A DNA stretch of 64,000 bases, from contig NZ_CP018022.1 in the NCBI RefSeq assembly GCF_001886495.1, positions 496,001 through 560,000 on the forward strand. Reading direction: 5' to 3'. Origin of the DNA: Spiroplasma sp. NBRC 100390. Lineage in GTDB: Bacteria; Bacillota_I; Bacilli_A; Mycoplasmatales; Mycoplasmataceae. The notes beneath the pieces were generated by a model. It was given only the letters and a program-made list of their open reading frames with translations. It was not told the DNA's origin and did not search any database. The translations under genes were made by a program, and so were the position numbers. Below are positions 1 to 64,000 of the stretch, piece by piece. Positions within the stretch are counted from its first letter, which is position 1. Every line of letters starts with the position of its first letter.

Positions 1-1
1 T

Positions 2-1348
2 TATCAAACAAAATTTGATGAATTATATACTATAGTTGATAAATTCAATCAAACCAAATACTTGGATCGAACTGATTCCAAAGTTACTGCTGCTTTGCAA
101 ATTTTAAAAACTAGTTTTATGGCAACATTTAATAATATAAGTCAGCAAATTATTAATGATTATTCAAATTATTATATTGATACAAAACCAATTGATTTAT
201 TTGAGGATAGTTTCAAATATAATTTGAATTTTATTGATACGGAAGAATTGGCAAAAGTATCTAATAATTCAATTGTGAAAGATACTAAGGCGGCGCGCTT
301 AGATTTTAGTTTTAGTTTTAAGGTTAATTTTAAAAATTTATCAACAACTTCAAATTACTTTATTCAATATGTTATTACTGATAATCCAAAAATAATGAAA
401 GACGTCTTAAATGGGATTGTCCAAAAACTGTCGAAAGTAATTGTGAATTTTTTCATTAATGAAGGAACATTTCAAATTGATAAAACTGATGGTTTTAAAT
501 CAATTTATGATAATTTTAATATTAATTATACGGAATGATTTGCTGATTTAGATAGTATTATTTTTAATAAATTAAAAACAGCAATTGAAGAAAACCCTGA
601 TTTAAAGAACCTTGTTGGAAGTATTAAATATAATTCTTCAATATCATTATTAACGTTATTAACAAGTGCTATTAACAATAGCACAAATGGGGTTGATGTT
701 GTGAATGAAAAAACAGCTTCTTATGTTTGAACTGGAATGGGCTATCAACCAGATAAAATTACGCCAGAAAATTTTGTTAAATTTTATCGTTCATTAGTTA
801 ATATTTTTAATACCGGGGGTAATAATTTGAATTTAGCATATTTTAATGTTAATTTAGCAAAAATCCAAGTTGCTGGATTCCCATTATCTGGTGCCGTTAT
901 GAATAATGGTGAAGCTTTAAAAGTTCAAGTTGAAATTACAAAAGATGGTTTGGATAAAAAATTAATGGAATATGGTAAGTTAGTAACTGCTTTCTATAAA
1001 CATTTCCGTCTTGAATCAAATAAAAATTCAGGGGTTTGGCATCTTAGTGAGGATGCATTTAATAAGATCTTAGCTTTACCAAAATATGATTATCGAAAAG
1101 TCTTAAAAATTTTAATTGATGATTTTAAAGCGTCTGATGCTGCCAAAAATTTATCAGGATTAAATATTTTTACAACGGGTAATTGAGCAAAAAAACAGTA
1201 TAATCTTACTTTAAATGATGCCAAAGATACTTTTTCATTGCGTCGTCGTGCTGATTGAAATTTTGATTTAATATTTGGAACAAATAATGCTGTGTATTAT
1301 ACGGGTTGAACATCAACATTATTTACATTGCAATTTACTAAAAAATAA
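2..1348 (+). CDS. Large secreted or lipoprotein-like protein, 5' end missing
   Basis: The reading frame is already open at the left edge and runs about 448 codons to a TAA at 1346-1348, so the true start lies outside the window. The product is hydrophilic, rich in Asn, Lys, Ile and Phe, with several in-frame TGA (Trp) codons and no transmembrane segment in the visible part. This composition resembles the large surface lipoproteins of spiroplasmas, such as the MOLPALP-like protein at 61283, but I see no motif that assigns a family. The signal peptide would lie upstream and cannot be checked. A strong terminator follows directly. Coding is certain from the long frame; the function is unknown. 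Confidence 0.8.
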
Positions 1349-1357
1349 GGATAACCT

Positions 1358-1385
1358 AAAAAAGCAAGAATTTTCTTGCTTTTTT
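1358..1385 (+). terminator. Rho-independent terminator of the first gene
   Basis: A hairpin of AAAAAAGCAAGAA against TTCTTGCTTTTTT with a two-base loop begins 9 bases after the stop codon and ends in a T run. Confidence 0.9.
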
Positions 1386-1469
1386 ATTTATTTAAAATAA
1401 AATTAGTTGTTTCGTATGAATATTTGATAAGTAATAAATAATTTTAAAATAAGTTTTTTGTTTTAGGAA

Positions 1470-1514
1470 AAAGTTTAATTTTAACTTGCATTTTAAAATT
1501 AAACTTTATATTAT
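1470..1514 (+). promoter_or_regulatory. Promoter with overlapping 15-bp palindrome (operator candidate) for the deoxynucleoside operon
   Basis: A -35 box TTGCAT (1486-1491) and a -10 box TATTAT (1509-1514) are separated by 17 bases. A perfect inverted repeat, AAAGTTTAATTTTAA at 1470-1484 and its complement at 1493-1507, brackets the -35 box, which sits in the 8-base loop, and fills the spacer. A dyad in this place is typical of a repressor operator, by inference a nucleoside- or deoxyribose-responsive regulator. The promoter lies just upstream of the riboswitch aptamer, so the leader would start near 1520. Confidence 0.6.
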
Positions 1515-1539
1515 TACTTTAACAACTTTAAAAAGCAAT

Positions 1540-1802
1540 TTTGGATGTTACGGGAATTAGGTGCAAGTCCTAGGCTGTCCCAGCAACTGTAAAGTGGATG
1601 AAAGCTAACATATGCCATTGAGAAGATACTTCTTGAGAAGGAATAGCGAGTAAAGTGAAACTGAGCCAGTAGACCGATCTAAAAAACATTGATATTTATC
1701 AGTGCTGCCTTTATAGTTATTATCCCTGGGGTTGGATAATTAATTATTTATTAGTGGAAAACTATTAAATAATAATTTGAAAGACGTCAAAAAGCGTTTT
1801 TT
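1540..1802 (+). promoter_or_regulatory. Cobalamin-type riboswitch and possible expression platform
   Basis: The leader carries the conserved blocks of the cobalamin aptamer in the right order. These are GGGAA with GGTGCAAGTCC (about 1552-1570), then CCAGCAACTGTAA (1579-1591), then a TGCCATTG...GAGAAGG arm (about 1612-1641), and the B12-box-like GAGCCAGTAGACC (1663-1675). Downstream are a hairpin at 1687-1704 and a stem AAAGACG/CGTTTTT at 1780-1801 that ends in T residues and could act as a terminator. The CATTG of the arm (1616-1620) could pair with CAGTG at 1700-1704, as in the kissing loop of this class. Known members respond to adenosyl- or other cobalamins. Here the controlled gene would be deoD and its operon, which is unusual. 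The class call is firm; the ligand and the platform are inferred. Confidence 0.85.
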
Positions 1803-2090
1803 AGTTGTTAATTTAAAGCGATAATCCTATTAGGGCATTATTTGAAATAATAATAATTAAAAAATTTTTAAGTTAATAAAACTAATTTTAAAATATTTTA
1901 TAATTTTAATTTTTTGTTAACTTAATTTATTAAATAAAATTCTTAATTAAACATTTCTTATATGAATATATTAAAATATTCCTTTTCGTTTTGTTTAAAT
2001 TTATTTTTAATAAAAAACATTTTAAATAATAACCTAATTAATAGGAACGTAAATCCAATAAAGGTACGAATAAAGGAAGGAAATAAAAAA

Positions 2091-2801
2091 ATGACACCAC
2101 ATATTAATGCAAAACAAACTGATATTGCAAAGGTTGTTTTAATGCCTGGTGACCCGCTACGAGCAAAAGCAATTGCTGAAAAATATTTAACAGATTATAA
2201 GTTAGTTAATGAGGTTCGGAATATGTTTATGTATACGGGGAAATATCAGAACATTGAAATTACAATTGCTGGAAGTGGGATGGGTTGTCCAAGTATTGGA
2301 ATTTATTCATATGAATTATTTAAATTTTATGATGTTGACTATATTATTCGCATTGGCTCAGCAGGTAGTTATAAGTCAGAACTTAAACTATATGATATTT
2401 TTAATGTTCGCGCAGCGTTTGGGGAAAGTAATTATGCAAAGATTGCCGCAAATATTGATGATAATCTGATTTCAGCAAGTGAAAACTTATTTAATACCAT
2501 TGAAGAAGTGGCGTTAAAGCAAGGAATTGAGACACATACTGGTATTGCCCATGCTGCTGATGTTTTTTATCGTTATGATGATTCATTATCATTTACCGAA
2601 AAACATAATTTAGATGTTGTTGAAATGGAATCATATGCCTTGTTTGCTAATGCAATTGTTACTAAAAAACAAGCAGCAACATTGCTAACTATTTCTGACA
2701 ATCTTGTTACAAAACAAGCAGCTTCAGCAATGGAACGTCAAAATAATTTTATGGCAATGGTGCAATTAGCATTAGCAACGGCAGTGCAATTAATTAAATA
2801 G
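2091..2801 (+). CDS. deoD: Purine-nucleoside phosphorylase DeoD type
   Basis: This cytosolic enzyme cleaves purine (deoxy)nucleosides with phosphate to the free base and (deoxy)ribose-1-phosphate. The 236-residue product has the usual family length. It shows MPGDPLRAKAIAEKYL near the N-terminus, the GSGMGCPS phosphate and ribose region, RIGSAGSY, VEMESYALFANA for ribose contacts, and TISDN at the catalytic Asp position. I chose the ATG at 2091 because AAGGAAGGAAA lies just upstream and the family starts here; an in-frame ATG at 1962 would only add 43 hydrophobic, unconserved residues. It is the first gene of a five-gene operon behind the cobalamin-type leader, with a deoxynucleoside kinase 18 bases downstream. 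Confidence 0.96.
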   Translation: MTPHINAKQTDIAKVVLMPGDPLRAKAIAEKYLTDYKLVNEVRNMFMYTGKYQNIEITIAGSGMGCPSIGIYSYELFKFYDVDYIIRIGSAGSYKSELKLYDIFNVRAAFGESNYAKIAANIDDNLISASENLFNTIEEVALKQGIETHTGIAHAADVFYRYDDSLSFTEKHNLDVVEMESYALFANAIVTKKQAATLLTISDNLVTKQAASAMERQNNFMAMVQLALATAVQLIK

Positions 2802-2819
2802 CCTAATGGAGGAGAAAAG

Positions 2820-3443
2820 ATGAAAATCGCTGTTTTTGGTACTGTTGGTGCTGGTAAAACAAAAGTTAGTGAAGCATTATGTCAACAGTTAAACTATAAT
2901 TTATTTAAAGAACCCTTAGAAGAAAACCCATATTTTAATGATTTTTATCAGGATATGAAGGGATTTGCGTTTAAGATGCAAATTTATATGTTAACAACCA
3001 GAATTGAACAATTTTTTGAAATTGATAATTTAGCAGATACTGTTTTTGACCGCACAATTTTAGAAGATCCTGTTTTTGTTCGGGTTTCACATTTGCTAGA
3101 AATTATGAATGATGTTGATTTTAAAGTTTACAATCGTTTTTTTCAAAATGTTATTACGCCAATTTTAAAACAAAAATTAGGCTTTGATGTCATTATTTAT
3201 TTAAAAGTCTCAACAGCAAAAGCAGTTGAACGGATTAATAAGCGTGGCCGGATATTAGAATTAGAAACACCATACCATTATTGGGAAAAATTAAATGAAC
3301 AATATGAGGTCTTATATGATGAACTAAAGGATGATTATCATTTCATTGTTGTTGATGCTGATAACGATAATTTTGCGGAAAAGATGACCTTTATTATGCA
3401 GAAATTATTAATGATAGATAATAAAGTTCCTTGTTTAATTTAA
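2820..3443 (+). CDS. Deoxynucleoside kinase (deoxyadenosine/deoxyguanosine kinase family)
   Basis: It phosphorylates deoxynucleosides to monophosphates, the committing salvage step for dNTP supply. The 207-residue protein has a P-loop GTVGAGKT at residues 7-14, a DRT motif (residues about 79-81) matching the family's DRS/ERS substrate-side motif, and a LID-like RINKRGR. Length matches the mollicute dAK/dGK family. GGAGGAG precedes the ATG. It sits between deoD and transketolase in the salvage operon. Substrate preference (dA, dG or dC) cannot be read from the sequence. Confidence 0.93.
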   Translation: MKIAVFGTVGAGKTKVSEALCQQLNYNLFKEPLEENPYFNDFYQDMKGFAFKMQIYMLTTRIEQFFEIDNLADTVFDRTILEDPVFVRVSHLLEIMNDVDFKVYNRFFQNVITPILKQKLGFDVIIYLKVSTAKAVERINKRGRILELETPYHYWEKLNEQYEVLYDELKDDYHFIVVDADNDNFAEKMTFIMQKLLMIDNKVPCLI

Positions 3444-3488
3444 AAATAATTATCGTTGATATTTTAAATTTATTAGGAGGAAAATTAA

Positions 3489-5474
3489 ATGAAAGATACA
3501 AATAATAATATTGAAACAAAAAGCCTAAGTAATTTACGAATTTTAGGCTTAGATCCAATCATTTATAATAAAACTGGCCACCCGGGAATTGTTTTAAGTG
3601 CGGCCCCAATGATACAAGCAATTTACTTAAACAATTTAATTGCTAATCCAGCTGTCCCTGATTGAATTAACCGTGATCGTTTTGTTTTATCACCAGGGCA
3701 TGCTTCAACGCTTCAATATGCCATTTTACACTTTGCTGGTTATGATTTATCAATTGATGACTTAAAAAATTATCGTCATATTAATTCAAAAACACCAGCT
3801 CATCCCGAATATGGAATAACACCAGGAGTTGATAACTCATCGGGACCATTAGGACAAGGTGTTGGTTATGGTGTTGGGATGGCGTTAGCAGAACAACATT
3901 TAGCAGCAAAATTTAATAAACCAGGATATGACATTATTGATCACTATACTTATGTTTTGTGTAGCGATGGTGACTTACAAGAGGGGGGAGCGCTTGAGGC
4001 AATCCAACTAGCTGGGGTATGAAAGTTAAATAAGTTAATTATGCTGTATGATTCAAACGATTGTCAACTAGATACAAAGTGTGATGAAGTTTTAAAAGTA
4101 AACTATCAACAGTTTTTTGAAGCACAAAATTGAAATTATATTCGAGTGGATAATGCTGATGAAAATTTGACAGCAATTAAAAAAGCAATTGCAACAGCAC
4201 AAAAGAGTGATAAACCAACTTTAATTGAGTGTAAAACAATTATTGGTTATGGTCATCCAAAACAAGGTTCACCAATGCATTCGTCACCATTTACTCCCGA
4301 GGAAATGCAACAAGTTCAAACTTTCTATGATTTTGAACATCCCCAATTTTATGTTGACCCGGATGTGAAAACTTATTGAAAAGATACTTTTATTAAACGT
4401 GGTCAAGAAGTATATCAAACATGATCAACAAAATTAGAATCTTATCAAACTGCTTTTCCAAAAGAATACGAACAACTATTTGCTATTCCCGTTGTTGAAT
4501 TAGATGCTTTTCAGTCTTTGTTAACAACTGATAAAAATAAAAAAGCAGGAACAAGAATTATTATGGGTGATGTTTTTAAATATTATCAACAAAAATGTCA
4601 TAATAATATGTTTGGTGGTAGTGCTGATTTGGGGACAGCGACAAAAATTATTGGTTATAATGGGTCATGAACAATTAATAGTCCCCAAAATAATAACATT
4701 CATTTTGGTGTTCGAGAATTTGCGGCTGGAACAATTAGCATTGGGATTGAATTACATCAAGGTTTAAAAAGTTTTAATTCAACGTTTCTAATTTTTTCTG
4801 ATTATATGAAACCATGTATTAGAATGGCGTGTATTCAAAACTTACCCGTTATTTTTGCTTTTTCACATGACTCAATTGGGGTTGGTTTTGATGGGAAGTC
4901 ACACCAACCAGTTGAACAATTAGCAATGTTACGAAATTGCCCAAATTTAAATGTTTTACGACCAGCCGATATTAATGAAGCAATTGGTTGTTTAAAACTT
5001 GTTGTGGAAACAAAAACAACACCTTCAGCATTAATTTTATCGCGACAAGATACCCCATATCAATTAGCTGAAACTTGTTATAAACAAACCTTACAAGGAG
5101 GATATATTGTTGTTGAAGAAGATAAGACAAAACCATTAGCGGCAATTATTATTGCAACGGGGACAGAAGTACCGATTGCTATTACTGCTGCTAAAACAAT
5201 GAAAGCGAATATTCGTGTTGTTTCAATGCCTTGTGTTGAATTATTTGAACAACAGCCACCAGCTTATCAAGAAAAAGTAATTCCAAAAAACTTTTCAAAA
5301 GTTATTGCCATTGAGTTTTCTAATGATTATGTTTGATATAAATTTGTTGGTAAAACTGGTTTAGTGATTGGTGTTAATGATTATGGTTTATCAGGTAGTG
5401 CTGATGCTGTTATTAAATACAAGGGTTTAGATCAAGACGCCATTATTCAAAGAATTGAAAAATATTTAGGTTAG
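3489..5474 (+). CDS. tkt: Transketolase
   Basis: A thiamine-diphosphate enzyme of the non-oxidative pentose phosphate pathway that moves two-carbon units between ketoses and aldoses. The 661 residues read through several TGA Trp codons. Visible marks are [11 protein letters not shown], the substrate-binding [12 protein letters not shown], the TPP/Mg motif SDGDLQEG, the HGHPKQGS-type loop (as YGHPKQGS), and [20 protein letters not shown] in the pyrimidine-binding domain. AGGAGG lies 9 bases before the ATG. It stands in the deoxynucleoside operon, followed after 3 bases by an aldolase, which suggests that sugar phosphates released by nucleoside cleavage enter central metabolism through this gene set. 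Confidence 0.97.
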
Positions 5475-5477
5475 ACC

Positions 5478-6098
5478 ATGAATAATTTACCCAAAGTTTT
5501 AGAACAGAAAGTTTTTTATGTTATTCGTAATCAAGATTATAATGTTGCTCAACAAATTTGTGAAATGCTAATAAATTTGCAAGTAACATGTTTAGAATTA
5601 ACTTTTACAATTCCAAAGGTTGAATTATTAATTAAAGCATTACGTAAAAAATACCCAACAATTTTAATTGGGGCTGGGACTGTTTTAACATTAGCAGAAG
5701 CAATATTAGCGGCAGAAGCAGGAGCACACTTTTTAGTCGGGCCCGTTTTTAATCGTGCGGTTAGTGATTTTTGTCATCAAAAAGGATTATTATATATTCC
5801 TGGAGCAATGACGTTACAAGAAGTCACAAATATTGTTAATGCCAACTGAGAAATTATTAAAATTTTTCCAGCAAATGCTTTTAAATTAAATTTTATTCAA
5901 ACGTTAAAAACCTTTTTTCCAACAAAAATATATATGGCTTCTGGTGGGATTAATTTAACAAATTTAAAAGAAGCAAAAGATTTGGGGTATGACTTAGTAG
6001 CGGTTGGTGCTTTTGTAACGGGTGATATTAATACCAAAATTCTTGAACAAGAAAAAATACAAACAATGATTAGCACAATTAGCCAAGAAGGAGGATAA
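5478..6098 (+). CDS. KDPG/KHG aldolase family protein
   Basis: The 206-residue product matches the length and motifs of 2-keto-3-deoxygluconate-6-phosphate aldolases. LELTFT carries the catalytic Glu, IGAGTVLT is the phosphate-loop region, and IIKIFPANAFK carries the Schiff-base Lys, with ASGGINL near the C-terminus. The known reaction splits KDPG into pyruvate and glyceraldehyde-3-phosphate. No other Entner-Doudoroff gene is visible in the window, so the natural substrate may be another 2-keto-3-deoxy acid. It starts 3 bases after transketolase and ends 2 bases before the deoxyribosyltransferase, so it belongs to the same transcript. Confidence 0.88.
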
Positions 6099-6100
6099 TA

Positions 6101-6682
6101 ATGCAAGATAATAAAAAAGTAATTTATAATGCTGGGAGTATGTTCACTGAAGCACAATGAAATACACGAAAAACAGAAGGAGAACGGTTACGAGCAATGT
6201 TTCCAGATTTTATTATTGGAAATCCAGTTGATTTTGAAACAAATCAAACAGTTCGTCCAACTAATAAAGCAATTTTTGAATTAGATTATGCTGGTTTGAC
6301 CGCCGCTGATTATGTTATTTTTGAATTAGATGGCTGAGATTCTGGAACGCATATGGAATTTGGACTAATGGTAGAACAAGCAATCCATAATAAGAAAAAA
6401 TATCTATTTCCAATTATTTCTGATTTTCGATTACAACAGGGGATTTTAAGAGGAGAATGCCCTGGTTTTGGTTTAAATGAAATGCTAACTGGAGCATTAT
6501 ATTATGAACAGTTAAATAGTGGCAATGTTCCACAAATTACTTTATGTAGTTCACATGCAATGGCATGTGCGGCAATTAAAGCAATTGAAACAGGAGATAT
6601 AACAAATTATCGCCAGAAATATGATATAAAAGAAATCTTTAAAGAAGATAAATTGTATCATGGCTTTGATTGTCATATTTAA
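6101..6682 (+). CDS. Nucleoside 2-deoxyribosyltransferase
   Basis: This enzyme swaps the base on 2'-deoxynucleosides through a covalent deoxyribosyl-Glu intermediate. The 193-residue protein shows YNAGSMFTEAQW at the N-terminus, a DGWDSGTHMEFG block in which Glu86 is the likely nucleophile and Asp77/Asp80 are active-site acids, and a conserved C-terminal half. AAGGAGG precedes the ATG. It closes the salvage operon with deoD and the deoxynucleoside kinase, so the three together can interconvert imported deoxynucleosides. A strong terminator follows. Confidence 0.9.
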
Positions 6683-6713
6683 CTTAGTTGTTGTAAAGTA
6701 AAATTATTTAAAT

Positions 6714-6758
6714 AAAAAGCAATATTTTAGAATTAAAAAAATAAAATATTGCTTTTTT
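6714..6758 (+). terminator. Terminator of the deoxynucleoside operon
   Basis: A 16-bp stem, AAAAAGCAATATTTTA against TAAAATATTGCTTTTT, closes on a 12-base A-rich loop and ends in T residues, 31 bases after the stop codon. Confidence 0.93.
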
Positions 6759-6961
6759 AATGTTAAAATGTTATGGTTTAATCGTGTCAAACATTTGATT
6801 ACAAATTAATTATGAAAAAACTAATTTTCATCAATTGTTTAAGTTATTTTAATGTCATTATTTAAATAATATTGATAAACAATAAACAAAAAATAGAATA
6901 GGAATAAATTAAACTTTTAATTTATAAATTAGAAAATATTAAAGGAGGATATTAAAAATAA

Positions 6962-7348
6962 ATGGATTCAAATTATATCCAAGGAAATTCAGAAAATTCT
7001 TTTGAAGGGAAAAAACCAGATAGTTTATGTCGTGCTGGTTGTATTTTATCAATTGTTATATCATCAATAGTATTAGGACTTTTTGTTCTTTTTGCATTAT
7101 TGTCTTTTGTTATGACAACTGGTTATTTTGCTCCTTTTGGAACATTAGCTGCCATTTTGTACTTACTAATCGGATCAGTTCAAATTGCACCAATAGTGTT
7201 ATGCACTGCGGTTTTGAAGGGGAAAGCAGAATCACATATTGCTGCGGGCATTGTTGCATTGTTGCTTTCATTTAATTTAATTGGTGGAATTTTAATTTTA
7301 GTTGGTAAATATGAGAATGAGAAAGTACAGTCAACTATTATTAATTAA
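6962..7348 (+). CDS. Small integral membrane protein, unknown function
   Basis: A 128-residue protein with a 30-residue hydrophilic N-terminus containing an LCRAGC pair of cysteines, then three to four hydrophobic segments at about 29-51, 58-83 and 93-115, and a short charged tail. The start is supported by AAAGGAGG about 13 bases upstream. The layout resembles small DUF4064/DUF4190-like membrane proteins of Firmicutes, but I cannot assign it. It is a single-gene unit between two terminators. Confidence 0.8.
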   Translation: MDSNYIQGNSENSFEGKKPDSLCRAGCILSIVISSIVLGLFVLFALLSFVMTTGYFAPFGTLAAILYLLIGSVQIAPIVLCTAVLKGKAESHIAAGIVALLLSFNLIGGILILVGKYENEKVQSTIIN

Positions 7349-7366
7349 TAATAAGATTAATATTAA

Positions 7367-7398
7367 GAAAACTATTATTGTAAAATAATAGTTTTTTT
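7367..7398 (+). terminator. Terminator of the small membrane protein gene
   Basis: AAAACTATTATT pairs with AATAATAGTTTT around a 4-base loop and is followed by further T residues, about 20 bases after the stop. Confidence 0.92.
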
Positions 7399-7480
7399 AT
7401 CGTTGTTTTAAGACAATAATGCTAATTTTATGCTATACATTATTTTAAGAATAATGTTATAATAAAATGAGCAAAATACG

Positions 7481-8227
7481 ATGAAAGCAATGGTGATGAA
7501 AATGAAGATAAATTTTATTACAAAATATCAGAAATTTATTAATGCTTTCTTTATTCTTTTTTTAGGATATATTTTTTTCTCATCATCTTTTTCAATTATT
7601 AACCTTGAAAATAATTATAGTTTCTTAAATATTACTTTAAATTTATTATATTTATTTTTATCAAGTATTATTTTTCTTTTTTTTATTGGAATTCTAGCGC
7701 AAATCTTAGTTAATTTTCAACAAATTAAAAGAGAAACGCTTTCTACTTGAAAAGTAATCTTATATTCAAATTGACAAATTATTATTTTATGATTAGGAAA
7801 TATCTTTTTAATTTCTGGTTTTTTATTTTTTGGCGAAACTTCATTAATGATGCAACTAAAAATAATAATTAGTTATAAAGCGATATATTCTTTTCTTATA
7901 ATTTTTTGTTATGTCTTTTATGCGATTTTTACCCTTAGTTTTATTGCAATGTTATTACTATTTCGTCTATATATTGGTTATTTAAAAAACATTAATGATG
8001 TTATTTTTTCTAGTTATCAAACCTTTTGAGAAATAACATTAGCAAATAATATTTTTTATCAGCATCAACAATTGTCATTTTCTCTTTTATTAATGTTATT
8101 ATTTAAAGGGTTTGTACGAAATCGCTGATTTTTGAAATGCACTTGTCTTATTGATAATTTGCGTAAAACAGAGTTACTAACACAATTTAAAAAACAATCA
8201 ACACCACCTAGTTTTATTTTTAACTAA
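7481..8227 (+). CDS. Membrane protein, unknown function
   Basis: A 248-residue, very hydrophobic protein with about five transmembrane segments (near residues 18-40, 47-75, 93-115, 128-160 and 190-205) and a basic C-terminal tail; four in-frame TGA codons encode Trp. A TATAAT box at 7458-7463 would place the transcription start about 10-12 bases before the first ATG, so the mRNA may be nearly leaderless. The in-frame ATGs at 7490, 7496 and 7502 are alternatives, the last with GGTGATG just before it. It precedes the large permease gene by 38 bases. No family recognised. Confidence 0.75.
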
Positions 8228-8265
8228 ATTCAAATATCAAAAAATAAAAGAAAGAGTGTGAAAAA

Positions 8266-11200
8266 ATGCCTGGTTTTAAGTTATTATTTAAAAACAATTT
8301 TAAAAACACAGTTAAAAATAAAATTCAGTTTGTTGGATTAGTTATTTTGGTGTTTTTAACTAGTTTTATTTTTACAATTATTGAAGTTTCAAAACAGCGT
8401 GTTGAAAATAATTATAATAATTTTATTTCTGAACAAGTAAGTAATCAACATGATTTTGTTGTTAATTTTAATGAAACTAATTATGTTAAAAATCTGAATG
8501 GGGGTGCTGATCAGTTTGAAAATATTACTGATGGGAATATTCGTCAGAATGCTATTTTAGAGTTTATTAAACAACAACTTAATAATAAGGATGAAAGTTT
8601 TTCTTATAATCGTGTTGAAGCACGGACATTTAGTTTGGGGAATAATAAGGTTATTAAAGCGGTAACATTAAATCCGAAGCAAACAATTGACCGGTTTGTT
8701 GTTTCTGATGGAATGCCAATCGCTTTTTATGAACAATATTGAGAATCAATTAATCGTGAAACAATGCATTGAATTTATTTAACGCCACAATTTGCACAGA
8801 AAAATAATATTAAAATTAATGATATTATTCGGTTACAAACAGATCGTTATGGAACGACAATTAAAGTTGCGGACAGTGAACTGCAAAAAGTTAATTTAGA
8901 ACCATATGCGCATCAAGATATTAATAAATGATTGCCAACATCACCATATAGTAATGAGAATTGATTTCGGGTGGTTGGTCTTGGTCAATCTGCAGATTAT
9001 ATTACGCCAATCATTGATGCATCTCATCCATTTCCGAACATGCACAACGAAGGAATTGTTTATTTAGATCCGCGGTTATTTGGACTAGTTGAAACAGAAG
9101 CGACTGATACAACAGGAAAACATTATCAAGTAACAGCGTTAGATTTAACAAGACAGGTGTTAATTCCAGAAAGTCAGTTAGATCGTGAAATTTATTATGT
9201 TGGAAAATTTAAACAGACTAACAAAGATCAAATTCGCAGCGTCTATAGTCAAACGATTAATAATTATCTTAATAGTGAGCAGGGTCAACATATTGGGTTA
9301 CATTCATATTATGTTAAAACATTATCAACTGGTTTGCCAGTTGCTACTTTTCGAACTGATAACCGTTATGAATTTGCAAAACGGATTACTTATTTTACAA
9401 CAACACTAAATGCCTTTATTAATGGGTCATATATTTTAATTACCGTTTTATTAATTATTTCCTTTTTTGTCTTAATCTTAGTTGTTCGTCGTCAAATTGA
9501 TGCAACCGGACCGCAGAACGGGTTATTACGGGCATTAGGATATCGCCGTCGAGTATTAACCCTTAGTTATATTTCATATCCATTAATGATTGCATTAATT
9601 GGTGGTGTAATTGGTTATGCCAGTGGAATTAGTGGCCAATTTACAATTAAATACTTATTTGGTTCATATTTTAATTTACCATATGGCAATTTTGTTTTTG
9701 CACCAATGGCATTATTAACTTGTGTTTTGTTTATCTTTGTTTTATTGACTTGTGTCACAATGATTAGTGGGACAATTATGATGGTATCACGAACACCATT
9801 ACAATTAATTCGTAAGGAAAAATCGTTTTCAAATGGACGGTTGAAAAAAGCAGTTTATAAAATGTTTGCAATTCGTAAAACATTTGATGCTCGTTTTCAA
9901 GCAGTGCAATTATCAAATTCATTAGGAAAAATGGTTGGTGTTTCGTTAACAATGATTATTAGTACGATTATGATTACAATGTCAACGACAATTCCAATTA
10001 TTTTACAAAACAATATTCGTTACTCATATGAAGGAGATAATTACAAAACATTAGTTGAATATAATAGTCCAATTTATAATTTACCAACAACTTTTTTAAA
10101 AACTTATGATCCAAGTCAAAAATCATGAGATAGTAAAAATAGTTTTTTACCAAATACGAATATGACAAGTGATTTAAACCAATATTTAAGAGATTTTGAA
10201 ACTGGTCAAATTAATCCTGAAAATTATGCGCCAACATATGATGCTGAAGATATGCGATCATTATTATATCGTAACATTTCAAAAGAGTTTTTAGAAAGTA
10301 AAAAACTACAATCAAAGGATGCTGGTTTATCAAGAGCAATTTGTACAACATCATGAGGTGATTATAAGGATTATGGTTTAAATAGTTTAACAAAAACAAC
10401 AATTGAACAATATTTACGAACAACAGAAACGGCACGCGAAAATATTAGTGCTTTAGAAAATTATCGATTATTTTATTGAAAATATCGGGATACGGTAGCT
10501 TTAAATATTAAACGCGACAAGTATTTTGATCAAACTGGAAATATTAGTTTAAATAATACTCTAGACCAAGAAATGTTTACACAAAGTGATTATCAAAGAG
10601 ATTTTGGGCAAGGAAATGCTGTTATTGTATTAGATAATAATCATTTTCGTCCAGCTTTAGAACAACCCTTATCAACGTCATTTTATGATGTGTTAGATTC
10701 AGGAACAGGAAGTGACTTTAATACTCGTTTAAAAAAACCAATGTATGATTTATATAATTGAATTTATGCTTATTTTGTTGACAATGTTAATCAATGTTTT
10801 ATTCAAGGAGTTTATTCACGTTCACCACAAACAGTTCGTGTTAAAATGCAAGAAGCTTTTAAAACACCAAACAGTAATTTTAACTTAACTTTTGGGGTAA
10901 TTCCTTTTAACCCATTATCTGATGATCGAGGAACAATGGTTAATGCTGAACTTAACAGCATTGATTTTAAAATTTATGGAATTAATCAAACCTTTAAAAA
11001 TCAAGTATTAACTAATAAAAATAAGGAAGATTTAAAACAAAAACTATTAGAATCAAATAATAACATCATTTTAAACGAAACATTAGCAAAACGATTAGGA
11101 GTTAAAGTTGGAGATACGATTGAACCGCGTATTATTCAAAGAGCATTGCTGGCAAGTGATCCTAGTATCACAGCTGATAGTATTTTACAAAAATGAGACG

Positions 11201-12366
11201 CAAGTGAGGTAACTGGGGCTAGTGCTGTTGGTAATGTCGGAAAATTAATGTTTAATGGGGATAATAACTATAAAAATAGTGTTTTAAAAGAAAACGCTAA
11301 TGAATATGTTTTAAAAAGTGGCATTGATATAACTGACCCCAACTTTACAAGATCAACAATTTTAAACGATAAAATTGTTAATGGAAGTTACACAATTACT
11401 AATCAAACGAATTCATCACAATTTAAGGTTACTGGGATTACTAATCAATTTGGTGCTGCTCGTGCTTGAGTTAACGAAGAACGTGCTCAACAATTGTTGG
11501 GATATGATAAAACCAGGGATTATTTATTACGGTTATTCTTAAATGAGTGAACAAATTCTTTTGTTAAATCTGCTACAGATAAGGAGTTTTCACCAGCAAA
11601 TAAAGCTAGTTTAAATATGTTAGAAACTTTTATTCAACAACATCCTGCTACAGCAGGGAATAATCATTTATGAGATGAATTTGTCAAATATTGAAAAAGC
11701 CGGCCAAGTAAGATTGATTGAATTGCTGTTTTTCAAAATGAATATCCTATTTTTAATTATAAAATTTCAAATAGTAGTAAAGTTGATGATATTGAAGCGG
11801 GTTTAGGAACAAGTCAATTATTTGGTGATTATAGTTTCTATGGTCTAAATGGTGGAATTAAACCAGTAACAGGAATTTCTTATCCATCATATTCAAATAG
11901 TGCGTTTGGCACTTTAATGCCAATTGAGCAAGCGAAAGAAATCTTAGGAAATATTGCAAAAGCTGTTAACGGAGTTGTATTCTTTATTATTGGAATTTCC
12001 TTTGTGTTAAGTTTTATGATTATTATTTTAACAAGTAATATTGTAATTGCTGAAAACCAAACCATTATTGCAACAATGAAAGTTTTAGGATATCGTAATC
12101 GGTATATTACAAAATTAGTTATTGGAATGTATATTCCAATCATTATCATTATGACAATTGCCGGATTTGGTTTTGGGTGACTTTTCTTAACGATTTCCAA
12201 TATGATTTTGATTAAAATTGGGTTAGTATTACCATTATTTATGAATATAGTTATTCCAATTATTGCAATTGGGAGTGGGTTATTACTGTACTTTATTGCT
12301 TATTTAATTAGTTGATTTAGTATGAATCGGATTAATCCATTAATTGCGATTATGAATGCGGATTAA
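8266..12366 (+). CDS. FtsX/MacB-like ABC transporter permease (1366 residues)
   Basis: The frame stays open through many TGA Trp codons. The layout is that of the FtsX-like permease family: an N-terminal transmembrane helix (about 20-42), a large extracellular domain, a cluster of three helices at about 378-510 and one near 560-585, a second large extracellular domain, and four helices at about 1228-1360. The C-terminal helices contain MKVLGYRNRYITKLVIGMYIP, and the first block has RALGYRRRVLTLSYISYP, both typical coupling segments. It should work with an ATPase not encoded next to it; the ATPase at 17108 is closer to the ABC-2 permease. The substrate is unknown; lipoprotein or peptide export are candidates. 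A lipoprotein gene follows after 13 bases. Confidence 0.87.
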
Positions 12367-12379
12367 GGAGGGGATTAGG

Positions 12380-13339
12380 ATGAAAAAACTGTTAGCAATT
12401 TTAACAACTAGTGTTTTAGCAATAACACCAGTAACAACAATCATTAGTTGCAATAAAAATAATGATTGAAATAATATTCCAGTTGACCCACCGGTATTGC
12501 CATTAGAAGTAACTGGATTTGAAGGCATTAATTTTAAAACAATTAATCCGCAAGATTCTAAACAAACAATTCCCAAATTATTAAATCAGTTAGCACAGTT
12601 ATTTCAAGGATCAAAATGAGATTTTAATCAATTAGCTAAAAAATATAAATTTAATAATCAGACAAAATCACCAACCGAGATTGATTTATATCGAAATGGT
12701 GATTATGAATTAAATTTTAATGATGGAACAACAGTTAATACTTTAAAGATTAATAAGACGGTTATAACTTCGAATCATCTTGTTGATAAAATCAAAAGTA
12801 TTGATTTGGGGGTTATTGATGATACACGACCAAAAACAATTTTAATTGCAATTGTTTTTAACAATATGCAACTTATTTCAGAATTAGACAAATTTGGAGA
12901 ATTTTTTATTGGTCCACAAGAAAGTGATGTTTGAAATCAACAAATTGCATCAGTACCAAAAATCATAGTTAATAAAGATCAAAGTGGAGCTACTTTAAAA
13001 ACGGGGAAAGACCATTGAACCGAACATGATGATCCAACGAAGGAATATTATGGATCAGTGGCTATTCATTTTTCGGTTAAAACACCAGTTCCTCCAACCG
13101 AAAAAGAAGATTTAGGTACAATGAAATTAACGACAGATTTAGGAAAATTACCAAAAGTTACAATTTTGCAAATAATGATGATGTTTATTAGTGCTAACTT
13201 TGTTAGCCAGTTAAAGCGCTTAAGTGCTTTACTAAATGATTTATATGTTACAGTTAATGATGATAAAACAGAAGCAATAATTTTTGCTTATGATAAATCA
13301 CAATATTATATTGGTAAGGTTAATGTAACTTTTAGTTAA
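12380..13339 (+). CDS. Lipoprotein, unknown function
   Basis: A 319-residue lipoprotein with a basic start, hydrophobic core and IISC lipobox, giving lipid-Cys24. The mature part is hydrophilic and has no recognised domain. AGGAGGGG lies upstream of the ATG. It follows the large permease by 13 bases and is probably cotranscribed and linked to its function. Confidence 0.85.
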
Positions 13340-13356
13340 TTAAGAAAAATTATTTT

Positions 13357-13385
13357 AAAAAAATCTTAATTTTAAGGTTTTTTTA
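13357..13385 (+). terminator. Terminator after the permease-lipoprotein pair
   Basis: AAAAATCTTAA pairs with TTAAGGTTTTT (one T-G pair) and runs into a T-rich stretch 20 bases after the lipoprotein stop. Confidence 0.85.
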
Positions 13386-13407
13386 TTTTTTTTATTTAAA
13401 AATATGG

Positions 13408-13413
13408 TATAAT
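13408..13413 (+). promoter_or_regulatory. -10 box (TATAAT) for the gene at 13518
   Basis: TATAAT preceded by ATGG lies about 105 bases before the ATG; no clear -35 box is visible. The leader contains a good ribosome site, AAGGAGG. Confidence 0.5.
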
Positions 13414-13517
13414 ATATTATAGGAAAAACTTTTATACAAAAAATACTATGATAGCAAAATATAAGGCCCTTTTTGAGAGATTTTATTTGATTTAATTATT
13501 TAAGGAGGCTTTTATAA

Positions 13518-15110
13518 ATGCCAAAAGATATTTTTTATATTGCCAAAGAAATGTGCAATAAATGTTGAAAGCAGTTAATGCAAAGTATTAACAAAATTAA
13601 AAACAATGATTCTGATAATATTAATGATTTAATGTTTTGTCAGTATAATAATGAAAATGAAATTAATACAATTACGACTGATACAGTTCTTGTTATTAAA
13701 TGTCGTAATAAGTTTTATGCTTTGTTTTGAAAACAAGATTTATTAAAATCAAAAGATGCATCTTTTGAAGATAGCGAAATTAAACCAGAACATGTTGCTG
13801 AAGTTTTAGCTTTTAATAAAATGTTAGCAAAAGGGATGACAACAGCTAGTCAAAGTAATAATAGTTTATATTATTTTAATAATGAAAGATTGACGGATGT
13901 TTTTGCAGCCGATCAAAAACTTGCGATAAAAAATGTGGGATCATCATCGTACCCAATTGCAAACTCAGACCAACAATTAGTACAAATTAAGGATTCAAAA
14001 AGAAAGGTCCATCGTTGAGTATGAATCATTCTTGCTATTTTATTATTAATATTATTAGCTGGTGGTGGTGCAATTGGATATGAGTTTTATCGTATATCAG
14101 CACGTACTAGTTTAATTAATTCTAACATTATTGGAGATGATGGGATTGAAATTGATGATGATGGTCAAGATCAAATTATTAAAGATGACAATGCTGATCA
14201 AATCCAAGATAATAAAGAGGGACAAGACCAGGATGGTAAAGATTCTAAGGATGGTCAGGACCAAGTTATCAAAGACAATAAAGATGATCAAGATGACAAA
14301 GATAATCAAATTCAAGATAACAAAGATGAACAAGACCAAGATAATCAAGATAGCAAGGAGATTCAAAAACAAATTCAGGATATTGATATTTCAAAATATA
14401 GTTTTGATTTTACCCAGAATAAAAGTAACTTGATTGAAGTAGATAAATTAGAAATTAATTTAATTAAACCAAAATTATTAAAATTAGAAGATGTTTCTGA
14501 TTCATTACAAAACTTATTTAAAAATAATAACCTTAAAATAGTTTTAGCACAAGAACATGAAACATTAGCAGAAAAGGATGTAATTGTTGTTAATTTACAA
14601 TTAGATGCTACAGAACTAGAAGGTTATACTGGACAAGCTATTCTTCGTCTTGCAGTTAAAATCAAGCAAGAAGTGCTTAATGGTGCTATTCAAATTAAGG
14701 GTATTACTAATTTAAATAAAGGTGTTAATGATGTTTATGAAACAACTAATTTTAAAAAACATTTTGAACCATTATTAAATTTATATGAAAAACCAGTTAA
14801 ATTTACAGTTGAAACATGAACTGGATATTTACCTACACTTGGATTACCACTTGCCCTGTCACAAAACCCAAAAAATGTTTTAATGTCAGCTTTAAATGAG
14901 AGATACCTTCCAACTCGTGAGATTGTTCAAATTCGTAAAAATGGAAATATTCAAAATTTACGAATTCAATGAATATTTAGTAAAGAAAACAATAAGGACA
15001 AAATTATTGAACTTATGCCATATGCTTCAGAACAACCTTTTGATCAATCACATTTTCAATTAGATTTTAAATATAATTTGAAAATTAAATACACAGAAAA
15101 TATTACCTAA
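13518..15110 (+). CDS. Single-pass membrane protein with Asp/Gln/Lys-rich stalk
   Basis: A 530-residue protein. Residues 1-172 look cytosolic and include a CNKC pair near residue 13. A transmembrane helix with a GGGAIG segment spans about 174-196. It is followed by a low-complexity stalk of DQD, DNKD and DGQD units at about 212-290, then a folded C-terminal region of about 240 residues. The stalk is encoded by near-repeats of GAT, CAA, AAA and AAT codons and could change length easily. The layout suggests a surface domain held off the membrane by a charged spacer. The family is unknown. Start supported by AAGGAGG; followed by a terminator. Confidence 0.85.
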
Positions 15111-15123
15111 AGGGTAATATTTT
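15097..15123 (+). terminator. Terminator overlapping the end of the stalk-protein gene
   Basis: AAAATATTACC pairs with GGTAATATTTT around a 5-base loop that includes the stop codon, followed by T residues. Confidence 0.88.
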
Positions 15124-15239
15124 TTATTTTTCTTTGATTTTGGCTTTGTTTTTTGAAGTAAAAAAGCAGTATCAAAAATCATTAAAATGTTATATAATAT
15201 ATATGTATAACAAATTATTAAAAGATTTGAGGGGTGTAG

Positions 15240-17084
15240 GTGACAAATAGAGTATTAAGATCAGGCAAATCAAATTCATGATGGTCATTGATTTCTTTTT
15301 CAATTTTTAAAATACGTCGTTCAATGGCGGTTTGAGTTTTATTTATTTTATCAGTTGTTTTATTTGGAGCAATTGCCATTACTTTATTTTCTTCTTCAAA
15401 AAATGTTTACGAATTTTTTAAGAATTTTCAGTATGGAGTTTTTATTTTTAATAATATTTTATTATTGTTATTTATTTTATTAGTAATTATTAAGATTTTT
15501 GGTCGTGAATTTGAAGATGGAACATATTTATTATTAATTTCAAAACCATACTCACGTTTTGTTCTATTTTTATTAAAATTAATTGCACTTTGAATCTTAA
15601 TTATTCTTTTTTTAGGAACAATTATTCTTTTTGCCTTTGGAATTGGTTATTTAGGCAATATATTTAATAAGGATCCTGAATATTTACGTGTTTATCAAAA
15701 TTTATTACTAAAATTATTTCTTTATTCAATGACATTATCATTTTTTGCTTCAAGTGGGATTTTATTTGCGGTAACGTTTTTAAACTCACAAGTTGTTTTA
15801 TTAATTGTTGTTATTTTCTGTAGTTTGTTTTTAGTTGGTGGGATGCCATATTCATTAATTATGAGTTTAGCAAAAACAGTTGAATTATCATTTGCTAATG
15901 ATAGTATTACTCAAAACTATCCAGTTCCAATTATTAAAAGTACGATTAATTTTAAAAAAAATCTTAAAAAGGATTTAATTAAATATCCCCATTTAACAAA
16001 TGCGATTTGAAACTTTTATGATCAATGAAGTTATAATGATTTAAATACAGTCTTTAAAAATGATGATTATAAAGATATTACTAGTGATCCAACATTACGA
16101 GTTCGTCGATTAGAATTTTATAAAAGTTTAGGGTTAACTGTTCCAAAGGAAGAAGAATTTGAAATTAAAACCCTTAAAGGATGAGATTCATCAACAAGAT
16201 ATCTTTATGATGGTAAACTTCAAGATCTTAAAACAATTATCCTTAATGTTGGATCAGCGACTGGGAAAGATGTTTCAATGAAAGTTAATTTTGCAACAGA
16301 TTATTTTTTTAAATCAGAGCAAGAATTAGACCAAAATGACCCAATCCAAAAAGAACTTGCAGATTATATGAAAGTTGTTTTAAAAGCAGCTCATTCATGA
16401 CAACCTTATATTAGTATGAATCTTTATAGTGGAGCATCATCGTTATTTTATTTTAATCGTGAAACTTCATATTATAGTTTATCAGCTCCGGGTGATAGTA
16501 AATTAGTATCAGTTGATCGGAAATTATCAGAAGGAAATGCATTTAATCCAACGGATGTTTTTACACAAGAATACCAGAATGAATATAAAGGACAATTGTC
16601 AGATTACAACAATGGTAGTGATTTTAGAGAATGAATCTTAGATTATTTTGATATTCCAACCCTTTTTGTTCTTCGTGAAATTGAAATTGATCTTTTAAAG
16701 AAAATAATGGACTATAAATTACTTGAAGAACAACCAATAAAAATTACCTCTGAGTGAATTAAATATGATGATTTAATGAACACTTATGGGTTAATTTCGA
16801 AGTTTAATATCATTGAACATTGAAACCAAATTTGAACTGCTTCGTTAAACTTCACACCATATTGATTTGAACCATTACAGCGAAGTAACATTGACTTTGA
16901 TGTTCAAAATAACTATTTAATGAGTTATCAAGATTTCCGGTTATCCTTAGGAGCTGATAAGAAAATTGATGTTAACCCAGCGCCATTCTTAAACATTAGT
17001 TTAATTCAATACATTTATTTAGCTTTATCTGGGGTTTTCTTAATATGTTCTTATTTAATCTTACGTCGTAAAAATATTACTTAA
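15240..17084 (+). CDS. ABC-2 type transporter permease
   Basis: A 614-residue permease that starts with GTG at 15240, supported by GAGGGG upstream and a TATAAT box at 15193-15198. Five to six transmembrane helices lie in the first 220 residues; the first block contains IFGREFEDGTYLLLISKPYSR, the amphipathic coupling segment of ABC-2 permeases. A large extracellular domain of about 340 residues follows, then a last helix near 580-603 before a basic end (LRRKNIT). The large insert between the helices is unusual. The ATPase gene begins 23 bases downstream and is the obvious partner. The transported substrate is unknown. Confidence 0.85.
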
Positions 17085-17107
17085 AAGGTGAAAGGGGATG
17101 CTCAAAA

Positions 17108-18148
17108 ATGAATAATAATGCATTAGTGGTTAGTGAAGTTGCAATTTCATCACGAAATTTTACCAAAAAATTTAAAAATAGTATTGTTGGTCCTTTTAAT
17201 TTTAATGTTGGACGGGGTAAATTGCATGCAATTTTAGGAGCTTCTGGGAGTGGAAAAACCGTTTTTATTAAATCTTTAATTGGTGGATTAAAAGGTTTTA
17301 AGGGTGATATTTCTATTTTTGGAAAAAAAGCAACCAAAGTTGGGATGAAAAAAATGATTGGTTATGTTCCAGAATTTATTACTTTTCCAGAAAACATTAG
17401 TTCTTATAATTTTTTAAAATATATGGGGAAAACAAATGGTTTACGAGGAAGATATTTACGTGAGCGAATTGAATACTTAATGAAGTCTTTAGAAATTTGA
17501 GAACACCGTGATAAAGATGTTAATTCTTTTTCATCAGGAATGAAAAAACGAGTTATGATTATTCAAGGAATTATCCATGATCCAGAGATTTTAATTTTAG
17601 ATGAACCTGAAGCTGGACTAGATATTAATAATCGAAAAAAAATTATTTTTTATTTAAAACAATTAACCTTACGAGGAAAAACAGTCTTTTTTTCATCGCA
17701 TTTACTAGATGAAATTAAAGAATATATTGATGAATTTACAATGGTAATGAATGGGACCCAAATTTATAGCGGTCAATTAGCGGCTTTTAATATTAAAAAC
17801 AGTTATTATCTTGTTACTAATAATCCACTGGCGATGATGCGTTATTTTAACTCTAATCGGGTACCAAATTGATATGACAAGGCCAATAATTATTTAAATT
17901 TTGTTTTAAATTCACCGTTGCATTTATATTATGTTACGCAATATGCTTTAAAGAAACGGATTAAGATTACAAAAATTAGTGAAGTTGAGTTTTCATTTGA
18001 CTTCTTACTACAAAAATTAAATATTACTTTGCCGCCCAATATGACAACAAACCGAAAATTACGAAAAAAACAAATTCAAAAGAGTCAAAAATTTTTACCA
18101 GGACCGGGAATGGGTCCCGGCCAAGGCCCTGGTGGGTATGGGCGATAG
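17108..18148 (+). CDS. ABC transporter ATP-binding protein with Pro-Gly tail
   Basis: A 346-residue ATPase that would drive the ABC-2 permease just upstream. Walker A GASGSGKT is at about residues 42-49, signature FSSGMKKR near 141-148, Walker B ILILDEPEAGLD near 161-172 and the H-loop SSH near 198. The LSGGQ signature is degenerate (SSGMK) but of the kind seen in ABC-2 exporters. The last residues form a Pro-Gly-rich tail, PGPGMGPGQGPGGYG, whose GC-rich codons stand out against the AT-rich gene. The tail follows a basic stretch and could bind a partner; its role is unknown. Confidence 0.9.
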
Positions 18149-18167
18149 CAGATATTAAAGTTAAGAG

Positions 18168-18213
18168 AAATATTTTTAAAGGAATCAAAAAAATTTAAGA
18201 ATATTTTTTTTAT
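18168..18213 (+). terminator. Terminator of the ABC-2 export pair
   Basis: AAATATTTTTAAA pairs with TTTAAGAATATTT (one T-G pair) around a 13-base loop and is followed by T residues, 20 bases after the stop. Confidence 0.8.
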
Positions 18214-18223
18214 TTTTTTTGTT

Positions 18224-18229
18224 TATAAT
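18224..18229 (+). promoter_or_regulatory. -10 box (TATAAT) for the threonine dehydratase operon
   Basis: TATAAT lies 42 bases before the ATG at 18271, in a T-rich stretch right after the preceding terminator. Confidence 0.55.
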
Positions 18230-18270
18230 TAGATTAGGTCCAAACAAATTCGAAGAAAGAAGGAACAATA

Positions 18271-19509
18271 ATGGAATATGATATTTCAAGAGAACAAATT
18301 GAAAGTACATATAACAAAATTAAAAATCATATCATTAAAACTCCAGTAATTTATGCAACGAAATTAAGTAATATTACTGATAACGATGTCTATTTAAAAT
18401 TAGAAAACTTACAACGTGCAGGCTCATTTAAATTACGGGGGGCCTTGTCAAAAATGATGGCTCTTGAGCCAGCAACAATTAAAAAGGGCGTTGTTGCGGC
18501 AAGCGCTGGAAATCATTCCCAAGGAGTTAGTTTTGCAGCTAATTTATTAAATGTTCCAGCAACAATTGTGATGCCAAAAACAGCTCCAATTAGTAAAATT
18601 AATGCAACTAAAAATTATGGTGTAGAAGTGATTTTGCATGGTGATTTTTTTGACGATGCCAATAAAAAAGCGTTAGAGATTGCAAAAGCAGAAGATAAAG
18701 TATTTGTCCATGCTTTTAATGATCTCGATGTTATTATTGGTCAGGGAACAATTGCAATAGAAATATTAGAAGAATTGAAAGATGTTGATTATATTCTCGT
18801 CCCAATTGGCGGGGGGGGAATTCTTTCAGGAATTGCAAGCTATGTCAAAGCTGTAAATCCCAATTGTAAATTAATCGGTGTGCAAAGTCAAAATGTTCCG
18901 AGTTATTATGAAGCAAGGAAAACCAATAAATCGTTTTCAGTTCACGGTAAATTATCAATTGCCGATGGGATTGCGGTTAAGCAAACTGGCGATATTACCT
19001 TTAATATTTTAAATAAATATGTTGATGATGTTATCCTTGTATCAGAAGCCGAAATTGCTGAAACAATTTTATTTTTGTTTGAAAATTGTAAAATTGTTGC
19101 TGAAGGAGCAGGAGCAGTAACAACTGCGGCAATGTTATTTAATAAATTAAATGTTAAAAATAAAAAAATTGTTTGTGTTTTATCAGGCGGAAATATTGAT
19201 GTAACAACCTTTTTAAATATTACAAACCGTGCTTTGATTAATCAACGCCGTCGGGTTATTTTAAAAATTGATGCTCCGTTAGGGGAAGGACATTTAACAA
19301 AAATTACTAATGTTGTTGATTCCCATGGAGTTCAAATTCATAAAATTTCTGATTCACAATTAGAAAATAGTTTAGAAATTAATCGCGAAATTATTCGATT
19401 AGTAGTTGATATTAATATAAAAGCTGAATTAGCAAACATTGTTACTGACTTAGAGAATTTAGGATATACTGTTATGGAAAAAGAATTTATTAATTTAATT
19501 ACTAAATAA
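18271..19509 (+). CDS. Threonine ammonia-lyase (threonine dehydratase), catabolic type
   Basis: A PLP enzyme that deaminates threonine (and often serine) to 2-oxobutyrate (or pyruvate) plus ammonia. The 412-residue protein has GSFKLRGA with the PLP Lys54, AASAGNHSQGV, the phosphate-binding PIGGGGILSG near residue 180, and a C-terminal ACT-like domain from about 325. This layout fits the shorter IlvA1/TdcB-with-ACT group, used in catabolism. AGAAGGA precedes the ATG. RidA follows after 2 bases, a meaningful pairing because RidA removes the reactive enamine this enzyme releases. Confidence 0.95.
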   Translation: MEYDISREQIESTYNKIKNHIIKTPVIYATKLSNITDNDVYLKLENLQRAGSFKLRGALSKMMALEPATIKKGVVAASAGNHSQGVSFAANLLNVPATIVMPKTAPISKINATKNYGVEVILHGDFFDDANKKALEIAKAEDKVFVHAFNDLDVIIGQGTIAIEILEELKDVDYILVPIGGGGILSGIASYVKAVNPNCKLIGVQSQNVPSYYEARKTNKSFSVHGKLSIADGIAVKQTGDITFNILNKYVDDVILVSEAEIAETILFLFENCKIVAEGAGAVTTAAMLFNKLNVKNKKIVCVLSGGNIDVTTFLNITNRALINQRRRVILKIDAPLGEGHLTKITNVVDSHGVQIHKISDSQLENSLEINREIIRLVVDINIKAELANIVTDLENLGYTVMEKEFINLITK

Positions 19510-19511
19510 TA

Positions 19512-19886
19512 ATGAAATTAATTTATACGGATCAAGCACCCGCAGCAGTGGGTCCATATTCTCAAGCAGTACAACTTTCTAATGGTTTTTTATATATTTC
19601 GGGACAATTAGGTTTTGACCCCAAAACAATGGTGTTAGGAACTGATATTCAAACTCAGGCTAGCCAAGTTTTAGCAAATATTAATGCGATCTTAATCGCA
19701 GCAAACTATAATAAAAATAATGTTGTTAAAACAACAATTTTATTAAAAGATATTAATGATTTTTCTGTTGTTAATGAAGTTTATGAAACATTCTTTGGTT
19801 TACATAAACCAGCAAGAAGTACTTTTGCGGTGAAAGACTTACCAAAAGCTGGCCTTGTTGAAATCGAAATTATCGCTTTTAAATAA
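19512..19886 (+). CDS. ridA: RidA/YjgF family 2-iminobutanoate/2-iminopropanoate deaminase
   Basis: A 124-residue, full-length RidA protein. The family hydrolyses the enamine/imine products of PLP dehydratases before they damage other PLP enzymes. Seen here are APAAVGPYSQAV, YISGQLGFDP and the C-terminal PARSTFAVKDLPKAGLVEIE with the conserved substrate-binding Arg. It lies 2 bases after threonine dehydratase and 3 bases before the exporter gene, so the three are cotranscribed. Confidence 0.96.
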   Translation: MKLIYTDQAPAAVGPYSQAVQLSNGFLYISGQLGFDPKTMVLGTDIQTQASQVLANINAILIAANYNKNNVVKTTILLKDINDFSVVNEVYETFFGLHKPARSTFAVKDLPKAGLVEIEIIAFK

Positions 19887-19889
19887 AAT

Positions 19890-21536
19890 ATGGAAAATCA
19901 AGCTCAATTAGAAAAAATTATTAAAAATGAGAATGATTTATTTCATCACACAGAAAATATTTATCAATGAACTGGTCGGCAAGGGGAACTGAAAACGTTT
20001 TATAAGCAACAAATTTCGTTTTTAAAACAAGCGCTTAAAAAAAATAACCTTACCAAAGCTGATTTTGAATTAAAAGAAAAATATATTAAAGAAGCTTATC
20101 ATGAATATTGCCAAAAGATTCAAGAATATTTAAATTTAAATTATTCATTGGCAATGTGAGAATATCAAGAAACAAACAAGTTAAAAAGTGATTTGGACTA
20201 TTGAGCATTACACCAAGAATTTAAAACAAAAATCACTAGTGTTTTGCAAGATGAGACAGAAACTAAACAAGACAAAAAGCAACAATTAAAAAAGATTAAA
20301 ACAGAATATAACATGATGAAACGAAGCTTAAGTGGCAGAACAATTGCGATAATTGCGGTTAGCTTAACATTATTGTTATTATTAGTTAGTTTATTAGTAA
20401 ATTACTTATTTTATTTTAAAATTGCAAATGATGGACAGGAGTTCACTTTTACTAATAAAAACCATTTAACAGCCTTTATTTTTATGTGTATTGGAATTGT
20501 TTTAATTTTAGGATTTTTAGGATTTATTGTTTGCAATACAACAAAACGAATTTTCTTAGATAAACAAGAGAACCTTTTTAAAACTTCAACAATTGGTTTT
20601 TTTGGCAGTTTTACTGATACGATTGGTGTTGGTAGTTTTGTTGTAACAGTTGCTGCTTTAAATGCGACAAATAGTGTTCCCGATGTTAAGAAGTTACCAG
20701 GAACATTAAATGTTGGTTTAACAATTCCCAATTTATTAGCAGGAACATTGTTTGTTAGTGCTATTCAAGTTGAACTAGTAACCTTAGTGACTTTAGTAAT
20801 CGCAGCAATGGTTGGTGCGTTTTGTGCCGCAAAGATTATTAATAAAGTTAATAAAAAATTTGTTGCTTTATTCGTAGCTGTTTCCTTAGCAGCGGCTGGA
20901 ATTTTAATGATTTTGGGCCAAGTTGGCTTATTTAATACTGTTGGGACAAAAGGACTTAGCGGTTGAAAATTAGCCGTTGGTATTATTGCTTTTTTTGTCA
21001 TTGGTGGATTACAAAGTTTTGGGGTTGGATTGTATGCCCCAGCTTTAGCGATTGTATCATTATTAGGAATGGAAACAATTATTGCTTTTCCAATTATGAC
21101 TTGTGCAGCTGGGTTTGCATTACCAACAACGGCGTGAACATTTCATCGTGATAATAATTATAGTCCGAAAGTTGCTTATGGTCTTTTACTTGGTGGCGTT
21201 GCTGGAACTGTTACGGCTTTCTTCGTTGTTTTTGTCGGAATTCAAGGTGGATTAGGGGTTAAAATGAATGATTTTACCTATTACTTAAAATGATTCGCCG
21301 TTGGGGTTATGTACTATGCCGCATTTATGTTATTTAAGAAATACTTAGATTTACGGAAAGAAAATATTAATTTAAATAGGACCCAGACAGAAAATTATTA
21401 TCAGAAATATAAAGAGAAGTTTAATGAAATGCTTCTTGAAAAAATGGTAAGTATTAGTTGAATGCACACTGATGATATGTTAAAAGAACAATCAAAAATG
21501 AGAATGTATAATGTTAAATTATTGGTGTGAACTTAA
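19890..21536 (+). CDS. TauE/SafE (TSUP)-like membrane exporter with long N-terminal extension
   Basis: A 548-residue protein. About 145 hydrophilic, helix-prone residues come first, then some ten hydrophobic segments between about 150 and 490, and a charged tail. The first membrane repeat contains TIGFFGSFTDTIGVGSF, which resembles the glycine-rich GxxGxxxGxGGG start of TSUP permeases, and a second repeat begins near GLQSFGVGLYAPALAIVSLLG. The family moves sulfonates, sulfite or organic acid anions. Position after threonine dehydratase and RidA suggests, by inference, export of an acid product such as 2-oxobutyrate or a derivative. The N-terminal extension is unusual for the family (normally about 250 residues). 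Confidence 0.75.
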
Positions 21537-21567
21537 AAAACAACTTTTTAATGATTGATTTGGTTTT

Positions 21568-21599
21568 AAAAAACCTTGCTTATAAGAGCAAGGTTTTTT
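21568..21599. terminator. Bidirectional terminator between convergent genes
   Basis: AAAAAACCTTGCT pairs with AGCAAGGTTTTTT around a short loop. It has T runs in both directions and lies between the plus-strand exporter and the minus-strand gene ending at 21607. Confidence 0.92.
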
Positions 21600-21606
21600 A
21601 ATTCAA

Positions 21607-22077
21607 TTATACGGTAAAAAAGATAATTAACGAGGAAATTAATAAAATTGCGGCAATAATCAATAAAATATTACGAATTTTTTTAATGTTTGCTTCATCA
21701 TCAGTTAAAGTTGGTTGATAACGGCGGCGATGATCATTAAAATATGCAGCAGCCGTTTTATTTTTATATCATCCTAAGATAAATCAAATCAAGAGAATAA
21801 TAACTAAAAAACTAACAACAATTCATTCGGTTTTTTTAATGTCTTTAAATGCAAAAACACCTAATAAAAAACTAAAACCAACAATAATTGCACTAATTAG
21901 CACAGCAATTAAGCAATGAAATCAAGTGATTCTTTTTAGTTTTTGATAAGTTTCTAATTTTAAAGTGTGATTTTGATATGTGTCATCAACAATTTCTGCC
22001 ACTTCTTTTTGGTGGGTCTTTTTTTGTTCTTGCTTTAATTCGTGTAATTGTTTAAAAATATTTTTCTTTTTTGCCAT
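21607..22077 (-). CDS. Small membrane protein, unknown function
   Basis: A 156-residue minus-strand gene that reads through four TGA Trp codons. It starts with ATG at 22077, preceded on its strand by GAGGGATAAA, and ends at TAA 21607-21609. The first 65 residues are charged and coiled-coil-like (MAKKKNIFKQLHELKQEQ start). Hydrophobic segments follow at about 65-87, 97-115 and 138-155, with a loop containing AAAYFNDHRRRYQP. No family recognised. A degraded stretch matching the AYFNDH motif occurs at about 58441-58490. Confidence 0.8.
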
Positions 22078-22281
22078 TTTATCCCTCGTTATTAATTTTT
22101 TTTAAATTTATTATTAAATTATATTGTATTTTTTACAAAAGTAAAATATAATAACATAATATAAAATTATATTTTGTATCAAGCACATTATTTGAACGAA
22201 TTATTTTAAGTACATTATTTTATTAAAAATTTAAAAAAGGGACATTTTATTTTTCCTTAATATAAGGAGGGGAAAAAATAT

Positions 22282-23526
22282 ATGAAAGGGATTAACAAGA
22301 GGAAAAATATTTCCGAAACCAATATTTTAGTTGCAAAAGAGTATGACCAAAAATTTAGTAATGTTGAGTTAGATTATCAAAGGGTAGATAAACGAACGTC
22401 GTGACTTGCTGAGATGAAATATAGAACTACTATGTTTAATCATCATCGGCGTGAGTTTTTTGATCGTTTTCCATTATTAGGTTATTCGTTAAAAAGAATC
22501 TTTTTTGCCATCATTACATTATTATTAGCAATTTGTGTTATTTTTATTTTATTACGATTAGTAACACCAGATGATATTTATATTTCCGATATTGATATTA
22601 ATAAATTAAATATTCTACCAGGAACGCCAGAATATAATAATTTATTAGAGCAAAGAATGAAAATCTTTGGTGTATATGGTTCAATTTGGACCCAACTAGG
22701 GACATATTTATATAATATTATGCCTTTTATTAAAAAAACAATTATTGTTAATAGTGCTTTTGACCCAGTAACTGGACAATTAGTTGGAGAAAAAATTACA
22801 ACATTTTTTTACTTAGGGGTAGTTTTTTCAACTGCTGTTGCGCAACCAGGTGAACTAGTATCCGAAATTTTTGCTAGAGCAATTCCATATTCATTTGCTT
22901 TTGGTTCAATTGCCGTTTTATTAGCTTATTTAATTGGTGTTCCATTAGGAATTATTTCTGCTAAACATAAGGAACGCAGCGTTGATAATACCATTAATGC
23001 TGCTTCGATTATCTTTTTAGCAATTCCACCAGTTGTTTTGGTGGTGGGAGTTTATCTAATTTCAATTAATGTTTTCTATGCTCATGGATTATTTAGTTCA
23101 GGTACTTTTGATACTAAATTTTGACCAGTTTTTGCGATTTTTCTAATGATTACACCGCCAATTGTACTTAACACAAGACGGTATGTCATTGATGAAATGA
23201 CCGCTGATTATACCAATTTTGCGTTATCAAAAGGGATGACTAATCGTTATATTTTTTATATTCATATTTTCCGTAATGCTGGAATTCGAATCTTTCGATT
23301 ATTACCAACTGCTTTTGTAACAACTATTTTTGGAGCAAGTATTTTTGCAGAACAAAACTGATCAATTCCGGGAATGAGTAAATTCATTGTTTCTGGAGTC
23401 GGAAATAAAGACTCCTTTGTCGTCATGGGCTATATCTTATTAACAGCAACTTCTGGAATTGTTACTAGTTTATTAGCAGATATCATTATGGCGGTTTTAG
23501 ATCCCCGTGTAAAATTAACAAAATAG
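22282..23526 (+). CDS. oppB: Oligopeptide ABC transporter permease OppB
   Basis: A 414-residue integral membrane subunit of a peptide importer. A 60-residue hydrophilic N-terminus is followed by a helix at about 72-95, a long extracytoplasmic loop, and five more helices in the C-terminal half. The coupling segment reads TADYTNFALSKGMTNRYIFY with the conserved A-x(2-3)-K-G pattern. AAGGAGGGG precedes the ATG. The first gene of oppBCDFA; oppC follows after 13 bases. The N-terminal extension and longer first loop are typical of mollicute OppB. Confidence 0.93.
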
Positions 23527-23539
23527 AGAGAGGAACAAG

Positions 23540-24532
23540 ATGATGAAAAGAATTACAGACGAAGAATTATTTGATTTTCAAAACTATGATGTGGATAATT
23601 TAGATTCAAGTTTATTTGAAATTGTCGGTCCTCAAATCGAAGAAAATGAACGAATTTCAACGAAGTCATATAGTTATTGAAAAGTCGTTGGAAGAATCTT
23701 AATTGCTAAAAAAACATTTATTATTTGTTTATTATTATTAATTGCTATTGTTTTATTAACTGCAATTGTCCCAATTGGCAAAGTTGCTAATCCGTTACCA
23801 GCGGATTTACCAATTCCAAATTATCAACAACCATTAGCACCAAGTGTGACTTATTTATTTGGTTTAGGAATGAATGGAGAAAATTATTGAGATAAAATCT
23901 GAATTGGAATGCGGACTACCTTATTATTTACTTTAATTATTGCCTTAATCCAAATTTTATTAGGAGTCATTATTGGTTCAATTTGAGGATTTTATAAAAA
24001 ATTTGATATTTTATTTATTGAAATTACTAGATTTTTAAATTTAGTACCAACTTTAATTTTATGATTAATTATTATTTTTGCCTTAGGGAAATCAATGATT
24101 ATAATTATCTTTGCTGTATCCTTGACGAGCTGGATTACTTTGGCCGAAGTTATTCGTGTTCAAATTATTCTAGTTCGTAATACAGAGTATAATCTTGCTT
24201 CAAAGATGTTAGGAACATCAGGACCGAAAATTGTTGCAAAAAATATTATGCCTCGTATTTTGCCATTAATTATTCAAACTGCATCATTTGCTGTGCCAAT
24301 GGCAATTGCAATTGATTCAACTTTAAATTACTTTAATTTTGGCTTTATTCAAGGACGTGAAAATACAACATTAGGATTTATTTTAAACGAAGTATTAGCG
24401 TCAAGTAAATGACAAGATTTTCCTCATTTATTAATTATTCCAGTTTGTTTCATTGCTGGAACATCGGTTTTATTTTTCTTATTTGGGAAAGTATTTGCTG
24501 ATTCACTAGATCCAAAAAACCATTATAAATAA
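23540..24532 (+). CDS. oppC: Oligopeptide ABC transporter permease OppC
   Basis: A 330-residue partner of OppB, with about 55 cytosolic residues and then six helices. The coupling segment is around EYNLASKMLGTSGPKIVAKNI, the permease EAA-loop pattern. Ends ADSLDPKNHYK as OppC proteins often do. Two adjacent ATGs at 23540 and 23543 are possible; both follow GAGAGGAA. Part of the opp operon, 26 bases before oppD. Confidence 0.93.
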
Positions 24533-24558
24533 AAAAGTATTAAAGGAGATATCGCGTT

Positions 24559-26262
24559 ATGAAAAAAGAAATTGTAATTTCAATTAAAAAATTAGTTATA
24601 AAGTTTAAAACTCGAGCGAATGTTTTAACAGCAATTCGTAACATTTCATTTGATATTTATGATGGTGAAACATTGGCAATTGTTGGAGAATCGGGAAGTG
24701 GAAAGTCAGTAATGACAAAAACTTTTACAAATATGTTAGAAAATAATGGCTGAATTAGTAATGGGGCAATTGTATATTCACCATCAACTAATATTTTAGC
24801 CGACGAGTTAACTTACTTTAAAAAACCAGTCCACTTAGTTGATTTTCATAAAATTTTATTGGATAGTAGCTTACGAAAAAGTATTATTAAATATAATAAA
24901 AAATTAATTGCAAAAACAGAACAAAAGATTAAAATAATCAATAGTTTACAATTAGAGACAGTTAAAACAGAACTTACACAGTTAAAAACAAAAGAACAAG
25001 AATTAAAAAAGCAAATTAATTTTACACATTCAAATCGTTTGAATAATAAATTAGTAAAAATTAGTACTCAATTAAAAAGTATGCAAAAGAATCAAACAAT
25101 GTTATTGGATTCTGAACTTAAAGCGAAAAATATTGAATTGTTGCAAAGTCGAATTACTGATTATGCTAATGAAATTAGTAAGATGAAAAATTTAACATGA
25201 GTAGAAAAACATTTATTAAATAAAAATATGTTGTTTTTAAAAAAATATTTTGAAGAGCAAATAGTTCCAACCGATGAAGAATTTAAAAATATTAGAACTT
25301 ATTTTAGTAAAACAATTTTTACTGATGGTGTTCGTTATCGAATTAATAAAATGAATCTTTTAATGTTTTCAGAACAACCATTAAATGTTCGTGATTTTAA
25401 TAATTTGTGAGAAGAATGAAGTCTAATTAAAAATTTTGGATTTATTAACAAATTAAAAGCGGCAAAACAAATTAGTAAGTTACGAGGACAAACAATTGCA
25501 ACAATTTTTCAAGATCCAATGACATCTTTGAATCCATTATTATCGGTTGGGTTTCAAATTTCAGAAGTATTACGAAAACATCGTAAGTTTTCTCGTTCAG
25601 CAGCAAAAAAACTTGCGATTGAATTATTAGAAAAAGTTGGAATTTCAAATGCAAAAAAACGTTACCATGATATTCCAGGAATGTATTCAGGGGGAATGCG
25701 TCAACGGGTTGTTATTGCGATTGCATTAGCTTGTCAACCAAAGGTTTTAATTTGTGATGAACCAACAACTGCTTTGGATGTAACAATTCAAGCTCAAATT
25801 TTAGATTTAATTAAAGAATTACAAAAAGAGTATAAATTTACAATTATTTTTATTACTCATGACTTAGGAGTTGTTGCGAATATCGCTGATCGGGTAGCTG
25901 TAATGTATGCCGGGCAAATTATTGAATATGGTACTGTTAATGAAATCTTTTTTGATCCAAAACATCCTTATACATGAGCTTTATTATCTTCATTACCACA
26001 ATTTGGAGAAAAAGGTGAAGAACTTTATTCAATTCCTGGTTCACCACCGTCGCTATATGCTAAAGTTTATGGTGACCCCTTTGCACCACGAAATCAATAT
26101 GCGATGAAAATTGATTATTTATTAGAACCACCAATGTTTAAAGTAACTGAAACCCATTATGCAAAAACATGATTATTAGATCCACGAGCAACAAAAGTGG
26201 AAAAACCAAAACAATTACGACAGTTGGAAAAACTTAAAAATGATGCAAAGGTAGGTGATTAA
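24559..26262 (+). CDS. oppD: Oligopeptide ABC transporter ATP-binding protein OppD with coiled-coil insertion
   Basis: A 567-residue ATPase powering peptide import. Walker A GESGSGKS is at about 41-48, Q-loop IFQDPMTSLNP near 316, signature YSGGMRQR near 377 and Walker B LICDEPTTALD near 398, followed by the C-terminal oligopeptide-transporter extension. Between Walker A and the Q-loop lies an extra 235 or so residues, rich in Lys, Gln and Leu with heptad-like coiled coil; ordinary OppD proteins are about 330-350 residues. Large inserts at this place are known in mollicute OppD and OppF. The core motifs are all intact, so the protein should be active. Confidence 0.93.
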
Positions 26263-26263
26263 G

Positions 26264-28483
26264 ATGAACAGGAACGAACAAGAACAATTTATTATGGTTC
26301 GCGATTTGTTAATTCAATTTCGCCAAAAAAATAAAAAAGTAAATGCTGTTAAAAGAGCAAATTTTGATATTTATCGGGGGGAAGTTTTTAGTATTGTTGG
26401 AGAATCGGGAAGTGGTAAGACAACAATTGGTCGTGCCATTGCTGGGGTTCAGGCAATTAAAGATGGAACTGTTTATATGAATCGTCGAGTACTACGAGGA
26501 AAACCACCGCAATTATATAAAATTAATTTACATATTAATGAACAATTTCGTCTTTTAAAAAGTAATAATATGTTACTAAATAAAAACTTAAGTAATTATA
26601 TTAATAATTTAAAAATTAGTTATTATCGCTATTTTGAAAATAAGCACTATGTGGTTAGTACAAAGGAATTAATTCCTTATGAAGCAAAGCAACATACAAT
26701 TACTAGTGATAATGTTTTAAGTAAAGTTGATTTATTAAATTTTAATCATAGTAAAAATAATTTTGCTTTAGTAAAAGAAATGTATGAAAATAATTTAATT
26801 TTATTAAAAGAAATTTTAAAAAACTACCAACGAATTTTACGATTTGTTACTAATTTACACGAATGAATTCCAACTTTATCGTTAGAGTTAGAAACAGAAA
26901 TTAAAATGCGAGTACAAGAAAATATTGAAATTATTGAAAAATGTATTTTATTAGGACATCAAATTTATAAAATTCTATTAAAATTAGATCAAATTCGAAA
27001 TGAATTAAAAGATAACTTTGTTCTTATCCAAACAAAAAAATATTATGACGAATCTTTTCAAGAATTAGAAAAGTTGTTGCCAGTTCATAATAAGTTATTA
27101 GATAATGTTAAAAATATTACTAAAAATCAACGTAAAGCTTTTATTCTTTTTGTTCCAATATCAAAACGAATGAAATATATTTTTGCTTATAACAAACGTT
27201 ATAATGTTTTTAAAAAAGATTTTGAAAAAGAATACTTGAAACAGTTAAAGAAGTTACAACTAGATTCAGCAGCAAATGCACAAGCAATTAATAGTTTACA
27301 AGAAAAATATGCTAATAGTTTGGTAAAAACATCTATTTCAGCAACTGCTTGTGCCAATTTATTAACAGCCTCTGATTTTAAAACAACATTAGTTGCACTA
27401 TCTGATGATGAGTGTAGTTTGGCGTTAAAAGATATTTTGACAGCGATAAAAGATAAGGACCAATTACAAGTAACGTTAAATGATTTATCTTATTTAGCCA
27501 GACATGATGTTTTTCGTGATCAAGCAACAATTAAATTATATTATTCATGAATTAAAAAGGAATATAAATATTCAGGTGCTGAAATTGCTGATTCAAATCG
27601 ATTGTTAGATTTATTAGATTTACCATTAATTGATGAAATTGTGAAGGAATCTGAACTTTTTAAATTACCAACACAACGTGAAAATCGTGAACAGAAGAAA
27701 AAAATTCAAATGATTTTTCAAGATCCATCCTCGTCATTAAACGATCGGATTTCTGTTGCTGAAATTGTTGGTGAAGGGTTAAATAATTTTCCTGAATTAT
27801 ATAAAACTGATGAAGCTCGAAATTTATATTTAAATTATTATAATAATAATTTAGGTAAAAACGAAAAACCATTAACATTAGAAGCGGTTAATGATAAGAA
27901 TGTAAAAAATTTTCTAATTTTAAATATTTTAAAAGAAGTTGGTTTACTACCAGAACACTTATCACGTTATTCACATGAATTTTCTGGTGGACAACGCCAA
28001 CGAATTGGGATTGCACGAGCTTTAATTATGAAACCACAATTTATTATTGCTGATGAACCAATCTCAGCGTTAGATGTTTCAATTCGTGCCCAAGTTTTAA
28101 ATTTATTAAAAAAATTTCAACAAAAATATAATTTAACTTATATTTTTGTTGCTCATGATTTATCTGTTGTTCGCTTTATTGCTGATCGGATTGCGGTAAT
28201 TTATCATGGTCAGTTAGTTGAATTAGCGTCGGCAGAAGAATTATTTGCAAATCCATTGCATCCTTACACTCGAGCATTATTATCAGCAATTCCATTACCT
28301 AATCCAAATTATGAAAAGGAGAAAGTTCATTTTATTTATGAACCAGAAAAAGAACATTGAGATTATTTGTTTGATTTACCCGAGTTTACTGAAATTAAAA
28401 CAGGGCATTATTTATTTGGTAACTCTCGTGAAATTGCTGCGGCAAAAAATAAAATAATTGTCGCAAAAGAGAAGGAGGCATAA
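26264..28483 (+). CDS. oppF: Oligopeptide ABC transporter ATP-binding protein OppF with very large insertion
   Basis: A 739-residue ATPase, over twice the usual OppF length. Walker [10 protein letters not shown] is at about 46-54, Q-loop [11 protein letters not shown] near 484, signature FSGGQRQR near 573 and Walker [12 protein letters not shown] near 594. The insertion of roughly 390 residues sits between Walker A and the Q-loop, as in OppD, and is Lys/Leu/Asn rich and largely helical. The ATG at 26264 lies one base after the oppD stop; the GTG at 26255 is less likely because AGGTAGGTGA suits the ATG. It pairs with OppD in the importer. Confidence 0.93.
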
Positions 28484-28485
28484 CC

Positions 28486-30660
28486 ATGTTAAAAAAGAAA
28501 TTAGCGCTTTTTGCAAGTTTAACAGCAATTACAACTGTAACTCCCTTGGTAGTATCATGTGGAATTAGTTTGGATCGGTTAGCTAATCGTTTAAATTATG
28601 ATAATGTTTTTCGTTCGATGTTTAAATATCCTTTAACATCATGATCAAGTGGGACAACAATGCAAGTAGAAGATAACAAAATTTTAGCAGATTTAGTTGG
28701 AACCTTAGTCGCAACAGATAAATATAATCGTAGTTTTGGGGACATTGCTGTTCAAACAGATAAATCATCAAAATATGTTGGTCAACCAAATGCTAATGCG
28801 AGTGAATGAAAATATCAAATTTCTTCTGCAGCAAAATGGTTTGATTATCGCGGTAATTTTCAACGCAATATTAAAGCAAGCGATATGATTAATACCGCTA
28901 AGTTTGTTTTATTTCCAAAAAACTTATCCGCAACAGCTGGGATTTGACGAACTTTTATCGCGGGAGCACAAGAAATTTGAGATTATTTTCAAGCTGGTAA
29001 ATATCAACCTGATTATTATAATGACCCAATTTGAAGTAAATTAGGGATGAGTGTTAATGCGGCAGATGATGAAATTACAATTAAATTAGCAAAACCAGCA
29101 GAGTATTTTGATACTTTGATGACTTATTTAGCATTTGCGCCAATGCCAGAAAAAGCAGTATTACAAGGTTATAATTATGGAACAAACTTTAAAAATATTT
29201 GATATTCGGGAGCATATTTAGTTGAAAAATATAGTTCAACTTCGCAAATTTTATTACGAAAAAACTCTGAATACCGCCATGCAAATTTAACTTATATTGA
29301 TAAGTTAAATTATACATATTTAGCAAACAATGATGTTTCGCGTGAACGAGTGTTATTTGAATCAGGTGATGTTAATGATTTTATTGTTCAACCAACTGAT
29401 ACGAATGGGTGAGGGAAATATGTTGGTCCAAATCCAGCTAATCCAATCTTTAGTGGTGCTTCAAGTATTATTAATCCGGACCCAACAACTTATACCATAA
29501 TGTTTAATTATGCTAATGCTAATATTTTAAGTAATAACAGTAGTTTGGTGCAACAAGCCTTAAATGCTAGTAAAGCACTACAATATGATAAAATTCGAAA
29601 ATACTTAGCAACTCATTTAGACCGTAGTAAGTTTGTAAAATATTATTCAGAAGCCTTAGATGATTCACCAACATCAAAATTTTTACGAAATGTTTATACT
29701 GCCCGTTATTTTGTTAAGAATGGTAATGTTGATTATGCTACCTATGTTGAAGAAGAATATGCTAATAAGTATTTAAATGGTGATAAGCAAGCAAGCAGCC
29801 AGTTATTAAAAGATGGTAGTGATGCCTTGTATCTTAACCAGGATTTGTTAAAAAATGATCAGAACATTTTAGATGAAATTCGAACTTGGTTACAAAAAAA
29901 CACTGGTTCATCAAGTGTGGCAATTAAAATTTTAATGAACGGAGCATCAACTTTAACAACTAATCGTTTTTTATTAAATATGATTGATTCGTTTAATGCG
30001 GAAAATAATGTCATTAAAATTATTCCTGATATTACCGTTGATGCAACAGAATATAATAGTCGAACAAAAAAAGCAGATTGAGATATGCTTATTGGAGGTT
30101 GGTCACCAGATTATGCTGATCCATATACCTACTTACATACATTTTCTCTGGGGGGGGATTTACAATATTATTCAGGAACATCACGAATCTTTAGCGATTT
30201 AAAATTAGTAAATAATCAAGTCCCTGATTTTGCTGATATTAAAAATAAATTAAATAATCCATATTGAAATCAGTTAAAAAAAACCACAGCAATTGAAAGT
30301 TTTTATAATGTTTTTAAAAATTATACAAATGAAGTTACAGATGCTGATCATATTACTGATCCAAAATTGCTAACTGATCGTTATAAAGGTTTTGCCAAAG
30401 CAGAGTTTAATTCAATTTATACCGATTTTATCTTTATTCCAGCTTATGTTCCCAATGGTTCATATCAAATTCGAATTTCATATGTTACCCCTCGCACACA
30501 AATTACTGTTGGATATGGAAGTTCAAAATATAAACACTGAGGAATGGAATTAAATTGGTATTTATTAACCGCTCGTGAACGTCAAATTATTGAGGCACGG
30601 TATCAACAACAATTAGCAATTATTCAAACTGATTATGCTGCTTTTAGGGAGGATTATTAG
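28486..30660 (+). CDS. oppA: Oligopeptide-binding lipoprotein OppA
   Basis: A 724-residue substrate-binding lipoprotein of the Opp importer. The signal peptide ends in LVVSC (lipid-Cys25). The body has the solute-binding protein family 5 layout, with NIKASDMINTAKFV and a region around WYSGAYLVEKYSSTSQILLRKNSEY that matches the family's GPYxLxxW...L.rN..Y pattern, and GGWSPDYADPYTYLHTF near residue 540. GAAGGAGG precedes the ATG. The stop overlaps the ribosome site of the next lipoprotein. Confidence 0.93.
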
Positions 30661-30661
30661 A

Positions 30662-31312
30662 ATGAAAAAGTTATTAACAATGTTTAGTGCTTTAACGGTG
30701 TTCAGTGCTCCGATAACAGCTGTTAGTTGTGGTAATTTTGAAACTCGTGATCGTAGTAAGATTTCATTAACGTTATTTAAAACACAATTAGCATTAATTC
30801 CTGTTTTTGATAAAACCGGAACAATTACAACCGTAACTGAACCAATTTTTCAAAACGCAATTTATGGAGCGTTAGAAACAAATGAATATCGTGGCGAAGT
30901 GGTTAGTAATGAATTAGAATTTACTTATTATAAACAAGGAACAACCCCAACTAGTTGAACTGATTTAAGTTGACAGGCAATCCCTAATGGGGGAGAAAAG
31001 ACAACTTTAATTAAGGTAAAGATTACGGCAAGGGCAACGAGTGTTCATTTTGCTAATTCAACTGAAATTATTACAATGGCATTATATCGAACACAACCAA
31101 CTGATTTAGCAACAATTAAATTTAATTATGAAGAAAAAATTTTAAAAACATTACCAGTTACGGAAATGATGCAATATTTTGCTGTTTTAAATCCAACATT
31201 TTATTTTACGACTCGTCATTTTGAGATTAAAAAAACAGCAACCGCTGTTGAGATTAGGGCTGCTAAAAATTCAGAACGTTATATTGGGACAAGTGTTATT
31301 ACTTGAAGTTAA
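30662..31312 (+). CDS. Lipoprotein downstream of oppA, unknown function
   Basis: A 216-residue lipoprotein with an AVSC lipobox (Cys23). The ATG at 30662 follows AGGGAGG, located inside the end of oppA, so the two are translationally close. The mature protein has no recognised domain. Its place at the end of the opp operon suggests an accessory role in peptide binding or anchoring, an inference from position only. Confidence 0.83.
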
Positions 31313-31320
31313 CACATGTT

Positions 31321-31353
31321 GGTGCAATTCAATGCAAGAATTAACACCTTTTT
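31321..31353 (+). terminator. Terminator of the opp operon
   Basis: GGTG-c-AATTC pairs with GAATT-aa-CACC around a 7-base loop and is followed by TTTTT, 8 bases after the last stop. Confidence 0.85.
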
Positions 31354-31437
31354 CTTTTTTAAAAAATTAGGGCTTAAAAAGATAAGAAAAAAATTAACAA
31401 GTTGTCTTACTATCTTTATTTATTATTAAAATTAGGT

Positions 31438-31443
31438 TATAAT
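31438..31443 (+). promoter_or_regulatory. -10 box (TATAAT) for efp
   Basis: TATAAT with an upstream TTAGGT lies 36 bases before the efp ATG. No convincing -35 box. Confidence 0.5.
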
Positions 31444-31478
31444 CATAAAAAAAGATAAGATAGAAAAGGAAGAAGAAA

Positions 31479-32048
31479 ATGATTAGTGTAAATGATTTCC
31501 GTCCAGGGTTAACGTTTCAATATGAAGGCAATATTTATGCTGTAGTTGAAGCACAACATTCAAAGTCAGGACGTGGGCAAGCACATGTTAAAACAAAAGT
31601 AAAAAATCTTCGTAGCAATGCTACAACAATGATTACCTTTACAGGGGGCGATAAAGTTGAGAAAGCAATGATTGACAAGGTTGAAATGCAATATTTATAT
31701 GACGATGGGGCCAATGTTATTTTTATGGATACCCAAAGTTATGAACAATTAGAAGTGCCATCAAGCAGATTAACATGAGAAAAAAACTTTTTAAAAGAAG
31801 GCATAATGGTTTCGGTAACAAAATATGATGGGGAAGTTTTAGGAATTATTTTACCTGATAAAGTTGATTTAATAATTACGGAAGCTGAAGCGGCAGTCAA
31901 AGGTGATACTAGTTCTGGAGCAATGAAAAAGGCTGTTTTAGAAACCGGATTAGAATTACAAGTACCGTTGTTTATTAAAGAAGGGGAACTAATTACTGTT
32001 TCAACAAGTGATGGGAAATATTCTGGTCGAGCAGAAAAAATAAAATAA
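31479..32048 (+). CDS. efp: Elongation factor P
   Basis: EF-P binds ribosomes stalled at polyproline stretches and helps peptide bond formation. The 189-residue protein has all three beta-barrel domains: the KOW-like N-terminus (VNDFRPGLTFQYEGNIYAVVEAQHSK), an OB domain, and the C-terminal TGLELQVPLFIKEGELITVSTSDGKYSGRA. The tip of the functional loop reads SKSGRGQAHV, where most bacteria have PGKG. So the usually modified Lys is an Arg and the Pro a Ser. GGAAGAAG precedes the ATG. Confidence 0.97.
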
Positions 32049-32066
32049 ATGTAAGGAGTGATTGAA

Positions 32067-32372
32067 ATGACTAATAATTTTAATGAGTTAACAATTGATA
32101 GTAATTATCGTGGTAGCATTGTTGTTAGTTTGTTGACAATTAAAAAAATTATTTTATATGCAATTCGTAATATTACCCATCAATATTTTGTTGATAAAGT
32201 TGAATGCCGAATGATTGATAATTCAATTTTACACATTTATATTAGTGGAAAAATATTACGAGAAGAAGGCTTAAATGAGTTAACCGAAGAAATTAATGAA
32301 GCAATTATGAAAGAATTAAGTTACTCATTACAAATTAAACCAAAAAATATTAGTATTGCTTATCGTCACTAA
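32067..32372 (+). CDS. Asp23/Gls24-like (YqhY-type) small protein
   Basis: A 101-residue protein with the size and pattern of the Asp23/YqhY family. It has a beta strand start (NYRGSIVVSLLTIKKII), a short helix, and a C-terminal helix and strand. In Firmicutes a yqhY gene commonly lies near efp, which supports the call. The ATG at 32067 follows AAGGAG; the earlier GTG at 32058 overlaps that site. The function of the family is unsettled; a link to envelope stress or lipid synthesis is reported in Bacillus-type bacteria. Assignment is moderate. Confidence 0.6.
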   Translation: MTNNFNELTIDSNYRGSIVVSLLTIKKIILYAIRNITHQYFVDKVECRMIDNSILHIYISGKILREEGLNELTEEINEAIMKELSYSLQIKPKNISIAYRH

Positions 32373-32412
32373 GTTATAGTTTTAAAAAATTAGCAGATAA
32401 ATTATTATTTAC

Positions 32413-32437
32413 GAAAATCTTCAGATTTTCTTTTTTT
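32413..32437 (+). terminator. Terminator of the efp operon
   Basis: GAAAATC pairs with GATTTTC around a 4-base loop and is followed by TTTTTTT. Confidence 0.9.
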
Positions 32438-32491
32438 GTACTTATATTAAAAATAATTTTTTATAAAGTCTAAAAATTTTTCTTTTTCCAT

Positions 32492-32497
32492 TATAAT
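32492..32497 (+). promoter_or_regulatory. -10 box (TATAAT) upstream of the DUF1600-type gene
   Basis: TATAAT after a pyrimidine-rich stretch; the transcript would carry the small reading frame at 32614 and then the gene at 32778. Confidence 0.45.
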
Positions 32498-32613
32498 ATA
32501 ATTGTGTAAGTATCAATTACTTATACTTAGAAATAACTAATGAAGAAATAATATTTAAAATTTTAAAGAAGGTAAAACAGATCATGTTTAAGGAGAAAGG
32601 GAAATTAATAAAA

Positions 32614-32775
32614 ATGATCAAAGAAAAAAATAGAGTTATTACTCAACAAATTAATAATAACTTTTTGTATTATCGTTATAATATGTTCTTTAATAACAAT
32701 TTAATTATTAAAAAAATATTTAAAATAAGATTGATATTAAGTTTAAACAATTGATGTTTTGGTAGAATTCATTAA
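32614..32775 (+). CDS. Possible small protein (53 residues), doubtful
   Basis: An ATG with AAGGAG about 20 bases upstream, or an in-frame ATG at 32584, opens a 53-codon frame of basic, Ile/Asn-rich composition that reads one TGA as Trp and ends 2 bases before the next gene. No family is recognised. It could instead be leader sequence. Listed because position and spacing fit an operon. Confidence 0.3.
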
Positions 32776-32777
32776 TT

Positions 32778-33545
32778 ATGCAAATTTCTAATTGGAAGAA
32801 TATTATTAGAGAGAACAAATATTTTTTTAGTATTTTAACAATATTAATTATTTTTATTGCTTTTTTAATAACTGATTTAGTAATTATTATTAGAATCCCG
32901 AGTTTATTTGAATTTAGCTATGTTAAATATGCAAATGAAAGATTAGGGATTTATTATTCATATTTTACAACTCAAACTAATTATTTGGTAGTATTATATT
33001 TATTTATTTCTTTAATTATTATTAAGCGTGACTTAACATTTAAATTAAATTATCAACTTTTATTGGCAATTACAACATATATTACCATTACAATGTTAGT
33101 TTTTTGAACTGGTATTATTGGTAACTTTATTAAGATAGGGTTCACAGATTATTGACATATGCCTTATTCATGAATTAAAACAATAGTAGTTCATTTATTA
33201 GTACCAATCTTAATGATTTTAGTATATATTTTTATTAGTAGTCATCATGAATTAAAAGAATTAAAAACGTATCATAAATTATATTTATGATTAACCTTAA
33301 TTTATCCAGTACTGTATTTAATTATGGTGATGGTGAGAGGAACTATTCGCTATAATGCGGGCTTTTCTGCTGAAACTTCATTTCCATATTTTTTCTTAAA
33401 TTATCATAAATATGGGGTTGGTGTTTTTATTGGGGTGGTATTTTTGATTTTATTATTATGTATTGGATTACAATATTTTTATCTTTGAATTAATAATGTT
33501 CAATATAGAAGATTTGTTAAAAAGAAACCTTCTGAAGAAATATAA
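32778..33545 (+). CDS. DUF1600/Pr6Pr-like membrane protein
   Basis: A 255-residue membrane protein with six hydrophobic segments at about 20-40, 65-80, 92-115, 135-155, 165-185 and 210-235. The motif YYSYFTTQTNYLVVLYL resembles the YFT.QSN segment of the Pr6Pr (FAR-17a/AIG1-like) family, and mollicutes carry several such proteins annotated as DUF1600. No enzymatic role is established. There is no obvious Shine-Dalgarno; translation may be coupled to the small frame just upstream. Confidence 0.65.
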
Positions 33546-33721
33546 TCAGAGTTGATTATATTTTTTAAATAATGATAATTATAGATTTAAGTTGTTATTA
33601 TTTTTGAAGATAGTGTATCCCCTTTATTAAAACCAATTCTTTTTAAATAGGTTAGAATCAAAAGAAGAAATAATTAGTTTATTAAAACAAAAACTACTCC
33701 AATTAGTTTTAAAGACAATAC

Positions 33722-33749
33722 TTGCATTTTCATTTCAGATTGTTATAAT
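33722..33749 (+). promoter_or_regulatory. Promoter of the amino acid permease gene
   Basis: TTGCAT (33722-33727) and TATAAT (33744-33749) with a 16-base spacer form one of the best promoters in the window. A second TATAAT-like box lies near 33794. The interval 33546-33869 shows nothing else convincing. Confidence 0.75.
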
Positions 33750-33869
33750 CATAGTTAAATTATTTAGAAAAAAATTTAAATAATTTGAATGTTATAATTT
33801 AATTTTTATGTAAATATCATCAATTAAATATTAACGCTGTTTTTTAACTAGGAAGGAAAAAACTATTTT

Positions 33870-35654
33870 ATGCTTAAAAAAGAACAAAACAAAAAATTCA
33901 GTTTGGCGGATTTTGTTTGATTAGGCTTTAATTATACTGTTGGAATTAGTTTTATCGGTAATTTTGCTATTTTAGCAAATATTTCAGAACCTGACTCAAT
34001 TGGGATTCATGCTGTATGGTTATTTGCAGTGGAAGGACTAATTGCTGGAATATGTGCATGAGCATTTGCTAAAATGGCACGAATTCATCATTCAAACAAT
34101 AATGGAGCCTCATATATTTATGTTCGAACAACTTTCGGAAAGTTTTGAGGAATTTTTGTTGCTTTTATGCAATATGTTTCATTACCATTTTTAATTACGA
34201 TTCAAGTAATGATGTTGATTCGTGGTTCATTTGGAGCGGATTGAATTTCACAAGTCAATCCTGATGGAAGTGTTAGTGTTCCGTGATATGCTGCTGATTG
34301 AGGATCATTTGGGGACTTATGGTTAGATTTTATTGGGATTGCCATTTATATGGCAGCGGCGGCAATTATCTTTGGGGGTATTAAATTATATAAAAAATTA
34401 GCAAATGGAACAGGAATTATTAAATGAATTACCGCTGGTTTTTTAATTCTAGCTGGATTAGTTTTAGCTGTTCAACATGGTGGTGAGAACTTAAGTTATT
34501 GAGGACATAATACTAAATTTTCATTACCAGGATTTATTAAAGCTTTTAATTCTTGCTTTTTCTTCTTTGCTGGTTTTGAAGTATTTTCAACAGCAGGACG
34601 AAATATTAGTAATCCAGAAAAAAATATTGGGCGCGGAATTATTTTAATTATGTTAATTAGCACAATTTTCTATATTGTTATTTCAATTATTTTCTTTGCT
34701 GCTTTTAATCACTTTGTGCAAAATATGAACATGGGGACATGAAGTTTAGGATTTAATAATAAAATTATTTTATATGGTGGTCCTATTATTATGATTATTA
34801 GTGCTTTGGCATTAAAGGTTAATGTTGCAATGCAAAATGCATTGTATGGGGGAACTTCGTTACAACCGTTATCAACGGAAGGATATTTACCAGATCGCTT
34901 ACGTAAGTTAAACAAGGATGGTTTACCAGCGCGTGCTTCGATTTTGAATCTGGTGATTACTAGTTTGATGATTTTTATTTGATTAGCAATTCCAGATATT
35001 ATTAAAGGAATTAGTTTAACAAAAGAATTTGGGTTTATGGCAACCCCAGGTCAAGCAATGACATATAAACAGCCATTTGATATTTCTTCGTTAACAGAAG
35101 CTTCTTCAGCAATTACAATTTTTATTTATGCAATGGTAATTGCGGTTACTTTGAAGTTAGGATATCAACAAAAAATTAAAATGCGATTATGAGAGCATAT
35201 TGCTTTTCCAATAGTATTTATTATTTTGTGTTTTGTCTTTGTTTGACATTACTATAGTTTGATTAATAATATCGTTACGACAACAGGAACTAATCATCAA
35301 AGTGCCATTATTGGAACAGCAATTGAATTAGCCTTTGTTGGATTTTCTGTTAGTTTTGCAACAATTTGGTATTTTACTTATTATCGTCAAAAATATTTAC
35401 GTCGAATGAAACAGCGTCCTGAATTACAAACAAAATTGGATGCTGAATTTGAAATAACTGATGATTGAAAATATGTTTCATTAGAAATTCGAAGTGAAAT
35501 TAAGTATTATTTAAAACGGAATCAAGCTTTATATCAGAATCAAGACAATGCTAATTATCAAGATGCTAAACATATGCTTAGTGAATTAAATAATGTTTTT
35601 GATAAATATAAGCAACTTGAGATTGATGAAGACGCAGAAGAACATGATCAATAA
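33870..35654 (+). CDS. APC family amino acid permease
   Basis: A 594-residue transporter of the amino acid-polyamine-organocation superfamily with about 12 transmembrane segments. The first reads FVWLGFNYTVGISFIGNF, the TM1 pattern of the family. FAGFEVFSTAGRNISNPEKNIGRGI is the TM6 region with the conserved E and the ISNPEKNIG loop. A C-terminal hydrophilic tail of about 75 residues lies in the cytosol. GGAAGGAA precedes the ATG. The substrate is not predictable. Single gene with its own promoter and terminator. Confidence 0.92.
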
Positions 35655-35683
35655 AACAACTTAACAATAGTTAAGTTGTTTTT
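35654..35683 (+). terminator. Terminator of the amino acid permease gene
   Basis: AACAACTTAAC pairs with GTTAAGTTGTT around a 4-base loop, followed by T residues, directly after the stop. Confidence 0.92.
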
Positions 35684-35728
35684 CTTTGTGATATACTAAC
35701 ATTAGAGAACCGGTGGGGGGTTTAGATA

Positions 35729-36379
35729 ATGAAACTAAAAAAGGAAAATAACGTTCAGTTAGTAACAATTGCTGGGGGAACAGCGAGTGGAAAGACAACA
35801 GTTGCAACTAAAATTGCTGAAATCTTACGAGGCAAAAAAATTGCTTACTTAAAAATGGATCATTATTATAAAAAGTTAGATCATTTAACTTTAGCAGAAC
35901 GTCAGCAAATTAACTTTGATCATCCCAATGCGCTTGATTTAGACTTACTAGTAGAACATTTAACATTATTAAAACAACATCAATCAATTGAAACACCCAT
36001 TTATGATTTTACTGTCTATAATCGGTTAGAAACAACAAATAGTGTTGTGGCTGGTGATGTTATTATCTTAGATGGGATTTTAGGTTTAGCATTAGAAGAA
36101 ATTCGGCAATTATCAGATATTAAAATATTTATTAAAACCGAAGATGACATTCGTTTTATTCGGCGTTTAACCCGAGATTTAAATGAACGTGGACGAACAA
36201 TTGATAATATTATTACCCAATATTTAACAACAGTTAAACCAATGTATGAATATTTTGTTGAACCAAGCATTAAATATGCGGATATTATTGTGCCATATTA
36301 TGAAGGTAACGAAATTGCAATTGATATGATTGCAACTAAAATTAAAACTTTATTAACAGAACAAGCTGGCAAAAAGTAA
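35729..36379 (+). CDS. udk: Uridine kinase
   Basis: It phosphorylates uridine and cytidine to UMP and CMP, a pyrimidine salvage step. The 216-residue protein has the P-loop GGTASGKTT, KMDHYYKKLDHLT, the NFDHPNALD motif typical of uridine kinases, RRLTRDLNERGR and MYEYFVEPSIKYADIIVP. Length is normal. The leader carries a G6 tract (GTGGGGGG) that may serve as the ribosome site. Confidence 0.96.
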   Translation: MKLKKENNVQLVTIAGGTASGKTTVATKIAEILRGKKIAYLKMDHYYKKLDHLTLAERQQINFDHPNALDLDLLVEHLTLLKQHQSIETPIYDFTVYNRLETTNSVVAGDVIILDGILGLALEEIRQLSDIKIFIKTEDDIRFIRRLTRDLNERGRTIDNIITQYLTTVKPMYEYFVEPSIKYADIIVPYYEGNEIAIDMIATKIKTLLTEQAGKK

Positions 36380-36417
36380 AAAAAGTAAAAAAATCTTAAC
36401 TATCTTATTTTTTAAGG

Positions 36418-36423
36418 TATAAT
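36418..36423 (+). promoter_or_regulatory. -10 box (TATAAT) for greA
   Basis: TATAAT 44 bases before the greA ATG, with TTAACT about 17 bases upstream as a weak -35 box. Confidence 0.5.
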
Positions 36424-36466
36424 AATTATTGTTGTAATCAAAAGTGGAGAGGAACGGGAATATCAA

Positions 36467-36937
36467 ATGAATGAAGAAATTTTATTGACCAAAGAGGGAA
36501 TTAAGGATTTACAAGAAGAATTAGATAATTTAATTAATGTCGTTCGACCAGAAGTTATTGAAGAACTAAAAGAAGCCCGTGCACAAGGGGACTTATCAGA
36601 AAATGCTGACTATGATGCAGCACGAAATCGACAAGCTGAAGTTGAAGGACGAATTAAAGAGATTGAATCGTTATTAACAAAAGCAAAAGAAATTAAAGAA
36701 GTAAAATCAAAAACAGGAATTATTAAATTAGGAAGTAAAGTTACTTTTACTAATTTATTAATTAACAAAAATTTTGAAATTAAAATTGTAGGTGCTGTTG
36801 AAGCAAATCCATTTGAAAATACGATTTCAAATGAATCCCCGATTGCCAAAGCTATTATTGGTCAAAAAGCAGGCGATTTAGTTGAAATTAAAGGAATTCA
36901 AGCCCCATATAAAGTTAAAATTGTAACTGTGGAATAA
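36467..36937 (+). CDS. greA: Transcription elongation factor GreA
   Basis: GreA enters the secondary channel of RNA polymerase and triggers cleavage of backtracked transcripts. The 156-residue protein has the N-terminal coiled coil (LTKEGIKDLQEELDNL) with the tip acidic pair in LSENADYDAARNRQ, and the C-terminal domain with SPIAKAIIGQKAGD. Full length. GGAGAGGAA lies upstream of the ATG. Confidence 0.97.
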   Translation: MNEEILLTKEGIKDLQEELDNLINVVRPEVIEELKEARAQGDLSENADYDAARNRQAEVEGRIKEIESLLTKAKEIKEVKSKTGIIKLGSKVTFTNLLINKNFEIKIVGAVEANPFENTISNESPIAKAIIGQKAGDLVEIKGIQAPYKVKIVTVE

Positions 36938-36939
36938 TG

Positions 36940-36977
36940 GAAAGTAATTAAATAATTACTTTTTTTTTTTTTTTTTT
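36940..36977 (+). terminator. Terminator of greA with an 18-T tract
   Basis: AAAGTAATT pairs with AATTACTTT around a short loop and merges into an unusually long uninterrupted T run (about 36960-36977). Confidence 0.9.
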
Positions 36978-37027
36978 ACAAGGAATTTATTCAAAAAAAG
37001 GTTAAGTATTAACAAGGAGGAAACGAA

Positions 37028-37294
37028 ATGACAAAATTAACAATAAAACAAACGAAACAACTATCTGGAGGAAAAATTTCGGGTGCTTTTTTAACCGGCA
37101 TTGCTGCGATTATTAATGCTTGTAGTAATTCATTAACAAATTTAATTTCAACTGGGTTTTCAACTTATTTAGCAACACAACAAATGAGTCGTACTGAAGG
37201 TGGTTATAAAGCAACAAACGGGTCTCATCTAACTTGATCAGATAAACATAATAATTTAAATCATGCTAATTATGGACAAATCTTATTTGTCTAA
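37028..37294 (+). CDS. Double-glycine leader peptide 1 (bacteriocin-like candidate)
   Basis: An 88-residue product that begins with a 15-residue leader, MTKLTIKQTKQLSGG, ending in Gly-Gly like the leaders cut by C39 peptidases during ABC export. The predicted mature part of 73 residues starts with a hydrophobic, Gly/Ala-rich helix (KISGAFLTGIAAIINA) and ends with a polar region and YGQILFV. AACAAGGAGG precedes the ATG. The next gene, 6 bases downstream, encodes a second peptide with a leader of the same length and pattern. Pairing of this kind is typical of two-peptide class II bacteriocins or peptide signals. No C39 transporter is seen in the window, so export is unproven. Confidence 0.65.
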
Positions 37295-37300
37295 TTTTTT

Positions 37301-37525
37301 ATGAAACTATTAACGATAAAAGAACAAAAAGAAACTACAGGTGGAGCGGCTTGAATTATTGGAGCGTTAGTTTTAATTAGTTTTTTTGATATTGTTAAAA
37401 TTAGTTTAGATAGTTATCAGATTGCTCAACATTCACAACAACCAAATCAAAATGAAATAACGAAGAGAATTGAAGAAGCAGGAACAAGAAGTTTAAGACA
37501 GAAATGAGATATTCTTTATGTTTAA
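37301..37525 (+). CDS. Double-glycine leader peptide 2 (bacteriocin-like candidate)
   Basis: A 74-residue product with the leader MKLLTIKEQKETTGG, which matches the neighbour's leader in length (15), in the LTIKxxK core and in the terminal Gly-Gly. The predicted mature peptide begins with a hydrophobic helix (AAWIIGALVLISFFDIV), followed by a polar segment and WDILYV, an ending akin to YGQILFV of the first peptide. It reads two TGA codons as Trp. There is no Shine-Dalgarno before the ATG, so translation is probably coupled to the upstream gene. It is too short to be found without code 4. The role as bacteriocin or signal is inferred. Confidence 0.6.
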
Positions 37526-37692
37526 TATTAAATAAAAATAATTGTGATTTTAATATTCTTTATAGAAAATAATTTTTATTGATTTTAAAAATAAAAAACA
37601 AAATAATTTTTATTAATTTAATAATTTTTAACATTTTAACATTATCCATTGCTAATTTATTAAAAATACGATACAATAACTTTAGTTGTATT

Positions 37693-37720
37693 TTGCATAT
37701 AGTCAAATATTAATTATAGT
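37693..37720 (+). promoter_or_regulatory. Promoter of fib
   Basis: TTGCAT (37693-37698) and TATAGT (37715-37720) with a 16-base spacer lie 63 bases before the fib ATG. The interval from 37526 is otherwise AT-rich with nothing clear. Confidence 0.6.
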
Positions 37721-37783
37721 AAGATACACTAAAAATAATCAATTTTGGAAATTAATTATTAAGAAAATAGAGGTGGAAATTAA

Positions 37784-39322
37784 ATGATCGGTGTTATTTC
37801 AACGGCATATTTTACAATGAAAGATAAGCACAGTATCAAAACAGTAAAAAAATATTGATGAAAAAACTGTGTTATCCAACATGTTAAGTACCATGGAAAA
37901 ACTTTCATTATTGCAACAGTAGGTTATGGTAAAGCAAATGCTGCAATGGCTATTACTTACTTATTAGAAAAATATCCTGGCTTACAAACAATTTTAAACA
38001 TAGATTTAGCCTTGTCAACAAATGACAAACATGATACAGGAGATACAACAATTTCAACAAAATTTATTTATCGTGATGCAGACTTAACAGTTTTCAAAGA
38101 TATTAAATATGGACAAATTGTTAATGAACCTGAGTCATTCCAATTCGATGGTGAATTTGCTAAGGTTGTTAAAGACTTTAAATTAGGGTTGACTGAAGGA
38201 GTTACTGGAACAGCAGATATGTTGATTTATAACTCAAAACAATTTAAAGAAATGGTTGACAAATATGGTCACACAATTGATGTGATTGATACTGAAGCTG
38301 GTGCAATTGCACAAGTTGCTAAAAAATCAAGCATTAATTATATTGCTTTAAAAATTATTTACAATAACGCATTATCACCATGAGATAATGATCCAATTCA
38401 TAAATTTAAAATGTATGAAACAGTAAATACTTTAAAATACTTATTAAGAAGATTATTTAACTTATTAAGTTCAAATTACATTATTGATTTATCACAATCA
38501 TCACAAGATGATTTAGATTCAATTAATGAATTATTTGAAATCAAACATGACCAATGAATTAAATTATTTAAACCAAATACGCATAAAGTATTATCGGGAT
38601 TTGGACCTTCATTAATGCTAGTTGATAAACAAGAAAGAACGCCTGTTGCGTTAGATATCATTCAAGTAATGAGATCAAAAACGAAGGAAAACGAAGGACC
38701 AAGTAAAGTAATCTTAGGAGAAGATGAATGAAAAAATGCTCCGAAAAAATGATTACGTAAATTATTATTCTTAGAACAAGTTCGTGTTAATGATGATGAA
38801 TTATTATGAAATAAATCAGCAAAATATGATTTAAATAATGAAAAATTATATAAAATTGAAACAGTTGCTAATGAAATTGCAGCCGCAGTTGCTGAAAAAT
38901 GTCAAGATAAATCATCATATACATATAATGGTGCAACAGTACAAGAAAAATATTTATTAGTAAATGTTGATGCTAGAATTTCATTTTACATTACACATAA
39001 CCAATCACATGAATTTGTTGAAGATAAAAACTTTGGTGCACAATTAGTAAGCAATGAATTTATTAAGTATTTAAATGAAGCATTAAAAGATGTTGACTCA
39101 CCATATCAACAAATCGTTGTTTATATGACAATCCCAGCATTAGACTATCGTAAAATCCCAGTGTTTATTCCTTCAAATAAAGGAGCAAACAGAGGAGTTA
39201 AATTTGGAAACTTAAACCAAAAATTACAAAAAGATTATACAGTTGTGGATATTACTAGAAACGATTATGATCCAATTAAAGTTGGTTCATTCAAAGTTAC
39301 AATTCGTTTAAGAAGTGAATAA
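37784..39322 (+). CDS. fib: Fibril protein Fib (cytoskeletal ribbon)
   Basis: Fib polymerises into the flat membrane-attached ribbon that gives Spiroplasma cells their helical shape and takes part in kinking motility. The product is 512 residues, the published length for the S. citri protein, and the sequence (for example MIGVISTAYFTMKDKHSI, TVGYGKANAAMAITYLLEKY and VDITRNDYDPIKVGSFKV) agrees with the family as I know it. The N-terminal half is related to methylthioadenosine/SAH nucleosidases. AGGTGG lies upstream of the ATG. It has its own promoter and a strong terminator, fitting an abundant protein. Confidence 0.98.
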
Positions 39323-39335
39323 TTATTAATTTTAT

Positions 39336-39362
39336 TAAAAAACAACCCAAGGGTTGTTTTTA
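39336..39362 (+). terminator. Terminator of fib
   Basis: AAAAACAACCC pairs with GGGTTGTTTTT around a 2-4-base loop, 14 bases after the stop. Confidence 0.93.
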
Positions 39363-39426
39363 TTTTGTAAGATAGTGTTATACTTATTTGTAATTAAGGT
39401 TAAGAAAGGATAAGGAAATGTAAAGT

Positions 39427-40698
39427 ATGACATATGATGAAGAAACAGATGTAGTACAAAATAATAATACCTCGGGAGTTGGCCCAGAAGATGTTGAAAG
39501 TAAGACAATCGACGCATATAAAGAGGGCCATCGGAAAACAAGAAGTCGTGAACGGATTTCACGAAAAGAATTTAATTTACGATTTAAATCTTATTTTAAA
39601 TCACGATTATTTCGTGATTATGGTTATATTACTTTTGCCGCATTTTTAGCAATGGTTAGTTATGATTATTTTATTGCCGCAACAACAAGTTACGGAATTA
39701 TGCCAAGTGGAATTGGAGCGATTGCAAGGGGGGTTGCCGTTGCAATTTGGCCAAGCCAAGATCAACTGGCATTTCAAACAAGCATGTATTGAGTTTTTTT
39801 CTTTATTCTTAATTTACCATTATTTATTTTTGGAGTAATTAAAGTTGGGATTCGGTTTTCGATTCGAACAATTGTTTATATTGCATTACAAAATGGTTTT
39901 CACTTTGCTTTTGCTTACATCCCACTGATTAATCCACAAGAACTGTTTTTTATTACTAACTATAATAGTTTAAATGTTTTTAGTAATTATGGTGGAATGT
40001 ATCAAATTTGATTATTTGTCTTTGCCGCCGTGGCTGGGATTTTAAACGGAATAGCTTATGGATTAGTTTATAAGGGTGGTGCTTCAACGGCTGGAACGGA
40101 CTTTGTCTTAGCTTATTATTCTGTGAAAAAGAAAACATCAATTGCAAATTATAATCGCATTGTTAATTATATTATTGTTATTGTAATGTTAGCAATTCAT
40201 ACGGCACTGTTAAGTCGTAGTGAAATTACTAGTGTTTATTTCGGAAAAGATTGAGCAAGCCATCTTGATGCAATTAAAAAACTTGGTTTTAATATTGATG
40301 AAAATGGGTTGTATGGTCTTGATTTTGCAAGTCATAAAGCGAAATACTTCTTTGGACCAGTTTTATTTGCATCATACTTATTTGTAGTGGTTCAATCAAT
40401 TACAATTGACATTATTTTCCCAAAATTTAAATATCGTAGTTTAATGATTATTACTTCAAAAGGGGATGCTGTTGTTTCGGGGTTACAGTATGTTCGTTAT
40501 CCAAATGATATTGTTCGTATTCCTGCTCGTGATCATTATGAAGGAAATGATATCAATAATGAAGTAATTATTGTTTCAACATCTTTGTTAGAATATAAAT
40601 GGGTCAAAGCCGCAATTGTTGTTTCTGATCCAGATGCTAAAATCTTATCGCATAAATTAGATAAGATTATTGCGAATTATAAAGTTGATAAATATTAA
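39427..40698 (+). CDS. YitT family membrane protein (DUF161/DUF2179)
   Basis: A 423-residue protein with an 80-residue charged N-terminus, then about six transmembrane segments. The YitT-typical GLVYKGGASTAGTDFVLAYYSVKKKTSIANYNRIVN block falls in the membrane region. The C-terminal cytosolic domain (SLMIITSKGDAVVSGL... to the end) is of the DUF2179 type. The function of the family is not firmly known; an ion or small-molecule transport role is suspected. It overlaps the end of the convergent gene at 40695 by 4 bases and no terminator separates them. Confidence 0.88.
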
Positions 40699-41675
40699 TT
40701 ATTTTCTAAAATTAAATTTAATCAAACAAAACTTTTTTGTAAAGTTTGATAGTCATGCTTAATGGTTTCAATCATATTATCAAGCATGACGTTTTTATTT
40801 AAACTAATATTAAAATTAAAAAAACTATCGTAGTTATCGATTCAACTATTTGTTGAAATGGTTGCTAATTGTAGTGACAATGTCTGGGCTGCAACTTTAA
40901 TATTTGGAATTAAGTTAGTAGTCACCATATTATCGAAAATAAGTTTTTTTAAACTTGCAGTAATATTTGGATTAGTTTGATCATATCAAAAAAAATTATC
41001 AAAGGTTAAATTATTTTTATGATATTTATTTTTTCGATTAATTTCAAAATTATTATTTTGAAGTTGCGGTGTTGTGATTGTTAAAAATAAATAACGGTAG
41101 TATTGAATGTTATATGGCTTTGGTATTAAATTTGGTTGCAAGTTATCAACAACGGTTGTTGTTGCTTGACTAATAGAACCAATATTAAAGTTTAATTTTT
41201 GATATTGTCCAACCATAATTTTATCATTCACTTTAAATTCGTTAATTGGATAATGATTAGTGGGGGGGATTGTTCATGCTGTTGTAATGTCGCTAATTGT
41301 TAAACCGGGTATTATTTTGCTAAAAATATCATTATATAAGTTAATTAACAATTTAATGTCAATATTGTTTCTAATTTGTTGTGTTAAATGTTTTTGTTGT
41401 TTTTTAATAAAAATAATGAGAATAGTACTTGCTATAAAACAAAGTAACGCCACAATTCCAACTGGTAACAAAATGCTTTTTTTTAGTTGAAAATGAAAAT
41501 CATATGTAACAACAAAGCTAAAAATAGCAAGAAATAAACTAACCATAATGAAAAGATAACAAAATAAATTAATTCATTGTCAAGTAACAATTTTATCTTT
41601 CTTTTTTGTAATTACTTTTTGATAAACATTATCAATTGTTGCTTCAATTTGTTTAATATTTTCTTCGTTAACCAT
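40695..41675 (-). CDS. Membrane-anchored protein, unknown function
   Basis: A 326-residue minus-strand gene, open through several TGA Trp codons. Residues 1-35 are charged, two transmembrane helices lie at about 38-58 and 66-92, and a soluble domain of about 230 residues, Asn-rich, makes up the rest. The two-helix start with a cytosolic C-terminal body resembles DUF3137-type proteins, but the match is weak. AAAGGATTATA precedes the ATG. It runs convergently into the YitT gene. A C7 tract sits in the middle of the gene and is in frame. Confidence 0.78.
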
Positions 41676-41765
41676 TATAATCCTTTCATTATTAATAAAT
41701 TATTTTTTCTTATCTTTATATATGATATTATAAAATCAACGAGAAAGAAAGGGAGAAATTAAAAA

Positions 41766-42692
41766 ATGAAAGATTATAATTTAATTATTGGAAGTCATGT
41801 TAGTATGAACAAACAACAAGATTATTTGTTAGGTGCATTAACAGAAAGTTTAAATAATGATGCTAATGCGATGATGATCTATACTGGACCACCTCAAAAC
41901 ACGATTCGTGTTAATACTGATCATTTTTTTATTTCAGAATTTTATCAGCAATTAGAGGTACAACATTTTTCAATTGATAATGTTATTATTCATGCCCCAT
42001 ATATTATTAATTTAGGTAATACAACAAATCCTAGTACATTTGAAATTGCTGTTGAGTTCTTAAAAAAAGAAATTATTCGTGCTGATGAAATGGGAATTAA
42101 AACAATTGTTTTGCACCCAGGTAGTGCTGTTGGTGCTCCAGAACAAGTTGGTTTAGACCGAATTGTTGAAGGTTTAAACTTAGTGTTAAGTCCAAATCAA
42201 AAAGCAAAAATTGCTTTAGAGACAATGGCTGGAAAGGGTAGTGAATTAGGGACTAACTTTGAGCAATTAAAATATATTATTGATAATGTAACACTGAAGG
42301 ATAAAATTGGGGTTTGTTGAGATACTTGTCATATGCATGATGCTGGTTATCAGTTTAAAGAAGACTTGGATGATATTATCAATCAATTTGACCAATTAAT
42401 TGGTTTAGACCGTTTGTTATGTTTACATATTAATGATAGTAAAAATCCTTTGAATGCACATAAAGATCGACATGAGAACATTGGTTATGGTTATTTAGGA
42501 TTTGAGACAATTTTAAAAATTATTTATCATCCAAAGTTAAATGGAATGATAAAAATTTTAGAAACACCATATGTTGGCGAAAAAGGAAAAGCTTTTGCAC
42601 CATATAGAGCTGAAATTGCAATGATAAAGGCAAAACAGTTTACAGACCCGTTTCAAGTAAATGGTAAAGTAATAATAGATGTAGGAGAATAA
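41766..42692 (+). CDS. nfo: Deoxyribonuclease IV (endonuclease IV)
   Basis: A zinc-dependent AP endonuclease of base excision repair that cuts DNA 5' to abasic sites. The 308-residue TIM-barrel protein shows [96 protein letters not shown] and ILETPY, which hold the metal ligands. Slightly longer than the 280-300 usual. AGAAAGGGAG precedes the ATG. A phosphatase gene follows after 3 bases. Confidence 0.97.
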
Positions 42693-42695
42693 AAA

Positions 42696-43169
42696 ATGTC
42701 AGCAAAAAAAATTATCACCAATTTATATCTTGGTGACCGTCATAGTATTCCACAAGATGCAAACTTAGTAATTGGTTGTGCGGCTGAAATTTATCGTGAG
42801 CAAATTCAAAAGCACAATATTAAAAATGATAATCAAGAATTTATTTGAATTGATGACCAACATATTTATTTTAATTTTAAAGATTATCCAACTTTGCAAG
42901 AGTTAGATGTTAATGTTGTCATTCAAGCATTAAAAATTATTGATAATAATATTAAGACTAAAAAAATTTATGTTCATTGTATTTGGGGTGTTAATCGTAG
43001 TGCTTCAATTGTTTTTATGTACTTAGTTGCCAAAGGATATATTAATGATGATGATTTTGATAGTGCTTTAGAACAGTTTGAACGAATCTATCCATATATT
43101 AATCCAAATCCAGGATGATTTGATTTTTTACTTAATGAATTTCCTTATACGCATTTAATTTCAAATTAA
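42696..43169 (+). CDS. Dual-specificity protein phosphatase family protein
   Basis: A 157-residue cytosolic protein with the cysteine phosphatase loop HCIWGVNRSAS (Cys95, Arg101), the CX5R signature, and a plausible general acid Asp in FKDYPT. The start ITNLYLGDR matches the N-terminal ILPGLYLG pattern of dual-specificity phosphatases. Such enzymes dephosphorylate Ser/Thr/Tyr proteins or phosphosugars; the substrate is unknown. GTAGGAG precedes the ATG, and it is cotranscribed with nfo. Confidence 0.88.
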
Positions 43170-43176
43170 TGAAATA

Positions 43177-43207
43177 AAAATCTAAGTGAACATCACTTAG
43201 ATTTTTA
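43177..43207. terminator. Bidirectional terminator
   Basis: AAATCTAAGTG pairs with CACTTAGATTT around a 5-base loop with flanking A and T runs, between the phosphatase gene and the convergent Cys-rich gene. Confidence 0.92.
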
Positions 43208-43212
43208 TTTTA

Positions 43213-43362
43213 TTAACGTTTGTCTTTACAACACTCACATTTCTTATTAACACAATCTGTGCAAGAAATACAAATTAAACAAGAACGACATCCTACTTTT
43301 GGTTTACTACAGGTACGACATGACATACAATCATGGTTTTTTGTGGGACAACATACATCCAT
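43213..43362 (-). CDS. Cysteine-rich 49-residue protein
   Basis: A minus-strand gene from ATG 43360-43362 to TAA 43213-43215, with GAGGTGAAGAATA just upstream. The product has 13 Cys in 49 residues, mostly as CxxC pairs (CMSCRTC, CRSCLIC, CTDCVNKKCECC), with many Lys and Arg. The pattern suggests a metal-binding (zinc, copper or iron-sulfur) or redox protein; no known family is recognised. It lies between the phosphatase and ispG, an Fe-S enzyme, on the same strand as ispG and 47 bases after its stop. Confidence 0.75.
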   Translation of the reverse strand: MDVCCPTKNHDCMSCRTCSKPKVGCRSCLICISCTDCVNKKCECCKDKR

Positions 43363-43409
43363 TATTCTTCACCTCTATTTTCTTTACCACTTTTTAATTG
43401 TAACATAAA

Positions 43410-44504
43410 TTATAACTTAGTTTTATTAGACTGATTTTTTTCTTGTCAGTCCCGATGATATTCATCAATAAGTAATTTTAATTCAGGAACAAGTTCTTCT
43501 TGTTTACATGATTTATAAATCTTACCTTTTTTAAAAATAATGCCACCGTTTTTTCCCCCAGCAATTCCAAGATCAGCTTGTTTTGCTTCACCAGGACCAT
43601 TAACAACACAACCTAAGATGGCGATTTTTAATGGGAACTTCATATCTTTGCTATATTCTTCAATTTCCTTTACAACAGGAAAGAGATCATATTCAAGACG
43701 TCCACAAGTTGGACAAGCAATGACATCAACAACATTGTCATAAAGTCCAAGCGCATTTAACATTCGTTTTGCAACTTCAACTTCAGCAATTGGGTCGGTT
43801 GATAAACTAATCCGAATTGTATCACCAATACCATTAAAGAGAAGGGGCGATAATCCACTACATGACTTAATTGTTCCGGTATGATGGCTACCAGCTTCAG
43901 TAATTCCCAAATGGAGTGGATAGTTTCATTCTTGACTAGCTAAGGTATAAGCTTCAATTGCCATTAATGCTTCGGTTGCTTTTAACGATAAAATAATATC
44001 ATAAAATCCTAAATTTTCTAAAATTTCAATATGACGTCGAGCACTTTCAATCATTGCTTTTGGAGTTCAACCGTATTTGTTGACTAGATCTAAAGGGAGA
44101 CTCCCTGAGTTAACACCAATTCGAATTGGGATCTTTTTTTCTTGACATTTTGCAACAACTTTTTTGGTATTTTCAATACTGCCAATATTTCCGGGATTAA
44201 TTCGAATTTTACTAATTCCAGCATCAGCTGCAATTAAAGCAAATTCATGGTTAAAGTGAATATCTGCCACTAAAGGACACGGAGCATGTTCAACAATTGT
44301 TTTTAGCGCTGCCGCATCATCTTTTCCTAATACTGCTACTCGAACAATTTCACAGCCTTCTTGATATAATTGGTTAATTTGAGCTAATGTAGCGTTAATA
44401 TCATGTGTTTTTGTATTGGTCATTGATTGAATAACAACTTTATTTTGCCCACCAATTTGGACATTACCAACCATTACTTTTCTCGTGTTATTTCGTTTAT
44501 TCAT
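43410..44504 (-). CDS. ispG: 4-hydroxy-3-methylbut-2-enyl diphosphate synthase IspG (GcpE)
   Basis: A [4Fe-4S] enzyme of the MEP isoprenoid pathway that converts MEcPP to HMBPP. The 364-residue protein shows VQIGGQNKVVIQSMTNTKT, the barrel motifs CEIVRVAV, ADIHFNHEFAL, KIRINPGNIG and GVNSGSLP, GITEAGSHHTGTIKS, and the cluster-binding cysteines in ACPTCGR and LGCVVNGPGEAKQADLG. Full length. The ribosome site is weak (AAGGAA). Presence of this gene implies that the organism makes isoprenoids from pyruvate and glyceraldehyde-3-phosphate. Confidence 0.97.
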
Positions 44505-44550
44505 TGTTTAAACATTCCTTATCTTTGCAATAATATATTTATGTAAAAGT

Positions 44551-44589
44551 AGAACGGTAGGGGAGTTGGGTCTATCGGTAGGGGAGTTG
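44551..44589. repeat. Direct repeat of CGGTAGGGGAGTTG
   Basis: Two exact copies of the 14-base GC-rich word, at 44551-44564 and 44575-44588, are spaced 24 bases start to start. This is out of character for the surrounding AT-rich DNA. It could be a mobile-element scar or a protein-binding pair. Confidence 0.7.
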
Positions 44590-44591
44590 AA

Positions 44592-44619
44592 AAAACCCAG
44601 TAAAATCAGGGTTTTTAAG
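44592..44619. terminator. Repeated terminator-like hairpin, copy 1
   Basis: AAAACCC, a 10-base loop AGTAAAATCA, and GGGTTTT, with T residues beyond. The same 24 bases recur exactly at 44812-44835. Confidence 0.75.
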
Positions 44620-44811
44620 TTTTACATAAATTATAATTATTGGATTATCCCTTTAGATAATTTCACAATAATCATACGACTAAAAGCAGATAAATTCAAT
44701 ATTAAAGTTAGTTTTTGTGTTATTCTGGTTCTTTTTGATCGTTTGTTCAAATTAATTATTTTAGATGTTGGCCGAAATAGAAGCATTATTAGGTATTTTA
44801 AATATCATTAA

Positions 44812-44838
44812 AACCCAGTAAAATCAGGGTTTTTTGTG
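44812..44838. terminator. Repeated terminator-like hairpin, copy 2
   Basis: Identical to copy 1 over 24 bases, about 218 bases downstream. Both copies are followed, at different distances, by TTTTTGTGTTATTC, which suggests duplication of a longer unit. Between the copies lies only a doubtful 81-codon frame. Confidence 0.75.
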
Positions 44839-44843
44839 TTATT

Positions 44844-44868
44844 CCAATTATATTCCAATTATATTCCA
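44844..44868. repeat. Short tandem repeat ATTCCAATTAT
   Basis: Two and a half direct copies of an 11-base unit follow the second hairpin. They could bind a protein or be replication slippage. Confidence 0.6.
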
Positions 44869-44916
44869 TTTTTGTTCCAAATATGGAAAAAAATATAAAA
44901 AGTTAATTGAATATTG

Positions 44917-44944
44917 TTGAATTTTATTTTTTGAACTATATAAT
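44917..44944 (+). promoter_or_regulatory. Promoter of the structured RNA
   Basis: TTGAAT (44917-44922) and TATAAT (44939-44944) with a 16-base spacer. The transcript would start near 44951. Confidence 0.7.
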
Positions 44945-44950
44945 TATAAA

Positions 44951-45096
44951 TGTCTAGAGAAGTATAAGAATTGTACATTTATTAATTATAATAAATAGCA
45001 CAAGTTTAGCCCTATCAATATGACCATACTTTGTATTATATTTATCTTATACTTCATGGATACCCTAAAAAAACAATCTCACCCGGATTGTTTTTT
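44951..45096 (+). ncRNA. Structured RNA of unknown class, about 145 bases
   Basis: A good promoter precedes and a terminator (45067-45096) ends this segment, which holds no reading frame above a few codons. A perfect 10-bp helix, GAAGTATAAG at 44959-44968 with CTTATACTTC at 45046-45055, closes a domain. That domain contains a second helix, ATTTATT/AATAAAT (about 44977-44997), and a possible third arm with ACAAGT/ACTTTGT, giving a three-way junction. It could be a small regulatory RNA or a riboswitch upstream of the purine-controlled lipoprotein gene. No known class matched by eye. Confidence 0.5.
45067..45096 (+). terminator. Terminator of the structured RNA
   Basis: AAAAAACAATC pairs with GATTGTTTTTT around a 7-base GC-rich loop. 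Confidence 0.9.
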
Positions 45097-45126
45097 CATT
45101 TCTATTTTAATTTTTGTTTTTTTAAA

Positions 45127-45155
45127 TTGCATTTTATAAGAAAAAGAGTTATGAT
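45127..45155 (+). promoter_or_regulatory. Promoter of the purine-riboswitch transcript
   Basis: TTGCAT (45127-45132) and TATGAT (45150-45155) with a 17-base spacer place the transcription start near 45162, 17 bases before the aptamer. Confidence 0.7.
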
Positions 45156-45178
45156 GTAGACATGAAAATAAATAATAT

Positions 45179-45315
45179 ACCTGTATATGCTAGAAATATG
45201 GTCTAGTGTTTCTACGTCTTACCATGGGAAAAAGACTCTATAGGTTAATGGTTTTGCTTTTTAAACATTAACCCTTCACATTTTAATTGAAAATAACGGG
45301 CTAATGTTTTTTATT
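45179..45315 (+). promoter_or_regulatory. Guanine-type purine riboswitch with antiterminator and terminator
   Basis: P1 is ACCTGTA/TATAGGT (45179-45185, 45239-45245). P2 is CTAGA/TCTAG with loop AATATGG, J2/3 is TTTCTAC, and P3 is GTCTT/AAGAC with loop bases ACCATGG that can kiss the P2 loop. The base just before the 3' strand of P1 is C, the position that selects guanine or 2'-deoxyguanosine over adenine. The platform is legible: GGTTAATG (45243-45250) overlaps P1 and pairs perfectly with CATTAACC (45266-45273) as antiterminator. CATTAACCC can instead pair with GGGCTAATG (45298-45306), followed by T6AT6, as terminator. Ligand should therefore switch the gene off. Confidence 0.92.
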
Positions 45316-45351
45316 TTTTAGAAATATTAAATTTAAAAAAGGAGCAAAGAA

Positions 45352-46752
45352 ATGAAAAGGCTTTTACAAATTTTTGCAACAATTGTTGTTGTTGGAACAT
45401 CTATTGTTAGTGTTGTTGCTTGTACAAAGAAATATATTTTTGATAGTAGCATTTGAGTCATCACTGATGGTGGAACCACAAGTGATCTTGCTTTTAACCA
45501 AGCAACATGAGAAGGTGCTAGTAAGTATGTTGTTTCAAGAGTAAACCCAACAACACCATTAGCACAATGAAAGAACTCAAAATGACGAGCAAGCTATTTT
45601 GAACCAGTTAGTCAAACTCCGGGAGATTTTAAAAGTGCTTATATTACTTCATCTATTGCTGGTGCAAAGACATTAGTGTTGCCTGGTTTTAATCATGGCA
45701 ATACAATTGGTTGAGCAGCAGGTTTGGTTGATAATATTATTTATATTGATGGAAGTGGTCAAGGTGTTCATATTAACATGGAACCAAGTGGACCATTAGC
45801 AAAAAATATTATTGGCATTACTTATCAAGCAGAAGCGTCAGGGTTTTATGCGAGTTTAGCAACAAGTATTTATTTGAATGCGCATCAAAAAGAATATGAT
45901 AATCAATTAAAAATTGGAAGTTATGGTGGAATGGATAATCCAATTGCCGTTTCAAATTATATGTGAGGGTTTTTAGTTGGTGCTGATGTTTTTAATGCAA
46001 TTATTAATTCGGTGCCAGGCGAAAAAATGAATTATTTAAAAGATGAAATTTTAAAGCAGGTTCAAGTTATTAATAGCAATATTACTAATTTACAACCAGT
46101 TGCTAAAGTTCAAAACGTTTTAAATAAAAATGAATCATGGTTTTCACAATCGTTTCAAGCTGGGGATGGGAAAATTATTAGTGATGAATTATTATCTCGT
46201 GGTGCTAAAATTATTTTTCCTGTTGCTGGTGCACAAGTTCAAGATACTGTTAATCAAATTAGGATTAATAAAATTAATGCAAAGATTGTTGGCGTTGATA
46301 CTGAACAATCAAAAATTTATGGTGAAGATATTGTTGTAACAAGTGCATTAAAACAAATTTCAACCTCAACTTTTGATACTTTAGAAAATATTTATTCATC
46401 AGAATGTGGTTATGATGCAAAAAATAATAATTGAAATGAAAATAATCGTACAAAAAATTGTTGAATTAATACTGACCAAAGTTCTATTGACCATCCATCA
46501 TGAACGGGAATTGAAACAACAAAGTGAGTTAAAACAAACTTAGTTAATTTTTTGCATAATGTAACTGATGATCAAACAAAAAATACTTCGTTTGATAAAA
46601 TGGTAAAAGTATTGCAACAAGCATATAAGGATGGAATTGATAATCATCCTCCCATTGGAATGAATACTTTTTCTAGTACACTTCAAAATACTTATGAAAA
46701 TCAAACAACATTGAAACAATATTTATTAACAGCAATTGAAAATGCTCTATAG
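45352..46752 (+). CDS. BMP/PnrA-like purine nucleoside-binding lipoprotein
   Basis: A 466-residue substrate-binding lipoprotein with a VVAC lipobox (Cys24). The fold marks of the BMP/PnrA family are present: VITDGGTTSDLAFNQATWEGA, ITYQAEASGFYASLATSI, KIGSYGGMDNPIAVSNYMWGFLVGA, GAKIIFPVAGAQVQDTV and IVGVDTEQSKIYG. These proteins feed nucleosides to an ABC importer. The guanine-type riboswitch upstream fits that role and predicts repression when purines are plentiful. AAAGGAG precedes the ATG. The permease and ATPase genes are not adjacent. Confidence 0.93.
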
Positions 46753-46846
46753 TTAAATAAAATAAAGTTAAACTTGACTTTAAATAAATTAGATTTGTTA
46801 TATCAAATTATTTGTAATAAAATTAAAATTCTAATAATCATTTGTT

Positions 46847-46877
46847 AAAAGTATATCAATACTTTTTTTTATTTTTT
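46847..46877 (+). terminator. Terminator of the BMP lipoprotein gene
   Basis: AAAAGTAT pairs with ATACTTTT around a 4-base loop and is followed by T8AT7. Confidence 0.85.
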
Positions 46878-46925
46878 TCAAGGATAATATTAATAAAGTA
46901 AATATTTTTATATTAAGGAGATTAT

Positions 46926-47069
46926 ATGATGAAAAAAATCTTAAATAATTTTTTATATAAAATACAAAATCATTATATTTTGTTAAATAATGATAATAAT
47001 AGTTGAACACTTAACAGTCTTAAAAACAAAAGTTTAATAATGCCTTTGATATATGAATTAAATTATTAA
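46926..47069 (+). CDS. Possible small protein (47 residues)
   Basis: Two adjacent ATGs follow a good TTAAGGAG. The frame of 47 codons reads one TGA as Trp and is Asn/Leu/Lys-rich, with no family recognised. It may be a leader or a relic of a signal-peptide gene. Confidence 0.35.
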
Positions 47070-47111
47070 AATTTTATTAAACATTATTTAGAAAAAGGAA
47101 GTAGACATAAA

Positions 47112-47213
47112 ATGAGTAAATTAAATATAAGAATTTCATTTGAGAGAATATTAAAAATATTAGATGATAATAATAAAAAAGTGAAAGTAGAAAATGTTGT
47201 ATGCAAAAATTAA
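47112..47213 (+). CDS. Possible small protein (33 residues)
   Basis: ATG at 47112 follows AAAGGAAG. The 33-codon product is basic and helix-prone and ends 31 bases before the metallopeptidase start. No family recognised; weak evidence. Confidence 0.28.
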   Translation: MSKLNIRISFERILKILDDNNKKVKVENVVCKN

Positions 47214-47244
47214 TAAGGGTATCTTTGTTGTTTTTAAAAAATAG

Positions 47245-48887
47245 ATGAAATTAAAATCAATTATTTTAAGTTTCACTTTTTGTACAACAATAGTTTCTTC
47301 TAATATCGTTATCATTAATAATGTTTTTGTTCAGCATAATAAAATCAATGTTTTCGTTAAGCAAAATATTAATTGAAGTAATAGTAATATAGATCAGTTT
47401 ATGTATTCTGGGGAAATATTGGGATATTTTATTTACAAATCTTCAGATATTAGTACTAATCCAATTGTTAAAAAATTGGAGCAAAATATTATTAAGAATA
47501 AAAACATAATTTATTCATCAAGTGCGAACACAGACGGTGTTAATATGCAAAACAAGAATGTATTTGAAACAGCATTGATAGCATCAATTGTTAATATTAG
47601 TATTTATGGAATGACTAGTTGATCAGAATTTTTTGCAGAAGCTTATTCAAAGTGAACAACAACACCAAATGAAATGAAAAATAAGAGTTGAGAAATTTTA
47701 AATAATTTTTTTACTATTATCTATCCAGAACTGCATAAAAACTATTTTGGAAAAAGACAAAATACATGACTAAATATTTTAAACTTTATGGATAATTTTC
47801 TTACAACTAATTCGGTAGTAGTTTATCAGACAACTTTAACGATGAAACCAACTGTTGTTGTCGATTTAAAATATGATGGATTATTTGGCTTTCAACAAAT
47901 TATTCCTAATAATATGGCAATTGAAAGTAATAATTATACTTTTAATGCTCTTAAATCAGCTCTAGTAAAGTGACAAAATAGTAGTTATGATAGTATTAAT
48001 CGATTTAGTCATAATCTAATCAATCAATATGTTATTAATTATGATAACAATAATTTAAGTAATGATCTAGCAATAATGATGAATGATTCATATACTAAAG
48101 CATCAGTTAAATCAGTTAATAGATATAATGAATTATTAAATTCTCTTCAGAAAGAATATTATTCATCTTTTCAAACATTAAGTCAATCGTTAAAAGAACA
48201 TACTGATTTAGTTCAAGAAAGTAAGGCAAACAGTAGTACTATTATGTTAAAAGATTCTATTGATGCAATGGCAAAGTATTATGATTGAACAAATAATAAA
48301 ATAATAACTTTTGAGGAGCAAATTTTAAATTTATTTAATTTAACAAATTATGTAACGGATAAAAATTTTAAGTATTATTTAAGAAGTTTTATTTTTACTC
48401 CAGATTATCCAATTCAAGGTCAACCAGAACAGACAATGGCGGTTACTGCAACAGCTGGGCAGGCGATAAGAAATGAAACTTTTCAATATTTTTTGGCAGT
48501 AGAGTTTGCTACTGTGTTATTTACAGGAGTTGCTTTTAATCAAGAGCGAGAAGGGGGGATAATATTAATCAAAATTATAAAATTGGTTGATGAAGTTCGC
48601 CAAACTCCTTTACAACATTAGATCATGAAATGGGACATGTGATTGATGGTTACTATGGAACAGAACGTGATTACCGTACAAATTTAAAAAAATATTTTAA
48701 TAATTATATGAATAAACAAAAATTAAATGATTTTTATAATGGTAAAATTTTTGGATATCATCAAATAGAAGGGTATTTAAAAAATAACTTAAAATTAATT
48801 TTAATAATTGTTTTTACTATTATTACTTTTCCAGCTTTAATCATAAGTATTGTTTTCATATTTAAAAAAATTAAGAAAAAACGTTAA
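47245..48887 (+). pseudogene. Membrane-anchored HEXXH metallopeptidase, interrupted by a frameshift at a G6 tract
   Basis: The first 458 codons (47245-48621) encode a signal-peptide-like start and a long extracellular domain. The frame then shifts at GGGGGG (48553-48558), and the continuation, open from before the tract to 48887, encodes NYKIGWWSSPNSF, then TTLDHEMGHVIDGYYG with the zinc motif HEMGH, and a C-terminal transmembrane helix with a basic end. One more G in the tract would join the two frames into a protein of about 547 residues. As read, the product stops before its catalytic motif. It may be phase-variable, decayed or a sequence error. The ribosome site is poor. Confidence 0.75.
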
Positions 48888-49205
48888 TTGTTAATTATAA
48901 TAGCATAATGACACAATTAAAAAATGCAAAAGGAATTAATAACATGAAAAAAATTAGACTACAACAACAAATTGTAATGTTTGAATTGTATTATTAGTAA
49001 TTTTTGAATTAACAATTTGCGTTGAAGTAATTGTGTTAATTCTAAACTATATTTAAATGATAACTTAATCTTATCATAGGATTAATAAAAAAGCATCCTT
49101 AATTAAGGAGTGTAAAATTTTAACATAAGTAGCATCTTTCTATATCTGTTGTTTTATGTTATAATGTATTTGTTATTAAAAAACTATTTTAGAGGCCTAT
49201 TTTTC

Positions 49206-51434
49206 ATGAAAAAACAAGTATTAACATTAGCAGCCATTACTACGATTATTTTTGTCCCAGCTCAAGTTACGAGTTGTTTTTTTAAATTATCAACATTAGT
49301 TACAACAAGTGAGCGAAATGATAATTTTCAAACTGGTTTTGTTAGTTCTAAACAATTAATTAAAAAAGAAACGCAACCAATTCATACCTTTTTTGGTGAT
49401 CCTTATCATTTGTATTCAATTTATAATGTTAAAAAAAGTACTGTTCAAAATGGGTTATGAAGTCCTGACAATAACTGACAATTTTATGGTGATTATAATA
49501 ACCAGTTAAAATATTTTAATAACCAAACTAAAGTTAAAATTTGACGGGACGAAACTAATTATGCGCAACTAATTGTTGTTAATAAAGATATGCCATTAAA
49601 AAATGTTACTTACAAAATTGTTAATAAAGATAATGCTGATGTTGCTGCAAGTGCTAAGTTCTTAGGGTTTACTTATTCACAAAATCAAACTGCAAAAACA
49701 TCACAATGAATAACAATTCCAACGAATCAACCGCAACGAGCACCTGATTCATTACGTTACGATAGTTTAGCAATTTTACCAATTCAAAGAGTACAACCAC
49801 TTTGATTAACTTTTAAAAGTTTTGAAACAACAACCCCCGGTAATTATGATTTTGATATTGAAATTTATGCCGATGATACTTTGTTAACAACAAATACGGT
49901 AACAGTGGAAGTTGATTCGCGGTTATTAGTTAATGATAATTCTTTTGCTACGGGTGGTTCTTATTCACCATTTTCGGCTTCAGCTGCATATGGTGAAAAA
50001 AAGAATATGTTTATTAATATTGATGCAAAAAATGAAAATAATATTTTTATTAATAAAGATGCTGTTGTTCGTGGCTTAGATTTTTTATCAACAGAACATA
50101 AAAAATATATTGAAAAAGAATTATTAGATTTGCGAGCAGCAGGACAAACTTATGTAACAGGCAATGTTGATCAGTTTTATAGTGCTGATCAAGTTAATTA
50201 TTATCGTGGTGGGGTAAATAATGGGCTAGTTAATTGATTTCAAACTGATGATAATTGTTCACCATTTTCAACATATTGTGATCAAAGCGTTAATAGCACC
50301 TGACAATTTGATTTTACTAATTTTAATAATTATTTTGAATATGCGGAAAGTTTAGGATTTACAAAAATTTGAGCTAATGCTTTTGGGAATAATTTTGATG
50401 ATACCCAAGCCAATCCGTCTGGAACATTTCCACATTATGCTTTAAAAAAAGATGGGTCAAAAAAATTATTTTGAGATAAATTATATTATTATTCAAATCG
50501 TGGTCGCGATGCTCAAATTCAGTTTCTAAAAGCTTTTGCGGAAAATATTAAAGAGCACCATTGAGAAGGAAAAGTTTATATTATTTTTGATGAATTATCA
50601 ACTAATGGGTTTAAATATTATTATGATTTATTTAAAGTAGTTGACCCTGACCATAGCATTTTTAAATTTCAATATTATGCCGGATGAAAATGAGCAACGG
50701 ATTGAAATAATCCAGCGTGAGTTGGTGCTTTATATGGGAATGTTAAAAATGAATATACCATTGATGAATTAGTCTTAGAAGGATATAAAATTCAATCAAA
50801 TTTATTTGGTGATAATTTACCAATTCCAACTTTGTTACAAAAAACGAAAGAATTAGCTGATTCGCGTCGTAAGAATGGTTTAACAACGGAAATGTATACA
50901 ACACAATACACTTATCCGTCAAGTAATATTTTATTTGATTATGGTGAAAACTTATGGGGACCAATTTTTAGTTATGCATTAGGGTTAGATGGTTATGAAA
51001 AATGAGCATTTAATTATTGATTAACATGAACTGGAAAAGGGGAGAAAGCACTTTATACTAATCCCGATGAATTTGTTTATGGAGCACTAAATCAAGAAGA
51101 AAGTGTATATGGAATGCCTGTTGGGCAAAATTTTATGATTTATCCAGCACAATCAGATAGTTATCAATTTGTGTCTTCAGTACGATGAGAGTTAATGAAA
51201 TATGCTGTTCAACAAGTGTGAAAAATGAACCAATTAAAAGAAGACCCAATTATTAGTCAAAAAATTACAGTATTATTAAATAATTTATTTTGACCAAAAA
51301 ATCCAACACAAGGGGCACCAATTTGATTTGATCAGTATTATAAATTTGTGCGTGATTTTTATCCGCCAAAAACAACAAATAATGTTACAACAAGAGAGAT
51401 GATTGAATTTTTACAAGCAATAGGAGATTTATAA
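49206..51434 (+). CDS. Lipoprotein with GH123/DUF4091-like glycoside hydrolase domain
   Basis: A 742-residue surface lipoprotein with a VTSC lipobox (Cys24). Residues up to about 270 look like a beta-sandwich module. The rest resembles the DUF4091/GH123 catalytic domain, with FDFTNFNNYFEYAESLGFTKIW, then KVYIIFDELST carrying an Asp-Glu pair like that of GH123 enzymes, and a late SSVRWELMKYAVQQVW. That family removes N-acetylhexosamines or similar sugars. If active, the protein would trim host glycans at the cell surface. AGAGG and a TATAAT box (49160-49165) lie upstream. The fold call is from memory of the pattern and is moderate. Confidence 0.65.
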
Positions 51435-51436
51435 TA

Positions 51437-54211
51437 ATGTGAAAAAATAAGAAATTTATTGCTAGTTTTGTTCTGTTACAATTATCACTGTTTTTTGTGC
51501 TCTTTTTTGTCATTTTTGCCAGCATTAATACTGTTATGATGCAAAATAACATAACAAAAATTAATGGTTTTCAAATTTTAAAAATAATAAATAATAATTA
51601 TCATTCTGGATATGTTCCAGTCCCTGGTTTTGTTTATGTTATTATTTATGGTAGTTCAAATTCATTTGCTAATTTTAACTTTGGTTATTGATGAACTCTT
51701 AAATTTAGTTTGCTGTTTGCTTTATTTGTTGCTCCAATTTTATTAATAGTTGGTAGTGTGATGATGATAAAATACTTTGCAAGAACTAATCCTAACTTTT
51801 GTCAGTTTCTTGTAAAATGTTGAAACTTTTTTAGTTATAAACATGTCTTTATCTTTTTGGTTACTATTTCGTTAATTCCTAATTTAATTGCCCCATTTTT
51901 TAACAAACAAAATACTAACCAAGGTGATAAAGCAGTGATTCCTTTTGATCTAGCCCAAATTACAAAACCAACTTCTTCTGCGGTTTATTTAGGGGCTAAT
52001 CAACAAAAATGAGCAACGATTCTGAATGCTACAGTTATCCAATATTTATTTCAATTTGATCAAACAGGGACTTTTAATCCATCGGAATTAATATTTCAAT
52101 ATTATAAGGAAAATAAATTAATTAATTTATCAACAATTAAAGATGGTGATTTTATTACGGTTATTGTTACTGGTCAGAATGATGCTAAAACAGTAATTAA
52201 TCAATCTCAACCATTACAATATCAAGTTTTTAATAGCACTGTTGATTTAGCATCAATTACCACTTTACCACCAATTAACAAACAAGTTGGAGCTTTGGAC
52301 GCGACAAAAGTAACCCAAGAAGAGATTAAAAATAGCTTAGGATTACCTGTTTTAACATTGTTGCAACAAAAGAATCCAGGGGTTAGCAAAGCTGATTTTG
52401 ATATGACCGTTTATCAAAAAAAGGATGCTAATACTGAAATTAACACTATTAATATGAGTGATAAGCCAACAACTTTATATGTTATCATTACTGCTGATAG
52501 TCATAGTTTAATTTTAAAAGGGAAAACAGGATATTTAACAATTACTTTTCCATCAATTGGAAGCTCAAAAATTGATTTATCCATTATTAAAGTACTCCCT
52601 GACCAAGAAGTTCCAATTATGACAAATAATCCAAAACAGGTTTCGCATGATGAAATTATGCGTAATTTAAAACATATTATTGATCCAATTGTTTTACAGT
52701 TGTATCATAAAATAACAGCAAATGATTATATTTTTGAAATTTATGATAGTTTGGAAGCAACAACGCCAATTACAACGATTAATTTATCACAAGAATTAAT
52801 GATTTATGTTCAAATAAAGAATAAGAATGATAGTCTAGTAGTTATTGGAAAAACAAATTATATTGCTGTTAAGTTATTGCATGCAACGAATGAAAAAACT
52901 AATTTGACAAAATTAGTTATGCTAACACCACTACAAGAAGGAATTAAAGCAAATGATGTTAGTCGGGTTACTCATGATGAAATCATATCTGGTTTAAAAG
53001 ATCACCTTTTACATGATATACAAAAGATTAATTATGATGTTATTAGTAATGATTATAGTTATGAAATATATAATAGTCCTAATAAAAATGATATTGTAAC
53101 AACTATTAATATGATTAAAAGTGGGGTTAAATTATATTTAAAAGTTTTTGCTAGCCAAACAAGTAATCAATTAATGGGAGAAAGTGATTTCTTAGTGGTA
53201 TATTTTCCGGCAGCAATTGGATTGAAAACAACTTTAATAGATATTACAAGTTTAGAACAACCAACAATAGGGATTAGTGCTTCTGATCCGACCGCTGTAA
53301 CATATCAAGAAATCTTTCAAACTATTAGGCCATTAATTTTAGCAACTTTAACAGGATTAAACCCCCAAACAATTCCGAGTGACTATACGTATCAAATTTA
53401 TAATTCACGAAGTGCTTCAGATGTTGTAACAACTGTTGATATGAGTAAATCATATATTACTATTTTTGTTAAGATTACAGCATCGTCAACCTCAGACCAC
53501 TGAGAAGGAATTAGCAATTATTTAAGTGTAAAATTTCCTTTAGCAACACAAGGGAAGAAAACAATTAGTACTATTGCTACAATTCAAGCTCCTAGTCAAG
53601 GGATTATTACAACGATTCCAAGCGGGGTAAAGCATGATGAAATCACACAAGTGTTAGATCCTAGTGTTTTAGTAGCAGTTCAAACAATTAACCCAAGTGT
53701 AACAACAAAAGATTTTACTTATGAAATTTATCGTGACCAAGCAGCAACAGAACCAATCATGTTAATTGATATGACAGTAGAAACAACCATTTTCTTAGTG
53801 ATTAGAGCAACAGATGATAGTGTATTAATTAAAGATCAAAGCCAAATTATTGCTGTTAAATTTCCACCAGCAATTAAGGAACAAACAGATTTAATAAACT
53901 TAACAGCAATTGAAGCATTATCAAAAGGAATTAAAACAATCAACCCAACCGCTGTCACCCATCAAGAAATTTATGATGCTATTAAGGCTAATGTTTTAGC
54001 AGCGGTTAAATTTTTAGACCCAGCGGCAACTGACCAAGATTATACTTTTGAAATGTATAATTCACGAAGTGCTTCAGATGTTGTAACAACTGTTGATATG
54101 AGTAAAAGTTGAATTACATTATATTTTAAAGTTACAGCGGTTAAAAATAGTACAGAGTTAAAAGGGGTTACTAATTACTTACCAGTTAAATTCCCCTTAG
54201 CAATAACCTAA
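51437..54211 (+). CDS. Multi-pass membrane protein with six to seven spiralin-like repeats
   Basis: A 924-residue protein. About 160 residues form an N-terminal region with three or four hydrophobic segments, and the rest is extracellular. From about residue 285 there are six tandem units of about 105-110 residues, each opening with a VTHDEI/VTxQEI helix and containing DYxxEIY and TTxxM strands and a (V/I)KFP end; a diverged unit precedes them. Repeats of this build occur in spiralin and adhesion-related proteins of Spiroplasma, which supports a surface-binding role. Units 4 and 6 share about 50 identical bases (53399-53449 and 54056-54106). It begins 2 bases after the GH123-like gene. Confidence 0.75.
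53399..54107 (+). repeat. Exact 50-base repeat pair within the repeat protein
   Basis: The stretch encoding YNSRSASDVVTTVDMSKS is identical at the nucleotide level in units 4 (53399-53449) and 6 (54056-54106), whereas the rest of the units is diverged. This points to recent gene conversion or recombination. Confidence 0.8.
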
Positions 54212-54222
54212 AAGGAGAAAAC

Positions 54223-55257
54223 ATGAGACAATATTCAAATTTAAATTTATTAAAACTTGTCGCTATTATATTTGTAATTGGTCAACATACAATTTCATCA
54301 TTTTGATATAAAAATACTGTTTTTACGGCAGCAATTTATCCAATTTTATTTAACAATAATACATTATTTGCCTTATTAACTGGTTATTTCTTAATTAACG
54401 GAAATACTTTACGAAGCAAGTATTTGCAAATTTTACTTTATGGTTTACCATTATTATTAATCCATGGTTTAGGAGGAATGAATTATTCCTTACCCCCAAG
54501 TTTGGCTTTTCAAAATTTTATTCAGACAACATTTGATGATAGTTGATATTATTATTCAATTATTATTGTTTATGTGTTTGCCCCTTTTATTGCTCATTTT
54601 TACCAAACAAATAAGAATGGTAAGTATTGAGTAACAACATTATTTATTGTTTTTACAACAATTATTGTTTTAACTAACGTTTTAACTAAAATCAATAATA
54701 GTTTTAACTTAAGTTTTATGCCAAAAATGAGTTATGCTGGTTATTTTACCGATATGAGTTTTGTTAAATTATTTATTTGATTTCAAATTGGGGCGATGTT
54801 AAAAATTTATAATTTAACAGATTACACTAATTATAAATGGTGAAAATTAAGTGTTTACTTATTATTAATCCCAATTTGTTATGTTTTATCACATTATAGT
54901 TTTACAACAGGTAAAAGTGATTTTGAAAAAATCTGTGCAGCATTTAGTCTTGTTTGAACAACGTTATTTTCAATTGCATTATTTGGTTTGTTTGCTGCTG
55001 TACCATTTAAATGTCATTTTATTGATGTTGTCGCAGAAACAACATTAGTAACTTATTTATTACATAAATTACAAATTTATTGATTAGCACAGTATTGAAC
55101 AGGATCATTTGCGATTCGAAATATTGTTGGATTAATTTTAATTCCAGTTGGCTTTATTTTTTGAAGTGGAATTGGATATTTATATAATCAAACAGTTGGA
55201 AAACAAATTAGCAAATTAGTTCGCGGATGAGATAATAAGTTTTTGAATAAAGTTTAG
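54223..55257 (+). CDS. Acyltransferase family 3 membrane protein
   Basis: A 344-residue polytopic membrane protein with about ten hydrophobic segments, hidden from standard-code reading by many TGA codons. The start, NLLKLVAIIFVIGQHT, carries the RxxD...H-like pattern of acyltransferase-3 proteins, with His in the first helix. FFALLTGYFLING-type text (as LFALLTGYFLING) and ETTLVTYLLHKLQIYW match further helices of the family. These enzymes O-acylate surface sugars. AAAGGAG precedes the ATG. It follows the repeat protein by 11 bases, so a shared transcript is likely. Confidence 0.82.
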
Positions 55258-55260
55258 TTA

Positions 55261-55287
55261 AAGGAAAAAGGGAAATGCTTTTTTCTT
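55261..55287 (+). terminator. Terminator after the acyltransferase gene
   Basis: AAGGAAAAAG pairs with CTTTTTTCTT (one G-T pair) around a 7-base loop, right after the stop. Confidence 0.7.
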
Positions 55288-55355
55288 AAAAAATTTATCA
55301 TTAGATTGGAAACTTAATAATTTAACATTAAATTACTGAAGAAAATAATTATATT

Positions 55356-55385
55356 AACAAGTTATTAAAATAACTTGTTTTTTTG
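55356..55385 (+). terminator. Second terminator-like hairpin
   Basis: AACAAGTTATT pairs with AATAACTTGTT and is followed by TTTTT. It backs up the hairpin at 55261. Confidence 0.88.
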
Positions 55386-55499
55386 TTTTATATTTTTTCT
55401 CATTATTAAAATTATTTTTTCATAAAATCACCTAAGATGATTATACGAAACATGAGTGATAATTCCGCTTGCATAAATTTAATATTAATTTACAAAAAA

Positions 55500-55575
55500 T
55501 TTGTAAAGTACATGAACTTACAAAAAGATGGAAAGAATTGCCATGTTTTGACAAAAAAATAAATTAAATTATGAC
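55500..55575 (+). promoter_or_regulatory. Promoter of the PTS locus with upstream inverted repeat
   Basis: TTGACA (55548-55553) and TATGAC (55570-55575) with a 16-base spacer precede the IIA gene. An imperfect inverted repeat with TTTGTAA/TTACAAA arms (55500-55524) lies upstream and could bind an activator. The rest of 55258-55626 is AT-rich with only the two terminators. Confidence 0.45.
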
Positions 55576-55626
55576 ATATCAAAAATATGTTAAGTTGATT
55601 TAAGGTTTTAGAAAGGTTTGAAATTT

Positions 55627-56076
55627 ATGAAATTATTTGCAGACCATAAGATGGTTGCATATACCGACCAAATTGTTCAGAACTGAGAAGAGGGGGTTAA
55701 AGTTGCCTCGCAAATGTTAATTAATAATGGTTATGTTAATGAGGAATATATTAATAAAATTATTACTATTACAAATGAGCTTGGACAATATTATGTAATA
55801 GCACCCAAAATAGCACTATTGCATACTGCTCCCAATGAAAAAATGCGGCAAAATGCCATTAGTTTTACTTATTTTAAAAATCCAATTATTTTTAAACCAG
55901 AAGATCGTTATCATGTAAATTTTTGTTTAGCTTTAGTAGCAAAAGATAATTTTAGTCACATAAATATTCTACAAGCTGTTGCACAATTGTTTTCACAACA
56001 AGAATTCTTACACGAACTACAAACTTGTAATTCAAATAATGAACTGATGAAAGTACTGCAAAAATATGATAATTAG
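55627..56076 (+). CDS. PTS sugar transporter subunit IIA (ascorbate type, UlaC-like)
   Basis: A 149-residue phosphocarrier that accepts phosphate from HPr and passes it to IIB. The likely phospho-His is His66 in ALLHTAPNEKM, within the family pattern IxPHAxP. Residues 90-130 (YHVNFCLALVAKDNFSHINILQAVAQLF) match the mannitol/fructose-ascorbate IIA fold. AGAAAGG lies upstream. The IIC gene follows after 14 bases. Confidence 0.9.
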
Positions 56077-56090
56077 CAAGGAGGGATAAA

Positions 56091-57349
56091 ATGAATAATG
56101 TTTTATCTTTAAGTACAGGAGATTATGTTTTAAATTTTTTTAAAGAATTTATTGGAACTCCAGCAATATTGATTGGATTATTTGCGCTTGTTGGTTGTTT
56201 ATTACAACGAAAAAAATTTACTGAAACGATTACAGCAACAATTAAAACAACAATTGGATTTTTAATTATTGGTGGTGGTGCTGGTATTTTGGCAGGAGCA
56301 GTTGGCAAACTAGGAAATGCTTTTAATTTATTATTTGGGATTAATGGAATTATTGCTAATAATGATGTTATTCCGGGGTTATTCTTAAATGCATTACCAA
56401 GAATTGTTTTAGCTGGGTCATTAATTATGATTTGTGCAATGCTCTTAAATATCTTATTAGCCCGAATTACACAATATAAATATATTTATTTAACAGGTCA
56501 TGTTTTATTTTACTTATCAGTGATGTTTGCTGGTGTTTTAAATTTGGCGGGGTTAAAATTGCCATTGCGATTACAATGTTCTTCTTATACTTAATTATTT
56601 ACTTTACTGCTTGGGGTGCGAAAGGCTATGATGCCTTAGTTAATGCCAATGTCATTAGTGGTGGACAAGATGTTTTTGTGCAAGGACTATTACAATCATT
56701 TACTTTTGCCGCTGGAGTTGAAGTATTACTAATTGGAGTTAGAATGTTTATTGCTGAAATTGTTCCTTCTTTTAAAGGAATCTCACAGAAATTAGTTCCT
56801 AATGCCAAAGCAGTGTTGGATTGTCCAACAATGTTTCCTTATGCGCAAAATGCTGTCTTAATTGGCTTTATTTCATCATTTATTGGTGGAATTGTCGGGA
56901 TGATAATTACGATTGGGATTGTTCACAGTATTGGGATTCAAGATCAAAGTATTATTGGTTGGGCGATTGTAATTCCAAGTATCATTCCCCATTTTTTTGT
57001 GGGAGCAACCGCGGAAGTTTTTGGTAATGCCCATGGTGGGATTTTAGGTGCTATTTTTGGACCATTCATTAATGGTATTTTAATGAGTTTTATTCCATTC
57101 TTATTCTTTGGACTAAAATATATGCAAACATTAACAAATTCTATTGGTAGTTTAAATGTTTTAACATGAGGAGACAGTGATTTCTTATTAGGATTGCCAA
57201 TTGCGGCGTTAGGACAATTAGTTGGACGAAAAATTAGTTTATGATTGTTACCATTAATTGCTGTTCTGCTTTGGATATTATTTCCAATTATTAATTTAGT
57301 TACTTTTTTATCTCGTAAAAAAATAACATTAACAAAAGTTTATCTGTAA
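56091..57349 (+). pseudogene. PTS IIC (UlaA/SgaT-like), frameshifted at a G4 tract
   Basis: The 5' part (from ATG 56091) and the 3' part (to TAA 57347-57349) both match the ascorbate-type IIC protein. For example IKTTIGFLIIGGGAGIL, INGIIANND and YIYLTGHVLF come before the break, and GVRMFIAEIVPSFKGISQKLVPNAKAVLDCP after it. They are in different frames that cross at GGGG (56549-56552): one more G would give LAGVKIAIAITMFF and join them. As read, translation stops at 56592-56594 after about 167 residues. AAGGAGGG precedes the ATG. It is either a real decay or a one-base sequence error. Confidence 0.85.
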
Positions 57350-57708
57350 TAAAAATCAACGAAGAAACAACAGAAAGCATTCCAAATGGTTTGTTATTTT
57401 TAAATAAAACAGTTAATGTGTCAGAACGAAATAAACTTGTTGCTGTTTGTGGGCAAGGTTTAGGTTCATCGCTTTTAATTGAAATAAATATTAAAAATAT
57501 TATTGAAGAATTAAAATTGGACAATATTGAAGTTAATCATACAAATGTTAATTCTTTTGATTCAAATGATCAAAAAATTCTTGCTGTTATTTGTGGTTCA
57601 GATTTAGTTGATTCCGTTCATTATGAACCTAAAATTGTTTTAGATAATTTATTGAATAAAGATGAATTAAAATCTAAGTTAATTAAATTTTTGGAAGATT
57701 ATGAATAG
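57319..57708 (+). pseudogene. PTS IIB domain (UlaB-like), probably the C-terminal part of a fused IICB
   Basis: The frame encodes LVAVCGQGLGSSLLIEINIKNII, with the phospho-Cys loop of SgaB/UlaB, and continues to the end of a normal IIB domain. It has no ATG and no ribosome site before the domain. The frame is open upstream to 57319, just after the A7 run at 57317-57323 in the IIC gene. One more A there would fuse IIC to IIB in a single IICB protein, an arrangement I recall from spiroplasmas. As read, it is either translated from a weak TTG/GTG (57391 or 57418) or not at all. Confidence 0.75.
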
Positions 57709-58369
57709 AAAGTTTTTATTAACACCTTCAATCTATTGTGCAGATACAGCTAATCTTCAAACAGAAATTAAAAAATTGCAAACTGTTGGGATTAATTGAA
57801 TTCATTTTGATGTTATGGATGGTATTTTTGTGCAAAATTATGCTTTAGGACCAAAAATACTTAGTGATATTAAAAAACATTATTCAAATTTAACGATTGA
57901 TGTTCATCTTATGGGTATTAATTTAGTTAATAAAATTTCTTTGTTTGTGGAAGCTGATTATATTACTTTTCATTGAAAAAGTGTTAAAAATAAACAAGAA
58001 GCTAATGAATTAATTACTATTATTAAGCAACAACAAAACAAAGTAGGGATTGCCTTAGATTTACAAAATGATATTTTTGAAATTAATGATTTGTTACCAA
58101 TAATTGATTTAATTACCATAATGGCAATCAAGCCGGGTTTTACTGGTCAGAGGTTTGAACCAATAACATGAAAAAAGATTAGTAAAATTAAAATGTTAAA
58201 ACAACAACATCCGCATTTATTATTTCAAATCGATGGGGGAGTACGATGAAATAATATTCAGCAACTAATTCTAAATGATGTTGATTTAATTGTTGTAGGT
58301 TCTTTATTATTTGATGAAGAAGAATATCAAACTGTTATTAATAAAATTAATAAATTAAAACTTTTGTAA
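57701..58369 (+). CDS. Ribulose-phosphate 3-epimerase family protein
   Basis: A 222-residue TIM-barrel enzyme that interconverts ribulose-5-phosphate and xylulose-5-phosphate, or a related ketopentose phosphate. Motifs are LTPSIYCADTANLQTEI, WIHFDVMDGIFVQN, LTIDVHLMG, a general IMAIKPGFTGQRF phosphate-binding loop and FQIDGGV with the catalytic Asp, then VVGSLLF. The ATG overlaps the end of the IIB frame by 8 bases, so it is translationally coupled. Its place in an ascorbate-type PTS locus suggests it processes the pentose phosphate made from the imported sugar. Confidence 0.93.
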
Positions 58370-58397
58370 AATAGGATTAATATTAATCCTATTTTTT
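58368..58397 (+). terminator. Terminator of the PTS locus
   Basis: AAAATAGGATTA pairs with TAATCCTATTTT around a 4-base loop and ends in T residues at the stop codon of the epimerase gene. Confidence 0.93.
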
Positions 58398-58440
58398 AAT
58401 CTAAAACTTAAAGATGGGATGAAGTCTAAATAAAAGAAGT

Positions 58441-58490
58441 GGTTAATAACGACAATGATGATCATTAAAATAAGCCTTTTAAACAGACTG
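58441..58490 (-). pseudogene. Possible remnant of the 21607-type membrane protein gene
   Basis: On the minus strand this stretch reads AYFNDHHCRY and then a stop, close to AAYFNDHRRRY in the gene at 21607-22077, and about 25 bases are similar at the nucleotide level. The flanks have no long frame. Likely a degraded fragment; short, so uncertain. Confidence 0.3.
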
Positions 58491-58622
58491 ACCAATATTA
58501 TTAATTAGTAATCATACTATAAGGTTTTTTCATTAGTATGGTTTTTACAATTTACTTTTTCTAAAAAAAGAGTAAAATATATTTTGTATTTATCAAATTA
58601 GATAGAAAAATATATGAGGACT

Positions 58623-59126
58623 ATGATGCTACAGCAATTAAAGAAATCAATTATATTAGCAGATATTTTAAGTTTTATCTTTGGATTCTTAGGTGTTACT
58701 TTTGGAATATTAAGTGTTTTAGCGTTGGAAACATTTTGAAGTATGGATAGTACTGTTCGTGATCGTCAGTCATTCGCTTTAACTGCCACAACAATTTGTT
58801 GTGATATTTTAAGTGTTTCAAGTGCAATGTTTGCTTATTATTATGGGGTAAAATTATATAAAAGGACCAAAAATGAAGATCGTGATGATAAACCAGAAGT
58901 ATTAAAATGTGAGCGTTATTCGTTTTATTGCGATTTTTGAAGTTTTATGTTTGGGATTGTTGGATTAATTTTTGGGATTACTAGTTTTATAACATTATTT
59001 CCAAGTTGTTTAAATGAATATACATCATGATGAGCAACAATAACTTCCGTTTGTTTTGATAGTGTTTCATGTGCTTTTGTTGGTGTGGCAATGGGCTATT
59101 TTCGTAAAGGAATTAAATTGACATAA
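58623..59126 (+). CDS. Small membrane protein, unknown function
   Basis: A 167-residue protein with four hydrophobic segments (about 12-38, 50-72, 102-122 and 130-155) in two similar halves, each followed by a short basic loop. Two adjacent ATGs (58623, 58626) follow ATGAGG. No family recognised. A stand-alone gene before the 59245 operon. Confidence 0.78.
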
Positions 59127-59244
59127 TTTTATTTTCGAAACTACTTTCTTTTGATAATTATTTGGTTATAATTATGATAACTAAATTTAATGGGTCTATT
59201 TTATTTTTAAAAAATAATTATATAAAATGAGAAGGAAAAGTAAA

Positions 59245-60165
59245 ATGTTAAGTAATCTTTCAAAGAAAATAAAATTTATCTGACTAGGAATTTTAACTGG
59301 AATTCTTAGCATTTTTTTAATATTAGGAATTGGTTTAACAGTTCCAGGAATGGGATTAGAATCTTTAAAATTTATTAATAGTTTAAAAACACAAATTCAA
59401 CGTGCCTTTCCCCAAGGAAAGTTTGTTATAAATAGTAAAATTCAAATTTATAATACACTTGTTAATACCGTTTTAAAATCATCTTATGAAGCGGATATTT
59501 TATCGTCGTTAAATTTTTATGAAAATTCAAACCAAAATGAAGCAATTAAAAAAGAGTATTTAGCTTTTGCTGATAATTGATTTAATAATCAGTGGGGAAC
59601 AACAATCAATAATCGAGAAAATATTGACTTATATGATGTTGGACTTGATTTAATTGAATTTGATAAGAGTGTAGCTGTTAAGTTTCATTCTTATGGTTAT
59701 GTTAATACAGGAATTCAGTGAATGTTTAAAAGCGGAGGAATTAACCAAATGTTTAGTTCTGCTTTACAACACCACGCGCTTGTTCAACAAACAATTAATA
59801 ATCAAAATAATTATAATCAAATGATTGATAGTACGGGACCTGATATTAATGGTCTAGTTGTTCATAAATCAATTGGAACATATCTTGTTAATAATAAAGT
59901 GTGATTTTTAAATATGCAATTAAAAAATTTAGCATATGGAATGACAGCACTGGGAGGTGATACTATTTTTGTTAATACTGCATTAACAGAAAAAGATATT
60001 ATTGCTCCGATTACGGTTAATGATTTGTATCATCCAAATTTTGTTAGTGCTTTAGATACAACAAGAACCGGAACTGTTTTTATTTTAATGTGACCATTTT
60101 TACTAGCTGCAATATTACCAGTACTTGTGATTATCATTATTAAATTAAAAAAGGAGAAAATATAA
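59245..60165 (+). CDS. Bitopic membrane protein, unknown function
   Basis: A 306-residue protein with a transmembrane helix near residues 10-33, an extracellular domain of about 240 residues, and a second helix near 278-300 before a basic end. GAAGGAAAAG precedes the ATG. The stop at 60163-60165 is directly followed by the ATG of the lipase gene, so the two are cotranscribed and perhaps work together at the cell surface. Confidence 0.8.
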
Positions 60166-61281
60166 ATGAAAAAAATTTTTACATTGTTAACTGTTTTTAC
60201 TTTAACAACAGTCAGTACAGTTACCGTAATTAGTTGTACAATTGTCCAAGATCGTCATCTTGATCCAGATGATGCATTATTATTGATTGGCAAAAATATT
60301 GATACATCCAAAGCGGTTGATGATGCAGAAAATAATTTACAATTTACAAATTATTATGTTTTAGGAGATAGTTTGAGTGATTCTCATGGCATTGAAAAAC
60401 TGGTAAAAAACAACTTTAATGTTGATTTTAAACTAGGAACAGATGATGAAACCAACTTGGAGGATTATCAATATGGTAGTTTTAGCAATGGTAAAACTGC
60501 TGCTGTTTTACTAAATGATAAATTAGGTTTTAAAAACATTACACCAGGAATTCCTAATAATAATAGTTCTATCTTTGGTCGTAATTATGCGATTGGTGGA
60601 GCTACTGCGGCTGATGTTGGTGGAGCAGGAGGCATATTATTAAATAAAGTTACGATTGAAAAACAGGCTCAAGCTCTAGTTAGTCAACATAAATTACGTG
60701 GAACTGACTTAGTTTTTATGGAAATTGGTGGGAATGATTTATTTCAATTAGTTGATACTACTGATCCCCAAACAGAGTTAGCATTAATGGAACAAAGTGT
60801 TGAACGAGTTCAAGAAGCCTTATTTACTTTATTAAATAATGGGATTCGAAAAATTATTTTTTCTGATGCGCCAAACGTTAGTTTAGTACCACGATATGTT
60901 AATAGTGCTCCTAAACTAAAACAACGGGCAAATGATCTTTCAACAGAATTTCATTTCCGGGTTAAGAATGTGATTGAAGTAGCTAATCGCTATTATGATC
61001 ATGCTGTTCGTGAATGAGGATTTTATGATAATTTACCAGTTTTAATGGAAGAATTTAAAGCTAAGCAGGCACAAGCAGAACTTAAGGTTAATTTTAATAC
61101 CTTAGATATGGATTTTATGAATATTTTAGCAACAGGTCTTTTGAATGCGAAACGAAATGTTAATATCCCCGCGGATGCAAATATTAATAATTATTTCTTT
61201 TTTGATGATGTTCATCCAACTCGTGAAGTTCACCAGTTAGCAATGGAACATTATTATGCGATGGTAAAGGTGTGAACATAA
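60166..61281 (+). CDS. GDSL-type lipase/esterase lipoprotein
   Basis: A 371-residue lipoprotein (VISC lipobox, Cys24) of the SGNH/GDSL hydrolase family, found also in plant lipases and bacterial phospholipase-like autotransporters. Block I YVLGDSLSDS carries the nucleophile Ser69. Block II GRNYAIGGATAADV holds the oxyanion Gly, block III MEIGGNDLF the Asn, and block V FDDVHPTREVHQLA the Asp-His. All catalytic residues are present. It could release fatty acids from host lipids. AAGGAG upstream lies in the end of the previous gene; the next lipoprotein starts 1 base after its stop. Confidence 0.93.
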
Positions 61282-61282
61282 G

Positions 61283-63259
61283 ATGAAGAAGTTATTAGCA
61301 TATTTAGGGACCATTTCGTTATTAACAACTTCAACGGTGCCAGTTGTTGCTTGTACAAATGATGAAATTATTAATTCAAATGTTTATCATTCACAAACTA
61401 GTTTGTTAGCTTTAAATAGTCAAATTGCTAAAGTTGCTTATATTAGTAATGAAAATAAGTATGATCTTAATTACTTAATGAATAATTTTGTTCAACCAAT
61501 GTATTTAAAAGATTTACCACAACAACCTGATGAAATTGAAAATCTCCATGACTATAATCGTTATGCTGAATTGTTTAACCGTTATTATGATGAAAGTTAT
61601 TTAAAAAATGATTTAACAACTAACTTAGTTTTAACAAATACTGTTAAACCTGAGAGTGCAAATAGCACAATCAATCAAATTGCATCATTGGGATCAACAG
61701 TTTTAGATATGATTGCGAAACAAGGTTTAGCGGGGGTTTTATCATTAGTTGTTGATGGAAACTTATTGTCAGAGTTTTTATCACCAACAATCTTAAGATT
61801 TGCAAATGATTTATTAAATCAAAATACGTTACTTGCCTTTCGTGATGCTTTCGATGATTCAATTTATAAAAATATGAATTATCAAGAGGTTTTAACTTCA
61901 GGGGTGATTGGTCTTATTAATGCTGTTAATGAATTAACCGGTCAAAAAGATCGATTTGATTATAAAGATAAAGAAAATCTGCAAGCAGATGCTACAAATT
62001 ATCTTGATGCGTTAAATCAATTTGGAACAACAATTGTTGATGTAATGAATTGTAAAATTGGTTTTAAATTTAATATATTTAATAATTTAACAGCAATTAG
62101 TGAAGTTATTCGGTTTGTTCGGATTGTCTTAACTTATCTTGATCAATTTGATTCAGCAAAAAGTCCAACTTGAGCAGAAATCAATACTGTTCGAACAACA
62201 ACTTATAAGTTAAATTCAAAAATTGATTTTAAAAAAATTCTTAATGATTTATTAGTTAGATTAACTAGTACTAATGGTGAAGGATTACGTAGTTTAATTG
62301 CAATTTTATTTCAAAGTTCTGAACATCATCAGATTAAATCAAATCCTTTCGCTAATCTTGGTTTTTTATCAAAGGAAGATTTGACTCCATCGGGACTATC
62401 AGCAATTGGAAAAGTTTTAATTAATAAATATATGCCGCTTGAAATACTTGGTTCTATTAAAGTTTATCTTGGTAATGTCGTATGAGATTTGATCAATACT
62501 ATTTCAGCAAAAGAAACGTTAGATGATATGGTGGCGTTTTTAAACAATAAGTTAATAGCCGACAATCTTCCAGAGAGTATTAAACCAGTGATTGACAAAA
62601 TCAAAACTGATCCTGTTGTAATTAAAGATTTATTTACAGCATTATATCAAGGTGACATTTTAGGTGATATTTTCAAAATGTTATTACCAGATTCACCGTT
62701 AACTAATGTTAAAAACTTAAAAGCAATGTTAAATGACCCGTTGCAAAACTGAATGCCAGCAAATCAGTTTACAAATATTATTGGCGAAAAAAGTATAGTT
62801 GAGGTTGTGACAGATTTAAATCAAACAATTACCACACCAACCTTTATTAATGCTCAAGATGTTTATCAGCTATTTGATAGTTTTTTAACCCCAACAACCA
62901 ATAATTCCTATCTCTTAAAAGATGCCTTGTTAAATCCAGATGAGTTTTTTGCCATTTTAGGATTTAAGAACAACGTAATTGTTGATAAAACACCATTATC
63001 TTATTTAAAAGGTATTTTAGAAAACATTATGGGAATTAAAGAAGCATTTAAAGTAATAAATAAATATATTGATGATTTTAATGTTAATCAACAAAAATTA
63101 GCAGCAATAATCCAACAAACATTTGATGCTTTACAAGTAGGGGTATTATCACAAACAGTTGACAATGTTTTTGAATATGAAATTAATAATAAGATTATTA
63201 AGATTGTTGTTAAATTGCAACATGATAAGTATCTTATCAATGAAATTACAATGAATTAA
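61283..63259 (+). CDS. MOLPALP-like lipoprotein
   Basis: A 658-residue lipoprotein with a VVAC lipobox (Cys24). The N-terminal region, LLALNSQIAKVAYISNENKYDLNYLMNNFVQPMYLKDLP, resembles the mollicute MOLPALP lipoprotein family, whose function is unknown. The remainder is rich in Leu, Asn and Ile, with several repeated helix-like blocks. It starts one base after the GDSL lipase stop, so the two are likely one transcript. Family call from memory, moderate. Confidence 0.8.
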
Positions 63260-63267
63260 AACATTTA

Positions 63268-63303
63268 AAAAGTTATTCTTTAAAGGAAAAGAATAACTTT
63301 TTT
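63268..63303 (+). terminator. Terminator of the lipase-lipoprotein operon
   Basis: AAAAAGTTATTCTTT pairs with the AAAAGAATAACTTTTT arm around a short loop and is followed by T residues. Confidence 0.9.
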
Positions 63304-63314
63304 ATTGAATTTGG

Positions 63315-63320
63315 TATAAT
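63315..63320 (+). promoter_or_regulatory. -10 box (TATAAT) for yqeG
   Basis: TATAAT with an upstream TTGG (extended -10 type) lies 31 bases before the yqeG ATG. Confidence 0.6.
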
Positions 63321-63350
63321 GATAAAAGAAAGAAGTGAGGGTTTTTAATA

Positions 63351-63947
63351 ATGGCTAAAAAAATTTTTGGAAAAAAAAAGAATCGTAACTTATTATTAAA
63401 TTATTTTAAACCGTCAATTTATGTTCAAAATGTTAATAAGATTAATCTTGAATCATTAAAAAAACATGGGATTAAAGTTTTTATTTGTGATTTGGATAAC
63501 ACCTTAACACCATTTTATCGTGGTATTCCAAATGCAGATAATTTAAATTTAATTCAAAAGGTACAAGACTTGGGAATGACATTTGTGCTAGTTTCAAATA
63601 ATGCCCGTAAACGAGTAGAACGATTTGCGTTAAAAGCAGGAATTGAACATTATTATTGGAATGCTAAAAAACCATTATTAAAATATTTTCGAATTATTTC
63701 ACGACAATTTAATGTTAATCCTCACGAAATGATTATGGTTGGTGATCAGTTAATTACTGATGTTTTGTTTGCAAACCGTGCGCATATGGAAAGTATTTTG
63801 GTTGTTCCTGTAACTGGTGTTGATGAGTCAAATCGCTTTATTCGTTTATTAGAAAGTTTAGTTTACAAACGATTAGCACAAAAAAACATTTTACATAAAG
63901 GATTCTTTGATGAAGGAGAATATGGGTTAGATTATGATATCTTATAA
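63351..63947 (+). CDS. YqeG family HAD-IIIA phosphatase
   Basis: A 198-residue HAD-superfamily protein. Motif I is ICDLDNTL with Asp47 (nucleophile) and Asp49; motif II is LVSNNA; the Lys and the MVGDQLITDV motif IV are also present. The family hydrolyses phosphate esters; the real substrate is unsettled. In Firmicutes yqeG precedes the GTPase gene yqeH, as here, which links it to ribosome assembly. AGAAGTGAGGG lies upstream. Confidence 0.93.
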   Translation: MAKKIFGKKKNRNLLLNYFKPSIYVQNVNKINLESLKKHGIKVFICDLDNTLTPFYRGIPNADNLNLIQKVQDLGMTFVLVSNNARKRVERFALKAGIEHYYWNAKKPLLKYFRIISRQFNVNPHEMIMVGDQLITDVLFANRAHMESILVVPVTGVDESNRFIRLLESLVYKRLAQKNILHKGFFDEGEYGLDYDIL

Positions 63948-64000
63948 GAAATGTCAGGGTTGTGGTGCTATTTTGCAAAATACTAAGCAAGGACAAATTG
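63934..64000 (+). CDS. yqeH: YqeH-type ribosome assembly GTPase, 3' end missing
   Basis: The ATG at 63934 lies inside the end of yqeG (14-base overlap). The first 22 residues include KKCQGCGAILQNT, the N-terminal zinc-finger CxGCGAxLQ of YqeH, which acts in 30S subunit assembly. The rest of the gene is outside the window. Confidence 0.85.
   Translation, partial: MISYKKCQGCGAILQNTKQGQI

Follow-up and report, generated by a model that had tools for sequence, protein, structure and literature searches.

Results

A Deoxynucleoside Salvage Gene Set behind a Riboswitch

The window analysed here is a stretch of 64,000 nucleotides from the 1.2-Mb genome of Spiroplasma sp. NBRC 100390 (contig NZ_CP018022.1, positions 496,001 to 560,000; this genome is called G000 below). 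On its plus strand, five closely packed genes stand behind a riboswitch. The first, deoD (2091–2801), encodes a purine nucleoside phosphorylase, which confirms the reading of an earlier note on this DNA: its product scores above the cut-off of TIGR00107 (247 bits; cut-off, 232). It is followed by genes for a deoxynucleoside kinase (2820–3443; PF01712, 133.8 bits, cut-off 27), a transketolase (3489–5474; TIGR00232, 689 bits, cut-off 682), a KDPG/KHG-family aldolase (5478–6098; PF01081, 99.3 bits, cut-off 27.8), and a nucleoside 2-deoxyribosyltransferase (NDT)-family protein (6101–6682; PF05014, 32.2 bits, cut-off 28.8). Since deoD and the transketolase gene each have another genomic copy (65% identical at G000:258480 and 43% identical at G000:639951, respectively), the operon appears to be a separate, regulated set. 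The kinase and deoxyribosyltransferase genes adjoin deoD while the breakdown enzyme DeoC is encoded elsewhere in the genome, and this arrangement indicates salvage and not breakdown. Transketolase and aldolase have no clear role in salvage, which alone does not account for them.

The promoter, as read from the sequence, consists of a -35 box TTGCAT (1486–1491), a 17-nt spacer, and a -10 box TATTAT (1509–1514). It lies directly 5′ of the aptamer, and transcription would therefore start near 1521. A covariance search matched positions 1–189 of the Rfam Cobalamin model (RF00174) to 1526–1696 on the plus strand with 79.2 bits (E = 7.6e-18), well above the curated cut-off of 31.5 bits, and the family core motifs are retained. 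The earlier note had picked out aptamer blocks in their proper order and proposed a cobalamin riboswitch on a deoxynucleoside salvage operon. The match to the whole model bears out the blocks and, together with the identities of the operon genes, supports the proposal. Models of the 2′-deoxyguanosine (RF01510) and purine (RF00167) riboswitches find no match between 1200 and 2400 at E values up to 10.

Elsewhere in the window, a purine riboswitch (RF00167, 51.4 bits; 45161–45260) lies upstream of a gene for a lipoprotein that resembles the nucleoside-binding subunit of a transporter, and nucleoside uptake in this stretch therefore appears to be riboswitch-controlled too.

The Leader and Its Expression Platform

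The leader extends as far as deoD at 2091, and its block from about 1475 to 1822 is conserved across the nine genomes of the genus with a riboswitch on the deoD operon. In the promoter segment (1470–1519), 45 of 52 alignment columns are identical, versus 8 of 106 immediately upstream. Past the terminator, at about 1822, conservation falls from 81%–94% identical columns to 55%. Loop L5 (1576–1582, UGUCCCA) is complementary to loop L13, CUGGGGUU (1726–1733), which the fold places on the 7-bp stem of hairpin P13 (1713–1747). A scan found this kissing partner in eight of the nine deoD leaders; it did not find one in the leader of G008, a genome in which deoD and the transketolase gene are broken. 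We had also considered as L5 a UGCAAGU loop whose complement, ACTTGCA, lies in the promoter palindrome, and dropped it: the published kissing loop is the CCC-containing loop, whose partner is 1726–1733. A second hairpin (1748–1778; 29 of 31 columns identical) is predicted by the fold and, if fully extended (1738–1755 with 1761–1778), would overlap both P13 and the 5′ arm of the terminator.

Next comes a hairpin resembling an intrinsic terminator (1777–1804; UUGAAAGACGU-CAAAAA-GCGUUUUUUAG and a T run; -8.6 kcal/mol), with 25 of 28 columns identical over 1779–1806. The earlier note had suspected a terminator before deoD. A stem with a T run is indeed there. Like the stems of the other deoD leaders, however, it is weaker than its homologues in the sister leaders, and a consensus terminator scan does not list it. 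In the minimum-energy fold the first nucleotides of the transcript (AACAACU..AAAAAGC, 1521–1536), which overlap the 5′ strand of P1, pair with 1795–1809 on the 3′ side of the terminator, GCGUUUUUUAGUUGUU. We call this predicted antiterminator P0; its 3′ strand includes AGUUGUU (1803–1809), directly after the terminator-like hairpin. The P0 duplex has an energy of -11.8 kcal/mol, which 5 of 500 shuffles reach. The deoD ribosome-binding site, AAGGAAGG (2073–2080, likewise read from the sequence), lies approximately 270 nt 3′ of the terminator.

Is this platform joined to the aptamer? Other leaders, in which both strands differ, are still complementary between the 5′ end and the terminator across the T run (ACAACTAAA, AACTAAAAAATG, TTGAAATAAAAACA, GAAATAAAAA, AATAAAAACA), and several sister leaders have strong terminators at the site homologous to 1777–1804. 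This comparative pairing supports the predicted P0 and terminator as the aptamer's expression platform, and the persistence of the complementarity in leaders of different sequence, with strong terminators at the same place, points to transcription attenuation.

B12 Machinery in the Same Genome

The earlier note had suggested that the riboswitch couples salvage to cobalamin, and the rest of the genome contains the B12 machinery that such a coupling calls for: a class II ribonucleotide reductase, an adenosyltransferase, three further cobalamin riboswitches (four in total), and a riboswitch-led locus predicted to serve uptake. NrdJ matches NF005991 over residues 17–859 of 859 (1320.8 bits; cut-off, 854). 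It is the sole PF02867 protein of G000 and its only class I or II reductase. The adenosyltransferase is BtuR (PF02572, E = 1.9e-44); the PduO-type adenosyltransferase (PF01923) and the B12-binding domain PF02310 are absent from all 14 genomes of the genus.

One riboswitch heads a locus that is convergent with nrdJ and encodes a membrane protein together with a predicted subunit of an ECF-type transporter. The small membrane proteins of this locus give Pfam matches that are weak at most. We infer that the riboswitch-led transport genes serve cobalamin mainly because of an operon in G148 (L127), where a riboswitch, a DUF4430-like protein, an ECF-like protein, and BtuR occur together. A genome-wide search for DUF4430 itself gave no match, although a riboswitch-led protein of a relative has a weak one. 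The G148 operon offers a good handle on the group's genes for cobalamin uptake. The two other riboswitches of G000 head candidates for B12 capture: at L033 (G000:1116437) a lipoprotein and a small membrane protein, and at L034 (G000:37819) a secreted protein and a lipoprotein. The two L034 proteins that were scanned match no Pfam family.

Distribution across the Order

How widespread is this machinery? Among 248 genomes of the order, 35 have a cobalamin riboswitch above the cut-off, 32 have NrdJ above its cut-off, and 42 have BtuR. The riboswitch occurs together with NrdJ in 23 of the 35 riboswitch genomes (p = 9e-17) and with BtuR in 33 of them (p = 2e-30), both p-values being computed over the 248 genomes with kinship ignored. 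The presumed absence of B12 metabolism from Mollicutes is not borne out in this order, where 32 of the 248 genomes clearly encode a class II reductase. In three genomes (G073, G121, and G147; L248, L249, and L250) of another family of the order, one that has NrdJ and BtuR, AdoCbl-II-like aptamers precede lipoprotein-like genes.

Two riboswitch targets recur in the order: the predicted uptake genes and the class Ib reductase genes nrdF-nrdI-nrdE. The latter follow a riboswitch in 16 genomes, three within the genus and 13 outside, and in G003 a riboswitch lies upstream of the class III genes nrdD-nrdG. Within the genus, the riboswitch is found on the deoD operon in nine genomes and on nrdFIE in three, and in none on both. 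The salvage operon therefore occupies the position that a B12-independent reductase has in sister species. G001, which has NrdJ, carries two riboswitches that head neither nrdFIE nor deoD. A motif scan of 80 deoD loci from public genomes found the riboswitch–deoD pair in S. poulsonii and S. phoeniceum only, and our literature search found no paper linking Spiroplasma with cobalamin riboswitches.

Clustering of the aptamers places those of deoD with the uptake aptamer of G003 and G006. On this result we rejected the idea that the deoD aptamer derives from that of nrdF.

In a neighbouring genus, class Ib nrdF is preceded by a shortened cobalamin-like element in six genomes (G050, G070, G111, G117, G133, and G156; L244:282–391, L245:347–458, L246:304–409, L247:334–416, and also L253 and L261). 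Rfam reports it in five of the six, below the cut-off each time, and all six fall outside the sets of genomes that have BtuR or an above-cut-off NrdJ. The elements share the core changes GCACCUG and GUCAG and keep an L13-like hairpin and a terminator; they may be relics or variants with another ligand. Three further relatives (L257, L259, and L260) keep pieces of this leader without its core. In three genera, 2′-deoxyguanosine (2dG-I) riboswitches lie upstream of nrdF (L265, L267, and L269; G060, G105, and G018). As a cobalamin-like element and a 2′-deoxyguanosine element thus occupy the same place, control of nrdF in these Mollicutes has changed hands between riboswitch classes.

Proposed Mechanism and Alternatives

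We consider it highly probable that the riboswitch turns off transcription of the salvage operon when B12 is available, with adenosylcobalamin as the most likely ligand; the riboswitch family and the gene set suggest both the ligand and the OFF direction. Binding of cobalamin would stabilise P1 and the L5–L13 kissing loop, and their closure would break the P0 antiterminator, so that the terminator would form and RNA polymerase would stop approximately 285 nt into the leader. As long as B12 is present, deoxynucleotides would come from NrdJ and the salvage genes would be unneeded; with B12 absent, NrdJ would be idle and deoxynucleoside salvage would be turned on.

Might the leader be a cobalamin riboswitch by descent alone, now a nonfunctional relic on a constitutively expressed operon? 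The weakness of its terminator stem relative to the sister leaders would fit, as would the visible decay of the same locus in G008 and, in part, in G004 and G012. We think this unlikely: G000 and its NrdJ-bearing close relatives G009 and G010 retain the core motifs, P13/L13, P0, and the terminator, and conservation drops just past the terminator.

Some cobalamin riboswitches regulate translation, and the direction of switching is not certain from sequence, so that a translational switch or an ON switch deserves consideration. The conserved RNA ends at about 1822, and its distance from the ribosome-binding site at 2073 disfavours translational control. The terminator/antiterminator layout shared by leaders of differing sequence also argues against such readings, and we regard them as quite improbable.

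The earlier note had raised drift of the aptamer to another adenosyl or deoxyadenosyl ligand, and an RNA that responds to a deoxynucleoside or 5′-deoxyadenosine would sense the products of salvage directly. The operon does handle deoxynucleosides, and nrdF of related Mollicutes is under a 2′-deoxyguanosine riboswitch (found here; PMC12268651). Such drift is very improbable, as the core motifs are kept, with a full-model score well over the cut-off, and in relatives the same RNA heads predicted cobalamin uptake genes, the adenosyltransferase gene, and nrdFIE. The grouping of the deoD aptamers with an uptake aptamer and the retention of NrdJ and BtuR in the genome speak against it as well.

The earlier note had also seen a perfect 15-bp inverted repeat at the promoter and taken it for operator-like. 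The repeat is present (1470–1507; arms 1470–1484 and 1493–1507); it surrounds the -35 box and ends before the -10 box, and perfect repeats of this kind number five in the window and none in eight Markov simulations of it. A protein bound there as the main control, with the riboswitch secondary, can hardly be right, because the repeat is perfect in G000 only and pair 1477/1500 is mismatched, without compensation, in all eight relatives while the promoter is retained. The palindrome is thus probably not a conserved operator, its symmetry being lost where the promoter is conserved.

Genomes without NrdJ

Five genomes (G002, G004, G007, G008, and G012; L038, L042, L051, L052, and L061) have the riboswitch–deoD locus but neither a class I nor a class II reductase; coupling to NrdJ is therefore impossible in them today. 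The leaders of G004 and G008 have core-motif changes and that of G012 has one changed base in P5; these changes look like decay. The leaders of G002 and G007 appear intact.

One could speculate that in this clade the B12-independent supply of deoxynucleotides has passed from ribonucleotide reductase to the salvage operon, and that with transketolase, aldolase, and DeoC the operon may build deoxyribose. We give this idea little credence. If it were true, the NrdJ-less genomes would get by with neither a class I nor a class II reductase, and the cobalamin riboswitch would toggle between reductive synthesis and a reductase-free route.

Discussion

In Streptomyces, a B12 riboswitch on nrdABS represses a B12-independent ribonucleotide reductase. 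The logic that we propose for the Spiroplasma locus is the same, a B12-independent supply of deoxynucleotides being repressed while the class II enzyme works. The repressed unit here is a salvage pathway and not an isozyme, and sister species have the nrdFIE and nrdDG versions of the arrangement.

If our reading is correct, cobalamin riboswitches control not only uptake, synthesis, and isozymes but also an entire bypass pathway for DNA precursors. A 2009 survey found that most Mollicutes use neither nickel nor cobalt (PMC2667541); the predicted uptake genes, adenosyltransferase, class II reductase, and riboswitches described here amount to an overlooked B12 regulon in this class. One prediction is that host B12 decides the deoxynucleotide route of insect symbionts such as Spiroplasma poulsonii.

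A parallel in cofactor logic is the metE riboswitch with the MetE/MetH pair, where the B12-independent route is shut down by the cofactor on which the B12-dependent route relies (PMC9600662); MetE is an isozyme, whereas the salvage operon reaches the same end product by another pathway. In Mesoplasma florum, a 2′-deoxyguanosine riboswitch controls ribonucleotide reductase (PMC12268651). Both systems govern deoxynucleotide supply in Mollicutes and set a terminator against a P0 antiterminator that uses a P1 strand. They differ in aptamer and in signal: the ligand there is a nucleoside product, and here it would be the cofactor of a competing enzyme.

As an RNA, the Spiroplasma element resembles the known cobalamin riboswitches of family RF00174, whose structures have an L5–L13 kissing loop (PMC9600662), in its full aptamer, its L5–L13 partner, its position in the 5′ leader, and its predicted OFF logic. 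It departs from them in its antiterminator, which is built from the first nucleotides of the RNA, as in the other Mollicute leaders examined, and in its target, a deoxynucleoside salvage operon. The aptamer is an ordinary one; DNA-precursor salvage is a new target for the cobalamin riboswitch class, and what is new lies in this target pathway and in the replacement pattern among sister species, not in the RNA fold.

What the first reader, a model, noticed from the sequence alone, without database searches (positions are those of the whole stretch)
37028..37525. Tandem genes with matched 15-residue double-glycine leaders next to fib
Leaders MTKLTIKQTKQLSGG and MKLLTIKEQKETTGG have the same length and pattern, and both mature parts start with a hydrophobic Gly/Ala-rich helix and end alike (QILFV, DILYV). 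The genes are 6 bases apart, probably coupled. This is the signature of two-peptide class II bacteriocins or peptide signals, which I do not know to be described in wall-less spiroplasmas. A secreted peptide pair could act against competitors in the insect host or between cells.
Basis: partly seen in the sequence, partly recalled or inferred. Interest (0 to 1): 0.8.

Follow-up and report, generated by a model that had tools for sequence, protein, structure and literature searches.

The report
Exporter substrates found in wall-less bacteria
Two small neighbouring genes in a spiroplasma encode peptides carrying an export tag; the matching export pump sits elsewhere in the genome, and relatives of the peptides occur in most mycoplasmas and spiroplasmas that carry the pump, which supplies the cargo that an earlier study of the minimal cell JCVI-syn3A reported it could not find.

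Summary
Window 37028-37294 (pep1, 88 aa) and 37301-37525 (pep2, 74 aa) each begin with a canonical 15-residue double-glycine leader. A leader DNA pattern matches only these two genes in the whole 1.2-Mb genome. The same genome has one full-length C39-peptidase ABC exporter, unlinked. In the family (60 genomes), 49 of 50 genomes with a detected C39 gene have a pep1 relative, against 2 of 10 without. Where the exporter is lost or broken, peptides often decay: GG becomes GV with a pep2 stop (G002), or EV (G025). Relatives occur order-wide, mostly at one ancestral site (greA-rsmI-peptide-rplU-rpmA); the M. genitalium-sized genome has an MPN313-family member by mraZ. A 2019 eLife paper stated that no double-glycine candidate was known for this exporter in JCVI-syn3A or other mycoplasmas. 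I conclude that these are the exporter's cargo. The two-peptide bacteriocin reading is weak: no immunity gene, no GxxxG motif, deep conservation, and pep2 is clade-restricted and fast-evolving. What the exported peptide does is unresolved; my best guess is a conserved secreted or surface-inserted membrane peptide.

The parts
36467..36937 (+). greA-like gene upstream (neighbour; conserved landmark of the locus)
   Evidence: ORF; same neighbour of the peptide gene in other genera
36944..36977 (+). weak stem (GTAATT/AATTAC) followed by 18 T: probable end of the greA transcript
   Evidence: read; below the threshold of the terminator scan
37014..37020 (+). ribosome-binding site AAGGAGG of pep1
   Evidence: sequence; purine-rich site also upstream of pep1 in relatives
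37028..37072 (+). pep1 double-glycine leader, 15 residues
37073..37294 (+). pep1 mature part (73 residues) and stop
37301..37345 (+). pep2 double-glycine leader, 15 residues
37346..37525 (+). pep2 mature part (59 residues) and stop
37784..39322 (+). fib-like gene downstream (neighbour, not part of the system)
   Evidence: ORF; same neighbour in congeneric genomes

Best explanation
pep1 and pep2 are precursors of small exported peptides and are substrates of the genome's single C39-peptidase ABC exporter (PCAT type), encoded about 230 kb away. The 15-residue leader docks in the C39 domain, is cut after the double glycine, and the roughly 60-75-residue mature peptide (hydrophobic helix plus polar tail) is moved across the one membrane of the wall-less cell, perhaps helped by the 124-aa one-helix protein encoded beside the exporter. 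pep1 is the local form of an old, mostly single-copy gene family of the order Mycoplasmatales that sits between greA/rsmI and rplU/rpmA in most of the family. pep2 is a clade-specific second substrate; tandem pairs have also arisen in other lineages. Shown by sequence: leaders, exporter, synteny, co-occurrence and joint decay. Inferred: cleavage, export, and the role outside, which I think most likely is a membrane-inserting surface or secreted peptide with a general function in host or neighbour contact rather than a classical bacteriocin.
For: Leader pattern unique to these two genes in the genome. Full-length exporter aligning to PCAT1 and ComA. Family-wide co-occurrence: 49 of 50 C39-positive genomes have the peptide, 2 of 10 C39-negative. 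Decay with exporter loss: G002 (GG to GV, stop in the pep2 leader), G025 (exporter fragmented, GG to EV), G017 (shortened). G at -1 is kept in every inspected family peptide except G002 and G025 (G030, G032 and G056 read by eye). Conserved synteny. Order-wide profile matches. Purifying selection on pep1.
Against: No biochemical or expression data. G023 has the exporter but no detectable peptide. G009 (exporter broken) and G005 (one-base frameshift in the exporter) keep intact peptides. 13 C39-positive f3 genomes, 4 f7 genomes and 16 of 17 genomes of the remaining families show no peptide at E<=1e-3, so those exporters may have other or undetected cargo. The f3 link rests on leader plus helix and could be convergence. 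The function outside the cell is a guess.
Confidence: 0.85

Rival explanations
1. A two-peptide class IIb bacteriocin used against competing bacteria in the insect or plant host.
For: Tandem GG-leader genes with hydrophobic helices and a C39 exporter; one relative has a sub-threshold match to the class IIb lactobin/cerein model (E 0.019, below its cut-off).
Against: No immunity gene beside the peptides or the exporter; no GxxxG in either mature part; pep1 relatives occur order-wide at a housekeeping locus, often without a pep2 partner; pep2 evolves fast and is clade-limited.
Confidence: 0.2
2. A secreted peptide pheromone sensed by other cells of the same species.
For: GG-leader/C39 export is the route of ComC-type signals; pep1 is single-copy and conserved.
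Against: Mature parts of 59-73 residues are long for a pheromone; two-component receptors are scarce in mollicutes (own knowledge, not tested here); no receptor gene nearby.
Confidence: 0.1
3. The mollicute C39 exporter does something else, such as lipoyl-peptide import and transamidation (proposed for JCVI-syn3A 0401), and the GG peptides are unrelated to it.
For: Proposed by Breuer et al. 2019 because no substrate was known.
Against: The premise of a missing substrate fails; co-occurrence and joint decay tie the peptides to the exporter.
Confidence: 0.05
4. Ordinary small membrane proteins with a chance GG; not exported.
For: Small, hydrophobic, no curated family above its cut-off.
Against: Leader pattern specificity and conservation of the leader across genera.
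Confidence: 0.03

Closest known systems
C39-peptidase ABC exporters (PCAT1, ComA, LcnC class) with double-glycine leader substrates
   Same: Exporter aligns nearly full length to PCAT1 4ry2 (E 2.6e-37) and ComA 8hf4; leader has L-12, T-11, Q/E-8, L/T-4, G-2, G-1
   Different: Substrate genes are not beside the exporter but at a conserved housekeeping locus, order-wide, with no immunity or regulatory genes
Class IIb two-peptide bacteriocins
   Same: Two adjacent GG-leader genes, hydrophobic helical mature parts
   Different: No immunity gene, no GxxxG motif, unequal conservation of the two peptides, core-like distribution of one of them
MPN313 family (NCBIfam NF045747; M. genitalium-sized genome G070, beside mraZ)
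   Same: Similar length (87 positions), same leader register, helix after GG
   Different: pep1 scores far below the curated cut-off (16 of 100 bits); tail sequence differs; the family carries no function or leader annotation in the model description seen here
JCVI-syn3A protein 0401 (PMC6609329)
   Same: Described there as homologous to the sublancin transporter with a C39 domain, the same protein class as the exporter here
   Different: Its substrate was reported missing and a lipoyl-import role was assigned; I could not identify the M. mycoides genome by name, so the link is by protein class

Membership tests
Double-glycine leader substrates of C39 exporters | Leader of about 15-30 residues with the L-12 / S,T-11 / E,Q-8 / hydrophobic-4 / G-2 G-1 pattern | tested here: met
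   Sequence; position -4 is Leu in pep1 but Thr in pep2; -1 Gly conserved in relatives
Double-glycine leader substrates of C39 exporters | A C39-ABC exporter in the same genome | tested here: met
   L005:2847-4913
Double-glycine leader substrates of C39 exporters | Cleavage after GG by the C39 domain | not testable with these tools
   Needs an in vitro assay
Class IIb two-peptide bacteriocin | Immunity gene in the same operon | tested here: not met
   greA upstream, fib downstream, no further plausible ORF between
Class IIb two-peptide bacteriocin | GxxxG helix-helix motif in the mature peptides | tested here: not met
   No GxxxG in either mature sequence
Class IIb two-peptide bacteriocin | Synergistic killing by equimolar peptides | not testable with these tools
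   Needs synthetic peptides
MPN313 family (NF045747) | Score above the curated cut-off (100 bits) | tested here: not met
   16.2 bits over residues 1-48; at most a distant relative

The most novel reading that the evidence does not exclude
Mycoplasmatales share an ancestral, vertically inherited peptide-secretion system: one C39 exporter with a small companion protein, and one or two GG-leader membrane peptides encoded at a housekeeping locus. It would be a conserved secreted product of mollicutes, down to M. genitalium, with a general function that is neither bacteriocin nor pheromone.
Probability: 0.55. Interest if true: 0.88.

Novelty: new variant of a known kind. Interest (0 to 1): 0.78.

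Why it matters
A C39-domain protein was detected in 262 of 298 genomes of the order, yet its cargo was stated to be unknown, and for JCVI-syn3A that gap led to a speculative lipoyl-import role (PMC6609329). A concrete substrate family, with leader, locus and predicted cleavage site, makes the question directly testable in minimal-cell and mycoplasma models and would name a widely conserved secreted peptide of wall-less bacteria.

Tried and rejected
The weak second pep1 hit in the own genome (280 kb, E 0.18) appears to lie on the strand opposite a long phosphate-transporter-like ORF and was judged noise. The second C39-like gene in the genome (L002) has no ABC part and is not an exporter. Substrate genes beside the exporter in other genera: none seen. 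Pfam and NCBIfam give no named family above cut-off for the peptides. The named-genome scan found only Mesoplasma grammopterae, after one alignment was too divergent to scan. No peptide gene was recovered in G023 by a close-relative search, and the two 20-kb stretches fetched there held none of the expected landmarks. Promoter-like sites are no more frequent than in shuffles; no terminator call and no Rfam match. Single-sequence AlphaFold models show one helix each with low to moderate confidence, so no fold search was run.

Full report
OBSERVATION. With genetic code 4, window 37028-37294 and 37301-37525 encode 88- and 74-residue proteins that start with 15-residue double-glycine leaders, separated by 6 bases, between a greA-like gene (36467-36937) and a fib-like gene (37784-39322) (these gene names are my reading of the ORFs). 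A DNA pattern for the leader (L-12, T/S-11, I/L/V-10, Q/E/D-8, K-6, G-2, G-1) has exactly two matches in the 1,199,621-base genome, these two. All nine matches in 14 congeneric genomes lie at this locus, and the reversed pattern has none. The leaders are therefore not chance, although the pattern was written after seeing them.

THE EXPORTER. Pfam Peptidase_C39 finds one strong match in the genome at 762,987-763,397 (E 6e-27). It is the N-terminus of a 688-residue protein (L005:2847-4913) that aligns over residues 4-663 to the PCAT1 bacteriocin transporter (4ry2, E 2.6e-37) and to ComA (8hf4). The catalytic Cys, His and Asp and the ATPase motifs can be read in its sequence. It is followed by a 124-residue one-helix ORF; a similar ORF recurs beside the exporter in several genera. 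It has a weak full-length match to the uncharacterised MAG1140 family (E 0.053). It may be a reduced HlyD-type helper; that is inference.

CO-OCCURRENCE AND JOINT DECAY. In the 60 genomes of the family, 50 have a C39 match. Of these, 49 have a pep1 relative (profile A1); the exception is G023, where a close-relative search also failed. Of the 10 genomes without C39, only two have a peptide. G002 carries GG to GV in pep1 and a stop in the pep2 leader, while its near-identical relative G005 has GG in both. G017 has a shortened peptide. In addition G025, whose exporter is fragmented by stops, has GG to EV. G009, whose exporter is broken by insertion-like ORFs and frame breaks, still has both peptides, consistent with a recent break. 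G005's exporter has a one-base frameshift in a T run, which may be a sequencing error. Naive Fisher tests give p=1.5e-7 for presence and 3e-9 to 4e-8 for intactness. Genomes are related and exporter integrity was not checked in every one, so these numbers overstate independence, but G002, G017 and G025 belong to three different genera.

RANGE AND SYNTENY. In most other genera of the family the peptide gene sits downstream of greA and rsmI and upstream of rplU, prp and rpmA; in the citri-like clade it is between greA and fib. In f7 several genomes have it beside rplU-rpmA. With the f7 profile (A4) 109 of 113 C39-positive f7 genomes score at E<=1e-3, and with the f3 profile (A5) 69 of 82 C39-positive f3 genomes do (lists transcribed by hand and counted). 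In the 17 C39-positive genomes of other families only one does. The M. genitalium-sized genome G070 (580,076 bases) has the gene beside mraZ, as a member of NCBIfam MPN313, and its exporter at 491.5-493.5 kb, where PMC5745988 places MG_390. Profile-profile comparison joins f1 and f7 over 63 columns including the WSD/WD motif (probability 90%). The f3 link covers leader and helix only (95-96%), so convergence on one exporter cannot be excluded there. Tandem pairs also occur in G003, G119, G121, G133, G260 and G272. Seven C39-negative genomes of f3 with peptide or peptide-like hits are drafts 74-85% complete.

SELECTION AND ANATOMY. pep1 is under purifying selection (dN/dS 0.08-0.34 against G000). 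pep2's tail is not clearly constrained at larger distances (dN/dS near 1 against G005) although its leader and helix are kept. Mature pep1 is 73 residues (7.8 kDa, net charge +2), mature pep2 59 residues (6.8 kDa, net charge 0); neither has GxxxG. Single-sequence models give one helix in each.

MECHANISM. Shown by sequence: leaders, exporter, distribution, decay. Inferred: binding of the leader by the C39 domain, cleavage after GG, export through the ABC channel. Role outside: unknown. Core-like conservation, lack of an immunity gene and housekeeping location argue against a classical bacteriocin. Length, and the general scarcity of two-component receptors in mollicutes (my own knowledge), argue against a pheromone. 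I favour a membrane-inserting surface or secreted peptide for contact with host or neighbours, at about 0.5 confidence for that part.

KNOWN OR NEW. Double-glycine/C39 systems are a known kind. New here are the substrates. Breuer et al. 2019 (PMC6609329) wrote that no double-glycine candidate was identified for protein 0401 of JCVI-syn3A and that other mycoplasmas likewise have C39 proteins without apparent candidates, citing Dirix 2004, and therefore proposed lipoyl import. Searches of the held open-access papers for double-glycine with spiroplasma or Mycoplasma genitalium returned that paper and one unrelated paper. Subscription papers were not searchable, so a prior report cannot be excluded.

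Noticed in passing
window 36960-36977: Run of 18 T between greA and pep1; the run is 21 in G010 and 8 in G009. Tail of the greA terminator and possibly a phase-variable tract.
   Followed up: partly
L005:2480-2854 and equivalents in L086, L087, L092, L093, L095, L096, L097, L127-L130: Small one-helix protein (112-144 aa) encoded directly downstream of the C39 exporter in several genera, absent in g7 and some other genomes; possible reduced HlyD-type helper.
   Followed up: partly
L002:814-1719: Second C39-like protein (301 aa, N-terminal membrane helix, no ABC part) in the same genome, beside a 254-aa ORF; compare the C39-fused extracellular proteins mentioned in PMC12633904.
   Followed up: no
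window 43213-43362 (minus); compare L130:224-493 (minus): Very cysteine-rich small ORFs (49 aa in the window; 89 aa beside the exporter in G121).
   Followed up: no
L013:189-1400; L117 and L010 between greA and pep1: Insertions upstream of pep1 in relatives: a transposase-like ORF in G001 and coiled-coil repeat proteins in G002 and G005.
   Followed up: no
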